From Flavobacteriaceae bacterium (GTDB lineage Bacteria > Bacteroidota > Bacteroidia > Flavobacteriales > Flavobacteriaceae): 50,177 bases of DNA. The first letter of the stretch is position 1. Every line of letters begins with the position of its first letter. The stretch spans positions 1 through 50,177 of the forward strand of contig PANU01000109.1 in NCBI GenBank assembly GCA_002707745.1. Reading direction: 5' to 3'. This document shows, piece after piece, positions 1 to 50,177 of this stretch. The position numbers and the translations under genes were made by a program. The notes beneath the pieces are model-generated. The model had not been told where the DNA came from. It did not search any database and saw only the letters and a list, made by a program, of their open reading frames with translations.

Positions 1-36
1 AATGCAAGTGTGGTTAAACGCTTGATTAAAGAATAA
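1..36 (+). CDS. C-terminal end of an unidentified gene
   Basis: An open frame from base 1 reads NASVVKRLIKE and then TAA, followed 28 bases later by a strong terminator hairpin. This fits the last codons of a plus-strand gene that starts outside the window. Eleven residues are too few to assign a family; the basic, helix-like ending is all that can be seen. Confidence 0.5.
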   Translation, partial: NASVVKRLIKE

Positions 37-64
37 TCTTTTAGATTATTTAACCAACCAAAAG

Positions 65-94
65 AAACCCCCTTCCAATATTGGAAGGGGGTTT
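65..94. terminator. Bidirectional rho-independent terminator
   Basis: A perfect inverted repeat with 15-base arms (65-79 and 80-94) has a C5/G5 core. On the plus strand it is followed by T-rich sequence, and on the minus strand it is also followed by a T-rich tract. It lies between the end of a plus-strand gene (stop at 36) and the end of the minus-strand trp region, so it probably serves both. Confidence 0.9.
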
Positions 95-121
95 TGTTTG
101 TATTTAAAAATTAATAGTTTC

Positions 122-250
122 CTACTTCTTATTTTGTTGCTCTTTGATAGTCTTTTTATCTATATCAAAGGTGTTATTTTCCCGCTTGGTTTTTGGGTTG
201 GGATTAGTAGGGGTGTTCTGTTCTGTTTTTCTTTCAAATTTCTTAGCCAT
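122..250 (-). CDS. Small hydrophilic hypothetical protein (42 aa)
   Basis: On the minus strand an ATG at 250 opens a 42-codon frame ending in TAG. The protein starts MAKKFERKTEQN, is rich in Lys, Asn and Thr, and ends IKEQQNKK. It is fully hydrophilic, with no signal peptide or membrane segment, and probably partly disordered. It lies 81 bases after the trpA stop and just before the bidirectional terminator, so it could be the last cistron of the trp transcript. A TATCTTTA sequence upstream, one mismatch from the TAnnTTTG box, could also give it its own promoter. I do not recognise a family. The plus-strand frame across the same bases is a hydrophobic shadow of this AT-rich stretch. Confidence 0.5.
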   Translation of the reverse strand: MAKKFERKTEQNTPTNPNPKTKRENNTFDIDKKTIKEQQNKK

Positions 251-331
251 AACGTTGTCTATTTTATTTTCCTTAAAGATACCGTTCGTAAATGTGAAAT
301 TTACTTAAGCTATTGCTAAACTAGGGTTAAA

Positions 332-1093
332 CTATCGTATGCTTTTAACAAAACGTGGTATGCCAGCGATTCCTTGTTCTGTAATCATCTTAATAAAAGC
401 ACTTCCAATTATAGCCCCTTTTGCTCGTCTAGTAGCTGTTTGAAAGGTTTCTTTATTGTTTATACCAAATCCAATTATTTGTGGATTCTTTAATTCCATG
501 GCGGCTATTCTGTTAAAATAATTTGTTTGCTCCTCTCCAAACCCTTTTTGGGATCCTGTGACCGAAGCCCTGCTTACCATATAAATAAAACCAGTGCTCG
601 CAGCATCCAATTCTCTAATCCTAGCATCGGATGTTTGAGGAGTGATAAGAAAAATAATCGCTACCCCATGTTTTTCAAAGATCGCCTGATAGTGTTCCTG
701 ATATTCGGCTAAAGGTAGATCGGGGAGAATTAAACCATCAATTCCGATTTCCTGACATTTTTTGCAGAAATTTTCTACTCCGTATTGCAAAACAGGATTA
801 AAATATCCCATAATAATAAGCGGAATGGAGATTTTTTCTCGAATACCCTCCAACTGTTCAAAAAGCTTGTGGGTGGTCATTCCGTTTTTTAATGCCTGAG
901 TGGAGCTTGCTTGTATGGTTGGTCCATCTGCCAACGGATCGCTAAAGGGCAGTCCAATTTCTACCATATCTACGCCGTTGTTTTCTAAGGCTTCTATTAT
1001 GGGTGCTGTATCTTCTATAGTTGGATATCCGGCAGTGAAATAGATGGATAGTAGCTTTTTATTTTCTTGTAGTTTTTCCTGAATTCGATTCAT
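332..1093 (-). CDS. trpA: Tryptophan synthase alpha chain
   Basis: Cleaves indole-3-glycerol phosphate to indole and glyceraldehyde-3-phosphate and passes indole through the tunnel to TrpB. The 253-residue length is normal for this TIM-barrel family. The active-site block EIGLPFSDPLADGPTIQ places the catalytic Glu at residue 45 and Asp at 56. The second signature GFIYMVSRASVTG and the phosphate-binding end GFGINN / GAIIGSAFIK are intact. It is the last enzyme gene of the trpEGDCFBA operon, 77 bases after trpB. That gap is filled by a palindromic repeat. Cytoplasmic; expression should follow the trp attenuator upstream of trpE. Confidence 0.97.
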   Translation of the reverse strand: MNRIQEKLQENKKLLSIYFTAGYPTIEDTAPIIEALENNGVDMVEIGLPFSDPLADGPTIQASSTQALKNGMTTHKLFEQLEGIREKISIPLIIMGYFNPVLQYGVENFCKKCQEIGIDGLILPDLPLAEYQEHYQAIFEKHGVAIIFLITPQTSDARIRELDAASTGFIYMVSRASVTGSQKGFGEEQTNYFNRIAAMELKNPQIIGFGINNKETFQTATRRAKGAIIGSAFIKMITEQGIAGIPRFVKSIR

Positions 1094-1107
1094 AGTTGTT
1101 GTTTTTT

Positions 1108-1171
1108 TGCGAGAGGGATAGAATACGCTACCATGTAGCGATGATAGCCCGACCCGTTTAGGGGCTCGCCC
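1108..1171 (-). repeat. Interspersed palindromic repeat between trpB and trpA
   Basis: Read on the minus strand, this stretch matches, block by block, the repeat at 15461-15547: GGGCGnGCC, then GGTCGGGCT, a CGCTA/TAGCG stem, then ATCCCTCnCGCA. The central stem differs between the copies, and the outer blocks are conserved. It begins at the trpB stop codon and fills most of the trpB-trpA gap. It may affect mRNA stability between the two cistrons, but this is inference. Confidence 0.7.
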
Positions 1172-2349
1172 TACAAATTAAAGTAGTCTATATATGTTGA
1201 AAGATCCTTATCTCCCCGACCACTTAGGTTAATCACGACAATAGCTTCGGATTTAAATTTTCGGGTTTCAAAAATAGCGAGGGCGTGGCTGGTTTCAATG
1301 GCGGGAATAATTCCTTCGAGTTTGCAAAGTTGTAGTCCGGCTTGCATAGCCGCAGCGTCTGTAACTGAAATAAATTCACCACGGCCGCTGGCATACAAGT
1401 GTGCGTGCATAGGACCTACACCTGGATAATCCAACCCCGCCGAAATACTGTGCGGCTCAGTAATTTGTCCGTCGGCTGTTTGCATTAATAACGTTTTGCT
1501 TCCATGAATAATACCTGGCTTTCCCAGGGCCGATGTTGCTGCACTCTCACCGCTATCCACACCTTTTCCGGCAGCTTCTACGGCAATAATTCCAACGTCC
1601 GGATTGTCTAAATAATGGTAGTAAGCACCTGCGGCATTACTACCGCCACCTACGCAAGCAACCACATAATCTGGTGCATCCCGGTTTTCTTTTTCCTGTA
1701 ACTGGGTTTTTATCTCTTCCGAGATCACACTCTGAAAGCGTGCCACCATATCCGGGTACGGGTGAGGACCAACTACGCTCCCAATAATGTAATGGGTATT
1801 GGTAGGGTTGTTTATCCAATCCCTAATCGCCTCGTTTGTGGCATCTTTCAGGGTTTTACTCCCGCTGGTGGCTGGGACTACGGTGGCACCCAGCATTTTC
1901 ATACGAGCCACGTTAGGTGCCTGGCGCTCAATATCTATGGCGCCCATATATACAATACATTCCAATCCCATTAATGCGCAAACGGTTGCCGTGGCTACGC
2001 CGTGTTGTCCGGCCCCTGTTTCGGCAATGATACGGTTTTTACCCAGGCGTTTCGCCATAAGGATTTGTCCAATGGTATTATTCACCTTGTGGGCTCCTGT
2101 ATGACAGAGATCTTCGCGTTTAAGGTAAATCTTGGTTTTGTATTTCTCGGAAAACCGTTTAGCAAAATAGAGTGGGGTAGGACGGCCTACATATTCCTTA
2201 AGCAATTGCTGAAACTCTTTCTGAAAAGCAGTTTCGGCCATTATTTTTAAATAGTTTTGTCGCAGTTCCTCCACATTTGGATACAGCATTTCTGGAATAT
2301 ATGCTCCTCCAAATTTGCCATAATAGCCTTTTTCGTTTACGTTGTACAT
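1171..2349 (-). CDS. trpB: Tryptophan synthase beta chain
   Basis: PLP enzyme that condenses indole with L-serine to make tryptophan; partner of TrpA in the alpha2beta2 complex. The 392 residues carry [16 protein letters not shown] with the PLP-binding lysine at 88, the loop [12 protein letters not shown] at about 110-121, and the phosphate-binding GGGSNA at 234-239. The short N-terminus is typical of the TrpB1 class, which pairs with TrpA. The start is the ATG at 2349, next to the [18 protein letters not shown]-terminus common to the family. That ATG is itself the last ATG of an array of 8-bp tandem repeats, so start choice by the ribosome here is unusual. Confidence 0.97.
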
Positions 2350-2385
2350 AGTTACATAGTTACATAGTTACATAGTTACATAGTT
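2346..2385. repeat. Five perfect 8-bp tandem repeats at the trpB start
   Basis: The unit acatagtt is repeated five times without error. On the minus strand the unit reads AACTATGT, so each copy supplies an ATG. In the four upstream copies the ATG is followed directly by TAA (AUGUAA, a start-stop pair). Only the copy nearest the gene continues into ATG TAC AAC, the trpB start. Such short tandem arrays can change copy number by slippage. Confidence 0.95.
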
Positions 2386-2387
2386 TG

Positions 2388-2453
2388 TCCCTCACCGAAA
2401 CCCGTTACTCCACAGTGGCAGATGGCACGTTTCGACTCTCCCCAAGGGAGAGT
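2388..2453. repeat. Composite interspersed repeat between trpF and trpB
   Basis: The stretch has a TCACCGAA block at its left end and an 8-bp stem, 3-base-loop hairpin ACTCTCCC/GGGAGAGT at 2435-2453. The same two blocks, in the same order, recur between trpG and trpE (5636-5696). This marks a dispersed element rather than a gene-specific structure. The hairpin ends two bases from the trpF stop codon. Confidence 0.65.
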
Positions 2454-2455
2454 TA

Positions 2456-3103
2456 TTAGGAATTTTTAAAAGAATTTATAAAATCCTTTAAAGTTTTTAT
2501 TTTCTTTAATCCTGGTTTTATTTCAAATTTGCTGTTTACGTCTATTGCCTTAATGGGAAGGTTGGTTTTTAAAATTTCTTTTACTGCTGAAATTTCCTCT
2601 AAGCCAATGCCGCCACTCAATACAAATGGTTTTGTCGATGAATAGTCTTTTAAAACATCCCAATTAAAAGTGTAGCCGTTGCCTCCTTTTGCGGCGCCTT
2701 TTGTATCGAAAAGGAAGGCGTCAACGATATCTTCGTAGGGTTTTAATTTTTCAAAATTGAACGTTTCCTTTATGGAAAAAACTTTCCAGACGTGCAAGTC
2801 CCCTCCCAAGCCCTCCCCGAGAGGGAGGTTTTTTATGTGTCGAGTTATACTTCTGCAATACTCAGGACTTTCGTCACCGTGTAACTGAATGACATCCAAT
2901 TGAAATTCTGCTACTTTTTGAATTACAAAATCTAAAGTAGCATCAACAAAAACCCCCACTTTCTGAACATTATTGGGCAGCTTTGGAACTTCACCCGTGT
3001 AATTACGTGTGCTTCCTTCATAAAATATAAAGCCTAAATACTCGGGTTGCAGCGCAGCGACTTCCCTGGTGTTATGTTTCATTCCGCAGATTTTCAGCTT
3101 CAT
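2456..3103 (-). CDS. trpF: Phosphoribosylanthranilate isomerase with an in-frame repeat insertion
   Basis: Converts N-(5'-phosphoribosyl)-anthranilate to CdRP, the step before TrpC. The TIM-barrel protein starts MKLKICGMK (catalytic Cys in KICGM) and continues with YLGFIFYEGSTR, VIQLHGDES, the catalytic Asp in AFLFDTKG, and the phosphate-binding FVLSGGIG. Residues 92-103 (NLPLGEGLGGDL) are encoded by a palindromic CCTCCC/GGGAGG repeat. They do not look like TrpF and fall in a surface loop between LHGDESPEYCRSI and VWKVFSI. The reading frame is kept and all active-site motifs survive, so the enzyme is probably functional. The start overlaps the trpC stop by 4 bases (ATGA), indicating coupled translation. 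Confidence 0.95.
   Translation of the reverse strand: MKLKICGMKHNTREVAALQPEYLGFIFYEGSTRNYTGEVPKLPNNVQKVGVFVDATLDFVIQKVAEFQLDVIQLHGDESPEYCRSITRHIKNLPLGEGLGGDLHVWKVFSIKETFNFEKLKPYEDIVDAFLFDTKGAAKGGNGYTFNWDVLKDYSSTKPFVLSGGIGLEEISAVKEILKTNLPIKAIDVNSKFEIKPGLKKIKTLKDFINSFKNS
2798..2833. repeat. Palindromic repeat inserted inside trpF
   Basis: A G/C-rich segment built from CCCTCCC and GGGAGG arms sits inside an otherwise A+T-rich gene. It resembles the ctccc/gggag hairpins between trpF and trpB and between trpG and trpE. It encodes trpF residues 92-103, dominated by Gly, Leu and Pro. Confidence 0.75.
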
Positions 3104-3888
3104 TTTAATTGATTTATAAATTGTTTTGCCGCTTTTCCAGGATTTTCAGTTTTCATAAAATTTTCACCAATAAGAAAACCTTGGTAGCCGTATTGTTTTA
3201 ATTCTGAAATTGCTTTCACACTACTAATGCCGCTTTCGGACACCTTGACAAAATCATCAGGAATTAATGCGACCAGTTTTTTACTCACATCGATAGACGT
3301 TTCGAACGTTTTGAGATTTCGATTGTTTACACCCAACATGGCAATGGTTGGAAGCAACGATTTTTGTATTTCTTCTTCGTTATGCACCTCCAGCAGTACC
3401 TCTAGTTGTAACGATTTTGCCAGGGCTGAAAACGTTGTCAATTCAGTTTTGGTCAAACAAGCTGCAATGAGCAAAATTGCATCGGCGCCATAAGCCCTGG
3501 CTTCATAAATTTGATAGGGATCTATAATAAATTCTTTCCGTAGCAAAGGAAAAGAAGTAGCCTTTCTTGCTAAAACCAAATCGTCTAATGAACCTCCAAA
3601 AAAATTGGTGTCTGTTAACACCGACATTCCGCTTACCCCGGCCATTTCATATCCTCTTGCGACCTCTTGTATTTGTACGGAGGTATTGATAACGGGTTTG
3701 CTTGGTGACCTGCGTTTGTGTTCGGCAATAATTCCCGCCGGGTTAGTTTTTAAGGCATTGGCTAACGAAATGGTTGGTCTCTCAAACCATTGGGATTGCT
3801 CCAAAACCGAAACTGGGAACGCTTCTTTTTTTGCTGAAACTTCCTTTTGTTTGTAGGCGGTTATTTTTTCTAATATGGTCATATGCAT
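3100..3888 (-). CDS. trpC: Indole-3-glycerol phosphate synthase
   Basis: Closes the ring of CdRP to indole-3-glycerol phosphate with loss of CO2. Motifs in order are IIAEHKRRSPSK near residue 55 (catalytic Glu and Lys), MSVLTDTNFFGGSLDDL, PLLRKEFIIDPYQIYEA (catalytic Lys), LLEVHNEEE, LGVNNRNLKTF, VSESGISS and FLIGENFM. TrpC is a stand-alone protein here, not fused to TrpF as in enterobacteria. The N-terminus could begin at either of two Mets (MHMTILEK); the second, at 3882, is equally plausible. It lies 71 bases after trpD and overlaps trpF by 4 bases. Confidence 0.96.
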   Translation of the reverse strand: MHMTILEKITAYKQKEVSAKKEAFPVSVLEQSQWFERPTISLANALKTNPAGIIAEHKRRSPSKPVINTSVQIQEVARGYEMAGVSGMSVLTDTNFFGGSLDDLVLARKATSFPLLRKEFIIDPYQIYEARAYGADAILLIAACLTKTELTTFSALAKSLQLEVLLEVHNEEEIQKSLLPTIAMLGVNNRNLKTFETSIDVSKKLVALIPDDFVKVSESGISSVKAISELKQYGYQGFLIGENFMKTENPGKAAKQFINQLK

Positions 3889-3959
3889 TGCCTGTGTAGG
3901 CGGTTGTTTTTTAAGTCTTCACCAAATTATTGTACACCTTGCAGGCTCCAATAATCTCT

Positions 3960-4952
3960 TTATTTTGAAATTGTTTGAAGCAAATTCAAACTTTTTAGTG
4001 CTTTTCCAGATGCTAAACTTTCGTTCGCTTTTTCAAATCCTGTCTGGATACTACATTTTTTAACGGTGGCTATGGCTAAGGCTGCATTGGCGCATACTAC
4101 ATTGTTTTGCGCTGTTGTTCCATTTCCTTTTAAAATTTCAGTAAAGATTTTTGCAGAAGCTTTTACAGTTTCGCCCCCAAAAATTTCAGATGGTTTTATT
4201 TGTGAAACCCCAAACGTTTCAGGGGTTAGTATGTTTTCAGTTGTATTTGAAATCATTTTCACAGGGCCGGTTAATGCTATTTCGTCATAGCCATCCATAG
4301 CATGTAAAATAGTATACCTTTTTGTGCCTTTTTGATAGAGATACCCGTACTTTCTTGCCAATTCCAGATTAAAAACTCCTACTAACTGATTTTTTGGAAA
4401 TGCTGGATTTACCATAGGACCCAGCATATTGAAAAATGTTTTTACACCTAAATCGTGTCTAATGTGTGCTACATTTTTCATAGCAGGGTGGAAGAGCGGG
4501 GCGTGCAAAATACAAATATTGGCTTCTTCCAGACAGCGGATTAAAAACTCAGAATTGTTGCTAAAGGTAATGCCCAGTTGTTCCATAACATTGCTGCTCC
4601 CGCTTATGGAAGAAACCCCATAATTACCGTGTTTGGTCACTTTTACACCAGCACCTGCGGTAATAAAACTCGCTAACGTTGAAATATTAAAAGTGTTTTT
4701 GCCATCGCCTCCCGTACCGCATAAATCTATAGTGTTGTACTTGCTTACATCTACCTTTAAGCACAAGTCTAAGAGGGCATCCCGAAAGCCTTCCAACTCT
4801 TCAATAGAAACACTTCGCATCATATACACTGTTAAAAATGCTGCAATCTGGCTGGTATTATAAGTACCTTCACTTATATGTACCAATACGTTTCTCGCCT
4901 CTTCTCTGGTAAGTTGCTCGTGGTTAATAAGTCTGTTGAGTATGTTTTTCAA
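3960..4952 (-). CDS. trpD: Anthranilate phosphoribosyltransferase
   Basis: Transfers phosphoribose from PRPP to anthranilate. The PRPP-binding block CGTGGDGKNTFNIST is near residue 80. It is followed by KHGNYGVSSISGSSNVMEQLG (family signature KHGN, GS) and HPAMKNVAHIRHDLGVKTFFNMLGPMVNPA. The 330-residue length is usual, and the protein is separate from TrpG, unlike the TrpGD fusion of E. coli. It follows trpG by 66 bases on the same strand. Confidence 0.96.
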   Translation of the reverse strand: MKNILNRLINHEQLTREEARNVLVHISEGTYNTSQIAAFLTVYMMRSVSIEELEGFRDALLDLCLKVDVSKYNTIDLCGTGGDGKNTFNISTLASFITAGAGVKVTKHGNYGVSSISGSSNVMEQLGITFSNNSEFLIRCLEEANICILHAPLFHPAMKNVAHIRHDLGVKTFFNMLGPMVNPAFPKNQLVGVFNLELARKYGYLYQKGTKRYTILHAMDGYDEIALTGPVKMISNTTENILTPETFGVSQIKPSEIFGGETVKASAKIFTEILKGNGTTAQNNVVCANAALAIATVKKCSIQTGFEKANESLASGKALKSLNLLQTISK

Positions 4953-5018
4953 GTTAATTGAGTAATTGGGTAATTAATTTAATTAGTTCAGGCTGTCTCT
5001 GTAAGCTGCAATTGCTAC

Positions 5019-5585
5019 CTAACTTCCAACCCAGTTTTTAATAATTTGTTTTCCTTTAGGGGTAAGCACGCTCTCGGGATGAAACTGCACACCACGAATG
5101 TCTAGTTCCCTGTGACGAAGAGACATTATTTGTCCGTTTGGATCTACCGATGTAATCTCCAGACAATCCGGGAAACCATCTTTAGAGACTACCCATGAAT
5201 GATAGCGACCTATTTCTATCTCACTCCCTAAACCTTTAAATAATGCTTCATCATTTACTAAAATTTCAGCTTTAGTGGCCACCCCGTGAAAAACTTCGCT
5301 TAAATTAATAAGAGCGCCGCCAAATACTTCGCCTATGGCCTGCTGGCCCAGGCACACCCCAAAAATTGGTTTTTTCCCTGCGTATGTTTTTATAACTTCT
5401 TTAAGCAAGCCCGCTTCATCCGGAATCCCGGGGCCAGGAGACAGCAAAATTTTATCGTAGGTAGCGACTTCATCTATGTGAAATTGATCGTTACGTAAAA
5501 CCGTAACTTCACAATCCAGTTCTTCCAGATAGTGAACAAGATTGTACACAAAGCTGTCGTAGTTGTCTATTACTAGTATTTTCAT
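5019..5585 (-). CDS. trpG: Anthranilate synthase glutamine amidotransferase subunit
   Basis: Class I glutamine amidotransferase that feeds ammonia to TrpE. The 188 residues carry LLSPGPGIPDEAG (oxyanion region), the nucleophile loop GVCLGQQAIGE with Cys78, and GVQFHPESV with His169 and Glu171 completing the triad. Proteins of this type can also serve PabB in folate synthesis. No pabB-like gene is present here, and the operon context points to tryptophan. The gap to trpE is 151 bases and is mostly repeats. Confidence 0.95.
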   Translation of the reverse strand: MKILVIDNYDSFVYNLVHYLEELDCEVTVLRNDQFHIDEVATYDKILLSPGPGIPDEAGLLKEVIKTYAGKKPIFGVCLGQQAIGEVFGGALINLSEVFHGVATKAEILVNDEALFKGLGSEIEIGRYHSWVVSKDGFPDCLEITSVDPNGQIMSLRHRELDIRGVQFHPESVLTPKGKQIIKNWVGS

Positions 5586-5635
5586 ATTTTATTAAATGCC
5601 TTCGGCAATTTATTTTTCTTACTTATAGTCTTTCT

Positions 5636-5734
5636 TCCTTCACCGAACTTTAGCTGCGTCTGCGACCTTGAAAAATTAGACTCTCCCAGAGAGAGAATTT
5701 TTTGCTCCTCCCCACCGGGGATGCCGGGAGGAGG
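5636..5734. repeat. Composite palindromic repeat between trpG and trpE
   Basis: The left part repeats the layout seen at 2388-2453: a TCACCGAA block, then the small hairpin CTCTC/GAGAG at 5681-5695. The right part is a second hairpin with CTCCTCCC (5705-5712) pairing with GGGAGGAG (5726-5733), just after the trpE stop. It could act as a partial terminator or an mRNA-stability element between trpE and trpG, but no run of U follows on the minus strand. Confidence 0.65.
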
Positions 5735-5736
5735 CT

Positions 5737-7155
5737 TTAAATCTCTTCGGCCAATTCCAGGGCTTTTGTGAGGGCTCCAAGTTTGTTGTACACTTCTTGT
5801 AATTCACTTTCTGGGTTACTTTCAGATACGATTCCCGCGCCTGCCTGGTAATGGAGCGAATGATTTTTACTGACAAAAGAACGGATAATAATGGCGTGGT
5901 TATAATTACCTTTAAAATCCATAAAGCCAATGGCCCCTCCGTAAAACTCCCGGTTGATGTTTTCGTATTGCTCCAGCAACTGCATGGCCTTATGCTTGGG
6001 TGCACCACTTAATGTTCCAGCCGGGAACGTATCTGCAACTACCTGCATTGTGCTAGTTCCTTCATGGATTTTTGCAATAACCTTACTCACTAAATGAATA
6101 ACATGGCTAAAAAACTGCACTTCTCTGTAGGTTTCAACTTTTACTCCACTACCATGCCGACTTAAATCGTTTCGGGCCAGATCTACCAGCATTACGTGTT
6201 CGCTGTTTTCTTTGTCGTCTTCTGCCAATTGCTTCGCAAGGATGGCATCTTGCTCGTCGTTCCCGGTTCTTTTAAAAGTACCTGCAATGGGATGAATTTC
6301 GGCACTTCCGTCCTGTACTACCAACTGTGCTTCGGGCGAACTTCCAAAGATTTTAAAATTTCCGTAGTCGAAATAAAACAGGTATGGGGAAGGGTTTACA
6401 CTTCGTAAGGTTCTGTATACATTAAATTCGTCTCCTGTAAATCCTTGCGTAAAGCGTTTGCTGGGAACAATCTGGAACACATCACCCCGCGCACAATGCT
6501 GCTTGCATTTTTCTACTAATTCTTTAAAGTCGTTATCTTTAAGGTTGGTAGTGGGTTTACCATTTCTTTGGAAAGGATACTCGGCAAAGTCCTTCGATTT
6601 TAGAAGTTGTTCAATTTCTTCAATATTACTTTCAGATTTATAATTATGCGAAAAAATGTAGGCTTCGTTATTAAAATGATTGATCGCAATTATATTTTGG
6701 TAAACTGCATAGTATATGTCTGGAATTTCTAAGGCGGCTTTGGATTTGTCGATTTCGATATTCTCAAAATACCGAACGGCATCATAGCCTGTGTACCCAA
6801 ATATTCCGTTATTGATAAATTTATAGGTAATTTCAGCCTGAGCTGTAAATGAGTTTGCAAAGGTTTCTAATGCCAATAAAACCGAATCGCCCTTTGTGTC
6901 TATTCCGAGCGGGGAGAGGCTTGTTTGTTTGGTGTTGCTATCGGGAAAACTTTGTGTAATTGTTTCATTTTCAACTTTAAAAGAAGCAATAGGGTTGCAA
7001 CAAATATAGCTGAAACTATTATCGTTGGCGTGGTAATCGCTACTTTCTAAAAGCAAGCTATTTGGAAATTTATCACGCAGACGGAGGTATACAGAAACCG
7101 GTGTAAGCGTATCTGCTAATAATTTTTTAGAATGGGTTTTTAGGGTGTATTTCAT
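5737..7155 (-). CDS. trpE: Anthranilate synthase component I
   Basis: Makes anthranilate from chorismate with ammonia from TrpG. The 472-residue protein has the N-terminal feedback-site motif LLES (in NSLLLESSDYH) and the matching NPSPYLFYF. This suggests that tryptophan inhibits the enzyme. The chorismate-binding half is complete: FQIVPSKRF, GSSPEAQLV, HPIAGTFKRTG, LVDLARNDLSRHG, DTFPAGTLSGAPKHKAMQ, YGGAIGFMDF and YQAGAGIVSESNPESE. It is the first enzyme gene of the operon. Between it and the promoter lie the leader peptide and attenuator hairpin, so transcription into trpE should depend on charged tRNA-Trp. Confidence 0.97.
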   Translation of the reverse strand: MKYTLKTHSKKLLADTLTPVSVYLRLRDKFPNSLLLESSDYHANDNSFSYICCNPIASFKVENETITQSFPDSNTKQTSLSPLGIDTKGDSVLLALETFANSFTAQAEITYKFINNGIFGYTGYDAVRYFENIEIDKSKAALEIPDIYYAVYQNIIAINHFNNEAYIFSHNYKSESNIEEIEQLLKSKDFAEYPFQRNGKPTTNLKDNDFKELVEKCKQHCARGDVFQIVPSKRFTQGFTGDEFNVYRTLRSVNPSPYLFYFDYGNFKIFGSSPEAQLVVQDGSAEIHPIAGTFKRTGNDEQDAILAKQLAEDDKENSEHVMLVDLARNDLSRHGSGVKVETYREVQFFSHVIHLVSKVIAKIHEGTSTMQVVADTFPAGTLSGAPKHKAMQLLEQYENINREFYGGAIGFMDFKGNYNHAIIIRSFVSKNHSLHYQAGAGIVSESNPESELQEVYNKLGALTKALELAEEI

Positions 7156-7230
7156 ATTTATTTCTACCTGCGAATGTTTAATTTTTTATTTCTGTACCCC
7201 GCCCAGGATCGAACGGATAGGAAATAAAAA

Positions 7231-7257
7231 AAAGGCTTATCGTGAAGATAAGCCTTT
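7231..7257 (-). terminator. trp attenuator terminator hairpin
   Basis: An 11-bp perfect stem (7231-7241 with 7247-7257) with a 5-base loop is followed on the minus strand by a run of T (7225-7233). It lies between the Trp-rich leader peptide and trpE, 75 bases before the trpE start. It is a classic attenuator: when it forms, transcription stops before trpE. Confidence 0.93.
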
Positions 7258-7303
7258 ATATGGTTGTTACATACTCGGGGTTGCTCACGACGTTTTACGT
7301 AAG
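7236..7303 (-). promoter_or_regulatory. Predicted antiterminator pairing of the trp leader
   Basis: In the leader RNA, CUUA (7303-7300) and UCGUGA (7290-7285) together complement the contiguous UCACGAUAAG at 7245-7236. The latter covers the loop and 3' arm of the terminator. The nine bases between the two blocks can themselves fold as CGU-AAA-ACG. The UCGUGA block contains the last sense codon and the stop codon of the leader peptide. A ribosome that finishes the peptide would therefore mask it and allow termination. A ribosome stalled on the Trp codons would leave it free. Base pairing is read from the sequence; the switch is inferred. Confidence 0.5.
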
Positions 7304-7341
7304 GTATTCCACCACCAAGAATGTGTATTTGTGTTGTTCAT
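7285..7341 (-). CDS. trpL: trp operon leader peptide with three Trp codons
   Basis: An 18-residue frame, MNNTNTHSWWWNTLRKTS, ends in TGA. Codons 9-11 (7317-7309) are three consecutive TGG in a peptide otherwise rich in Thr, Asn and Ser. It lies directly downstream of a promoter-like TATATTTG and 27 bases upstream of the attenuator hairpin. As in enterobacterial trpL, its role would be to sense charged tRNA-Trp through ribosome stalling, not to make a functional peptide. It is too short for normal gene callers. Confidence 0.9.
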   Translation of the reverse strand: MNNTNTHSWWWNTLRKTS

Positions 7342-7351
7342 AATTAAGATT

Positions 7352-7380
7352 CAAATATAGAAATGAAATTTGAACTACAA
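7352..7380 (-). promoter_or_regulatory. Predicted trp operon promoter (Bacteroidota type)
   Basis: On the minus strand TATATTTG (7359-7352) fits the Bacteroidota -7 consensus TAnnTTTG exactly. A TTG at 7380-7378, 18 bases upstream, fits the -33 element. Transcription would start only a few bases before the leader-peptide ATG, leaving a very short 5' untranslated end. Confidence 0.6.
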
Positions 7381-7391
7381 GCAACAAAGTC

Positions 7392-7961
7392 TTAAAATTT
7401 TAAGGTGACGTCAAGTTCAAAGTTATCTGAAATGGTGTTGTCTCCCAGATTGTCAAAGAAACTCCCGGATCCGTAGCGAACGCCAAACTTGGTACGATCT
7501 ATTTTTAAGCTGGTTGTTGCCATCGAAGAGGTCATATCCAGATCGAACGTAATGGGCTGGGTGGTTCCTTTAATGGTAATATTTCCGGTAACGATATATC
7601 CATCGACGTTTTTTTCGGCCGAAGTTATTTCTAAAGTAGCAGTAGGGTGACTGGAAACTCCAAAGAAATCGTCACTCTTAAGGTGTCCTTCTAACTTCCC
7701 TTTGCTTTCACCCTCCAGGTCTGTTACGTTAATAGTGGTCATGTCTACCACAAACATGCCTCCTGTTAAGAGATTGTCATCCATTTCCAGGTATCCATCT
7801 TTTAATTGAATGGTACCCGTATGGGAGCCCAGTACTTTTTTGCCCTTCCAGGTAATCGTGCTTTCTTTAATGTTTATTTGCTTTTTCATGTGCATAGGAT
7901 TTGTAAATGCTGAAGCCGTAATAACTACAGCGATTAATACTAAAGATTTAAGAGTTTTCAT
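7392..7961 (-). CDS. YceI-family exported protein
   Basis: The 189-residue protein has a signal peptide (MKTLKSLVLIAVVITASAF) followed by a YceI-type lipocalin-like beta barrel. Family features are STITWKGKKVLGSHTGTIQLKDGYLE, a GGMFVVDMTTINVTDLEG strand, HLKSDDFFGVSSHPTATLEI, and the late ITIKGTTQPITFDL block. YceI proteins bind isoprenoid or other amphiphilic lipids in the periplasm; the ligand here is unknown. It follows the MarR gene by 17 bases on the same strand, so the two are co-transcribed. YceI genes paired with MarR regulators are common in this phylum (recalled). Confidence 0.9.
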   Translation of the reverse strand: MKTLKSLVLIAVVITASAFTNPMHMKKQINIKESTITWKGKKVLGSHTGTIQLKDGYLEMDDNLLTGGMFVVDMTTINVTDLEGESKGKLEGHLKSDDFFGVSSHPTATLEITSAEKNVDGYIVTGNITIKGTTQPITFDLDMTSSMATTSLKIDRTKFGVRYGSGSFFDNLGDNTISDNFELDVTLKF

Positions 7962-7978
7962 AAGGTGTGATTTAAAGT

Positions 7979-8431
7979 TTAGGATCTAAGTTTATCTAAT
8001 AAATTGTTTAAGGTTTCTAATTCGGTTTCAGAGAGTGTGCTCACCACACTTTTATTGTTTTGTTCCATTAAAGGATCTAATGTTGTTAAAAGATTAAGCC
8101 CTTGGTCTGTAATAAAAATTTCAATCTTTCTTCGGTTACTGGGGCATATCTGCCGCTTTGCCCACCCTTTTTTTAAAAGCTTGTCTACCAGTCTTGTAGT
8201 ATTACTGCTTTTATCAATCATACGTTCCTGCAGTGTAGAAAGATTGGCCGGGTTACCACGTTGTCCTCTTAGAATACGCAATACATTGTATTGGGGTAAG
8301 GACAGCTCAAAAGGTTTTAAAACAGTTTGCACTTGTTCTTCCACCACACGACTGGAATACATAATGTTGATAACTGTTTTTGTGGTGAGCCCCATACTGT
8401 GTATAGATTTTATGGCATCTTCAATTTTCAT
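7979..8431 (-). CDS. MarR-family transcriptional regulator
   Basis: A 150-residue winged-helix regulator. The core runs from LSLPQYNVLRILRGQRGNP (helix 2-3) through LSTLQERMIDKSSNTTRLVDKLLKKGWAKRQ (recognition helix) to NRRKIEIFITDQGLNLL (wing). This is the order typical of MarR proteins, which act as dimers on palindromic operators. A perfect inverted repeat, ATTTGTA-2-TACAAAT, lies 15 bases upstream of its start and overlaps the predicted promoter, indicating autoregulation together with the downstream yceI-like gene. The inducer cannot be inferred. Confidence 0.92.
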   Translation of the reverse strand: MKIEDAIKSIHSMGLTTKTVINIMYSSRVVEEQVQTVLKPFELSLPQYNVLRILRGQRGNPANLSTLQERMIDKSSNTTRLVDKLLKKGWAKRQICPSNRRKIEIFITDQGLNLLTTLDPLMEQNNKSVVSTLSETELETLNNLLDKLRS

Positions 8432-8446
8432 ACTTGTTGTTACAAT

Positions 8447-8465
8447 ATTTGTATGTACAAATGTA
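8447..8465 (-). promoter_or_regulatory. Promoter and probable MarR operator
   Basis: The inverted repeat ATTTGTA (8447-8453) / TACAAAT (8456-8462) with a 2-base spacer overlaps the minus-strand box TACATTTG (8465-8458), an exact match to TAnnTTTG. A MarR dimer bound here would block polymerase. Only 89 bases separate it from the divergent thioredoxin gene at 8552, so that gene might also respond. Confidence 0.55.
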
Positions 8466-8551
8466 TAAAAATTTTAATTCTAAAAATCATTTTATCATTT
8501 ATTTAACAAGCTTGCTGTTTACACAATCATTCAAATGTATATTTTTAGCCT

Positions 8552-9124
8552 ATGAAAACTGTCTTTACTATAATGTTAGTGTTGGGGTTGGTTTCCTGCG
8601 GAAATAATACAAAAGAAACAGCCGTAGACACCAAAGCTGTAGTTGAAACCATCACAAAAGCAACTACAAATACTTCAGAAAGTGTTCAAAATGACTCGTA
8701 CGACGAATTGGAATTAGTAAATTTTTCTGAATTTGAAGCAAAATATCTTCAGCAAACTTCTTCAGAAATTACCTATGTGATTAATTTTTGGGCAACCTGG
8801 TGCAAACCTTGTGTAAAAGAGTTACCTTATTTTGAAAAATTAAATAAAAACTATAAAGAGCGTAATGTAAAGGTAGTCCTTGTAAGTCTGGATTTTCCGA
8901 AACATATACAAAAACAAGTCATTCCGTTTATAAAAAAACACAACCTCCAAAGTGAAATTTTATTGCTGGACGATCCTGATGCTAACTCCTGGATTCCAAA
9001 AGTGAGTGAGAAGTGGACAGGCGCTATTCCTGCAACACTTTTTGTAAAAGGAAACGAAGAAAAGTTTTTCGAAAAATCATTTACGTATACCGAACTTGAA
9101 ACTGAATTAAAAACAATCTTATAA
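8552..9124 (+). CDS. TlpA-like thioredoxin-fold lipoprotein
   Basis: Begins MKTVFTIMLVLGLVSCGNN, a lipoprotein signal with the lipid-anchored Cys at 16. A Thr/Asn-rich linker to about residue 50 leads into a thioredoxin fold with INFWATWCKPCVKELPYF (redox Cys84 and Cys87). The cis-Pro region is TGAIPATLFVKG. TlpA-type proteins act as thiol reductants in the periplasm or on the outer membrane face. It starts a plus-strand group with another thioredoxin-fold lipoprotein 9 bases downstream, so both probably act on thiols in the same compartment. Confidence 0.92.
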   Translation: MKTVFTIMLVLGLVSCGNNTKETAVDTKAVVETITKATTNTSESVQNDSYDELELVNFSEFEAKYLQQTSSEITYVINFWATWCKPCVKELPYFEKLNKNYKERNVKVVLVSLDFPKHIQKQVIPFIKKHNLQSEILLLDDPDANSWIPKVSEKWTGAIPATLFVKGNEEKFFEKSFTYTELETELKTIL

Positions 9125-9133
9125 ACTCAAATC

Positions 9134-9838
9134 ATGAAAACAAATATTTTAAAACTTACAACATTCATGGCACTTACAGTTCTTTTTTTGGCGTGTCAGG
9201 AAACAAAAGAAAAAGAAACAGAAACCGTTGAAACGGAAGTTGCTACAGCAAAAGATGTAGCGATGGCTCATACCAATGAAGCTATTACCACTAAAGGCTA
9301 TGGAATTGATGCTATAGCTGCAGATTTTAAACTAAAAGATGTAAACGGAAAAATGGTTTCTTTAAGTGATTACAAAGATGCAAAAGGGTTTGTAGTAATA
9401 TTTACGTGTAACACTTGTCCGTTTGCCGTTGCCAGTGAAGACCGTATAATTGCATTAGACAAGAAATATAAAGAAAAAGGCTACCCGGTAATTGCTATCA
9501 ACCCAAATGATCCTGAAGTACAACCCGACGATACCTATGAGTTAATGCAGGAAAAAGCAAAAGACAAGGGCTTTACCTTTCCGTATTTATACGATGCCTC
9601 TAACAGTGTATACGCAACTTATGGTGCTACTAAAACTCCCCACGTATACTTGTTGAAAAAAGAAGACCAGGGAAATGTAGTAAAATATATAGGTGCTATA
9701 GACGATAATGTACGTGATGGCGATGCTGTAAAAGAGCAGTTTTTAGCAAATGCAATAGAGGAGCTATTGGCTGGAAAACAAGTAACGGTAAAAGAAACAA
9801 AGGCTATTGGTTGTTCTGTAAAGCAGAAAAAAGCATAA
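9134..9838 (+). CDS. AhpC/TSA-like thioredoxin-fold lipoprotein
   Basis: The 234-residue protein has a lipoprotein signal ending FLACQE (lipid Cys at 21) and a charged Glu/Lys/Thr linker. A peroxiredoxin-like domain follows: FKLKDVNGKMVSLSDYKDAKG, then VIFTCNTCPFAVASEDR with a CxxC at 92/95, and KTPHVYLL as the cis-Pro strand. Proteins of this type are annotated as redoxins or thioredoxin-family proteins. The CNTCPF motif differs from the peroxiredoxin PxxxTxxC active site, so disulfide chemistry is more likely than peroxide reduction. A terminator follows. Confidence 0.88.
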   Translation: MKTNILKLTTFMALTVLFLACQETKEKETETVETEVATAKDVAMAHTNEAITTKGYGIDAIAADFKLKDVNGKMVSLSDYKDAKGFVVIFTCNTCPFAVASEDRIIALDKKYKEKGYPVIAINPNDPEVQPDDTYELMQEKAKDKGFTFPYLYDASNSVYATYGATKTPHVYLLKKEDQGNVVKYIGAIDDNVRDGDAVKEQFLANAIEELLAGKQVTVKETKAIGCSVKQKKA

Positions 9839-9864
9839 GGTATTTCAGATTACCAGAAAACAAT

Positions 9865-9899
9865 CCGCTACAGCGTTCTATATCTGTAGCGGTTTTTTT
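9865..9899 (+). terminator. Rho-independent terminator
   Basis: Stem CCGCTACAG (9865-9873) / CTGTAGCGG (9884-9892) is followed by seven T. It ends the thioredoxin pair. A TATTTTTG box (9899-9906) follows at once and may be the promoter of the rhodanese genes. Confidence 0.9.
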
Positions 9900-9922
9900 A
9901 TTTTTGTACAAATTATTTTCTT

Positions 9923-10240
9923 ATGCAAGACCTTACGCAAGAACAATGGCACAAAAAAATTATAGAAGATGCCAGTGGTGTTATTTTAGATGTTCGCACA
10001 CCTCACGAGGTAGATGAAGGTATTATACCTAATGCGCAACATTTAGACATCCAGAACGCTCCTTCGTTTATGGAGGGTGCTCAAAAGCTGGATAAAGCTA
10101 AAAATTATTATATATACTGCCGTTCCGGAGGGCGTAGTGCTCAAGCCTGTATGATAATGGAATCTATGGGATTTAAAAATACTTTCAATCTCCTGGGAGG
10201 CTTTAGTGAATGGAAAGGTGATAAAACCGCCTCGAAATGA
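9923..10240 (+). CDS. Cytoplasmic single-domain rhodanese
   Basis: A single rhodanese domain of 105 residues with the entry motif VILDVRTPHEVDEGIIPNA and the active-site loop YCRSGGRSA carrying the persulfide Cys at 66. There is no signal peptide, so it acts in the cytoplasm. Rhodaneses move sulfane sulfur between carriers; the acceptor is unknown. Its stop overlaps the start of the next rhodanese by 4 bases (ATGA), giving a translationally coupled cytoplasmic/exported pair. Confidence 0.92.
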   Translation: MQDLTQEQWHKKIIEDASGVILDVRTPHEVDEGIIPNAQHLDIQNAPSFMEGAQKLDKAKNYYIYCRSGGRSAQACMIMESMGFKNTFNLLGGFSEWKGDKTASK

Positions 10241-10632
10241 AACATTTTTTCTATGCTTTAACAGTTTTAATAACCCTGATGGTTTCTTGTTCAGGACCGG
10301 CTAAAGAAGTACAAGCTGTAAGTCCGCAAGAGGTGTATGATGCTGTGTACAACAACGGGAATAGTTCCTTGCAACTGGTAGACGTGCGTACACCCGAAGA
10401 ATACGGTGTGTCGCATTTAAAAGACGCTCAGAATATTTGTGTGACCGAGGACGATTTTAAGGAAAAAGTAAAATCTTTAGATAAAGAAAAACCCGTGTAC
10501 GTATATTGTAGAAAAGGAGGAAGAAGTGCGAGAGCGGCCGAGATTCTTGCTGAAATGGGTTTTATTGAAATTTACGATCTTTCGGGTGGTATTACGGCCT
10601 GGGAAGAAGAGGGGCTTGAAACCTCTGAATAA
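10237..10632 (+). CDS. Rhodanese lipoprotein
   Basis: The lipoprotein signal is MKHFFYALTVLITLMVSCSG (lipid Cys at 18). A rhodanese domain follows: LQLVDVRTPEEYGVSHLKDA, active-site loop YCRKGGRSAR with Cys91, and LSGGITAWEEEGL at the end. It is the membrane-anchored, extracytoplasmic twin of the upstream rhodanese. Along with the two thioredoxin-fold lipoproteins just before it, it makes a four-gene sulfur/thiol cluster. Confidence 0.92.
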   Translation: MKHFFYALTVLITLMVSCSGPAKEVQAVSPQEVYDAVYNNGNSSLQLVDVRTPEEYGVSHLKDAQNICVTEDDFKEKVKSLDKEKPVYVYCRKGGRSARAAEILAEMGFIEIYDLSGGITAWEEEGLETSE

Positions 10633-10753
10633 ACCTTCTTAATTTTGTTAACACATTGAATTATTTGAAGTTAAATTGAAGCTAAAGCAGTTTTAATTAA
10701 CTAAAATTTCACATTGTGGTCCCTATATTAGTGTGTATCAAATTTATACCGCT

Positions 10754-11131
10754 ATGAAAAATCAAGAGCAAGTTATCCAGGAAGAAATGAGAAAACTCAT
10801 AAAAAAGAGTTGTCAGTTTTCAGAAAATGTGAATAGAGACTACTACTGTTTTCAAAAATCTTTGTTGAAGTTTTATTTCAACGCAATAGATGTAACTATA
10901 GATTTTGAAGACGAAATCATCCTACTATGGAATTCCAAACCACGAACTCCAGCCGATTTCAAATTGTATGATATTAATGAAGCTGTAGCTACAAAAGTTT
11001 CTTATAGTAATCTTGAAGAAACCTTAAAAGGGTGTTTGGAAAGTGGCACCATGCAAACCCGTTTTTATAAAACAATGCTTTTTCATTACAATAGAGTAGA
11101 TGAAAACGCTAGCTTGCCAGCAAGTGCTTAA
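10754..11131 (+). CDS. Hypothetical protein (125 aa)
   Basis: I do not recognise a family. I place the start at the ATG at 10754 (MKNQEQVIQEEMRK) rather than the in-frame GTG at 10733. The protein is soluble, with a charged N-terminal helix, the aromatic-rich stretch NRDYYCFQKSLLKFYFNAI, and a beta-like VTIDFEDEIILLWN. There is no signal peptide. The ending NASLPASA is unstructured-looking. Codon use matches its neighbours. A long inverted repeat 42 bases downstream may close its transcript. Confidence 0.65.
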   Translation: MKNQEQVIQEEMRKLIKKSCQFSENVNRDYYCFQKSLLKFYFNAIDVTIDFEDEIILLWNSKPRTPADFKLYDINEAVATKVSYSNLEETLKGCLESGTMQTRFYKTMLFHYNRVDENASLPASA

Positions 11132-11172
11132 TGTAAGCCATCTGTACATAAAATAATGAGAATGTCTAAAGA

Positions 11173-11263
11173 AGTGTCAAAATCATGAATTTTTCACATG
11201 GAGCCTGTCGAGATGTATTGATTGTCAATATTGTTAAAACCCCGACAAACTCAGTTTGACACT
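11173..11263. repeat. Long imperfect inverted repeat (dispersed element)
   Basis: The outer arms AGTGTCAAA (11173-11181) and TTTGACACT (11255-11263) are perfect. Inside them TGGAGCCTGTCGAG faces CCGACAAACTCAG as an imperfect second pair. The CTGAGnnTGTCG motif recalls the common gagcttgtcgaag repeats of flavobacterial genomes (recalled). It probably folds as one large hairpin at the end of the upstream gene. Confidence 0.6.
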
Positions 11264-11348
11264 ATGAGTACACTTTTTTAGACAACCTCCTTTTTATAGA
11301 CTTTTCCTAATTTAAAGCTAAATACTGCAGTGTTTCATTTATTTAACG

Positions 11349-11356
11349 TATATTTG
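11349..11356 (+). promoter_or_regulatory. Predicted cold-shock gene promoter (-7 box)
   Basis: TATATTTG followed by CACCG is an exact TAnnTTTG match. No good TTG is seen at the -33 distance. If used, the csp mRNA would have an untranslated leader of roughly 230 bases. Confidence 0.5.
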
Positions 11357-11359
11357 CAC

Positions 11360-11590
11360 CGTTAAAAAGTAAGCTTGCTTTTATTATATAGTACACTTCT
11401 AGAGTAATTAATCCAATCCTTTCTTTTTTTTCCAAAGCTTTAGAGCCTACAACATATCATATGTTTTAGCTTGGTAAGGTTAGTGATGTATCATTTTTGT
11501 CTGACTATTTCAGCAAAGTACATTGCGATTTCTGTATTATTAAAATAAAACAGAAATTTGAATAACAATTAATTTTAAAAGAGTACCAAA
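11360..11590 (+). other. Long structured 5' leader of the cold-shock gene
   Basis: There is no ORF here. A nested hairpin at 11432-11474 has outer arms CCAAAGCT/AGCTTGG and an inner AACATAT-C-ATATGTT palindrome at 11451-11465. Long folded leaders are the thermosensing part of cold-shock mRNAs in other bacteria. The rest of the 11132-11590 gap holds the inverted repeat and promoter listed separately. Confidence 0.45.
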
Positions 11591-11782
11591 ATGAAAGAAG
11601 GAACAGTAAAATTCTTTAACAACGCAAAAGGATTCGGATTTATTAAGCCAAGTGATGGTGGAGATGATATCTTCGTACACACAACAAACTTAATCGACGA
11701 AATTAGAGAAGACGATGCCGTGCAATACGAAGAAGAAATGGGACGTAAAGGCTTAACAGCAGTACGCGTTCAGTTGGCTTAA
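11591..11782 (+). CDS. Cold-shock domain protein
   Basis: A 63-residue single cold-shock (OB-fold) domain: [18 protein letters not shown] contains RNP1 (KGFGFI) and DIFVHTTNL contains RNP2. Such proteins bind single-stranded RNA and melt secondary structure. It stands alone between its own likely promoter and a terminator with a GAAA loop. The long leader suggests control at the RNA level. Confidence 0.95.
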
Positions 11783-11806
11783 TTCTAAGCAAAGACAACA
11801 TTCAGG

Positions 11807-11835
11807 AACCTGTCTCGAAAGAGACAGGTTTTTTT
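11807..11835 (+). terminator. Rho-independent terminator after the cold-shock gene
   Basis: Stem AACCTGTCTC (11807-11816) / GAGACAGGTT (11821-11830) is closed by a GAAA tetraloop and followed by T residues. Confidence 0.93.
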
Positions 11836-11902
11836 AGTTTACAGCCATTTTTAAAAATTAAATATCCCAGATCTGGATGGAACCTTTTTTAATGCTTCGT
11901 AA

Positions 11903-13336
11903 TTAAATTAATGGACTAAAGAGTCTGGCAAAGTTTTCCCGGAGACGATCCAGGGTTTTTCGTTTTTGAAAATCTTCTAGTGTTAGTAAGGTACTATGAT
12001 TTAAAAAATGCTCAAATTGCTTTTTCAGTTTAAGAGTAGTTTCTGCATCGTACATAATAGCATTTACTTCAAAATTCTGATCAAAACTGCGAATGTCCAG
12101 ATTGGCAGTACCTATAGAGCATACCATATCATCACTCAAAATGATTTTGGAATGTAAAAAACCGGGCTGATAGCGATAAATTTTTACACCACTTTCCAGC
12201 AGGGTTTCAAAATACGACTGTACCGCCCATTTTACAATCACTGAATCTGATTTTTGAGGAACAATAATACGCACATCAACAGCGCTCATAGCGGCAGCTT
12301 TTAATGCTAAGAGTAGTGATTCTGGGGGGATGAGATACGGATTTGCAATATAAACATACGAGTTGGCAGTGGTGATAATGGTTAAATATTCATTTAAAAT
12401 AGCGGCGTATTCCGAATCCGGACCACTGGCTACAATTTGTGTTGGGATGGTTTCATCTTGTTTAGAAATATGTAGCGCATTGGGTGTAAATAAATTTTCT
12501 CCACTCACAAAATACCAATCGTTAAAAAACACAAATTTTAAAAAATTAACAGCCATGCCTTCTAACTGTAAGTGCGTGTCTGCCCAGGTGCCAAGTGTCT
12601 TGTCGCCATCTAAATACTTATCGTCAATATTTATACCACCAGTAAAACCTATGGTGTCGTCTACTATTAAAATTTTTCGATGGTTACGGTAATTGGTACG
12701 TGCAAAAAAGACCAGGCGTACACGCTGGAAACAATGTATATCTGCTCCAGCATCTTTTAATCGTGTAATGTAGCTGTTGCTTAAAGACCAACTACCCAGA
12801 CCGTCGTATAAGATTTTTACTGTAACCCCTTTTTTTAATTTTTCTATAAAAATATCTGCTAGTCGATCTGTAATTTTTCCATTTTCAAAAATGTAATATT
12901 CTAAATAAATAGAGGTTGTTGCCGCCTCACAAGCTTTAAAAATAGCATTAAAAGTTTCTTTTCCATTATGTAAAATGGTTGCTTTATTGTTAAAAGTAAG
13001 GGGTGCTTTATTTGCGTTTTCTAAAAAGTGAATTAACTTAATATACTCCCGTTGAATATTTTTGTCCTCAATTTTAAAGGGCTCTATTTTAGTTTTATAT
13101 TCTTTTAAAAAGGCATCAATTTGTACGTTGTCGGCTATTTTTTTTGCATTGAAAAGTTTTACCCTGCGGCGGTTCATTCCAAAAGCAAAAAACAGGATTC
13201 CCCCAATAATCGGAAGCGTAAATATGCTCATCATCCATGCCCAGATCCGGTAGGGTTTGTTGCCGTCTTTTAATAAGATGTAAAATGCAAAAACGGTAAT
13301 GGTACCATGTAAAATAAGAAGGATAGTAGTCCACAT
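11903..13336 (-). CDS. cls: Cardiolipin synthase (phospholipase D type)
   Basis: Condenses phosphatidylglycerol molecules (or related donors) into cardiolipin at the inner membrane. The 477 residues include two N-terminal membrane helices (about 2-22 and 32-52), the FFAFGMNRRR stretch typical of Cls, and two HKD motifs. These are NHRKILIVDD (His219, Lys221, Asp226) and LHSKIILSDD (His395, Lys397, Asp402), each followed by the Gly/Asn block (GGINI, GTANLDIRS). It is divergent from the metallophosphoesterase at 13440, with about 100 bases between them. Confidence 0.95.
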   Translation of the reverse strand: MWTTILLILHGTITVFAFYILLKDGNKPYRIWAWMMSIFTLPIIGGILFFAFGMNRRRVKLFNAKKIADNVQIDAFLKEYKTKIEPFKIEDKNIQREYIKLIHFLENANKAPLTFNNKATILHNGKETFNAIFKACEAATTSIYLEYYIFENGKITDRLADIFIEKLKKGVTVKILYDGLGSWSLSNSYITRLKDAGADIHCFQRVRLVFFARTNYRNHRKILIVDDTIGFTGGINIDDKYLDGDKTLGTWADTHLQLEGMAVNFLKFVFFNDWYFVSGENLFTPNALHISKQDETIPTQIVASGPDSEYAAILNEYLTIITTANSYVYIANPYLIPPESLLLALKAAAMSAVDVRIIVPQKSDSVIVKWAVQSYFETLLESGVKIYRYQPGFLHSKIILSDDMVCSIGTANLDIRSFDQNFEVNAIMYDAETTLKLKKQFEHFLNHSTLLTLEDFQKRKTLDRLRENFARLFSPLI

Positions 13337-13439
13337 AGATGTTAAAGATAGGTATATAGATGTTATAATTTTATATGCAATCCAGAGCTTTTAATTCTTA
13401 TAAGAAGTATTCCTCTCAAATTTGTATCTTTTCAGAAAA

Positions 13440-14639
13440 ATGCGCAGTTACAGCCTGTTTACAATAGTGTTACTTTGTGTTGCTATAACGATACTAGATA
13501 CGGTGGCTTTCTTTTGGCTTCAGGATATAACCCGTTTGCTTTCTTCAATATTTTTAAGAACTAGTATCCATGTGCTTTTTTGGATGTTTACCTTTGGGTT
13601 GGTTACAGCTATTTTGGTTTTAAAAATTAGAATGGATCGTCTAAAACCGAAACAGAGACAACGGTTTATATCATCTATGTATGGACTAACTGTTTCTTCT
13701 TTTATTCCAAAATTTATTTTTGTTATTATCATAAGTGTATTCTTTTTTTCTAATGCGGTAATTGCCGAAAGTGAATCTGTGGTTTTAATTCCTTTAATTG
13801 GGCTTGTTTCAGGGCTTCTTCCTTTTTTAGTTATTGTGTATGCTATTTTTAAAGGGCTTTATAAGTTTAAAGTATACCATGTCCCTTTACAACATACAGA
13901 CCTGAAAGGATTACGGATTGTTCAAATATCCGATCTCCACTTAGGAAGTTTTAACGCCAAGTACCATGTGTTTGACAGGGCAGTAAAAATGATTAACGAA
14001 CTTCAACCCCATTTGCTGTTTTTTACTGGAGATCTGGTTAATAATTACGCCTGGGAGCTGGAAGGATGGGAAGAAACTTTTAATAAACTAGAAGCCAAAA
14101 TAGGAAAATTTTCAGTCCTTGGAAATCATGATTACGGTGATTATAGTACCTGGAAATCTGAAGAAGAAAAAAAAGCAAATTTTAATGCTATTAAAAATTT
14201 TCAACAACGCATTGGATTTACACTGTTGTTAAACGAAGCCCAGGTGATATTCATTAACAATAAAAAACTGGCTATAGTAGGAGTAGAGAATTGGGGTTCA
14301 CCTCCTTTTAAACAATATGGCGATTTACAAACCGCGTTAAAAGATGTGAAAACAATTACTCCCAAAATTTTACTTTCTCATGATCCCTCCCATTGGAAAG
14401 AGGAAGTAACAAAACGCAATGATATTTTTCTTACTCTTTCAGGACATACTCATGGGATGCAAGCGGGGGTTTCTCTACGGGGAAAGGAATGGAGCCCTAT
14501 AAAATATAAATACACGTATTGGGCGGGTCTTTATGAAAAAGAAGGGCAATTTTTATATGTAAATCGCGGATTGGGATGGATGGGTTTTCCCGGTAGATTA
14601 GGAATGTGGCCTGAAATTACATGCTTTGATTTTGAATGA
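13440..14639 (+). CDS. Membrane-anchored metallophosphoesterase
   Basis: I prefer the ATG at 13440 (MRSYSLFTIVLLC) over the ATG six codons upstream, since it gives a clean membrane start; about 399 residues. Four hydrophobic helices in the first 140 residues precede a calcineurin-like domain. That domain has IVQISDLHLGSF (D-x-H), FFTGDLVNN, VLGNHDYGDY, LLSHDPSHW and LSGHTHGMQAG, a full dimetal set. This layout resembles YaeI/YkoE-like membrane phosphoesterases that may act on lipid-linked or nucleotide phosphates; the substrate is unknown. A terminator hairpin lies about 130 bases downstream. Confidence 0.92.
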   Translation: MRSYSLFTIVLLCVAITILDTVAFFWLQDITRLLSSIFLRTSIHVLFWMFTFGLVTAILVLKIRMDRLKPKQRQRFISSMYGLTVSSFIPKFIFVIIISVFFFSNAVIAESESVVLIPLIGLVSGLLPFLVIVYAIFKGLYKFKVYHVPLQHTDLKGLRIVQISDLHLGSFNAKYHVFDRAVKMINELQPHLLFFTGDLVNNYAWELEGWEETFNKLEAKIGKFSVLGNHDYGDYSTWKSEEEKKANFNAIKNFQQRIGFTLLLNEAQVIFINNKKLAIVGVENWGSPPFKQYGDLQTALKDVKTITPKILLSHDPSHWKEEVTKRNDIFLTLSGHTHGMQAGVSLRGKEWSPIKYKYTYWAGLYEKEGQFLYVNRGLGWMGFPGRLGMWPEITCFDFE

Positions 14640-14641
14640 TC

Positions 14642-14686
14642 GTGGAGCCTGCCTGCCAGAGGCACGACAGGCTGGCCGGAGGGATT
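14642..14686. repeat. Interrupted copy of the ssrA 3' end
   Basis: GTGGAGCC (14642-14649) and GGAGGGATT (14678-14686) are the two halves of the 17-base ssrA 3' end (compare 14991-15007). They are split by 28 bases of a palindromic insert whose arms are AGCCTG/CAGGCT. The copy has the same orientation as ssrA. Confidence 0.6.
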
Positions 14687-14767
14687 ACAAAAAAATATGA
14701 TCTCCAATGGCTCACGTCCTGCAAATACAACTGCCAGTGTTTGCAACCCTGGTGTCTAAAAACAACA

Positions 14768-14811
14768 AAACTCAATCAAGCAGAAAAGGCTTGTTGAGTT
14801 TCTTTTGTTTT
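14768..14811 (+). terminator. Terminator hairpin downstream of the phosphoesterase gene
   Basis: AAACTCAATCAAGC (14768-14781) pairs with GCTTGTTGAGTTT (14789-14801) with one bulge, followed by T-rich sequence. The minus-strand side is also T-rich, so it may work in both directions. Confidence 0.75.
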
Positions 14812-14837
14812 CATCCACAATGCAGTTGTGAGTGATT

Positions 14838-14853
14838 GTGGAGCCGGAGGGAT
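14838..14853. repeat. Second copy of the ssrA 3' end (16 bp)
   Basis: GTGGAGCCGGAGGGAT is identical to 14991-15006, the last bases of ssrA including the acceptor strand. Both downstream copies are preceded by GATnGTGGAGCC, whereas the true gene end is preceded by CAA. The two downstream copies are therefore more alike to each other. Confidence 0.7.
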
Positions 14854-14880
14854 GGTGGTTCCCTTGGGACACACTGTTGG

Positions 14881-14912
14881 AAATAAAAATACCCACAGCT
14901 TAAGGCTGTGGG
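14881..14912 (-). terminator. Terminator hairpin downstream of ssrA
   Basis: CCCACAGC (14892-14899) / GCTGTGGG (14905-14912), with a T-rich tract on the minus strand after the stem (14881-14890). It lies 80 bases past the end of tmRNA. A smaller hairpin, TTGGC/GCCAA at 14946-14961, lies closer to the gene. Confidence 0.75.
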
Positions 14913-14991
14913 CATCTTTAATTTGGAAAAAATACTTAAGCAAGCTTGGCATTTTTGCCAAATTAAATCTGCTGCGTATTTTTGAGTCAAG

Positions 14992-15387
14992 TGGAGCCGG
15001 AGGGATTCGAACCCTCGTCCAAACGCGTTGCGTTACAGCTTTCTACATGTTTAGTTTTTGTTTAGATTTTCGAGAGATTGCCGGTCAAAAACTACCAACG
15101 CACTCCTTATCCCAACTTGAGTTTCTCGGGAGTGTCTGGGCACCATTCCCAATAGGTTTACTTTTACGAAGCCACGAAATCGAACGCCGTAAACCAAGGC
15201 CTTCGAGTGACTTCCTGCATGCCCGTCTTACGGGCCGAGGCATATCCTACTATAATTCAGATTATGCTGCTAGGGCGTAGTTATTCTCGCCGTTTAAAAA
15301 GTCTGAACAATGATATTTAAGAGCTATCATCCAACGCTCTACATGCTTACCATACCACAAGACCCGCTGTCAAAACCAGTCGGCCCC
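14992..15387 (-). ncRNA. ssrA: Transfer-messenger RNA (tmRNA)
   Basis: Rescues stalled ribosomes and tags the nascent chain for proteolysis. The 5' end reads GGGGCCGACTGGTTTTGACA (15387 downwards) and the 3' end has the T-arm GAGGGTTCGAATCCCTC and acceptor strand CGGCTCC-A. The seven-base acceptor stem pairs throughout, with one G-U. The tag frame at 15291-15262 reads GENNYALAA and then TAA, the tag known from Bacteroidetes, with GGC as resume codon. Genomic CCA is absent, so it must be added after processing. The one-piece RNA of 396 bases has a normal length. A TATCTTTG box at 15557-15550 is the likely promoter, giving a precursor with a leader of about 160 bases. Confidence 0.97.
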
Positions 15388-15460
15388 ATATGGAATAAAA
15401 TTCCAAAATTTCAAATAACAATATCCAAAAAACAAGAACACTGTTTGTATCCTTATTATT

Positions 15461-15547
15461 TTGGGCGTGCCTCGCCGCGGCGAGTCGGGCTTTCCGCTAT
15501 ATCCCCGATAGCTATCGGGGGATGTCGCTTCAATCCCTCACGCAGGT
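15461..15547 (+). repeat. Interspersed palindromic repeat upstream of ssrA
   Basis: The element contains two perfect palindromes, CTCGCCGCGGCGAG (15471-15484) and CCCCGATAGCTATCGGGG (15503-15520). These are set between the conserved blocks GGGCGTGCC, GTCGGGCTTTCCGCT and CAATCCCTCACGCAGG. It is G/C-rich against an A+T-rich background. A second, diverged copy is at 1108-1171. It would be transcribed as part of the tmRNA precursor leader. Confidence 0.8.
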
Positions 15548-15549
15548 GG

Positions 15550-15557
15550 CAAAGATA
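15550..15557 (-). promoter_or_regulatory. Predicted ssrA promoter (-7 box)
   Basis: TATCTTTG on the minus strand matches TAnnTTTG exactly. No clear TTG is seen at -33. It faces away from the TATCTTCG box at 15570-15577 on the plus strand, which may drive the Lys1-like gene. Confidence 0.45.
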
Positions 15558-15569
15558 CAAGAATAATAG

Positions 15570-15577
15570 TATCTTCG
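15570..15577 (+). promoter_or_regulatory. Possible promoter of the Lys1-like gene
   Basis: TATCTTCG is one base off the TAnnTTTG box and lies 33 bases before the start at 15611. Weak evidence by itself. Confidence 0.3.
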
Positions 15578-15610
15578 TAGCCCAATTATTTATTTCAAAA
15601 TCCGTACCAA

Positions 15611-16825
15611 ATGCCAATTACCTTCGCTATCATTAAAGAACGTAAAAATCCGCCAGATCGTCGTGTCGTTTTTTCACCTTCCGCTTTAAAAGAGGCCTCC
15701 CAAAAATTTCCAGAAGCCCGATTTATTGTCGAGTCTAGCGATATCAGGATCTTTTCAGATCGGGCTTATAAAGATGCAGGCTTTCAAGTGCTGGAGGATG
15801 TTTCAGAAGCAGATGTAATGCTGGGCGTTAAAGAAGTACCTGTAGAAGCATTAATCCCCAATAAAAAATATTTCTTTTTCAGCCATACCATTAAAAAGCA
15901 ACCATACAACCGAAAGTTATTGGTAGCAATCCTGGAGAAAAATATTGAGATGTACGACCACGAAACCATCGTAAAACAAAACGGCGCGCGCCTTATTGGC
16001 TTTGGTCGCTATGCGGGGTTGGTAGGTGCTTACAATGGATTTAGGGCTTTAGGAATTCGTGATGGCTTATTCAACCTACCCAAGGTAGAAGGTCTGGCCG
16101 ACTTGAATGCGGTAAAAGCTGAACTGGATAAAATAACCCTTCCAGCCATTAAAATTTTATTGACGGGAACTGGAAAAGTGGCTAAGGGTGCAAAAGAAAT
16201 TTTAGATTATCTAGAGGTAAAGCAAGTGAGCGATGCCTTGTACCTGACTTCAAATTTCACCGAACCCGTCTATTGCATGGCAGACGTTATGGAATACGCC
16301 AAACGCAAAGACGGAAAAGTAGGGGACAAGTATGCCTTTTATAAAGACCCGTCGGGTTATGAAAGCAACTTTATGCCCTATGCCGCACAGACAGATTATT
16401 TTATAGCCGGACATTTTTATGGAGATGGTGCTCCGTATTTGTTTTCAAGAGAAAATGCCAAACGCGACGATTTCAGAATAAATCTGGTAGCAGATATTTC
16501 ATGCGATATAGACGGTCCTGTGGCAAGTACCATTCGTCCCAGTACTATTGCCAACCCGTTTTATGGCTACGATCCTGAAACGGAAGTGGAAGTGCCTTTT
16601 GGTTCACCCAACAGCATTGGTGTGATGGCAGTAGATAACTTACCTTGTGAACTCCCAAAAGACGCCAGCGAAGGCTTTGGAGATATGTTTATTGAACATG
16701 TATTTCCAGCTTTTTTTAACGGTGACGAACGGGGTATTTTAAAACGCGCCAGAATGACCACTGCCGATGGAAAATTAACCGAACGTTATAAATACCTGGA
16801 GGCTTATGTAGCTGGAAATGATTAG
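15611..16825 (+). CDS. Lys1-type saccharopine dehydrogenase-like oxidoreductase
   Basis: The 404-residue protein starts with an alanine-dehydrogenase/PNT N-terminal fold (FAIIKERKNPPDRRVVFSP). The family's catalytic pair appears as Lys in LGVKEVP and His in FFSHTIKKQ, as in NAD-dependent saccharopine dehydrogenase (Lys1). The later part has LIGFGRYAGLVGAYNGFRALG and the nucleotide-binding stretch ILLTGTGKVAKGAKEIL, with GTGKVA in place of the usual GxGxxG. It may act in lysine breakdown or on a related opine-like amino acid. No partner enzyme for lysine is next to it. Its stop codon overlaps the convergent gene by 4 bases. Confidence 0.8.
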   Translation: MPITFAIIKERKNPPDRRVVFSPSALKEASQKFPEARFIVESSDIRIFSDRAYKDAGFQVLEDVSEADVMLGVKEVPVEALIPNKKYFFFSHTIKKQPYNRKLLVAILEKNIEMYDHETIVKQNGARLIGFGRYAGLVGAYNGFRALGIRDGLFNLPKVEGLADLNAVKAELDKITLPAIKILLTGTGKVAKGAKEILDYLEVKQVSDALYLTSNFTEPVYCMADVMEYAKRKDGKVGDKYAFYKDPSGYESNFMPYAAQTDYFIAGHFYGDGAPYLFSRENAKRDDFRINLVADISCDIDGPVASTIRPSTIANPFYGYDPETEVEVPFGSPNSIGVMAVDNLPCELPKDASEGFGDMFIEHVFPAFFNGDERGILKRARMTTADGKLTERYKYLEAYVAGND

Positions 16826-18783
16826 CTTTTTTCCAGAACAATCATTTCTTTGTTTTGCATGGTAACTACTGCATTAAAAAACTCTTTTAAGCTGTTGTAC
16901 TTTTCTGGTGTAAAATAATGTTGGTTTAATTTAAAACTGAATCTAATAGACAATTTACCCCCGGTAGTTCCATACACTACAGAGCATTCTCCTGCGTCTT
17001 CAGGTAATTTTACTATGGTGTTTTGAGGAACTTCGGTAATTGTGTATTGATTGCTTAAATCCAGATTTAATAAAAAAGTTTGTGAAACAGGATATCCGAA
17101 ATCTACCGGATAACTTCTGTAATTTAATTTGAAAGGGTTTTCATCGTAAAACGCTTGCAGAAAAAAAGGCGAGAGGTATACTTTGTTTGAGGTAAGTTCT
17201 GGAGTAATGGTTACCTGATAGCTCTCTTTTAGATTTCCCGACACATTGCGTTGGTTTTCTACAGTAAACGCTGTAAGGTTAGCATCAGTTGTTAGTTTTT
17301 GTTTTTCCTTTTTAAAGTCTTCCAAACCTTGTTCTGCCATTAGTTTTCGCTCTATTACTGCTGGATACCCTACATAGGTTTCACTTACTTTTCCGGTTAT
17401 TTTTTGGTCTTCGGTAAATCTTAGCTGTGCATTTATATAGGCAACATTCTTTTTGTAGGGTACAATATCTATCCAATAGCTGCCATTTTTTATATCCAGG
17501 ACACGACCTTGATTGTTTAAGGCTATGGCAGGAAGTACAGCAAAAGGGGTAAATTTACTGGTAGCGTCTAATAAATAAGTAGCCTCGCCAATTTTTAAAA
17601 GTGCAATAGCATAGTTAAATTCAGTAAGGACGGGATATAATTTTGTAGGCAATGCCTGGTCTCGTGTTGCAATAAGAACTAGGGTAGCATCTAACCCGGC
17701 AGCTTCCAAGGCATTAATGAGGGAAATATTTATTTCGCTGCTATTTCCAACTTTTTCTTCAAAAGCTTCTTTTACCCGTATATCGTTTAGAATACGTTGC
17801 TTGCCATTATAATTAAAGTGATTCTGTATAAAATAGTAGATTGCTTTGGCTTTTTCCAGAGGATCGCCCATAGATAGCACCGATGTTGGCAGGTTTTTCT
17901 CAAAAAAGTTTTTATACCCCAGTTGTCTTCCCAGATCTTTATCAAATCTAAACTCTTTATCTACATCCCTCCATTCTCTGGTGTATTCGGTTTTATTTCC
18001 CTTAAAATCGTAATACTCTTTTAACTCATAATTCACCCGGGCCATATAGTTTTTTTCTGAAAGCATATGCGATTCTTTTTTAAATGCAGGAACATCTTTC
18101 ATGGCGTAAAGCGCCACTTCGCAATCTGCATTTACCTCGTAACCGGGTAGCCAAAAGCAGTTTTCTTTTAAAGAAACATCATTAATATACAGTTCTTCAT
18201 TACCTACTAAGCTTCTTCGGTACACATAATTCCCGGGGATTTCGGTTTCAAATTCGGTATACAGCTTCGGAATTGTACTTTGAAATTGCCATCCGCCTAA
18301 ATTTGAAAAGTAGGGTGATTCTATAGTGTAGCGATATTCCAGAACACTACCATCCTGCACATTGGGAAATGTAAATTTCTTTACGCCCCAGTTGCTTACG
18401 GGGTCTTCAGTAAAAATACTTGCTTGTTTTAAGTACGATTTTAGTTTGTTATTATGCGTAATAGCCTCGAGGTCTTTTACTTTTTCATCAAATGTTCCCC
18501 CTGTATAATAAGGAATGGAAATGGTAGCGTGCTGAAAATTTCTTGCATCCAATACTTTCATTTTTACATATACCTCTTTTACAAGTCTAATTCTGTCGTT
18601 TATAAGCTGAACAGTGTTTCGCCCGGTTTCAAAAAGTACCAGCCCGGCAGCTTCCGTATCTTCATCAAAGGTGGTCATGGTTAACTCTATGGTGTTGGGA
18701 CTGCCAAAAGTAGCCTGAGGACGGTCTTGTGCTATTGAACTGAACGATAAAAAACCGATTAAAAAGAAAATTAAGAAACGCAT
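16822..18783 (-). CDS. DUF3857/transglutaminase-like exported protein
   Basis: I start at the ATG at 18783 (MRFLIFFLIGFLSFSSIAQ), which gives a clean signal peptide, rather than ten codons upstream; 653 residues. The N-terminal half is DUF3857-like (YVKMKVLDARNFQHATISIPYY and FTFPNVQDGSVLEYRYTIES). A transglutaminase-like segment follows at about 340-430 (KAIYYFIQNHFNYNGKQR, FEEKVGNSSEINISLINALEAAGLDATLVLIATRDQ) and then beta-rich sequence. At the usual catalytic Cys position (GxCxD) it reads GNSSEIN, so it may bind rather than process its substrate. Such proteins are frequent in this phylum and lack a known role. Confidence 0.8.
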   Translation of the reverse strand: MRFLIFFLIGFLSFSSIAQDRPQATFGSPNTIELTMTTFDEDTEAAGLVLFETGRNTVQLINDRIRLVKEVYVKMKVLDARNFQHATISIPYYTGGTFDEKVKDLEAITHNNKLKSYLKQASIFTEDPVSNWGVKKFTFPNVQDGSVLEYRYTIESPYFSNLGGWQFQSTIPKLYTEFETEIPGNYVYRRSLVGNEELYINDVSLKENCFWLPGYEVNADCEVALYAMKDVPAFKKESHMLSEKNYMARVNYELKEYYDFKGNKTEYTREWRDVDKEFRFDKDLGRQLGYKNFFEKNLPTSVLSMGDPLEKAKAIYYFIQNHFNYNGKQRILNDIRVKEAFEEKVGNSSEINISLINALEAAGLDATLVLIATRDQALPTKLYPVLTEFNYAIALLKIGEATYLLDATSKFTPFAVLPAIALNNQGRVLDIKNGSYWIDIVPYKKNVAYINAQLRFTEDQKITGKVSETYVGYPAVIERKLMAEQGLEDFKKEKQKLTTDANLTAFTVENQRNVSGNLKESYQVTITPELTSNKVYLSPFFLQAFYDENPFKLNYRSYPVDFGYPVSQTFLLNLDLSNQYTITEVPQNTIVKLPEDAGECSVVYGTTGGKLSIRFSFKLNQHYFTPEKYNSLKEFFNAVVTMQNKEMIVLEKS

Positions 18784-19054
18784 ATTTTTATGTTTGCTGA
18801 CAAAACTATGCAACTGAACTATGAGTTCAAATAAAATGGGTGTGTTTGTTTTAATTAGTTACCTGTCTGGAGATTGGTTTTACAAACCTTTGTCCAAACC
18901 ACCTCAAATACAGATTCTTAAAAGATATTTAAAAATAAGAACGCCCATAAAACGTAAAACTTAGCAGTACTAATCGGGCGCACTGTAAGGGAGTGGTATA
19001 AGCAGGCAACAGCATAATTTTATTTAATAAAATTAAAAAATGTAATTTAGTTGT

Positions 19055-19417
19055 ATGAACCCAGCCGAAGCCTATATTCTAAACAAGCCAGAACCTTTTC
19101 GCTCCATGCTTCTGGAAATACAAGTATATATTGAGCAAACATTACCCGATTATGATTTAAAATTTAAGTGGAAGTTACCCATTTATTATAGCGAAGGGTG
19201 CCCCATTTGCTATTTAAACGTTACAAAAGGGTATGTAGATGTTTGTTTTTGGGCACGAAATGCATTTAACATACACCTTGATCTTCTTATTGCTGAAAAG
19301 CGAAAATTTGTAAAGTCGTTACGATATTATGTGCCAGAAGACATTAACGGAACTATTTTAACCGAATGCCTGGAAGAAGCCTACCGAACCCGCACCAAAG
19401 GCTTTACAGCTGGTTAA
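19055..19417 (+). CDS. DUF1801 family protein
   Basis: A 120-residue soluble protein. MNPAEAYILNKPEPFRSMLLEIQ followed by LPDYDLKFKWKLPIYY and YLNVTKGYVDVCFW fits the DUF1801 (YdhG-like) family, a small alpha/beta fold of unknown biochemical function. The last 14 bases overlap the end of convergent kdsA. The upstream gap (18784-19054) shows no clear gene; a weak TAATTTAG box lies just before the start. Confidence 0.8.
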   Translation: MNPAEAYILNKPEPFRSMLLEIQVYIEQTLPDYDLKFKWKLPIYYSEGCPICYLNVTKGYVDVCFWARNAFNIHLDLLIAEKRKFVKSLRYYVPEDINGTILTECLEEAYRTRTKGFTAG

Positions 19418-20222
19418 TGGTTTTTTTAATGGCAGTTAAATCTGTTAGTAATTTTTCCAAATTGGCAAGATCCAGCATGTTGGCACCATCACTTTTGGCG
19501 TTGGCAGGATCAAAATGTGTTTCAATAAAAAGGCCATCGGCCCCGGCGGCTATTCCTGCGCGGGCAATAGTACTTATCATTTCTGGTCTTCCTCCAGTTA
19601 CGCCTACGGTTTGATTGGGTTGTTGTAAACTATGGGTTACATCTAACACAACTGGCGCAAATTGTTTCATGGTGGGAATGCCTCTAAAATCTACTAACAT
19701 ATCCTGATAGCCAAACATTGTTCCCCTGTCGGTAACGCATACCTGATTATTGCCACTATCGGTTACTTTTTTTACGGCGTGTTGCATGCTTTCAGGACTC
19801 ATAAACTGTCCTTTTTTAAGGTTTATTACCTTTCCGGTTTCTGCTGCGGCTACAACCAGATCGGTTTGCCTCACTAAAAATGCAGGTATTTGAAGCACAT
19901 CTACATAAGCGGCGGCCATTGCAGCGTCACTGCTTTCGTGAATGTCGGTTACCGTTGGTAGTTTAAATGTTTCTGAAACCTTGCGCAGTATTTTTAAGGC
20001 TTTTTCATCTCCAATCCCTGTAAAACTGTCAATCCGGCTTCGGTTTGCTTTTCTGAAACTTCCTTTAAAAATATAGGGTATTTCAAGTTTGTCTGTAATG
20101 GTTAGTACCTTTTCGGCAATACGTAGTGCCATATCTTCTCCTTCAATGGCACAAGGACCAGCAAGTAGGAAAAAGTTGTTGGAAGCGGTGTGTTTTAACT
20201 GCGGAATTAAATCTAAATTCAT
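19404..20222 (-). CDS. kdsA: 3-deoxy-8-phosphooctulonate (KDO-8-P) synthase
   Basis: Condenses phosphoenolpyruvate with arabinose-5-phosphate to KDO-8-P, the first committed step to the inner core of lipopolysaccharide. The 272 residues carry LAGPCAIEGEDMA, PYIFKGSFRKANRSR, GFQ-type KKGQFMSPESM, VCVTDRGTMFGYQDMLVDFRG and DVTHSLQQPN. Cys24 in AGPCAIE marks the metal-dependent class (E. coli has Asn here). Its presence shows an LPS-making Gram-negative. A TATCTTTG box at 20253-20246 is the likely promoter. Confidence 0.96.
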   Translation of the reverse strand: MNLDLIPQLKHTASNNFFLLAGPCAIEGEDMALRIAEKVLTITDKLEIPYIFKGSFRKANRSRIDSFTGIGDEKALKILRKVSETFKLPTVTDIHESSDAAMAAAYVDVLQIPAFLVRQTDLVVAAAETGKVINLKKGQFMSPESMQHAVKKVTDSGNNQVCVTDRGTMFGYQDMLVDFRGIPTMKQFAPVVLDVTHSLQQPNQTVGVTGGRPEMISTIARAGIAAGADGLFIETHFDPANAKSDGANMLDLANLEKLLTDLTAIKKTINQL

Positions 20223-20245
20223 AGGGTTTTAAAACTTTTATGCCA

Positions 20246-20253
20246 CAAAGATA
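20246..20253 (-). promoter_or_regulatory. Predicted kdsA promoter (-7 box)
   Basis: TATCTTTG on the minus strand fits TAnnTTTG exactly and lies 23 bases upstream of the kdsA start. The -33 element is not clear. Confidence 0.5.
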
Positions 20254-20361
20254 CGTAATATAAAAACTGAAGTTTGAAACTTTACGTAATTATAGCCGAA
20301 TCTAAAGGTTTCAATTTGTGGGGAATTTGTAACCTGGTATATGAAAGCTTATTAAACTATT

Positions 20362-21093
20362 ATGAGAAAAACTACTTTTGGCAGCAATTTGGGGTTGCTA
20401 CAATTAGGAATTTTATTAATTATAGTAAATTTTATTGTAATTTATTTTTTTAATATTGAGGTGTCACGAACAGTTAGAATGATTTCATGTGTAGCCCTTT
20501 TTGGTTACTTGTTTTTTAAAAGTGGCCTTAAAAAAAACCTGCTTGTATTGGGTTTTCTTCTTTTGTTTGCACGGGATGTGGCAGTGCTTTTCTACGAATC
20601 GCCTTTATTTAAAACAATTTCTTTGCTCTGTACCGTCTTGGTATATACTACTGTTTGTTTATTTATATTTAGGAGGTTGCCTATGGTTCGGTTTAGTATG
20701 ACGGTAATTTTGTTTGGTCTGGGAATTATTATTCTGAATATTTTTAATGTCTTTTACTTGTCAGATATTATTATCCCTTCTCTAGATAATGACATCCAGC
20801 TTATCTTATTTTTTACCCAGAGTGCCGTAATGTTGTTTATGGGGTTGTTTGCTTTTTTATACAACGAATCTTACGAAGGCAAACAGTCGTTGCATTTATT
20901 GTTGTGCGTCATAGCATTTATATTTTCAGATCTGGGTGGTTTGGCAGCGTATTTCTTTGGGTATGAGCCTGCGTATTATGCCGAAAGAACGTGTTATCTT
21001 ATAGCTGCATCGCTCCTGGTAGATTATATTATAAATTTTCAGCCCACGGCAGATACGGTAAGTGAGTTGCGGGATGATAAACTTAGGATTTAA
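20362..21093 (+). CDS. Polytopic membrane protein of unknown function
   Basis: The 243 residues contain about seven or eight hydrophobic helices with short loops, ending in a charged tail (VSELRDDKLRI). The distribution of helices and the late CVIAFIFSDLGG...ERTCYLIAASLLVDY segment loosely recall YhhN/lysoplasmalogenase-like proteins, but I see no decisive motif. It is monocistronic between divergent kdsA and typA. Confidence 0.7.
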   Translation: MRKTTFGSNLGLLQLGILLIIVNFIVIYFFNIEVSRTVRMISCVALFGYLFFKSGLKKNLLVLGFLLLFARDVAVLFYESPLFKTISLLCTVLVYTTVCLFIFRRLPMVRFSMTVILFGLGIIILNIFNVFYLSDIIIPSLDNDIQLILFFTQSAVMLFMGLFAFLYNESYEGKQSLHLLLCVIAFIFSDLGGLAAYFFGYEPAYYAERTCYLIAASLLVDYIINFQPTADTVSELRDDKLRI

Positions 21094-21229
21094 ATTATAT
21101 CATTTTTATTTCTTGTCATATGGTTTTAAGATTAAACGTAAAGTATTTCTTCTGAAACAGCTTGTTTTCCATTAGTTATAAATTAGTTGAATAATTGTAA
21201 ACTTGTGTTATTACCTCAATTATTAACTG

Positions 21230-21237
21230 TACTTTTG
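21230..21237 (+). promoter_or_regulatory. Predicted typA promoter (-7 box)
   Basis: TACTTTTG followed by CACCG matches TAnnTTTG and shares its downstream bases with the cold-shock promoter at 11349. A TTG is 24 bases upstream, slightly far for the -33 element. Confidence 0.5.
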
Positions 21238-21286
21238 CACCGCCTAAAAAAGGGCTAAGACCAATAGTCTACTTAATAAAAAATTA

Positions 21287-21300
21287 CCCGCCTGCGCGGG
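21287..21300 (+). repeat. G/C-rich hairpin directly before typA
   Basis: CCCGC (21287-21291) / GCGGG (21296-21300) with a CTGC loop ends eight bases before the typA ATG. It is the only G/C-rich spot in the leader and resembles the gcctgc/gcaggc palindromes elsewhere in the window. Confidence 0.6.
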
Positions 21301-21308
21301 CAGTACAC

Positions 21309-23102
21309 ATGGAAATAAAAAATATCGCTATTATAGCACACGTTGACCACGGTAAAACAACCCTGGTAGATAAAATTATGCACCACTGTAGCCTGTTTCG
21401 TGAAAACGAAAAAACAGGGGAGCTTATCCTGGATAATAACGATCTGGAACGTGAGCGGGGAATTACCATTACTTCAAAAAACGTATCGGTAACGTATAAA
21501 GACACAAAAATTAATATTATAGATACCCCTGGTCACGCCGATTTTGGTGGAGAAGTAGAGCGGGTGTTAAATATGGCAGATGGTGTATTGTTATTAGTTG
21601 ATGCTTTTGAAGGTCCTATGCCACAAACCCGTTTTGTATTGCAAAAAGCAATCGATCTTGGTCTAAAACCTTGCGTGGTTGTAAATAAAGTAGATAAAGA
21701 AAATTGTACTCCAGACGAAGTACACGAAGCTGTTTTTGACCTTATGTTTGAGTTAGGTGCAGAAGAATGGCAACTGGATTTTCCAACTGTTTACGGGTCT
21801 GCCAAGAACAACTGGATGAGCGACGACTGGAAAAACGAAACAGACAACATAGAGCCTTTACTGGATATGGTACTGGAACACATTCCATCTCCTACTATTA
21901 AAGAAGGAAATACCCAGATGTTAATTACCTCACTGGATTACTCAAGTTTTACCGGACGTATTGCTATTGGACGTCTCCTTCGTGGAAATATTAAAGAAAA
22001 TATGCCTATCTCTTTGGTAAAAAGAGACGGGACTATTAAAAAATCGCGTGTAAAAGAAGTACATACTTTTGAAGGTCTGGGAAGAATGAAAGTGGAAGAA
22101 GTACAAGCTGGTGATATTTGTGCTTTGGTGGGTATTGAAGGATTTGAAATTGGCGATACCGTTGCCGATTTTGAAAATCCGGAAGCCTTAAAAACAATTG
22201 CTATAGACGAACCTACTATGAGTATGTTGTTCACTATTAACGATTCGCCTTTCTTCGGGAAAGATGGAAAGTTTGTGACTTCCCGCCATATTAAAGACCG
22301 TTTGGCAAAAGAACTGGAAAAAAATCTGGCCCTTAGAGTTGAAGAAACAGGAAGTGCAGATAAGTTTATGGTGTTTGGTCGCGGGGTATTGCACCTTTCT
22401 GTTTTAATTGAAACGATGCGTCGTGAAGGATATGAACTTCAAATTGGACAGCCACAGGTAATCATCAAAGAAATTGATGGTGTAAAATGTGAGCCTGTTG
22501 AAGAGTTAACCATCGATCTTCCTGAACACGTAAGTGGTCGTGCTATAGATATGGCTACCATCCGTAAAGCAGAAATGACGAGTATGGAAGCTAAAGGAGA
22601 GCGAATGATCTGTAAATTTGTTATTCCTTCCCGTGGTATTATTGGAATGCGTAACCAGTTGCTCACCGCTACTGCCGGGGAAGCAATTATGACACACCGT
22701 TTCTTAGAATACCAACCCTTAAAAGGAGGGATTCCAGAGCGTTTAAACGGGAGTTTAGTGTCTATGGAAAACGGTTCTGCCATTCCGTATTCTATCGATA
22801 AATTACAGGATCGTGGTCGTTTCTTTGTAGATCCGGGTGAGGATATTTACGAAGGTCAGGTAATTGGTGAAAACACACGCCAGGATGATATGGCAGTGAA
22901 TATTACCAAAACCAAAAAGTTAAGTAACGTACGTTCTTCCGGAGCAGATGACAAAGCAAAAATTGTCCCTGCTATCAAGTTTTCTTTGGAAGAAGCCCTG
23001 GAATACATACAAAAAGACGAATATGTGGAGGTAACCCCTAACTACCTTAGACTTCGTAAAATACACTTAAAAGAAGTAGACAGAAAGCGTAATAAGCTGT
23101 AA
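21309..23102 (+). CDS. typA: Translational GTPase TypA/BipA
   Basis: Ribosome-associated GTPase of the EF-G/LepA superfamily, important for ribosome assembly and stress or cold growth. The 597-residue length is normal. G motifs are AHVDHGKTT (G1, about 10-18), RERGITI (G2), DTPGHADFGGE (G3), NKVDK (G4) and GSAKN (G5). The EF-G-like domains continue with the C-terminal region that is special to TypA (PSRGIIGMRNQLLTATAGEA and GKVRERLNGSLVS-like GGIPERLNGSLVS). A terminator follows. Confidence 0.97.
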   Translation: MEIKNIAIIAHVDHGKTTLVDKIMHHCSLFRENEKTGELILDNNDLERERGITITSKNVSVTYKDTKINIIDTPGHADFGGEVERVLNMADGVLLLVDAFEGPMPQTRFVLQKAIDLGLKPCVVVNKVDKENCTPDEVHEAVFDLMFELGAEEWQLDFPTVYGSAKNNWMSDDWKNETDNIEPLLDMVLEHIPSPTIKEGNTQMLITSLDYSSFTGRIAIGRLLRGNIKENMPISLVKRDGTIKKSRVKEVHTFEGLGRMKVEEVQAGDICALVGIEGFEIGDTVADFENPEALKTIAIDEPTMSMLFTINDSPFFGKDGKFVTSRHIKDRLAKELEKNLALRVEETGSADKFMVFGRGVLHLSVLIETMRREGYELQIGQPQVIIKEIDGVKCEPVEELTIDLPEHVSGRAIDMATIRKAEMTSMEAKGERMICKFVIPSRGIIGMRNQLLTATAGEAIMTHRFLEYQPLKGGIPERLNGSLVSMENGSAIPYSIDKLQDRGRFFVDPGEDIYEGQVIGENTRQDDMAVNITKTKKLSNVRSSGADDKAKIVPAIKFSLEEALEYIQKDEYVEVTPNYLRLRKIHLKEVDRKRNKL

Positions 23103-23116
23103 AACTTTAAGACTGT

Positions 23117-23142
23117 AAAACGGGCTAAACTGCCCGTTTTTT
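23117..23142 (+). terminator. Rho-independent terminator after typA
   Basis: AAAACGGGC (23117-23125) / GCCCGTTTT (23132-23140) with a six-base loop and following T residues. Confidence 0.92.
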
Positions 23143-23201
23143 AGTTTATTTGTTGTTAATTTTAAATTAAAAAGGGTATACAACCTTAAAAAGATACACG
23201 T

Positions 23202-23414
23202 ATGAATTTTTTGTATTTCGATCCAGGTTTAGGAGCAATGATTGTACAGGCAGTAGTAGCTGCTGCTGCAGGAGTTTTATTGTTTTCAAAAAATGCTTGG
23301 TATAAGGTAAAAGCGTTTTTCGGTTTGTTGAAAGAAGAGGATGACACCTACGACTCCATAGACATTGACGATAAAGAAGACACTGAAACCAATCTCGATG
23401 AGCACAAAAAATAA
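23202..23414 (+). CDS. Small membrane protein with YFDPGLG motif
   Basis: A 70-residue protein: MNFLYFDPGLGAMIVQ, one hydrophobic Ala/Val-rich helix to about residue 29, then a basic stretch and a very acidic tail (DDTYDSIDIDDKEDTE). I recall similar proteins starting YIDPGTGS next to NoeA-like methyltransferases and membrane sulfatase-like genes in surface-polysaccharide loci; their function is unknown. Here the gene overlaps the methyltransferase start by 17 bases and heads the same plus-strand unit, so the two proteins are probably linked. Confidence 0.75.
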   Translation: MNFLYFDPGLGAMIVQAVVAAAAGVLLFSKNAWYKVKAFFGLLKEEDDTYDSIDIDDKEDTETNLDEHKK

Positions 23415-24801
23415 TACCGCTACTACTCTGGCAGGTGTGCACGAAGCCTCATTTAGAGATCCTTCGGGGTATATGTTTTATGACGGAGACACCCTTCGCC
23501 GTGTAATTAATCCTATTTACTTTCCACAATACAATAAGTTAAAAGAAAGCGGTTTTTTTAAAACGCTTATTAAACAAGGATTGCTTATACCGCATACCGA
23601 AACTTCGGTAGCCGATGATAAAATAGTGATTACTCCAGAGCCCATTCCCTTTATTACCAATCCGTATGAGTGGAGTTTTCAGCAATACAAACACGCAGCA
23701 CTACATACCTTAAGGCTTCAAAAGTACGCACTTTCAAACGGGTTTATTTTGAAGGATGCCTCTGCCTACAACGTAACATTTCATAAGGGAAAACCCGTTT
23801 TTATAGACACACTCTCTTTCGATTTTTATGAAGAAGGAACCCCATGGCGTGCCTACAAACAATTTATTACGCACTTTTTTGGACCGTTAGTACTAGCAAA
23901 ATACCACGGAACCGATATTTTTAAAATGTTGCAGACGCATATAGACGGAATTCCGGTAAAACTGATCTCTTCCATGCTACCAGGAAAGACCAAATTAAGT
24001 GCTACCATCCATACAAACATTCATTTGTTGGCTAAAATGGAAAGCAAACACAGTGAAGACTATAAAGCTGAAACCAAGGTAGCCAGGCTTTCAAAAAAGC
24101 AACAGAGCAATATTTTAGAGAGTCTTTTTAATTTTATAAAAAAATTAGAGCTCAACGAAAGCACTGAGTGGGGTAATTATTACGATAAAACCAATTATGA
24201 AGCTGCTGCTTTTGAAGGAAAAAAGAAACTCATTCGTGAATGGGTAACACCCTTAACCCCGCAACGTTTAATAGACGTAGGCGGAAATGATGGAACTTTT
24301 GCAAGAACAGTCCTGGATACCGTGCCGGATGTGCTGGTAACCGACATTGATAGTAATGCGGTAGATTATAATTACACGCAGGTACAGGAAAATAAAGAGA
24401 CCAATATGTTGCCCTTTGTGTGCGATGTACTGCAACCCGCACCGGGTATTGGCTTTAATAACACCGAAAGAAATTCATTAATAGAACGCCTTAAAGAGTA
24501 CAACCCGGATATTACCATGGCGCTGGCCTTAATTCACCACATCACACTTTCAGGAAACGTACCTTTTGTGAAGTCGGCCGAATTTTTTGCAAAATTTTCA
24601 GGAACCCTTATTATTGAATTTCCAAAACGAGAAGATTCCTGGGTAGAAAGCCTGTTGGTGCGCAAGCGTGAGTTTATGAACCATTTCGATTTTTACAACG
24701 AAACCAATTTTGAAACGGGTTACAATCAGTTTTTTACTATTGAGAAAAAGGAAACCGTACCCGGCACTAAACGTGTGCTTTATTTACTAAAGCGAAAATA
24801 A
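23398..24801 (+). CDS. Kinase-like/SAM-methyltransferase fusion protein (NoeA-like)
   Basis: I start at the ATG at 23398 (MSTKNNTATTLAG), inside the end of the preceding gene; about 467 residues. The N-terminal half has FILKDASAYNV (Asp120, Asn125) and PVFIDTLSFD (Asp137), spaced like the catalytic and metal-binding residues of aminoglycoside-kinase-like folds. The C-terminal half is a class I methyltransferase with the SAM motif LIDVGGNDGTFA (about 293-299) and LVTDIDSNAV. Such proteins are related to nodulation protein NoeA. The target could be a lipid-linked glycan, but this is inference. Membrane segments are absent, so it acts in the cytoplasm. Confidence 0.8.
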   Translation: MSTKNNTATTLAGVHEASFRDPSGYMFYDGDTLRRVINPIYFPQYNKLKESGFFKTLIKQGLLIPHTETSVADDKIVITPEPIPFITNPYEWSFQQYKHAALHTLRLQKYALSNGFILKDASAYNVTFHKGKPVFIDTLSFDFYEEGTPWRAYKQFITHFFGPLVLAKYHGTDIFKMLQTHIDGIPVKLISSMLPGKTKLSATIHTNIHLLAKMESKHSEDYKAETKVARLSKKQQSNILESLFNFIKKLELNESTEWGNYYDKTNYEAAAFEGKKKLIREWVTPLTPQRLIDVGGNDGTFARTVLDTVPDVLVTDIDSNAVDYNYTQVQENKETNMLPFVCDVLQPAPGIGFNNTERNSLIERLKEYNPDITMALALIHHITLSGNVPFVKSAEFFAKFSGTLIIEFPKREDSWVESLLVRKREFMNHFDFYNETNFETGYNQFFTIEKKETVPGTKRVLYLLKRK

Positions 24802-24824
24802 GCAACGCATAAACTAATTTTTTT

Positions 24825-26282
24825 TTGAAACCCAAAATAAAACGGTCGCTTACTATCTCACTGTTGGCAGCGGTTGCGGCAGGACTATATCCCCTGTTGT
24901 TTTACGTTTCAAATAATTATACACTTGTAAATTCCTGGAGCCATCTGGGCTATTTTATAGGTGTTTTTTTAGTGGCACCGCTATTCATTTTTTTTATACT
25001 GAAAGCTATTGCCAGCCTTCAGTTGTTTCAAAAAATTGAAATATTTGTACTTCCGTTTTTAAATGTTTTTTTCTTTTTATTTTTTCTCAAAACAGCACTC
25101 TTTGCTGGTTTTCAACTCTGGATGGTTTTTGGTATTGGTGTGCTGGCTGTTTTGGTTGCTTTGTTCTTGCACAACTATTTATTAAAGATTGTCGTATTCC
25201 AGCTATTGCTTGCTGTAGTGGCGGGATTTTATTTAATTCCGGATATTTTTCAGCAACTTCAGTACAGTAAAAAGTGGATGGAGCAACCCGATGCTATTAC
25301 ACAAGTACAATTTAAAAAGAAACCGAATGTATATCTCATTCAACCAGATGGGTATGTAAATTTTTCAGAATTAAAGAAAGGGTTCTATAAACAGAAAGAT
25401 AACGAGTTGGAGCATTTTCTTCAGCAAGAAAACTTTACTTTTTATCCTAACTTCCGAAGTAATTATGCCTCCACCCTTACCTCCAACAGTTCTCTGTTTA
25501 CAATGAAGCATCATTACTATTTGCGTACAATTAAGTTTACTGAAATGCTGGATGCCCGCAATATTATTATGGGTAATAATCCTGTACTAAGCATTTTTAA
25601 AAGCAATGGGTATACTACTAATTTTTTGGCTGAAAGTCCCTATCTGCTAGTTAATAAGCCAAAAATGGGGTATGATACAAGTAATTATATAACTAAAGAT
25701 GTTGGGTACATTACTACGGGCTTGAAAGAAAAGAAAGATATTGTTGCAGGGCTTACAACCTATTTTGAAAATCCACATACAAATCCCACGTTTCATTTTA
25801 TTGAAATATTTGAACCAGGACACATTGTCGTTGACCAATCAAACTCTGAAGGCATTGAAAAAGAAAGACAAAAATGGATAAAAAAACTGGATGAGACCAA
25901 TACAAAACTCATAGAAATAGTTTCCCTTATTAAGGAAAAGGATCCTAATGGTATACTCATTATTTTAGCCGATCACGGCGGATTTGTAGGCTTGGAGTAT
26001 ATGCACCAGGCGTATCAAAAAACCCAGAACAGAGATGAATTATACTCTATATTTGGCGCAAATCTGGCTATTTACTGGCCAGAAGGGGTTCCGGAACATA
26101 ATGACCGTATTAAAACTACAGTGAATTTTTTTAGGAACTTATATAGTTATTTAGGGGAAGATGCATCTTTGTTAAACCATTTACAGGAAGAGGGCTCCTA
26201 TGTGCCCATTTTGCATGGTGCCATAAAAGGAGTTTATGAAGTATTGGACGAACAGGGAAAAGTAGTTTTTAAGAAACGATAA
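24825..26282 (+). CDS. Membrane-anchored alkaline-phosphatase-superfamily enzyme, copy 1
   Basis: The start is TTG at 24825 (MKPKIKRSLT). Four or five N-terminal helices (about 10-140) are followed by a periplasmic domain of about 330 residues. Conserved points are Asp175 in QPDGYVNF, a Ser/Thr-rich nucleophile area (Thr217-Ser223) before MKHHYY, His333 in EPGH, and Asp383-His384 in LADHGG. There is no CxPxR sulfatase motif, so formylglycine chemistry is unlikely. The layout resembles phosphoethanolamine or phosphoglycerol transferases. It is 23 bases from the methyltransferase and is the first of three tandem paralogues. Confidence 0.8.
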   Translation: MKPKIKRSLTISLLAAVAAGLYPLLFYVSNNYTLVNSWSHLGYFIGVFLVAPLFIFFILKAIASLQLFQKIEIFVLPFLNVFFFLFFLKTALFAGFQLWMVFGIGVLAVLVALFLHNYLLKIVVFQLLLAVVAGFYLIPDIFQQLQYSKKWMEQPDAITQVQFKKKPNVYLIQPDGYVNFSELKKGFYKQKDNELEHFLQQENFTFYPNFRSNYASTLTSNSSLFTMKHHYYLRTIKFTEMLDARNIIMGNNPVLSIFKSNGYTTNFLAESPYLLVNKPKMGYDTSNYITKDVGYITTGLKEKKDIVAGLTTYFENPHTNPTFHFIEIFEPGHIVVDQSNSEGIEKERQKWIKKLDETNTKLIEIVSLIKEKDPNGILIILADHGGFVGLEYMHQAYQKTQNRDELYSIFGANLAIYWPEGVPEHNDRIKTTVNFFRNLYSYLGEDASLLNHLQEEGSYVPILHGAIKGVYEVLDEQGKVVFKKR

Positions 26283-26305
26283 TTACAGCTATTTTTACAC
26301 CCCCT

Positions 26306-27763
26306 ATGAAAAAACTATCCCATTACAAGAAAACCATTGTGTACGGTCTCGCTGCAGGATTGTATCCCATTATATTTTTCTATACCAATAACTTTTCACT
26401 TATTAATTCGTGGAAACATTTTGCATTTTTTGTTGGATTGTTTTTGGTGGTTCCTGTTGGTATACTTGTTGGAATTCAATTGTTAAGCTTTCTTCCGTGG
26501 GTGAAAAAATTGAAACCCTTCGCGTTCCCTTTTATTAATATAGCTGCGTTTTTATTATTTATCCAGGTGTGCTTGTATGCCCAAATACAATGGCTGTTTA
26601 CAATGTTAATTTTTGTGGTTGCTTTTGTGGTTGCAATGTATTTTAAAAAGTACTTTAAAAAAGTAGTGGCATTGCAGTTAATTCTGGCAATTATTAGCCT
26701 ATTCTGGCTAGTCCCTACCATACAAAACCAATGGGCATACTCCAATGAGTGGACAACGCAACCAGATACTATTGAAGAGGTAAAATTCACGAAAAAACCA
26801 AATGTATATTACATTCAACCAGATGGATATGTAAATATTTCGGAACTGGGAAAAGGTTTTTATGAGTATATAGACAATAGTGAGTACTGGGAATTTCTTC
26901 GTGAAAACGGTTTTAAAATTTATCCGGGCATTCGCAGTAATTATAGCTCTACCTTGGTATCAAACAGTTCCACGTTTACTATGAAACACCATTATTACAA
27001 TAATGGTTTTAATTTTAGTGAAATAACCAATGCACGTAATATCATTGTGTCCGATAACCCAGTGTTGAATATTTTTAAGAACAACGGTTATAAGACTCAT
27101 TTTTTTGCCGAATATGCCTACCTGCTTTCTAATTTTCCAGAAATGGGCTACGATGTGTGTAATTTCGATTATGATGATATCGGTTTTATTACCAAGGGAT
27201 TCGATAAACGACAGGACGTAAGCATACCACTTAAAAAGTATATTTCAGAAGAAAAAAATACACCCAAGTTCTTCTTTATTGAACTTTTAAAACCAGGCCA
27301 CGTAGAGTCTGACAAAAATAAAACCCTGGGTAAAATGGAGGAAGCAAAAAAATATGCTTCCAACCTCGCCATAGCCAACGAGCGCTTGACCGAATTGATT
27401 ACCATTATTAAAGAAAATGATCCTGATGGCCTTATTGTAATCATGGCGGATCATGGCGGGTATGTAGGATATGATTATATGCTGGAAGTACGAGAAAAAA
27501 CTTTGGAAAGAGACCTGGTGTATTCGGCATTTAGCACCCAGCTTTCTATAAACTGGCCCAAGGGTGAAGCTCCGGAGATTGATAAACATTTTAAAAGTGG
27601 TATTAACACCTTTAGAATATTGTTTTCTTATTTAAGCGATAACAATACCTATTTGGAGCATTTACAAGAGGACGCTACGTATACTATTATTAAAAGTGGT
27701 GCACCACGGGGCGTGTATAAATGTATAGACAGCGATGGTAACGTAATTTTTGAAAAACATTGA
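26306..27763 (+). CDS. Membrane-anchored alkaline-phosphatase-superfamily enzyme, copy 2
   Basis: A 485-residue paralogue of the gene before it, with the same length, helix pattern and motifs: IQPDGYVNISEL, SNYSSTLVSNSSTFTMKHHYY region, NPVLNIFKNNGYKTHF, LLKPGHVE and MADHGGYVG. The predicted site residues (Asp, Thr/Ser, His, Asp-His) are all kept, so it is probably active. The gap to copy 1 is 23 bases. Divergence from its neighbours is even along the protein, which argues for an old duplication and separate substrates or positions rather than a recent copy. Confidence 0.8.
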   Translation: MKKLSHYKKTIVYGLAAGLYPIIFFYTNNFSLINSWKHFAFFVGLFLVVPVGILVGIQLLSFLPWVKKLKPFAFPFINIAAFLLFIQVCLYAQIQWLFTMLIFVVAFVVAMYFKKYFKKVVALQLILAIISLFWLVPTIQNQWAYSNEWTTQPDTIEEVKFTKKPNVYYIQPDGYVNISELGKGFYEYIDNSEYWEFLRENGFKIYPGIRSNYSSTLVSNSSTFTMKHHYYNNGFNFSEITNARNIIVSDNPVLNIFKNNGYKTHFFAEYAYLLSNFPEMGYDVCNFDYDDIGFITKGFDKRQDVSIPLKKYISEEKNTPKFFFIELLKPGHVESDKNKTLGKMEEAKKYASNLAIANERLTELITIIKENDPDGLIVIMADHGGYVGYDYMLEVREKTLERDLVYSAFSTQLSINWPKGEAPEIDKHFKSGINTFRILFSYLSDNNTYLEHLQEDATYTIIKSGAPRGVYKCIDSDGNVIFEKH

Positions 27764-27766
27764 GGT

Positions 27767-29266
27767 ATGGCAAAAAAAACACAAAATTTTATATCAAAAT
27801 ATATAAATAGTGACAAAGATTTTCCTGTAGTTGCCGGGATTGCTGCGAGTTTATATCCTACGCTTTATTACTATTCCAATAATTTTAGTATGTTGGATAC
27901 GTGGGTGCATTTCTTTTATCTTATGGGGATGTTTGTATGTATTCCTGTGGTTGTTTTTGTTGTGATTCATAAAATTTCAAAACTGGCTGTTTTTAGTAGA
28001 TACAAGAAATATGTAATTCCTTTTCTTTCCGTATTTGTATTTTTCTTTATTTTAAAAACCTTATTATATGTCCCTATTGAGCGAAAATTAATAGCGTATA
28101 GCATAGCAGCTGCAGGTGTTTTTGCCTTTTTCTTACACAAACATGTAAAAAAATTAATAATTCTTCAGTATCTAATGGCCCTTGTAGCCCTTTTTGCTCT
28201 GGGAAAAGAATTGTTTTACAGAATTACATACGACGATAGCTGGAAAGATCAACCCGATGCTATTGAGAGTGTACAGTTCAGTAAAAAGCCCAATGTTTAC
28301 TTTTTTGAACCCGACGGCTATGTAGGTTTTAAACAATTAAAAGAATCTCCGTATAACTACGACAACACAACGTTTGAGAATTTTTTGAAAAGTGAAGATT
28401 TTAAAACCTATCCGGATTTTAGAACCAATTACATTACCACATTGGCATCTAATGGGGCAACGTTTACTATGAAACATCATTACTACGACTTTAATCTGGA
28501 TTTGGAAGAAGTTGAAGAAGCACAAAAAATAATAATTAGTGATAACCCTGTACTCAACATTTTTAAAAACAATGGGTACGAGACGTACTTTATTTCTTCG
28601 TCCCGTTATTTTATGCTTAACAGACCCACTTTAGGCTACCATCACAGTAATATAGATTATGCAAATATTGAATATCTTCATAAAGGAATGGGAGAACGTG
28701 AACCCGTTTTAGAACCTTTTACAAATTTCCTGAATGATGGAGTAGAAAAGCCAAAATTCTTTTTTGTTCAGTTTTTGTTGCCGTGGCATGTAAGTAGTTT
28801 AGAACACCTCTCTGGAGGAGTAGAAGAAGAACGGAAAGAATATTTAAAACGAATGGATGAAGCGAACACGATGCTTACTAAAATGTTTACTGAAATTTTA
28901 GAAAAAGATCCAAATGCTTTAATTGTTTTAATGTCGGATCATGGGGGATATGTTGGACTTACATATACCAGGGAGTGTTACGCTCCGGTAGAAGATCCTG
29001 CTTTGGTAAATTCTATATTAAAATCTAATTTAACCATTCACTGGCCTGATAACGAAATTCCTGAGTACGATGAACAAATGGACTCTCCTGTGAATGTTTT
29101 TAGAATTTTATTTTCTTATTTATCTGGGAATAAAGAATTTACAAAAAACCTGCAGCCAGACGAAAGTTTTATTATTCATAAAAAAGAAGTAACTCCGGGA
29201 GTGTATAAATATTATGAAGATAGCGGAAAAAGAGTATTCGAAAAAATGGAACCCCAAAAACAGTAA
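27767..29266 (+). CDS. Membrane-anchored alkaline-phosphatase-superfamily enzyme, copy 3
   Basis: The 499-residue third paralogue starts only three bases after copy 2. Motifs are FEPDGYVGF, TTLASNGATFTMKHHYY, NPVLNIFKNNGYETYF, LLPWHVSS and MSDHGGYVG. In place of the PGH of copies 1 and 2 it has PWH, with the His kept. At the nucleophile region the second Ser is replaced by Gly/Ala (SNGAT), leaving Thr as the likely nucleophile. It has a longer C-terminal tail and converges on a GT2 gene four bases away. Confidence 0.8.
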   Translation: MAKKTQNFISKYINSDKDFPVVAGIAASLYPTLYYYSNNFSMLDTWVHFFYLMGMFVCIPVVVFVVIHKISKLAVFSRYKKYVIPFLSVFVFFFILKTLLYVPIERKLIAYSIAAAGVFAFFLHKHVKKLIILQYLMALVALFALGKELFYRITYDDSWKDQPDAIESVQFSKKPNVYFFEPDGYVGFKQLKESPYNYDNTTFENFLKSEDFKTYPDFRTNYITTLASNGATFTMKHHYYDFNLDLEEVEEAQKIIISDNPVLNIFKNNGYETYFISSSRYFMLNRPTLGYHHSNIDYANIEYLHKGMGEREPVLEPFTNFLNDGVEKPKFFFVQFLLPWHVSSLEHLSGGVEEERKEYLKRMDEANTMLTKMFTEILEKDPNALIVLMSDHGGYVGLTYTRECYAPVEDPALVNSILKSNLTIHWPDNEIPEYDEQMDSPVNVFRILFSYLSGNKEFTKNLQPDESFIIHKKEVTPGVYKYYEDSGKRVFEKMEPQKQ

Positions 29267-29270
29267 GGTT

Positions 29271-29990
29271 TTATCTTGTAAAAATGTTGTACTTTAATAT
29301 ACACCAAAGCGCCCGTACACCATCTTTCCAGTTAATCTTTTTTCCTTCTTCATAGGTACGTCCGTAATAAGAAATTCCTACCTCATAGATACGTATTTTG
29401 GGTACGCGTGAAACCTTAGCGGTTACTTCCGGTTCAAAACCAAATCTCTTTTCTTGTAGTGATAATCCCTTTAAGATATCTGCCCTAAAAAGCTTGTAGC
29501 AGGTTTCCATATCGGTAAGGTTTAGGTTGGTAAACATATTGCTTAAAAAAGTAAGAAATTTGTTACCTATCGTATGCCAGAAAAATAGAATCCGATGCGG
29601 GTTACCTCCCATAAAACGCGATCCATACACTACATCTGCCTTTCCGTTCAGGATAGGCTTTAACAAGGTGGTGTATTCGTAGGGATCGTACTCCAGATCG
29701 GCATCCTGAATAATAATATAATCTCCGGTTGCTATCTCAATGCCTTTGTGTAATGCAGCCCCTTTTCCCTGATTCACTGAAAAAGAATGTAGGTTTATGG
29801 ACAAGTCTGTGTTGCTTTTAATAAAACCCTCTATAAGTGCCAGGGTATTGTCCTTAGAGCAGTCGTTTACAATTACAAATTCCTTAGCCATATTGTTGGG
29901 AAGGGAGACGCTTTTTAAAACCTCTAAAATTTCTATAATGGTATTTTGTTCATTATAAGCTGGTATAATGATGGAAAGGGTTTTGGACAT
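29271..29990 (-). CDS. GT2 glycosyltransferase (polyprenyl-phosphate mannosyltransferase-like)
   Basis: A 239-residue GT-A fold: [50 protein letters not shown] (DxD-like), [11 protein letters not shown] and [14 protein letters not shown]. These match the DPM1-like group that loads a sugar onto polyprenyl phosphate. It has no C-terminal membrane helices. It may provide the donor for the GT-C enzymes nearby (30128, 43351). Confidence 0.88.
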
Positions 29991-30127
29991 GTTGAAAATT
30001 TAGAAAGCAAATATATGGTTAAAACTTTACATAAATTAGCTACAATAGGAACCAGAAGAGGATGCTTTTATTTAGTTGGGAATAGGATAAATAGTTATTT
30101 AAAACTTATTTTTGACCACATAAAATC

Positions 30128-31618
30128 ATGAAAAACAAGCCATTTAACTATCTCATAATTGTGTTAGGCCTTATTCCAATGCTCTTTTGGCTATACAGGT
30201 GTTTTTATTTAGACTTGTGGTACGATGAGGTTTTTTCGTTAGAGCATTTTGCTTTAGTAGATTTTAGTACTACCCTGTTTTACTATCCAGCTCCCAATAA
30301 TCATATTTTTTATAATCTTTTAATGCAGGTTGTGTCCAGGGTTTTTGATATCAGGAATATATTGTTAGCTGAGGAATACTCGTTTATTTTTAGACTTTTA
30401 CAGTTTGTTGTCAGCCTGCTTTGTGGCTTGTACACGATTAAAATTCTTAAAAAATTCTTTCATATTACAAATGCTTACATAGCGTTGGCAGTGTTATTTA
30501 CTACGGTTCCATTTATGAATTTTTCTTTACAGTTACGGGGGTATTGCCTAAGTATGCTGCTACTGGTAATGTTGGTATACTACGGTTGGAGTTTTAAGCA
30601 AAATAACCGAAAAAGAACGATGGTTCTTTTAGCAATTTTAAGCACTCTGTTATTATATACTATTCCATCAAACTTATATGTTTTAGTAGCCTTTTGTGGT
30701 GCTATTGCAGTGTCGGGGTTCTTTGCTTTAAAAGAAAAAGACCACCTGGTTTTTAAAAACTGTAGTAAGATTATTGGCGCTGTAATTATAGGTGTAATAT
30801 TTGCTGTTATCTTGTATTTACCTATTTGGGAAGAATTGGTTTACAATAAATTCTCCAACCGGAGTGCTTCTGGATATTTTCTATCGTTCAAAATACTGCT
30901 GCTTTCCCTTCCACAGTTTTTGGCAAAAAGATATGCGTTACTATTGTTGTTTGTGCCTGGATTGTTTGTTGTTTTTAAAATGAAAAATAACAAAATGAAA
31001 CAGCACTATGTGGCGCTTTTAGTGCTTTTTATGAGTGCTTTTATAGTTTCATTTGTACATCAAAAATCTCCGTATGCAAGGGTTTTTATTCCCTTAGCAC
31101 CCGTATTTGTGCTATTGCTGGTAATACCCATAATTAATTTACTGAAAAAGCTACCTGAAAAAATTAGCTTGGGACTGCAAATAGCCGTGTGCTTGTATTG
31201 TACAGGTGTTTTTATATTTGAAGTGAAAACAAATGATGTTGTTATTGCTCAAAATTTAATCAATAAAAATTATGTCTCTCAAAATTTATATGAAAATTAT
31301 TATTTAGCTCAATTTTTCAGGCAAGACGAGGTTATAACACAGCTTTCGTCCAATTACAGAGGCGAACCTATAGTAATGTTTCAGCAACGTGATATTCCGT
31401 CTACTTCCTTGTATTTAAAAAAACATCAGCTTTCAGCAAAAAAAATAGAAGGGTTACATACGCTGAAACTTCTCTTAAAAGAGGAAGATGAAGTTTTTAT
31501 TCTTACCTCTCATAAAAAGAATCTTTTAAAGGAGTTGAGAGCTTTTCCAAAAATTAAAATTGAAACCATCTCAAAAGATGAAACTTTCACAACGGTTATA
31601 AAAGTTTCTTCCCAATAG
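30128..31618 (+). CDS. GT-C membrane glycosyltransferase (PMT/ArnT-like)
   Basis: The 496-residue protein has about ten to eleven membrane helices. The first periplasmic loop has DLWYDEVFSLEHF (Asp33, Glu34), matching the acidic catalytic motif of GT-C enzymes, which use polyprenyl-phosphate sugars. A soluble C-terminal domain of about 120 residues follows the last helix. The acceptor is unknown. It converges on the GT2 gene at 31681, and no terminator is seen between them. Confidence 0.8.
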   Translation: MKNKPFNYLIIVLGLIPMLFWLYRCFYLDLWYDEVFSLEHFALVDFSTTLFYYPAPNNHIFYNLLMQVVSRVFDIRNILLAEEYSFIFRLLQFVVSLLCGLYTIKILKKFFHITNAYIALAVLFTTVPFMNFSLQLRGYCLSMLLLVMLVYYGWSFKQNNRKRTMVLLAILSTLLLYTIPSNLYVLVAFCGAIAVSGFFALKEKDHLVFKNCSKIIGAVIIGVIFAVILYLPIWEELVYNKFSNRSASGYFLSFKILLLSLPQFLAKRYALLLLFVPGLFVVFKMKNNKMKQHYVALLVLFMSAFIVSFVHQKSPYARVFIPLAPVFVLLLVIPIINLLKKLPEKISLGLQIAVCLYCTGVFIFEVKTNDVVIAQNLINKNYVSQNLYENYYLAQFFRQDEVITQLSSNYRGEPIVMFQQRDIPSTSLYLKKHQLSAKKIEGLHTLKLLLKEEDEVFILTSHKKNLLKELRAFPKIKIETISKDETFTTVIKVSSQ

Positions 31619-31680
31619 CAATTTTAAAAGTAAACTTCTAGCTACTCAGGAGATACGGTTTTTATAAAATTTCTTAACAA

Positions 31681-32826
31681 CTAACGTTTCAGCCCTAAAA
31701 TACTGAAAAACAAACTAAACAAAATAACCTGTACTCCCAGTAACATAGTGGTTACAGCAGGAATTACTATACGTAACGTATTGGAACTGGTAATATCACC
31801 AAAGTTAAGGTCCTGCCAGTAATTATATGCCAGAATGCTTAAAACCACTCCAATTATAATTAAAACAGCGCCTGCAATTAGTCCTTTTTCCAGATTAATA
31901 AACTGGAACTGCTTATCGTATTTATCCGATTTGGGTAAGAGTCCGTTTTCAACTGTAAAAACCTTTGTGAGTCCGTAAAATATAATAAACTGAAAGCCAA
32001 TAAGCAGGCTCACAGCGGTAAACAAAAGCGTATGTACATCAAAAGTGACAGTGCCTATGGTGATGGGGTTGTAAATTAACAGGGCAGAGGTGATGAGACC
32101 AAAGAAAAACAATAAAAATCCTGGATAGTAAAACAACCATTTTGGGCTGTAAAGTACCAGGAAACGTAAGTGACGCCAGCCGTCCCGCCAGGTGTTTAAA
32201 TGGGGTGGCCTGCTACGCCCGTCAACCGAAAGTGTGGTAGGCACCTCAGCAATCTTCATTTCTTTTAGGCTTGCTTTTACAATCATTTCGCTGGCAAACT
32301 CCATTCCAGTGGTTTTTAGTTCCATTCTTGTAAAGGCATCTTTACTGAAACCACGTAAACCACAATGAAAATCGCCAATCTTCGAATTAAAAAACAACCT
32401 GCCAATAAAAGAAAGTACTGGGTTTCCTAAATATTTATGTAAAAAAGGCATTGCTCCTTTTTCTATTCCGCCTTTAAAACGGTTTCCCATAACCAGATCG
32501 TAGCCTTCCCGTAACTTTAACAAATAGGGCATCATATTGCTAAAATCGTAACTATCGTCTGCATCGCCCATCATTACATAAGTTCCTTTTGCAGCTGTAA
32601 TACCCCCAATAAGCGCATTTCCGTACCCTTTTTCTGTTACATGTACCACCCGCGCATTCAAGTCTTCTGCAATTTTTATAGAACCATCGGTACTGCCGTT
32701 GTCTGCAATTACAACTTCTCCTTTTATTTGTTCACGTTCAAAAAAACCTTGCGCTTTTGTTATACAAACAGCTAGTGTTTCGGCTTCATTTAAACAAGGC
32801 ATTACTACGGATAGCTCAGGATTCAT
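31681..32826 (-). CDS. GT2 glycosyltransferase with C-terminal membrane helices
   Basis: The 381-residue protein has an N-terminal GT-A domain: LSVVMPCLNEAETLAVC, VVIADNGSTDGSIKI, YVMMGDADDSYDFSNM (DxD), VMGNRFKGG and FHCGLRGFSKDAF. Four membrane helices follow between about 230 and 380. This layout fits GtrB/ArnC-type polyprenyl-phosphate glycosyltransferases. Its start overlaps the end of the membrane protein at 32816 by 11 bases, so the two are co-translated. Confidence 0.88.
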   Translation of the reverse strand: MNPELSVVMPCLNEAETLAVCITKAQGFFEREQIKGEVVIADNGSTDGSIKIAEDLNARVVHVTEKGYGNALIGGITAAKGTYVMMGDADDSYDFSNMMPYLLKLREGYDLVMGNRFKGGIEKGAMPFLHKYLGNPVLSFIGRLFFNSKIGDFHCGLRGFSKDAFTRMELKTTGMEFASEMIVKASLKEMKIAEVPTTLSVDGRSRPPHLNTWRDGWRHLRFLVLYSPKWLFYYPGFLLFFFGLITSALLIYNPITIGTVTFDVHTLLFTAVSLLIGFQFIIFYGLTKVFTVENGLLPKSDKYDKQFQFINLEKGLIAGAVLIIIGVVLSILAYNYWQDLNFGDITSSNTLRIVIPAVTTMLLGVQVILFSLFFSILGLKR

Positions 32827-34111
32827 AACGTGGAATAAATTTTTTCAAAAGTATGATTAAAATAAGAAGTCCAAGGGCATAATTATAAAATAAATACCGC
32901 ATAATGCTGTGAGAGGCAATAGCAACAATCATTGCATTAGAAATTATAAATAATGTTGCTAGAACTATAAAACCTCCGTTTAATCCAAATTGTTTTACTA
33001 CCCTAACCAAACTAAGTATAGACAGGGCAATCACAAAAAATAAAATGAAAACCGATTTAAATCCGTGTACAATGCTGGTATAATACAGAGCAATAAATTT
33101 TTTGAAATGTGCTTTAATGAGTACGGGTGTCATCTCTTTACACGTTTGTTCTATTGCAAATGCGTTTTCCTGGGGAGGTACTCCTTGTTTTAAATAGTAT
33201 TTTAACCCAAAATCGTGAATATTCTGATTGCATATTTCCGGGAAGTTATAATGAAATCGCATGTATTTATCCTGAAAGCTCCCGTGTACTTCACTACTCA
33301 ACAAATCAAGGCTGTCCAGCCGTTGGTAGGAGTGGTTAAATATTATATGTGTATCTGGATCATTAAAAAGGTTTGTGTCTTTAGCTTCAGAAATGTAAAG
33401 TGGTAATGCAACTACATTTACATAACTGTAAGGCGTAGTTTTAAAATATCCATAAAAAATAGCGCGATACGTCCTGTCTGCAAGTCCTGAAAGCACAGGT
33501 AGTAGTAATAAAAGTAAAAAAATAGCAGCTTGTTTTGGTTTAAAGATTTGCTTCTTTAATTTTAGTAAAAAAACAAAAGCTATAATAGGTGTTATAATCA
33601 CAAACTGCCCGCGTGTAAGTACTAAAGCGAGATATAGTAAAACGATATAGATTACCTTTTTAGTTTCATTTCGAAACAGAAAATCGATAGTAGATGAAAC
33701 TAAAAGAAGGTAAAGCGGATACGCCAACCCTTCTGAAGTAAGATTTACAGCAATTTCAATGGGTTTGAAATAAGGAAATAAAAGTACAGCCATTAGCAGC
33801 GCTTTCCAAATCCAGGAAAGCTTGAATAACCGGCTCACATTTTTTAGGAAAATTACTATAGCTCCAAATCCTAGTACTAAATGTCCTGCTAGGGCAACTA
33901 CATCAAAGCCCTGTCCAAACAAGGCCTGCAGGCTTCTTAAATATATAATATAGCCAGGAAAGCGTGTTATATCGGCTCGTAAATAGCTATACGTATCTGG
34001 GGAAAATAACGGGGGTTGAAAGATGAAAAACAGAAAAAAACCAATGAAAATAATAAACAGCAACCTGTTTTCCAGTGTGTTTTTAGGAAGCAAGGTTAAA
34101 AGTTTAGTCAA
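32816..34111 (-). CDS. Polytopic membrane protein, possible GT-C glycosyltransferase
   Basis: The 431 residues contain about ten membrane helices. An early periplasmic loop has LFSPDTYSYLRADITRFPGY. The D-x-Y-SYL pattern resembles acidic GT-C loops, but it is a weak match. The length and context (followed directly by the GtrB-like GT2 gene) suggest that it uses the lipid-linked sugar made by that enzyme. An O-antigen polymerase is a less likely alternative. Confidence 0.6.
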   Translation of the reverse strand: MTKLLTLLPKNTLENRLLFIIFIGFFLFFIFQPPLFSPDTYSYLRADITRFPGYIIYLRSLQALFGQGFDVVALAGHLVLGFGAIVIFLKNVSRLFKLSWIWKALLMAVLLFPYFKPIEIAVNLTSEGLAYPLYLLLVSSTIDFLFRNETKKVIYIVLLYLALVLTRGQFVIITPIIAFVFLLKLKKQIFKPKQAAIFLLLLLLPVLSGLADRTYRAIFYGYFKTTPYSYVNVVALPLYISEAKDTNLFNDPDTHIIFNHSYQRLDSLDLLSSEVHGSFQDKYMRFHYNFPEICNQNIHDFGLKYYLKQGVPPQENAFAIEQTCKEMTPVLIKAHFKKFIALYYTSIVHGFKSVFILFFVIALSILSLVRVVKQFGLNGGFIVLATLFIISNAMIVAIASHSIMRYLFYNYALGLLILIILLKKFIPRYES

Positions 34112-34197
34112 TTTAGTGGCTATTTAAGCGTTATAGTAGGTGCGATAAATGTAAAAATAATTTTAGTTTTACAACTGGTAACCAACAACTGTTTTCT

Positions 34198-35187
34198 TTG
34201 AGCGATAAAAGTCCATTATTTACTGTTTCTACCTACAATACTGCCCATAAAAATGCGTGGAATCAATTTATACTACAAGCAAAAAATGCTACTTTTTTGT
34301 TTCATCGCGATTTTATGGAATATCATGAAGACAGATTTGAAGATGCTTCGTTGCTGGTTTTTAAAAAAGAAAAACTAATAGCCGTGTTGCCTGCCAACAA
34401 AACGGAAGATGCTGTAATTTCCCATCAGGGACTGTCGTATGGAGGTCTGGTTTTATCCAACAAAGCAAAACTGGAAGATTCTTTACAGGCGTTTAAAGCA
34501 ATCCTTCAATTTTTAGTTCAGGAAAAAGTTGAAAAACTACAACTAAAAGTGATTCCAAGAATATACCATACCCAACCGGCAGACGAAATGGATTATTTAT
34601 TATTTCTCACTGAAGCAACCCGAACCCGGGTAGACGTATCTGCTACTATACGGAGTAGGGATGCTATAAAAATTCAGGGAAACAGGATGGAAGGTGTGAA
34701 AAAAGCTGAAAAACAGGGATTGTACCTAGAAACAGGAAAAGATTTTAACCTTTTTTGGAACTGGATATTAATTCCTAATTTAAAACAAAGACACGGTGCC
34801 AAACCTGTTCATACCTTAGATGAAATTGAATTGCTTGCAGCGCGTTTCCCGAAAAACATTACACAGTTTAATGTAATGCAGGATGAAAAAATCGTGGCGG
34901 GAGCCACTATTTTTGAAACGGATACGGTAGCTCATGTTCAATATATTTCGGCAAATTCTAATAAGCAACAATTAGGAAGTCTGGATTTTTTGTTTCATCA
35001 GTTAATAACTTCCACCTACCAGCATAAAGAATATTTCGATTTTGGAATTTCTAACGAAAATCAGGGAAATAATGTGAACCAGGGATTACAATACTGGAAA
35101 GAATGTTTTGGTGCCAGAAGTATTTCTCAGGAATTTTATGAGGTGAACCCCGCCAACCATACTAAATTAGATTCGGTTTTTATATGA
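34198..35187 (+). CDS. GNAT/FemAB-like acyltransferase
   Basis: The start is TTG at 34198 ([14 protein letters not shown]). The 329-residue protein resembles two-domain GNAT proteins of the FemAB/BioF2 type. Features are [17 protein letters not shown] at the start, [17 protein letters not shown], the GLSYGGLVL loop, [20 protein letters not shown] (acyl-CoA strand region) and [27 protein letters not shown] at the end. Its stop overlaps the aminotransferase start by 4 bases, so it probably N-acylates the amino sugar made by that enzyme. The acyl group is unknown. Confidence 0.8.
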
Positions 35188-36284
35188 TTCCATTTTTAGA
35201 CCTTCACGCCATTAACGCCCGTTTTGAAAGTGAATTTCAGCAACGGTTTCAGCAGTTTTTAGACTCAGGATATTACATTTTGGGTCACAATCTCTCCCAT
35301 TTTGAATCTGAATTTGCCAACTATTGTGGTACAAAATACTGTATCGGTGTAGGAAATGGGCTGGATGCGCTTCGGCTTATTTTGGAAGGCTACAAAATAC
35401 TTGGAAAATTAAAAAAAGGCGACGAGGTCCTGGTAGCAGCAAACACCTATATTGCAACCATAATTGCAATTAAACAGGCAGGATTAACTCCGGTTTTGGT
35501 AGAAGCCGAAGCAAAAACATTCAATTTTAACCTTATTAATTTGCGGGCTAAAATTTCAGCAAAAACCAAAGCCATAATGCCCGTTCATCTCTACGGTCAG
35601 CTTGCTCCAATGCCCGAAATTAATGAACTGGCCAGACAAAACAACATCCTTGTAATTGAAGATGCCGCACAAGCTCACGGCGCTGGGAATACACAGGGCA
35701 AACGTGCAGGAAATTTGGCAAATGCAGCGGGATTTAGTTTTTATCCGTCCAAAAATCTGGGTGCCTTGGGAGATGGGGGAGCAGTTACCACGAATGATTT
35801 TTCGTTAACAACAGCCATTAAAATGTTACGTAATTATGGAACTGCCACCAAATATGTAAATGAAATTTTGGGAGTGAATTCGCGTCTGGACGAAATTCAG
35901 GCTGCATTTTTAAGTGTAAAACTCCCAAAGTTAGATGCCGATAATGCTAAAAGAAGAACAATTGCAAAGCGGTATCTTTCAGAAATAAAGACGGAAAAGA
36001 TTACACTTCCGTTTTATGATGAAAGCGAAAATCACGTGTTTCATTTATTCGTGGTACAGGTTGAAAACAGAACAGATTTTATGGCTTATCTTGACAAAAA
36101 CCAGGTGGGGCACCTTATTCATTATCCCATTCCACCACATTTACAAAAAGCCTTGCCAGAATTTAATTTGTTGAAATTTCCGATTACCGAAAAAATACAC
36201 CAAACCGTATTAAGCCTGCCCATGAGCCCAGTAATGAGCAACTCAGAAGTGGAAAAAGTAATTAAAGTTTTAAATAATTATTAA
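35184..36284 (+). CDS. DegT/DnrJ-type sugar aminotransferase (FdtB/QdtB-like)
   Basis: PLP enzyme that aminates a keto-sugar nucleotide. The 366 residues carry [33 protein letters not shown] (Asp160), the PLP Lys190 in [16 protein letters not shown], and [12 protein letters not shown]. With the 3,4-ketoisomerase at 40108 it should make a dTDP-3-amino-3,6-dideoxyhexose. It is co-translated with the acyltransferase upstream. Confidence 0.92.
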
Positions 36285-36436
36285 TGAATTAATTTCTACT
36301 TGAATTGCCTCCAACGTGCCTATTTGCCATAAGAAAGTATACTTAGAGGGGTGTGCCTTTGAAATTTTAATACTAAAAAAATATGTATGATACACCGTAA
36401 AGCTGCCTGTCACCAACTATCAACTACCCGCTGTTC

Positions 36437-37732
36437 GTGAAAATTCCACAATTTATACGTGCCAACCTGCTCCTTAAAATGACTTCGCTTAATGCGGTGG
36501 TTATTCTGGTTCGTTTATTAGTTGGTTTTTTTCTACAACGGGAATTAACTGATTTGGTAGGAAAACAAGGCTACGCAAAAGTAGGCTCCCTGAGAAACCT
36601 TATGAATATTTTAATGTCTGTAACGTCGTTAGGCGTTTTTAACGGGGTATTAAAATATGTAGCCGAACAAAAAGACAACAAGCCAGAACTGCAAAAACTG
36701 TTTTCTACCACTTTTGTATTTACGGTGTTGGGGAGTGTAATTTCTTTTGTGGTTTTGTTTTTTGGGGCAGAAGCATTCAGTACTTATTTTTTCTACACTA
36801 CAGAGTTTGCGTATGTGATAAAATTAGTAGCCATCATGGTGCCTTTTATTTCCATACAGCGAGTCTTTAATGGTATTGTTAACGGGTTGTCGGCGTATAA
36901 GCAATTTGCAAAAATTGAATTGTTGGCCTATCTCTTAGGAGCTGGTTTAACACTGTTTTTATTATACAAATTTAATATTGACGGGGCATTAATAGCCATT
37001 GCTGTTATCCCTGTAATTCAGGTTTTGGTATTGCTTTTTATTTTTGTGAAAGTACTGCGGGAATATGTTTCTGTAAAGGAAATTACATTTACAATTCCTT
37101 ATAAAAAACAACTGGCTTCTTTTGCAATCATGTCGTTTGTAGCTACTGTGCTAGTTAATTTTGTTGAGCTGGACTTGCGTAATATGTTAGCTGAAAAGAT
37201 GGGGGAGGACGATGCAGGCATTTGGACAGCAATGACGATGTTGTCTCAAAATTATATGGTTTTTTCTGGCGCCATTTTTACCTTATATGTAATTCCAAAG
37301 TTTGCTGGAATCACAGAAAAAAAAGACTTCTTAAAGGAAGTAAGAACAATTTATAAAACTCTCCTGCCACTTTTTGCAGTTGGGATGCTCCTAATTTATT
37401 TTCTGCGTTTTCAGTTTATAAAATATGTGTTTATCGATTTTGATGAAATGGCTCCCTTGTTTAAATGGCAATTAATAGGCGATTTTGTACGGTTGATGGC
37501 GCTGGTACTGGCACATCAGTTTTTAGCTAAAAAAATGGTGCGTAATTTTATTTTTACTGAAATTTTATCTCTGTCACTTTTCTTTGGTTTATCACATCTC
37601 TTTGTAGAAAATTACGGGGTTGAAGGTGTGGTTTTGGCACATTTGGTTCGTTATATTATATACTTTATTGTAGTGCTCTTTTTAGTATGGCGCTACTTTG
37701 ACAAGCAGGGGCGTAAAAGTTTAGAGGGTTAG
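36437..37732 (+). CDS. Wzx-like polysaccharide flippase
   Basis: The start is GTG at 36437 (MKIPQFIRANLLLKM). The 431-residue protein has about twelve membrane helices of the MATE/PST type. Features are MTSLNAVVILVRLLVGFFLQ, SLGVFNGVLKYVAEQ, VPFISIQRVFNGIVNG and GEDDAGIWTAMTMLSQNY. Such proteins flip undecaprenyl-linked glycan units across the inner membrane. WzxE is the closest functional idea, since WzxE partners also use amino-deoxyhexoses. The substrate specificity is inferred from the neighbours. Confidence 0.85.
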   Translation: MKIPQFIRANLLLKMTSLNAVVILVRLLVGFFLQRELTDLVGKQGYAKVGSLRNLMNILMSVTSLGVFNGVLKYVAEQKDNKPELQKLFSTTFVFTVLGSVISFVVLFFGAEAFSTYFFYTTEFAYVIKLVAIMVPFISIQRVFNGIVNGLSAYKQFAKIELLAYLLGAGLTLFLLYKFNIDGALIAIAVIPVIQVLVLLFIFVKVLREYVSVKEITFTIPYKKQLASFAIMSFVATVLVNFVELDLRNMLAEKMGEDDAGIWTAMTMLSQNYMVFSGAIFTLYVIPKFAGITEKKDFLKEVRTIYKTLLPLFAVGMLLIYFLRFQFIKYVFIDFDEMAPLFKWQLIGDFVRLMALVLAHQFLAKKMVRNFIFTEILSLSLFFGLSHLFVENYGVEGVVLAHLVRYIIYFIVVLFLVWRYFDKQGRKSLEG

Positions 37733-37845
37733 TGTTGAATTTTAAATTTACTCGGTAAGGCCTAAAGATGTACCATTTAAACTTGAACTTGAACTGAGCC
37801 AAGATGAAATGCTATAACCGTTTTTTAAAATTCCAAAGCCGGAAT

Positions 37846-38982
37846 CTAAACGCTCCATTTCTCCAGGTATCGTTTTGCGCCAAGCACGTGGTGGTGTTCT
37901 TTTTCTACAAAAGCACGGGCACTTTTAGATATCTCTAGTATTTTTTCAGGGTTTTCAATAAGGTGAATAAGTTTATTGGCTATTTGCTGTGCATTGGGGA
38001 GGGCGTTAATGGCTACCTGGTCTTCAACTAAATTATAAAATGCTAAAAACTCTTTTTCGGCACCGGTAAACACAACTTTTCCTTTTGCCATGGCTTCCAG
38101 TGCATTATATCCCTGGTCATAGGCAAAAACCTGATCCAGTAAGATATGACAACTGTCAAAAGCTTTTATATATTCGGCATAAGGTACGCTACGTACTGTG
38201 ATAATTTCAATTTTTTCTGAATGGGTTCTGGAAACAATTTTAAGCGCTTTTTCAAAAATATCGTTTCCTTTTTTGTAGTAATTAGAAACGTTTATACCAT
38301 GAAAAATTACCACTTTCCCTGCTATTGTTAAGGGAGTGTATTCCAGTTGGTTTAGGTTAATTGGGTTTGGAACCATACCCAGATATTTTGGATGCCCCTG
38401 CAACGGGATGTCATAATCAAAATCTGATGCAATTATCCCTTCAACGTGCGCTATAATATAGTGATGTAAAGCTTCAAATTCGGGTTTTAAATATTGTGTC
38501 ATGTGCTGAAACTGAGCTTCAGTACCACGTTTTTCCAGGTAGGGTGTAGCAATGCTGTACGCAAATTTTCCTTCCATGGCGTATTTTACACTCAAATAAT
38601 CTGTTCCGCAGGAAAGAAGAAATACCTTTTTATTGTGCTTAAAAATATAGCGAAGTAGTTCTGTTTCAACTTTTGGAAGGGTGCTAAAGGAATTTTCGTT
38701 TACCAGTTGCACCACATCGTTATCTTTAAAAATTTCTTTGTGAGCGAAGAATTGTTTTTTGATACTCTCTGAATTCAGATCTATTTTAAAAAGCTTGTAA
38801 ACCCCTCTTTTTAAAAAGTTTTTAAATCCTTTTTCGTATGGTTTCTCAAAGTTTACGTCTACCGTACGTTTTTTAAAACCATCGCCCAATCCTACTACCG
38901 TTACCTGGTGTCCCAATTGTTCCAGCCCTTCTTTAAGCGTATAATGAATAGAATTATATTCGCCTACCAACAGTATTTTCAT
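37846..38982 (-). CDS. GT4-like glycosyltransferase
   Basis: A 378-residue GT-B protein. The N-terminal domain opens with KILLVGEYNSIHYTLKEGLEQLGHQV and ends near GIIASDFDYDIPL. The C-terminal domain has VVIFHGINVSNYYKKGNDIFEKAL and the donor-binding stretch DQGYNALEAMAKGKVVFTG (E-x-x-A-M-A-x-G). It uses a nucleotide sugar, in the cytoplasm. It is divergent from the GT4 at 39018 with only 35 bases between the two starts, so their promoters must overlap genes. Confidence 0.85.
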   Translation of the reverse strand: MKILLVGEYNSIHYTLKEGLEQLGHQVTVVGLGDGFKKRTVDVNFEKPYEKGFKNFLKRGVYKLFKIDLNSESIKKQFFAHKEIFKDNDVVQLVNENSFSTLPKVETELLRYIFKHNKKVFLLSCGTDYLSVKYAMEGKFAYSIATPYLEKRGTEAQFQHMTQYLKPEFEALHHYIIAHVEGIIASDFDYDIPLQGHPKYLGMVPNPINLNQLEYTPLTIAGKVVIFHGINVSNYYKKGNDIFEKALKIVSRTHSEKIEIITVRSVPYAEYIKAFDSCHILLDQVFAYDQGYNALEAMAKGKVVFTGAEKEFLAFYNLVEDQVAINALPNAQQIANKLIHLIENPEKILEISKSARAFVEKEHHHVLGAKRYLEKWSV

Positions 38983-39017
38983 GTAACTTGGGTGCTTAAA
39001 TTAAAACGGTTTTACGC

Positions 39018-40121
39018 TTGCAAAATACGCATAAAAAAATTTGTATTGTTACTATTTCCCTGGCAAAAGGCGGGGCAGAGCGGTCCTGTGCCATGCTTTC
39101 TGAAATGCTTTATGCCGAAGGATACGAGGTGCATATTGCTATTTTAAACAATGAAATTGACTATCATTACAAGGGAACCTTATTTAATTTAGGAAACCGA
39201 AAAAAGCCAAAAGAAAACATAGCAACAAGAACAAAGCGTTTGCTGAAACTGCGTAAATATCTTAAAAAAAACAAGATAGATTTAATAATAGATCACCGCA
39301 CTAAAAACGATTATTATCGGGAGCTTTTTTACCATAATGTACTCTATAAGGGTTTTAAAAAAATATATGTGGTACACAGTGCAAATACTAATTTATACTT
39401 AACAAAACAACCTAAGAAATTTGCAAAAGAATATTCGTTAAATGTGGCTACAGTTGGGGTTTCAGATTATATCTCAAAAGAAATTTTACCACAGTATCGT
39501 ATTCATAATGCAGTAACTATACACAATGCTTTCGATCCGTCCTGGGCAACTTCTGAAGCAATAGTAGCACCCGAATTAAAACCACATAACTACATACTTT
39601 CCTACGGAAGAATAGACGATACCGTAAAAGATTTCACCTTTTTGATAAATGCATTTACAGCTTCAAACCTTTGGAAAGATGGAGTGCAATTAGCTATTTT
39701 AGGAAATGGTCCAGATAAAGAAATGTTACAGCAGTTTGTGGCGTCCTTACCATCTCATAACCAAATAGTATTTTTGCCTCAGCAGAATCCGTTTCCAATA
39801 GTTTCAAAGGCTCAGTTTGTAACCCTTACCAGTCGTTTTGAAGGCTTTCCTATGGTATTGGTAGAAGCGTTATCTTTAAGTGTTCCTGTGGTAAGCCTGG
39901 ATATTGTTTCGGGACCTTCAGAAATTATAGAACACCGTAAAAATGGCTTGTTGGTAGCAAAAAGGAATGTATCTTTATTTGCTGAAGCACTTCTGGAAAT
40001 GCATAACAATGATATATTGCGGGAGTTTTGCAAAGCAAATTCAAAAGCTTCTGTGTCACAGTTTTCAATTTCTGAAATTTCAAAAAAGTGGAATCAAATC
40101 CTACAGCATGCAGTACGTTAA
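39018..40121 (+). CDS. GT4 glycosyltransferase
   Basis: The start is TTG at 39018 (MQNTHKKICIVTISLAKGGAER). The 367 residues show the GT-B signatures: ISLAKGGAERSCAMLSEML at the N-terminus, ILSYGRIDDTVKDFTFLINAF, LAILGNGPDKEMLQQ and the donor loop SRFEGFPMVLVEALSLSVPVV. This resembles CapM/WcaA-like enzymes that build O-antigen or capsule units. Its end overlaps the ketoisomerase start by 14 bases. Confidence 0.9.
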   Translation: MQNTHKKICIVTISLAKGGAERSCAMLSEMLYAEGYEVHIAILNNEIDYHYKGTLFNLGNRKKPKENIATRTKRLLKLRKYLKKNKIDLIIDHRTKNDYYRELFYHNVLYKGFKKIYVVHSANTNLYLTKQPKKFAKEYSLNVATVGVSDYISKEILPQYRIHNAVTIHNAFDPSWATSEAIVAPELKPHNYILSYGRIDDTVKDFTFLINAFTASNLWKDGVQLAILGNGPDKEMLQQFVASLPSHNQIVFLPQQNPFPIVSKAQFVTLTSRFEGFPMVLVEALSLSVPVVSLDIVSGPSEIIEHRKNGLLVAKRNVSLFAEALLEMHNNDILREFCKANSKASVSQFSISEISKKWNQILQHAVR

Positions 40122-40527
40122 TTTAGAAGAAATACAACTTATAGAAATCCCGAAAATTACAGCGCCAGATGGTCGTGGCAATCTTTCGGTAGTAGAAAAA
40201 GATGTGTTGCCATATCAGATAAAACGAGTGTATTATTTGTACGACGTACCAAGCGATTCTACACGGGGTGGCCATGCTCATAGGGAGTTACAACAATTTT
40301 TAATTGCTGTTTCCGGAAGTTTTTCGGTAGTGTTGGATAATGGAAAAGATCGTAAAACATTTCTGTTAAACAGACCCAATAAAGGCTTGCTCATCCCTAG
40401 CGGAGTGTGGCGGGAACTGGAAAATTTTTCGGCAGGAGCGGTTTGTTTGTCACTGGTTAGTGAGGAATATGATGAAGAAGATTACATTCGGGAGTACGCC
40501 GATTTTAAATCAGTTAAACGAAGTTAG
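40108..40527 (+). CDS. dTDP-4-oxo-6-deoxyglucose 3,4-ketoisomerase (FdtA/QdtA-like)
   Basis: I start at ATG 40108 (MQYVNLEEIQLIEIPKI), overlapping the GT4 gene; the longer upstream frame is a shadow. The 139-residue cupin has the substrate-site motif RGGHAHRELQQFLI (His56, His58), SGSFSVVLDNG and PNKGLLIPSGVWREL. It moves the keto group from C4 to C3 so that a DegT aminotransferase can make 3-amino-3,6-dideoxyhexose. Sequence alone does not tell which C4 epimer (Fuc3N or Qui3N) results. Its end overlaps convergent GT2 by 18 bases. Confidence 0.9.
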   Translation: MQYVNLEEIQLIEIPKITAPDGRGNLSVVEKDVLPYQIKRVYYLYDVPSDSTRGGHAHRELQQFLIAVSGSFSVVLDNGKDRKTFLLNRPNKGLLIPSGVWRELENFSAGAVCLSLVSEEYDEEDYIREYADFKSVKRS

Positions 40528-41457
40528 CCGAATTCCCAGCTTTTCTGCCAGGGCTTTTCCCTTTACTAATAATCTTAAAATACTTTTTGGCTGCTTTAGC
40601 ATATACCGCTGTTTAGAGGTAAGGTTTTCAGGTGTTATTTGTGCTGAAAATTTCTTAAACGTACTTTGGTCTCCTGCCATTTTATGTTGCATAGCGAAAG
40701 AAAATCTGTTTAAGTCGAGGTATTTTTTTAGACCTGGGTGGTTTTTAGCTTCCGCTTCATAGGCGTCCAGCTCCATAAAATTTCTAATAAGGGTAGGCGT
40801 ATTTGAAATACGGTTACTACCATCCAGATTATGTCGGGCAGTAATGGTATTGCTAAAAGCCAAAGGGGCTTCCAATGCTGCTCTAAGCCACAAATCGGTG
40901 TCTTCTCCTGCACCGTGCGTAATTTGTGTATCAAAACCATTTAATTCCTCAAAAAACCATTTTTTAAAACATACCGCACTCGTCCAGGCGAGCGTGTCTA
41001 CCAGACTGTTTTCAAAATAATGAGGGACTAGTCCTTTCCAATTGTTTCCTTTTTCTAGGATGGGTGAAATCATAGAAGTAGTGAAGTTTTTATGGTGTCG
41101 CTTTTCATACGCTGTAGCATACCATGGGTTTTCTGGAAATTCCTGAATAAGCGTGTCAAGGTTTTCTAAATGATTGGGGTACCAGTAATCGTCTGCATCC
41201 AAAAATACAATGTGTTGGGCATTGGCTCTGGCAACGCCCAGGTTTCGGGTTTTTGAAACGCCTTCATTTTCTTTACTGAAGTACTGAATGCGCTTATCTT
41301 CTAATTTTTGCACAATAGCACCACTTTTATCAGTAGAGCCGTCGTTTACTACCACTACTTCAAAATCTGTAAACGTCTGTAAAAAAAGACTGTTCAGTGT
41401 TTGTAGAATGTCTTTTTCCTTATTGTATAATGGTATAACAACTGAAAATCTAGGCAC
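40510..41457 (-). CDS. GT2 glycosyltransferase
   Basis: The 315-residue GT-A protein starts MPRFSVVIPLYNKEKDIL and has VVVNDGSTDKSGAIV, the metal-binding DADDYW (at about 92-97) and GAGEDTDLWLRAAL. It has no membrane helices. It is one of three consecutive minus-strand GT2 genes and overlaps the next upstream one by 8 bases, so they form one transcript. The sugar is unknown. Confidence 0.9.
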   Translation of the reverse strand: MPRFSVVIPLYNKEKDILQTLNSLFLQTFTDFEVVVVNDGSTDKSGAIVQKLEDKRIQYFSKENEGVSKTRNLGVARANAQHIVFLDADDYWYPNHLENLDTLIQEFPENPWYATAYEKRHHKNFTTSMISPILEKGNNWKGLVPHYFENSLVDTLAWTSAVCFKKWFFEELNGFDTQITHGAGEDTDLWLRAALEAPLAFSNTITARHNLDGSNRISNTPTLIRNFMELDAYEAEAKNHPGLKKYLDLNRFSFAMQHKMAGDQSTFKKFSAQITPENLTSKQRYMLKQPKSILRLLVKGKALAEKLGIRLTSFN

Positions 41458-42340
41458 TTTTTTTCTTTTTAAGTTGAATATAATAAGCTAAGCGATACAA
41501 ATCGAACCAGCGCATATTGGGTTTTGGTGAAAGTAAGTTACGTTTAACCTTACTTTTAAATGCGGCAAAAAAACTTTGAAACACCCCTAACATCCCAAAT
41601 TTTTTCAATCGAAGATAGGTTTGCTGAATTTTACGGGAATCGTTTGGTAATTCACCTGTTTCTTCCAAATATACAGTGGTTTTTACAGCTTCCAGCGATT
41701 TTTTAAGAAACTGTTGGTTGCTTTCTAAACCTAAATGATATACGGCGTTATCGATATGCAAAACTGGAATTTGTTTTTCCTTTAGTTTTTGCTTAAAGAG
41801 TAAATCTTCGCCATAAGATTTTACCGTAATGGTTTTGCTATTATTTAAAAAAGTTTCTTTTTCAATTAAAAAACACCCGGTGGTTAAACTGCTGTAAGGG
41901 GCATGAATACGCTGGGCAACCGATAGTTTTTCACGTTCGTGCCCATACACCCAACGTAACATTTCGGTGTTGATTGGTTTTTCAGGTTTGTAGGTTATTC
42001 CCCCAAAGATGACGCCTTTTGTGTTAAAATATTCGGCATATTTTTCAATAAAATTGGTGTGAACTGGCATTACATCTGCATCCAGAAACAGTAAATTTTT
42101 GTATTGAGATTCTTCTGCCAGTCGGTGTCTTGCAGCACTTCTACCTGTGTTTTCTGTAAGCTTTACGATTCGTGCATTTGGTAAGGTAGCAATGTGTTCA
42201 TTTTCAACAGCATAATTTGGAGAAGCATCGTCCAGGACAATAATTTCAACAGGATATTTGAGCGAAACGGCTTCTTTTGAGAGTACTGTTGCCAGGGGCA
42301 GTGCATTGTAGTTGTATGTAGGGATGAGGATAGAGAGCAT
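41450..42340 (-). CDS. GT2 glycosyltransferase
   Basis: The 296-residue protein starts MLSILIPTYNYNALPL. It has EIIVLDDASPNYAV, the metal-binding FLDADVMP, and GCFLIEKETFLNN followed by GEDLLFKQKLKEK. The ED pair in the last motif is the usual catalytic base region. It ends with the basic stretch LKKKKSA. It lies 8 bases downstream of the GtrB-like gene and is translated into the next GT2 gene. Confidence 0.9.
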   Translation of the reverse strand: MLSILIPTYNYNALPLATVLSKEAVSLKYPVEIIVLDDASPNYAVENEHIATLPNARIVKLTENTGRSAARHRLAEESQYKNLLFLDADVMPVHTNFIEKYAEYFNTKGVIFGGITYKPEKPINTEMLRWVYGHEREKLSVAQRIHAPYSSLTTGCFLIEKETFLNNSKTITVKSYGEDLLFKQKLKEKQIPVLHIDNAVYHLGLESNQQFLKKSLEAVKTTVYLEETGELPNDSRKIQQTYLRLKKFGMLGVFQSFFAAFKSKVKRNLLSPKPNMRWFDLYRLAYYIQLKKKKSA

Positions 42341-42348
42341 ACCTGTTT

Positions 42349-43305
42349 TTAGGTTTTTGTTTCCCCATGGTGTGTAATCTTCCGAATGCGGTAAGGACGT
42401 TCGTGTTGCGATTCGTAGTAGGTGCGCATTTGCAGGTCTATAACAATACCAATAGTAAATAACTGAATTCCCACCAGAATGAATAATACACCTAAAAAAA
42501 GCATAGGACGTGTCCCTATGTCTTCTCCCAGTATTTTTTCGATCACCAAATAGATGTTGATGAGTACGCCTAAACCGAAAAAAAAGAGCCCAATGTTACC
42601 AAATAAATACAAGGGTTTTTGCAGGTAATTACGCTGAAAAAGAATGAGTAATAAGTCGTTTACCACTTTAAATGTTCGTCCTAGTCCGTATTTGGATTTT
42701 CCAAATCGTCTGGGTAGGTGGTTCACGGGCATTTCTTTGACGCGGGCGCCGTTCAAAAATGCTAAGAGCGCTATAAACCGATGCATTTCGCCATATAATT
42801 TTAACTCTTTGGCGGTTTCGTTAGTAAAAACTTTTAAGGCACAACCCTGATCCTGAATGTTAAGCTTAGTGGTTTTTCGAATAATAAAATTGGCAATCTT
42901 GGAAGGGATTTTTTTTACAAATGAATCTTTTCTCTTGGCGCGGATTCCTGTAACCAGATCTAAATCTTCGGTTTCTAGTTTTTCGATCATTTTAGGGATG
43001 TCGTTAGGATCGTTTTGTAGGTCGCCATCCATAGTAATTATATAGTCGCCGCTTGCATAATCTATTCCGGCAGCCAGTGCCAGACTCTGCCCGTAATTTT
43101 TTTTCAGTTCAATCACGTGAAGGTATTCATTTTTCATCTTTTTGAGCACCAGAACAGTGTCGTCGGTAGAAAAATCGTCTATGTAAATAAGTTGAAACCT
43201 ATAGCCATTTAATGCTTTTTCAATACTATTGGTAAGTAATTGAATGTTCTCTTCTTCATTGTAAACGGGAACAACAATAGACAGTAAAGCATTGGGATTT
43301 TTCAT
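42349..43305 (-). CDS. GtrB/DPM-like polyprenyl-phosphate glycosyltransferase
   Basis: The 318-residue protein has LSIVVPVYNEEENIQLL, IYIDDFSTDDTVLVL, YIITMDGDLQNDPNDIPKM (DxD), LVTGIRAKRKDSFVKK and MPVNHLPRRFGKSKYGLGRT. Two C-terminal membrane helices (about 230-285) follow. These are the marks of the GtrB/ArnC group, which makes undecaprenyl-phosphate sugar for a GT-C enzyme. The GT-C-like gene 43351 lies directly upstream on the same strand and is a likely user. Confidence 0.92.
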   Translation of the reverse strand: MKNPNALLSIVVPVYNEEENIQLLTNSIEKALNGYRFQLIYIDDFSTDDTVLVLKKMKNEYLHVIELKKNYGQSLALAAGIDYASGDYIITMDGDLQNDPNDIPKMIEKLETEDLDLVTGIRAKRKDSFVKKIPSKIANFIIRKTTKLNIQDQGCALKVFTNETAKELKLYGEMHRFIALLAFLNGARVKEMPVNHLPRRFGKSKYGLGRTFKVVNDLLLILFQRNYLQKPLYLFGNIGLFFFGLGVLINIYLVIEKILGEDIGTRPMLFLGVLFILVGIQLFTIGIVIDLQMRTYYESQHERPYRIRKITHHGETKT

Positions 43306-43350
43306 ATAAAAAGCGTGTAGTGCAAATATAGCATTTTTGGGGTGTGGTTA

Positions 43351-44946
43351 TTACGGTTTTTGATACACGCGGAAATATTCATGCGTTTCAATCAGTTTCC
43401 AATGTTCCTTTACGTATACTGTAAGATCTGAAGTTTCTTCATAATTATTCGCATGATTTTCAAAGTTTTCAAGAAAAACTGTCACTTGCTGGTCTTCAAG
43501 CTTATCCACGTATTCAGGAATCTGATCTGCCAAATGATGGTTAAATACCCAGTCAACACCAATTGGATTTTGTGTTTTAGTAAGGTAATGACCCAGTGTT
43601 ACAGAAGGTAAAATGGTGAAATTGCTATAATTTTCTGAAAGTTGTTTAAGCTCTTTGTACTTATAGTAGGTCTCTGCATCGCTCTTAACACCGGCAAGCT
43701 GCGGAAAAACTTCCCCCATTTTATAAGTGAGTTCTTTTCGTGGACTGTCCAGGTAGGGGGTTTGGTATCCTATATAAAATAGGCCTAAAAATATACTGAT
43801 AATAACTATTCCCAGTGTTTTATTAAAATTTTCGGCAGCCGAGTAACTAAAAAGGAAAAATGCAAAAATAATAGGCAGCGAGAAATCTACAGGCGTATTA
43901 AAACCGTTGCTAATAGAGGCACACCAGCCAAAACTTAAAAATAGCAATAACATCCAATACGCTTTGTTTTTAAAAGACTTAAACAAAGTAAATCCTGTAG
44001 CTAGCATAAACATAGCTTGCACCAAAACCTGTTTTAAAAGACCATAGTTTTCTTCAGTCAGGTATATGTATAAAAAGCAAAATACAGGCCCTGCCACCAC
44101 AGTGGCAAACACAATATTGCTCTTAGCAAAACGGCGCACTGTAACTATTACAATAAGATATGCAATAAGTATCCAGGGATAAAGACGTAAAGAATCTATA
44201 TACGACAACAGTCCGGTTCTTTTAAAACTTGACCCAGTAGTAAAACTAAAAAGCTGATACCACATAGCTTCTAAAGCTCCGTTTACATATACAACTCCAA
44301 TAAAAAGAATTGCAAATAGCACCCCAAAAAGAATAAAATATAAAAGTTTTTTAAAATCCTTTTTAAGTATAAAAAAGAAGGAAAGTAATACTGGGACAAA
44401 GAAAAAAGATTGCTTACAAAGCACAGCTAACGATACAAACAAAGCTCCCAGCGCTACGTGAAACCATTTTGCTTTTGGGGTGAGTAAAAACCATGCTCCT
44501 AATACCGTAAAAAACACCCCATCCACCGTGTTCCAAGGCATTGGTGGGTAGTCGTGAATAGAAATTATGGCTCCCAGTAAAGCCAGGAAGAAAACCGTGT
44601 TTTTTGTATCAATTTTAAACTCCCGGCATAGTAGCACACTGGCCCAATACGAGTATAAAAAGATTTGTACATAGTATAAGCTACGATTTATCAGATATCC
44701 ATAGGTTTCAGAAATGTAAAGTGGCCAGGAATGAAAATAAGGAGAAAAAGCTGGTTTTATGTACACAAAATCCAGATGTGGAAAGTAACCGTTGTACATG
44801 CTCCAGGAAATACTTTGGATGGTTCCCATATCACCATCCTCCAATCCGTAAGGCATATACAGGAACAAATAGCAAATAAGTACTGCAAAATACAGAAAAA
44901 TGAAGGGGTTTTTGTAAATTGGAACAGCGAAACGCTTTAAGTCCAT
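43351..44946 (-). CDS. GT-C-like membrane glycosyltransferase
   Basis: The 531-residue protein has about eleven membrane helices. After the first helix the loop PYGLEDGDMGTIQSISWSMY has the acidic pair (E-D-G-D) expected of GT-C enzymes. A soluble C-terminal domain of about 120 residues follows. It starts 80 bases from the divergent protease gene and is first in the minus-strand group with three GT2 genes. A TATCTTCG-like box lies upstream. Confidence 0.75.
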   Translation of the reverse strand: MDLKRFAVPIYKNPFIFLYFAVLICYLFLYMPYGLEDGDMGTIQSISWSMYNGYFPHLDFVYIKPAFSPYFHSWPLYISETYGYLINRSLYYVQIFLYSYWASVLLCREFKIDTKNTVFFLALLGAIISIHDYPPMPWNTVDGVFFTVLGAWFLLTPKAKWFHVALGALFVSLAVLCKQSFFFVPVLLSFFFILKKDFKKLLYFILFGVLFAILFIGVVYVNGALEAMWYQLFSFTTGSSFKRTGLLSYIDSLRLYPWILIAYLIVIVTVRRFAKSNIVFATVVAGPVFCFLYIYLTEENYGLLKQVLVQAMFMLATGFTLFKSFKNKAYWMLLLFLSFGWCASISNGFNTPVDFSLPIIFAFFLFSYSAAENFNKTLGIVIISIFLGLFYIGYQTPYLDSPRKELTYKMGEVFPQLAGVKSDAETYYKYKELKQLSENYSNFTILPSVTLGHYLTKTQNPIGVDWVFNHHLADQIPEYVDKLEDQQVTVFLENFENHANNYEETSDLTVYVKEHWKLIETHEYFRVYQKP

Positions 44947-45026
44947 GGGTACACACTTTTATTACTACCCTGCGAAGATACATTTTTAATGAAGATTTGT
45001 GTAATTCCTGTTTCTTTTGAAATTTT

Positions 45027-46676
45027 ATGAACCTACGATATTATATTTCTTTACTATTCATTTTAGCTATCTCAATAACAGTTAATGCACAGCATTACGA
45101 TAAACCCTGGTTTTATGTACGTGCTGCAGATACAGTAACAGAACTAACATTTGAAAGAAATGGAGACGTGCTCACCTATACGGGAGATAATATAAAACTG
45201 AAGCAGCTGTTTAAAAAGCACATTATTTACGAGTTTAAAAAAACCTACCGAAAAGCCAACCGAAGAAACCTTAAAAAAACTTTTTTTGTGATTGCAGAAA
45301 GCGAAACATTTAAAGATGAATTACTACGGGAAGTCCCGAACATATTTGTCTTTGGGGAAACCATTGCACCAGAAGACAAAAAAATATTTGAGCCAAACGA
45401 TTATGGTCTAACCAGTACTATTGGCGCAAATATTGGAGAGCAAATTAATTTAGACTACCTGGACTATTTAAAAGCTCCCGAAGCATGGTATTATACCGTG
45501 GGAGAACGTGATGTAATTATAGGTATTTCAGATGGAAGGCTGGATACGCTGGACGCCGATTTTAAAAATAAAACCAGGCTTATTAAAAGTCCGCATATTG
45601 CAGATGGACATGGGTACAGCAGCTCTGCAAATGCAGCGGCTCAGGGTGATAATGAACACGGAAGTGTTGGGGTGTGTTATAATTGTAGTTTGTATGGGAC
45701 GAGTTATGGGGATACAAGAAATTTAAAAAACCTGAAAGAACTCTCAGATATGGGCGTTCGTATTATTAATTGTAGTTGGGCCTCTGTAAGCAGTTACGAT
45801 ACCGCACAGGAAGTAATTAATGAAATGTGGGACAATGGTACTATTGTAATTGCCTCTTCAGGAAATAAAAAGTGGCAAGATACCAAAGGACAGGTGTTTC
45901 ACTATCCTGCATCTTATGATCATGTAATTTCGGTTGGCTCTGTTATGTATCGTAACGATAGCTGGCATGACAATTTAAAATACACCGCAAATAATACATA
46001 TTATGGTGAAAATATTAAACACTACTTAGGACGTACCATTGGGTTTGCTAATAATGATACGCTTGTACCTCCAAAAATATGGCCCATTTCTATTCCAACC
46101 CTTAACTCCAAAGTAGACATTCTTACACCCACGGTTGGGTTATTTCGCTATTCCAGGTATATGTTAGAAAATTTTAAGCTTATGTATAGCGAATATGCAA
46201 CAACGTCGGGAGCAGCGCCCATAGTTTCAGGAACTGTAGGGCTTATGTTGTCCTTGAACCCCTGTTTGCCCGTAGAAGAAATTGAGCCTATTTTAAAAAT
46301 GGCATCTACTAACATAGATTATCTGGAAGTGAATAGGCCTTACAAAGGAAATTATGGCGCAGGAGCATTAAGTACGGGAAATACTATAAAATTATTATAC
46401 AGTTTATACACAGAAGATGCAGTTTCTGTAATTGAAAATCAGGATTTTTCCCGTTGGGATTTTACGGTGCGTTCCTTTTCAGAAAAAACGATTATACGGA
46501 ATCAGAAATTCAGAGAAGATGCTACGCTGGAATTAACGGCAACACAACAAGTGGTTTTGGAACCTGGAACGCATTTAAAACCAAATACTGAAGGAGGTAT
46601 TCTTCTAAAAATAGATCCTACGCTCACTAAAGAATGTGAGTTGCGTTTGCGTGATCCATCACTTTTTAAAAAATAA
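45027..46676 (+). CDS. Exported subtilisin-family (S8) serine protease
   Basis: The 549-residue protein has a signal peptide (MNLRYYISLLFILAISITVNAQ), a prodomain-like segment to about 150, and a subtilase domain. The triad is Asp169 in GISDGRLDT, His211 in GDNEHGSVGV and Ser394 in TTSGAAPIVSG, with Asn280 in ASSGN as the oxyanion residue. The Asp motif (SDGRLDT) departs from the usual DTG. The last 80 residues (VVLEPGTHLKPNTEGGILLKID) resemble the beta coat-hanger repeats of secreted Bacteroidota proteins. No full T9SS sorting domain is seen. It may trim surface proteins; its link to the glycan genes is only positional. Confidence 0.88.
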   Translation: MNLRYYISLLFILAISITVNAQHYDKPWFYVRAADTVTELTFERNGDVLTYTGDNIKLKQLFKKHIIYEFKKTYRKANRRNLKKTFFVIAESETFKDELLREVPNIFVFGETIAPEDKKIFEPNDYGLTSTIGANIGEQINLDYLDYLKAPEAWYYTVGERDVIIGISDGRLDTLDADFKNKTRLIKSPHIADGHGYSSSANAAAQGDNEHGSVGVCYNCSLYGTSYGDTRNLKNLKELSDMGVRIINCSWASVSSYDTAQEVINEMWDNGTIVIASSGNKKWQDTKGQVFHYPASYDHVISVGSVMYRNDSWHDNLKYTANNTYYGENIKHYLGRTIGFANNDTLVPPKIWPISIPTLNSKVDILTPTVGLFRYSRYMLENFKLMYSEYATTSGAAPIVSGTVGLMLSLNPCLPVEEIEPILKMASTNIDYLEVNRPYKGNYGAGALSTGNTIKLLYSLYTEDAVSVIENQDFSRWDFTVRSFSEKTIIRNQKFREDATLELTATQQVVLEPGTHLKPNTEGGILLKIDPTLTKECELRLRDPSLFKK

Positions 46677-46680
46677 AGTA

Positions 46681-47367
46681 TTATACCGTCTTTTGTACTA
46701 CCTCAAAAATCTGGCTTTCATCACATTTTAATGTTTTTGAAGGATATTTTAACAGTAAAGCATAGTCATGTGTTGCCATTAAAATAGTATTGCCATTTTT
46801 ATTAATTTCCTGTAGCACTTGCATTACTTCTACACTGGTTTGTGGATCCAGGTTTCCGGTGGGCTCATCGGCCAAAATAAGTTCTGGGTCGTTTAGTAGG
46901 GCTCTGGCAATAGCAACACGTTGTTGTTCCCCGCCAGAAAGCTGGTAGGGATACTTAAATGCCTTGGTTTTCATTCCAACTTTGTCCAGTACCTGCTCGG
47001 TTTTTTCTTTCATCTTGGCTTTGTCCTTCCAGCCTGTTGCAGTAAGTACAAAATGAAGGTTGTCGCTTACTGTACGATCGTTCAGTAATTTAAAATCCTG
47101 AAACACAACACCCAATTTGCGACGTAAGAACGGGATGTCCTTTTCTTTTAAAGTAGGTAAATCGTAGCCCACTATATGTCCATCCCCTTTTTGAAGGGGT
47201 AGATCACCGTACAGGGTTTTCATAAAACTACTTTTTCCCGTTCCGGTTTTTCCAATGAGGTACACAAATTCGCCTTTATCTATAGAAACCGAAACATCTG
47301 AGAGTATCAAATTTTCTCGTTGAAAGATAGAAGCGTTTTGTAAAGAAAGTACGGTGTTTTCAGACAT
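46681..47367 (-). CDS. ftsE: Cell-division ABC ATPase FtsE
   Basis: The 228-residue ABC ATPase has Walker [10 protein letters not shown] (39-47), Q-loop VFQDFKLL (about 88-95), signature [15 protein letters not shown] (143-157), Walker B LILADEP (163-169) and the H-loop [26 protein letters not shown] and [17 protein letters not shown] are characteristic of FtsE rather than a LolD-type ATPase. It works with FtsX to activate peptidoglycan hydrolases at the septum; ftsX is not in this window. It converges on the protease gene four bases away. Confidence 0.9.
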
Positions 47368-47406
47368 GGAATAAATAGTTTTTAATAAAACGTTTCAAAA
47401 GTAATG

Positions 47407-47871
47407 CTATTCTTTTAAGGCTGAAAGTTTTTCTTTTAGCGCATCAATTTCTTTTTGCTGTTGCAAGGTATACAGCGTTAATTCTTCCACTTTTTCAAGT
47501 AATAAAAGGTTCATTTGTTTAAGGGAAAGCCCTTCTTTTTCAAGTGTTTCGGCCGAAGGAATCTTAGGCAAATGCTTGTGCTTTCGTACAAATGCATCCA
47601 ATGCCTCAAGTGATAATAATTGGTAGTCTGGTTTTAAAGTTGAAAACCCTTTAGCATACCATTCAAACACATAATCTGGCGCCACAGCCCCCTGTAAATC
47701 TACACGCACTTCTTGCGTATGTATTTTTCCTTTTACAGTGAGTAGCTCATCTGGATTGGTCGTGCCAATGCCTATTTTTCCGTTTTTTTCTGAAATATTC
47801 TTGTAGTCACCTCGTTGACCTATGCAGTGTATTGAAACTAGGGCAATTACTATTAACAATGTATTCTTCAT
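47407..47871 (-). CDS. Exported protein with phage-tail-like repeat and coiled coil
   Basis: The 154-residue protein has a signal peptide (MKNTLLIVIALVSIHCIGQ). The block GKIGIGTTNPDELLTVKGKIHTQEV and its follow-up PDYVFEWYAKGFSTLKPDYQLLSLEALDAF are commonly seen in Bacteroidota tail-fibre-like or T9SS-related exported proteins (recalled). A leucine-rich coiled coil closes the protein (QMNLLLLEKVEELTLYTLQQQKEIDALKEKL). The role is unknown; the coiled coil suggests oligomers on the cell surface. Confidence 0.75.
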   Translation of the reverse strand: MKNTLLIVIALVSIHCIGQRGDYKNISEKNGKIGIGTTNPDELLTVKGKIHTQEVRVDLQGAVAPDYVFEWYAKGFSTLKPDYQLLSLEALDAFVRKHKHLPKIPSAETLEKEGLSLKQMNLLLLEKVEELTLYTLQQQKEIDALKEKLSALKE

Positions 47872-48021
47872 AACAAATTGAAATTTTGAATTTAGGTGGT
47901 TTAAATTTAGGTAATTTTATTTTGAAAAAGTTTTACACCCCAAACTATATAATTAACCCGTCATAAATTCGTTACTACTCTAGCAACACTTCTACTTTAA
48001 ATATTCTGAAAACCTACTAGT

Positions 48022-50177
48022 ATGTCAAAAAGCCTCGCACTTTTAGCACTTTTGCTATGCGTTACAGCGTCTACCTTTGCACAACGCACAGCTGTTTTTA
48101 CAAATAACCTTGTAGACTATAACAAGGCCATAGAACTTTACAACAACAATCAGTTTTTAGCGGCACAATCGCTCTTTACTTCCATTAAAGATAATACTGA
48201 TGAAGTTACCATACAAGGCGATTGCGCATATTATATAGCCAATTGCGCAGTTAGGTTAAACCAGCAGGATGCAGACCAGCTTATGGAGGAGTTTGTAGAG
48301 GAATATCCCACAAGCATTAAAAGAAATGAAGCCTATATAAACGTGGCAAATTATTATTTTGAAAACGGAAAATATTCTTACGCCCGTAAATGGTACGATA
48401 AAGTAGACGAAGCTAGCTTACCGAGCAGCGAAAAAGACCGTTATTATTTTAATAATGGCTATGCCTATTTTAAAAACAAACGCTACGAGGAAGCAAAAAA
48501 ATACTTTAACCGGGTAAACACTTCAGAAACCTATGGCTCGCAAGCTAAATATTACCTGGGATTTATTGCGTATGAAGGGGATAATTATACCGAAGCAAAC
48601 ACACTCTTTGAAGAAGTAAAAGGTGATGAACGCTATGATGAAGGCCTGAGCTATTACCAAGCCGACATGAATTTTAAACTCGGCAAATTCCAAAAAGCTA
48701 TCGATTTAGGAAAGGAGCAATACGATGCTTCCAATCCGCAGGAAAAAAGTGAACTTTCTAAAATTATAGGAGAAAGCTACTTTAACCTTGAGCAATACAA
48801 CGACGCCATTCCGTATTTAAAGGAATACAAAGGAAAACGTGGTAAATGGAATAACACAGATTATTACCAGTTAGGGTATGCGTATTACAAACAGGGAGAT
48901 TATGAAAAGGCGATTGGCGAATTCAATAAAATTATAGATGGAAATGACGCTGTAGCTCAAAATGCATACTACCATCTAGCTGAAAGCTATTTAAAATTAG
49001 ATCAAAAACAACAGGCTTTACATGCGTTTAAAAATGCTTCAGAATTGGACTTTTCTGCTGAAATACAAGAAGATGCCTATCTTAATTACGCAAAACTAAG
49101 CTACGAAATTGGAAACAGCTATAAAAGCACACCCGAAGTACTGCTCGGGTTTATGGAAGCGTATCCTAAAAACCCAAATAATAACACGTTAAAAGACTTG
49201 TTAATAGATAGTTATATCACTTCTAAAAATTACGAGGGAGCGATGGAGTTACTGGAAAACAATAAAAATTTTGAAAATAAATTGGCGTATCAAAAAGTAG
49301 CCTTTTACCGAGGAATTGAATTGTATAACGGAGGTGATTACAACCAGGCCATTGCAATGCTTAATAAATCTTTAAAGGAGCCTCGCGACGCAACCTTTAC
49401 CGCAAGAGCTACGTATTGGAAAGCCGAAAGTGACTTTCAGCTTACCAATTTTGAAGAAGCCTTACTTGGCTACAAACAATTTGTGCAATTACCTTCAGCA
49501 TCTCAAACACCAGAGTGGGAGCATAGTAAATACAATATGGCATACAACCAGTTTAAATTAAAAAACTATACCGATGCCATTGCAAACTTTAAGAGTTATG
49601 TAGAAACTTCCAGTTTAAACGATGCACGAAAAAAAGATGCATATGTGAGACTGGGAGATAGCTATTTTGTGACCAGCCAGTATTGGCCAGCAATGGAAAG
49701 TTATAACAAAGCCATTGAGTTAGGCACGCCCGACAAAGATTACGCTTCGTTTCAAAAAGCAATAAGCTACGGTTTTGTGGATAGAACAGACTCTAAAATT
49801 GAGGGGTTACAGGAGTTTGCCAAAAACTTTCCAACATCTGTGTATCGTGACGATGCATTGTATGAGTTAGGAAACACCTATTTAAGCCAAGAAAAAACAG
49901 CCGAGGCTTTAAGAGCCTATGACAAGCTTATTAACGAAATGCCTAAAAGCAGCTATGTTGCTAAAACATTGCTAAAAAAAGCCCTTTTGTATGATAATTC
50001 TGGAAAAAGTAATGAAGCCCTTGTAATTTTTAAACGCGTAGCTAAAGATTTTCCTTCAACACCAGAAGCGTTGCAGGCAGTTTCTTCGGCAAAGCTTATT
50101 TACATAGATCAGGGGAAAGTGAGTGAATATGCCACGTGGGTGCAAGGATTAGATTATGTGCAAGTGGAAGATGCAGA
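48022..50177 (+). CDS. Large exported TPR-repeat protein (5' part)
   Basis: An open frame from ATG 48022 (MSKSLALLALLLCVTASTFAQ) stays open to the end of the window (718 codons), so the gene is partial. A signal peptide is followed by many tetratricopeptide-like helical repeats, each about 34-37 residues with the pattern YYxxNNGYAYFKNKRYEEAKKYF or YYQLGYAYYKQGDYEKAI. Such long TPR proteins occur beside envelope genes in this group; the partner protein is unknown. It was missed by stop-to-stop ORF finding because no stop lies inside the window. Confidence 0.9.
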   Translation, partial: MSKSLALLALLLCVTASTFAQRTAVFTNNLVDYNKAIELYNNNQFLAAQSLFTSIKDNTDEVTIQGDCAYYIANCAVRLNQQDADQLMEEFVEEYPTSIKRNEAYINVANYYFENGKYSYARKWYDKVDEASLPSSEKDRYYFNNGYAYFKNKRYEEAKKYFNRVNTSETYGSQAKYYLGFIAYEGDNYTEANTLFEEVKGDERYDEGLSYYQADMNFKLGKFQKAIDLGKEQYDASNPQEKSELSKIIGESYFNLEQYNDAIPYLKEYKGKRGKWNNTDYYQLGYAYYKQGDYEKAIGEFNKIIDGNDAVAQNAYYHLAESYLKLDQKQQALHAFKNASELDFSAEIQEDAYLNYAKLSYEIGNSYKSTPEVLLGFMEAYPKNPNNNTLKDLLIDSYITSKNYEGAMELLENNKNFENKLAYQKVAFYRGIELYNGGDYNQAIAMLNKSLKEPRDATFTARATYWKAESDFQLTNFEEALLGYKQFVQLPSASQTPEWEHSKYNMAYNQFKLKNYTDAIANFKSYVETSSLNDARKKDAYVRLGDSYFVTSQYWPAMESYNKAIELGTPDKDYASFQKAISYGFVDRTDSKIEGLQEFAKNFPTSVYRDDALYELGNTYLSQEKTAEALRAYDKLINEMPKSSYVAKTLLKKALLYDNSGKSNEALVIFKRVAKDFPSTPEALQAVSSAKLIYIDQGKVSEYATWVQGLDYVQVEDA

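Follow-up and report, generated by a model that had tools for sequence, protein, structure and literature searches.

Described relatives of the locus

To our knowledge, noeA and noeB have counted as host-range genes since 1995 and have no proven biochemical role. Their function is still called hypothesized in two papers (PMC9048898; PMC9758233). The second of these, from 2022, describes a kinase-methyltransferase of the NoeA/Lani_1194 family together with a neighbour of the alkaline-phosphatase fold as a unit that is conserved and akin to NoeA-NoeB (PMC9758233). Enzymes that place methyl-phosphate onto a glycan are described in two further reports, namely WbdD of Escherichia coli O9a (PMC3482155) and ORF6 of Klebsiella O7 (PMC11231755); in WbdD, the methyltransferase (residues 1-210) is followed by the kinase (residues 211-459).

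A five-gene set in a glycan biosynthesis locus

The window analyzed here is a stretch of 50,177 nucleotides from a Flavobacteriaceae bacterium (contig PANU01000109.1). Within it, five ORFs on the + strand encode a small YxDPG membrane protein (23202-23414; 70 aa, starting MNFLYFDPGLGAMIVQ), a NoeA-family kinase-methyltransferase, hereafter KM (ORF from a TTG at 23365, with a likely ATG at 23398 and the stop at 24801; 467 aa), and three tandem membrane proteins of the alkaline-phosphatase (AP) fold: AP1 (24825-26282; 485 aa, TTG start), AP2 (26306-27763; 485 aa), and AP3 (27767-29266; 499 aa). The first two genes overlap by 17 nt, and gaps of 23, 23, and 3 nt separate KM from AP1, AP1 from AP2, and AP2 from AP3, which bears out the five co-directional, tightly packed genes of an earlier, sequence-only reading. 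A terminator-like hairpin on the + strand (23117-23140), retrieved by a hairpin scan, sets the set apart from the upstream gene, assigned by Pfam to typA/bipA; 12 such hairpins were found in the scanned stretch versus 5.3 expected from shuffles. The next gene downstream of AP3 (29271-29990) lies on the opposite strand.

Further downstream, Pfam assigned three + strand genes to a GNAT-like protein (34198-35187; score below the cut-off), a DegT aminotransferase (35184-36284), and a Wzx-type flippase (36437-37732). Judging from these predicted functions, the setting of the locus is glycan biosynthesis. A survey for the GNAT-like and DegT genes located homologues of both in 60 of 80 KM loci.

The same reading had proposed a candidate new module. 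This has to be narrowed, because the pairing of KM with an AP-fold neighbour had already appeared in print in 2022 as a conserved unit (PMC9758233), and the module is therefore not wholly new. Our locus resembles both Sinorhizobium nodL-noeA-noeB and Legionella Lani_1194/Lani_1195 in the full-length homology of KM, the identical kinase residues, the AP-fold partner, and the adjacency of the genes. It differs from both in having three tandem AP genes instead of one, and from NoeA-NoeB in being a chromosomal glycan locus and not a nodulation locus.

The kinase-methyltransferase

KM combines an N-terminal kinase-like domain with a C-terminal class I SAM methyltransferase domain, and aligned with Sinorhizobium records annotated as noeA at 28.7% identity over 99% of the query (E 1e-48). 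The kinase residues R35, D120-x4-N125, and D137 were invariant in 56/56 sequences, as were the methyltransferase residues; NoeA and the most distant of the aligned relatives also keep the kinase set. The roles given to these residues (Arg in the Lys72 role, then D, N, and D) are our own mapping onto the family description in PMC9758233, and the kinase part is predicted from the invariant residues together with that description. By homology, kinase residues, and methyltransferase domain, KM is a member of the NoeA/Lani_1194 family, with both activities predicted. No activity measurement on a member of this family turned up in our literature search.

In the predicted model of KM (mean pLDDT 88.1), the methyltransferase domain (residues 255-467) gave structure matches with Z up to 17.7. 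The best of them include enzymes of phosphate or phospho-substrates, i.e., MePCE (Z 17.6), BCDIN3D (17.5), and phosphoethanolamine N-methyltransferase (17.3), but these values are tied with those of the unrelated methyltransferases NodS (17.7) and ChlM (17.5) and are therefore no proof of phosphate methylation. WbdD ranked seventh in Foldseek. The structure lists for KM were filled by the methyltransferase domain, so that the absence of kinases from them means nothing. Sequence profiles of KM and of the AP proteins retrieved no convincing relative from the PDB, with no WbdD chain at E<=1 for KM, and all NCBIfam matches to KM were far below cut-off.

Like WbdD and Klebsiella O7 ORF6, KM joins a kinase and a methyltransferase in a single polypeptide. 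Unlike in WbdD, the order is reversed (kinase motifs at 35-137, then the methyltransferase at 255-467), and there is no C-terminal coiled-coil extension, the model ending with methyltransferase strands (459-466). Unlike both enzymes, KM is accompanied by a small protein and AP.

The alkaline-phosphatase-fold membrane proteins

Against PF00884 (Sulfatase), AP2 (27.9 bits versus a cut-off of 25) and AP3 (39.6 bits) scored above the threshold; AP1 is 45% identical to AP2 and has its catalytic columns in common. The predicted model of AP2 (mean pLDDT 95.3) consists of five long N-terminal helices (2-29, 36-62, 64-91, 96-112, and 114-143) and an alkaline-phosphatase-type domain, and the phosphatase fold earlier assigned to all three enzymes was thus upheld. 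D173, H332, D382, and H383 were present in 80/80 sequences, while position 216 was Thr in 73 and Ser in 7 of them. For L158, whose nucleophile column came out misaligned in a separate comparison, the T-x-x-S stretch was identified by eye. On the basis of the modelled fold and the D, D-H, and T/S nucleophile residues, AP1-AP3 are assigned to the alkaline-phosphatase superfamily (PF00884), AP1 falling under the Pfam cut-off (E 6e-4). A profile comparison between the AP family and rhizobial NoeB gave no significant similarity, so homology of the two beyond PF00884, the only family common to both, is not claimed.

Structure matches to AP2 included PbgA/YejM, EptC, LtaP, and LtaS, and many sulfatases. 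The AP proteins share N-terminal membrane helices and an outward AP-fold domain with EptA/EptC, LtaS/LtaP, and PbgA/YejM, and differ from them in their link to KM and in sequence (11-14% identity in the structure alignments). A role as sensors or lipid carriers without catalysis, of the PbgA/YejM kind, is suggested by the PbgA/YejM chains that top the match list (Z 22.1-22.2; Foldseek rank 1). However, PbgA has lost the AP catalytic residues and has no working site, whereas 80/80 sequences here retain the metal and nucleophile columns, which makes this reading very improbable. Activity as sulfatases on a sulfated polysaccharide, to which the Pfam name and the many sulfatase structures would point, is scarcely credible given the same active-site columns: the formylglycine sulfatase motif, C/S-x-P-x-R, is absent at the nucleophile, where position 216 is T/S and position 220 is N in 80/80 sequences.

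Transferases of the EptA/LtaS type, which move phospho-groups, have five N-terminal membrane helices, and EptA and LtaS use a Thr nucleophile. The model of AP2, with five N-terminal helices and an AP domain, has the same plan and is a putative transferase. This architecture, together with the name 'LTA synthase family' on one record of an AP neighbour of KM and the match of phosphoethanolamine N-methyltransferase noted above, would also suit a substrate other than a glycan, either a lipid head group or, as has been proposed for Nod factors, a small secreted signal. KM would then make a phospho-methyl head group for AP to transfer, as phosphoethanolamine and phosphoglycerol transferases do. We consider such a substrate distinctly unlikely, as the Pfam scan of the neighbours showed flippase, aminotransferase, and glycosyltransferase genes around the five-gene set and no lipid-biosynthesis enzyme.

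In the AP tree, the AP2 type was represented in each of the five genomes examined from the genus, and AP3 paired with the second AP of another genome (G001). One further genome (G031) carries a fourth AP on a separate contig. Our literature search found no account of variable arrays of divergent AP paralogues.

The small YxDPG protein

The small protein has the motif Y-x-D-P-G near its N-terminus, followed by one hydrophobic helix and a basic stretch, with an acidic tail after these. Motif and charge pattern were found in 16/16 diverse members, all of them free of K/R from motif to helix and with 4-9 K/R in the following 25 residues. Base differences at codon positions 1/2/3 were 7/5/24 and 6/2/27 against two relatives (L012 and L011, respectively), and the protein was present in all 80 loci retrieved for KM; on account of this third-position bias and this presence, the ORF is a genuine gene. 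Its family had no match in Pfam up to E 1 or in PHROGs, and in NCBIfam only one insignificant match below cut-off. A plasmid search with its 41-aa core, a query too short for the purpose, returned only its own record.

In Sinorhizobium, an unnamed 71-aa ORF of the YxDPG kind, labelled 'hypothetical protein', lies between nodL and noeA and overlaps noeA. The YxDPG protein is therefore common to our locus and the rhizobial noeA operon, and a link between YIDPGTG small proteins and NoeA, put forward in the sequence-only reading, proved correct. No account of the family, its motif, its topology, or its place in the nod operon was found in our literature search. The small protein may correspond to Lani_1193, which occurs in 65% of 816 neighbourhoods and is not described in the main text of the Legionella study (PMC9758233).

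Co-occurrence across genomes

The 9 genomes marked by KM among 60 relatives were the very ones marked by the small protein (E<=1e-10). Two weaker small-protein matches were set aside as probably spurious, one with an internal stop that would pass 1e-3 (G055, E 9.3e-4) and one inside a 451-aa frame (G030, E 0.0034). Full-length KM was found in 12 of 345 genomes of the phylum, taken as Bacteroidota on the strength of the names of related loci, and all 10 genomes with the small protein (E<=1e-3) fall within these. Of 30 genomes with any match to KM, the other 18 matched in the methyltransferase region only (E>1e-7) and were not counted. Three small-protein matches (G236, G298, and G151; E 0.005-0.009) were likewise set aside as probably spurious, and one small protein missed by the profile (G136) was spotted by eye. 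These distributions (9/60 and 12/345 genomes) indicate a conserved module whose gene types co-occur far beyond chance; a lack of such co-occurrence, set beforehand as the refuting outcome, was looked for across genomes and not found.

KM and the small protein are found together in Bacteroidota and alphaproteobacteria, and in one deltaproteobacterium, one planctomycete, and one gemmatimonad; the trio of small protein, KM, and AP was also observed in rhizobia, Novosphingobium, the deltaproteobacterium, Singulisphaera, and Gemmatirosa, as well as in cultured Flavobacteriaceae such as Marinirhabdus gelatinilytica.

KM could alternatively be a stand-alone terminator or cap enzyme of the WbdD kind, with the AP genes as independent decorators that share the glycan locus and the small protein as nothing but a membrane anchor of KM. 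In line with this, a divergent KM family member (G277) directly follows Wzm and Wzt, a setting like that of WbdD, and has neither partner. No AP was found at the KM locus of L151, and in G014 the AP gene lies ~10 kb from KM on the opposite strand; of the 12 KM loci sampled in the phylum, 11 had the small protein and 10 an AP-type protein. Likewise, no AP was present within 3.2 and 8.0 kb downstream of KM in L052 and L054, respectively, and given these two, G277, and L151, the coupling is not obligatory. Nevertheless, an AP homologue was present in 78/80 KM loci, a PF00884-type protein stood beside KM in 6/6 loci read outside the phylum (2/6 below the Pfam cut-off), and the AP family of the window occurred among the 60 relatives only in the 9 KM genomes and one fragmented assembly. 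A stand-alone KM is therefore unlikely.

A possible phospho-decoration module

Our tentative reading, to which we give somewhat less than even odds, is that the locus encodes a module of the NoeA type that decorates a membrane-bound surface glycan with phospho-groups. On the cytoplasmic side, KM would first phosphorylate a lipid-linked oligosaccharide at the hydroxyl of a sugar and then add a methyl group, in the manner of WbdD most likely to the phosphate; the Wzx-type flippase would next move the glycan across the membrane. There, the membrane-seated AP-fold enzymes, with an outward site and a Thr/Ser nucleophile, would transfer or remove phospho-substituents on the glycan, the tandem paralogues providing several specificities. 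The predicted topology and the glycan setting fit the inside-then-outside scheme first proposed for these genes, with a cytoplasmic KM and outward AP; as for the substrate, the methyl-phosphate chemistry, and the order of reactions, these we only infer.

The small protein is predicted to cross the membrane a single time, the Y-x-D-P-G end lying outside and the basic stretch inside, and would most likely keep the cytoplasmic and outward enzymes at one membrane site; we infer that it physically couples KM and AP. A bolder proposal, rather doubtful at present, makes it the obligate subunit that couples, across the membrane, the parts of a widespread phospho-decoration machine, the outer motif acting with the AP active site and the basic inner part docking KM, so that phosphorylation, methylation, and outer transfer would occur at one site. 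By the same proposal, its gene would be an overlooked member of nodL-noeA-noeB needed for the host-range function of NoeA/NoeB, and in marine Flavobacteriaceae the tandem AP arrays would form an interchangeable repertoire that diversifies the surface glycan.

The small-protein gene that lies beside noeA and accompanies KM across phyla offers a directly testable missing part of these systems, and the trio in cultured Flavobacteriaceae offers a non-symbiotic system for study of the glycan by mass spectrometry. Variable arrays of divergent AP paralogues would account for strain-level differences in surface glycans.

The five-gene set and its small-protein gene

Five plus-strand open reading frames were confirmed at 23202-29266, and they are co-directional and tightly packed as proposed from the sequence alone. 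These encode a 70-aa membrane protein with a YFDPG motif (23202-23414), a NoeA-family kinase-methyltransferase (KM; 23398-24801, counted from its most likely start) and three tandem alkaline-phosphatase-fold (AP) membrane proteins (AP1-AP3; 24825-26282, 26306-27763 and 27767-29266), of which AP2 and AP3 pass the Pfam PF00884 cut-off and AP1 falls below it. The small-protein gene overlaps that of KM by 17 nt, later gaps measure 23, 23 and 3 nt, and a terminator-like hairpin (23117-23140) parts the set from typA. The window, contig C109, belongs to a genome of 2.76 Mb that is 82% complete; among the matches listed, its KM shares 88% identity with that of Marinirhabdus gelatinilytica and 89% with that of a Flavobacteriaceae MAG, which places the host within the Flavobacteriaceae, close to Marinirhabdus. 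The window also holds a minus-strand tmRNA gene (14991-15387; tag GENNYALAA).

Base differences between the window's small-protein gene and those of relatives are concentrated at third codon positions, and the protein was detected in 80/80 loci extracted for KM, which together indicate, on sequence grounds, that this is a real gene. The 80 loci are the best of at least 573 confirmed stretches in genome contigs and are hence biased towards Flavobacteriaceae. Within them, the small gene lies immediately 5' of KM in 79 (ten long overlaps were read by hand), most commonly overlapping it, and typA lies upstream in 75; in the one exception, L085, an AP gene sits between the two. A Flavobacteriaceae-type typA-small-KM-AP locus on a contig labelled Candidatus Rokubacteria (L072) is probably mis-binned.

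Co-occurrence within and outside the phylum

The proposed co-occurrence of these gene types was borne out. KM was found in 9 of 60 relatives, and the small protein (E<=1e-10) in exactly those nine, two other matches being weak. The window-type AP family occurred in the same nine and in G019, a genome 84% complete and split into about 350 contigs; the first AP match in G019 starts at base 2 of its contig. Of 345 genomes from the phylum (taken as Bacteroidota), 12 carry full-length KM, clearly so in 11 and with gaps in G277; all ten with the small protein at E<=1e-3 fell inside this set. The hypergeometric values of 1e-17 and 7e-11 take no account of how closely the genomes are related and serve only as a guide. 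At the 12 phylum KM loci (the window, L150-L159 and L160, that of G277), the small protein was beside or near KM in 11 (the G136 copy was spotted by eye, and the two are separated by an AP gene in G308) and an AP-type protein was present at ten, none being found at the KM loci L151 and L160. The window-type AP family reached E<=1e-10 in only 2/345 genomes; elsewhere in the phylum the partner is a more distant superfamily member. In four other genomes of the phylum (L151, L152, L153 and L159), the small-protein gene starts immediately after, or within, a gene that Pfam assigns to the M42 aminopeptidases.

KM was also detected in 65 of 72,556 plasmid records: 57 Sinorhizobium, 3 Rhizobium, 1 Ensifer, and one each from a deltaproteobacterium, Singulisphaera, Gemmatirosa and Novosphingobium. 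Counted separately, the small protein was detected in 61 (57 Sinorhizobium, 3 Rhizobium, 1 Ensifer). In all six non-phylum loci examined (L098-L102, L161), a Y-x-D small protein adjoins KM (downstream of it in L099) and a PF00884-type protein lies beside both, above the Pfam cut-off in four (L102 scored 24.9 against 25 bits, L161 20.9). The sequence-only reading had linked a small YIDPGTG-type protein to NoeA-like methyltransferases elsewhere, and Sinorhizobium medicae shows this pairing, in the order nodL, 71-aa small ORF (...AHAYLDPGTGSMLVQ...), noeA and NoeB-like ORF. This small gene (L098 5790-6005) is labelled only "hypothetical protein" within the nodL-noeA operon and overlaps annotated noeA by 23 nt. 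The small ORF of Singulisphaera plasmid pSINAC01 (L161 4796-4978) is missing from an incomplete gene table. The noeB-like ORF of S. medicae ml29 (L098 7404-9080) opens only at 7716 and encodes 454 aa, compared with 557 aa in Rhizobium T1473; it is either truncated or has an unusual start.

All 16 diverse small proteins compared carry Y-x-D-[PA], a Gln at Asp+9 within or just before the most hydrophobic stretch, no Lys/Arg from the motif to that stretch, and 4-9 Lys/Arg in the 25 residues C-terminal of it. Because of this charge distribution, the positive-inside rule predicts a motif end that faces outward and a tail that faces inward. By eye, AHA or AYA directly precedes the Tyr in five (Sinorhizobium, Novosphingobium, Smac51, L157, L158), as for a putative signal-peptide cut site. 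No library searched holds a named family for this protein.

The idea of a new module was not supported as first worded. The NoeA/Lani_1194 kinase-methyltransferase family (the latter from Legionella), its conserved neighbours and the NoeB AP fold are already described in the accessible part of PMC9758233. No description of the small protein was found in the literature searched, including the accessible parts of PMC9758233, PMC9048898 and PMC10945364; supplements, Ardourel 1995 and most subscription papers fell outside this scope. Since the KM-AP unit is thus covered, what is apparently new is limited to the third component and the expanded AP arrays.

Predicted activities

KM shares 28.7% identity over 99% with NoeA. 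Kinase residues R35, D120, N125 and D137, and methyltransferase residues D293, G295, G299, D316 and D318, are invariant in 56/56 aligned sequences. In the KM model (mean pLDDT 88.1), the methyltransferase domain (255-467) matched several structures in a tie: NodS (Z 17.7), MePCE (17.6), ChlM (17.5), BCDIN3D (17.5) and phosphoethanolamine N-methyltransferase (17.3). WbdD, the kinase and methyltransferase of E. coli O9a, ranked seventh in Foldseek. The database entry of MePCE reads methylphosphate capping enzyme, and BCDIN3D also methylates phosphate. WbdD phosphorylates mannose and then methylates that phosphate (PMC3482155, accessible part). Most simply, by analogy, a kinase fused to such a methyltransferase would yield a methyl-phosphate product. 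The divergent G277 KM (L160 6943-8367; 23% identity) keeps the kinase residue set and directly follows an ABC-2 permease (Wzm) and a Wzt with C-terminal domain; neither small protein nor AP was found near it. Such neighbourhoods are where WbdD-type terminators act (PMC3482155, PMC11231755, accessible parts), and this KM may possibly be one.

The AP2 model begins at its N-terminus with five long helices and continues into an AP-type domain. Its best match was YejM/PbgA (Z 22.2 over 282 residues, rmsd 3.5), followed by EptC (21.4), LtaP (19.5), LtaS (18.8) and many sulfatases (18-21). D173, H332, D382 and H383 are invariant in 80/80 aligned sequences and position 216 is Thr in 73 and Ser in 7, a pattern that fits a catalytically active protein in which Thr or Ser serves as nucleophile. 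A PbgA-like inactive protein is at odds with the four invariant residues, and a formylglycine sulfatase with Thr/Ser at position 216.

Glycan setting and turnover of the AP arrays

Downstream in the window lie a GNAT-like protein, a DegT aminotransferase, a Wzx-type flippase and then glycosyltransferases, a setting that points to a lipid-linked glycan assembled inside the cell and then flipped. GNAT and DegT homologues were both present in 60 of the best 80 of at least 573 loci; of the 70 that extend 7 kb or more beyond KM on its downstream side, 56 had both. The stretch at 29271-34111 encodes GT2 glycosyltransferases and large proteins without Pfam family, which may be extracytoplasmic glycosylation pairs; homologues of this block recur near the AP array in L019, L020, L022, L027, L032, L033 and L051. 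Methyl groups and, in rare cases, phosphate groups are known from Bacteroidota protein O-glycans, the point at which they are introduced being given as unknown (PMC12871550, accessible part), and these glycans are one possible target of the module.

Across the best 80 of at least 573 loci, counting only AP genes that encode 420 aa or more, 6 loci have none (4 of these cut by contig ends), 45 have one, 20 two, 8 three and 1 four. Within the window's genus, the window has three, G003 five, G004 four, G001 two and G002 three. These 17 sort into seven types in a 24-member AP tree, where 8 of 21 inner branches are starred and the deep order is therefore unsure. The AP2 type occurs in all five genomes and the other six are patchy; identity is 62-80% within types versus 31-48% between them. 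G003 holds a 114-aa remnant (L010 6562-6906) matching the start and end of one AP gene, and downstream of KM in L086 decayed AP pieces of 121, 256 and 76 aa lie beside a full copy. Sequence comparison thus indicates that the arrays reflect gain and loss among old paralogues. Such turnover is what strain-specific decoration, the function inferred for these arrays, would predict.
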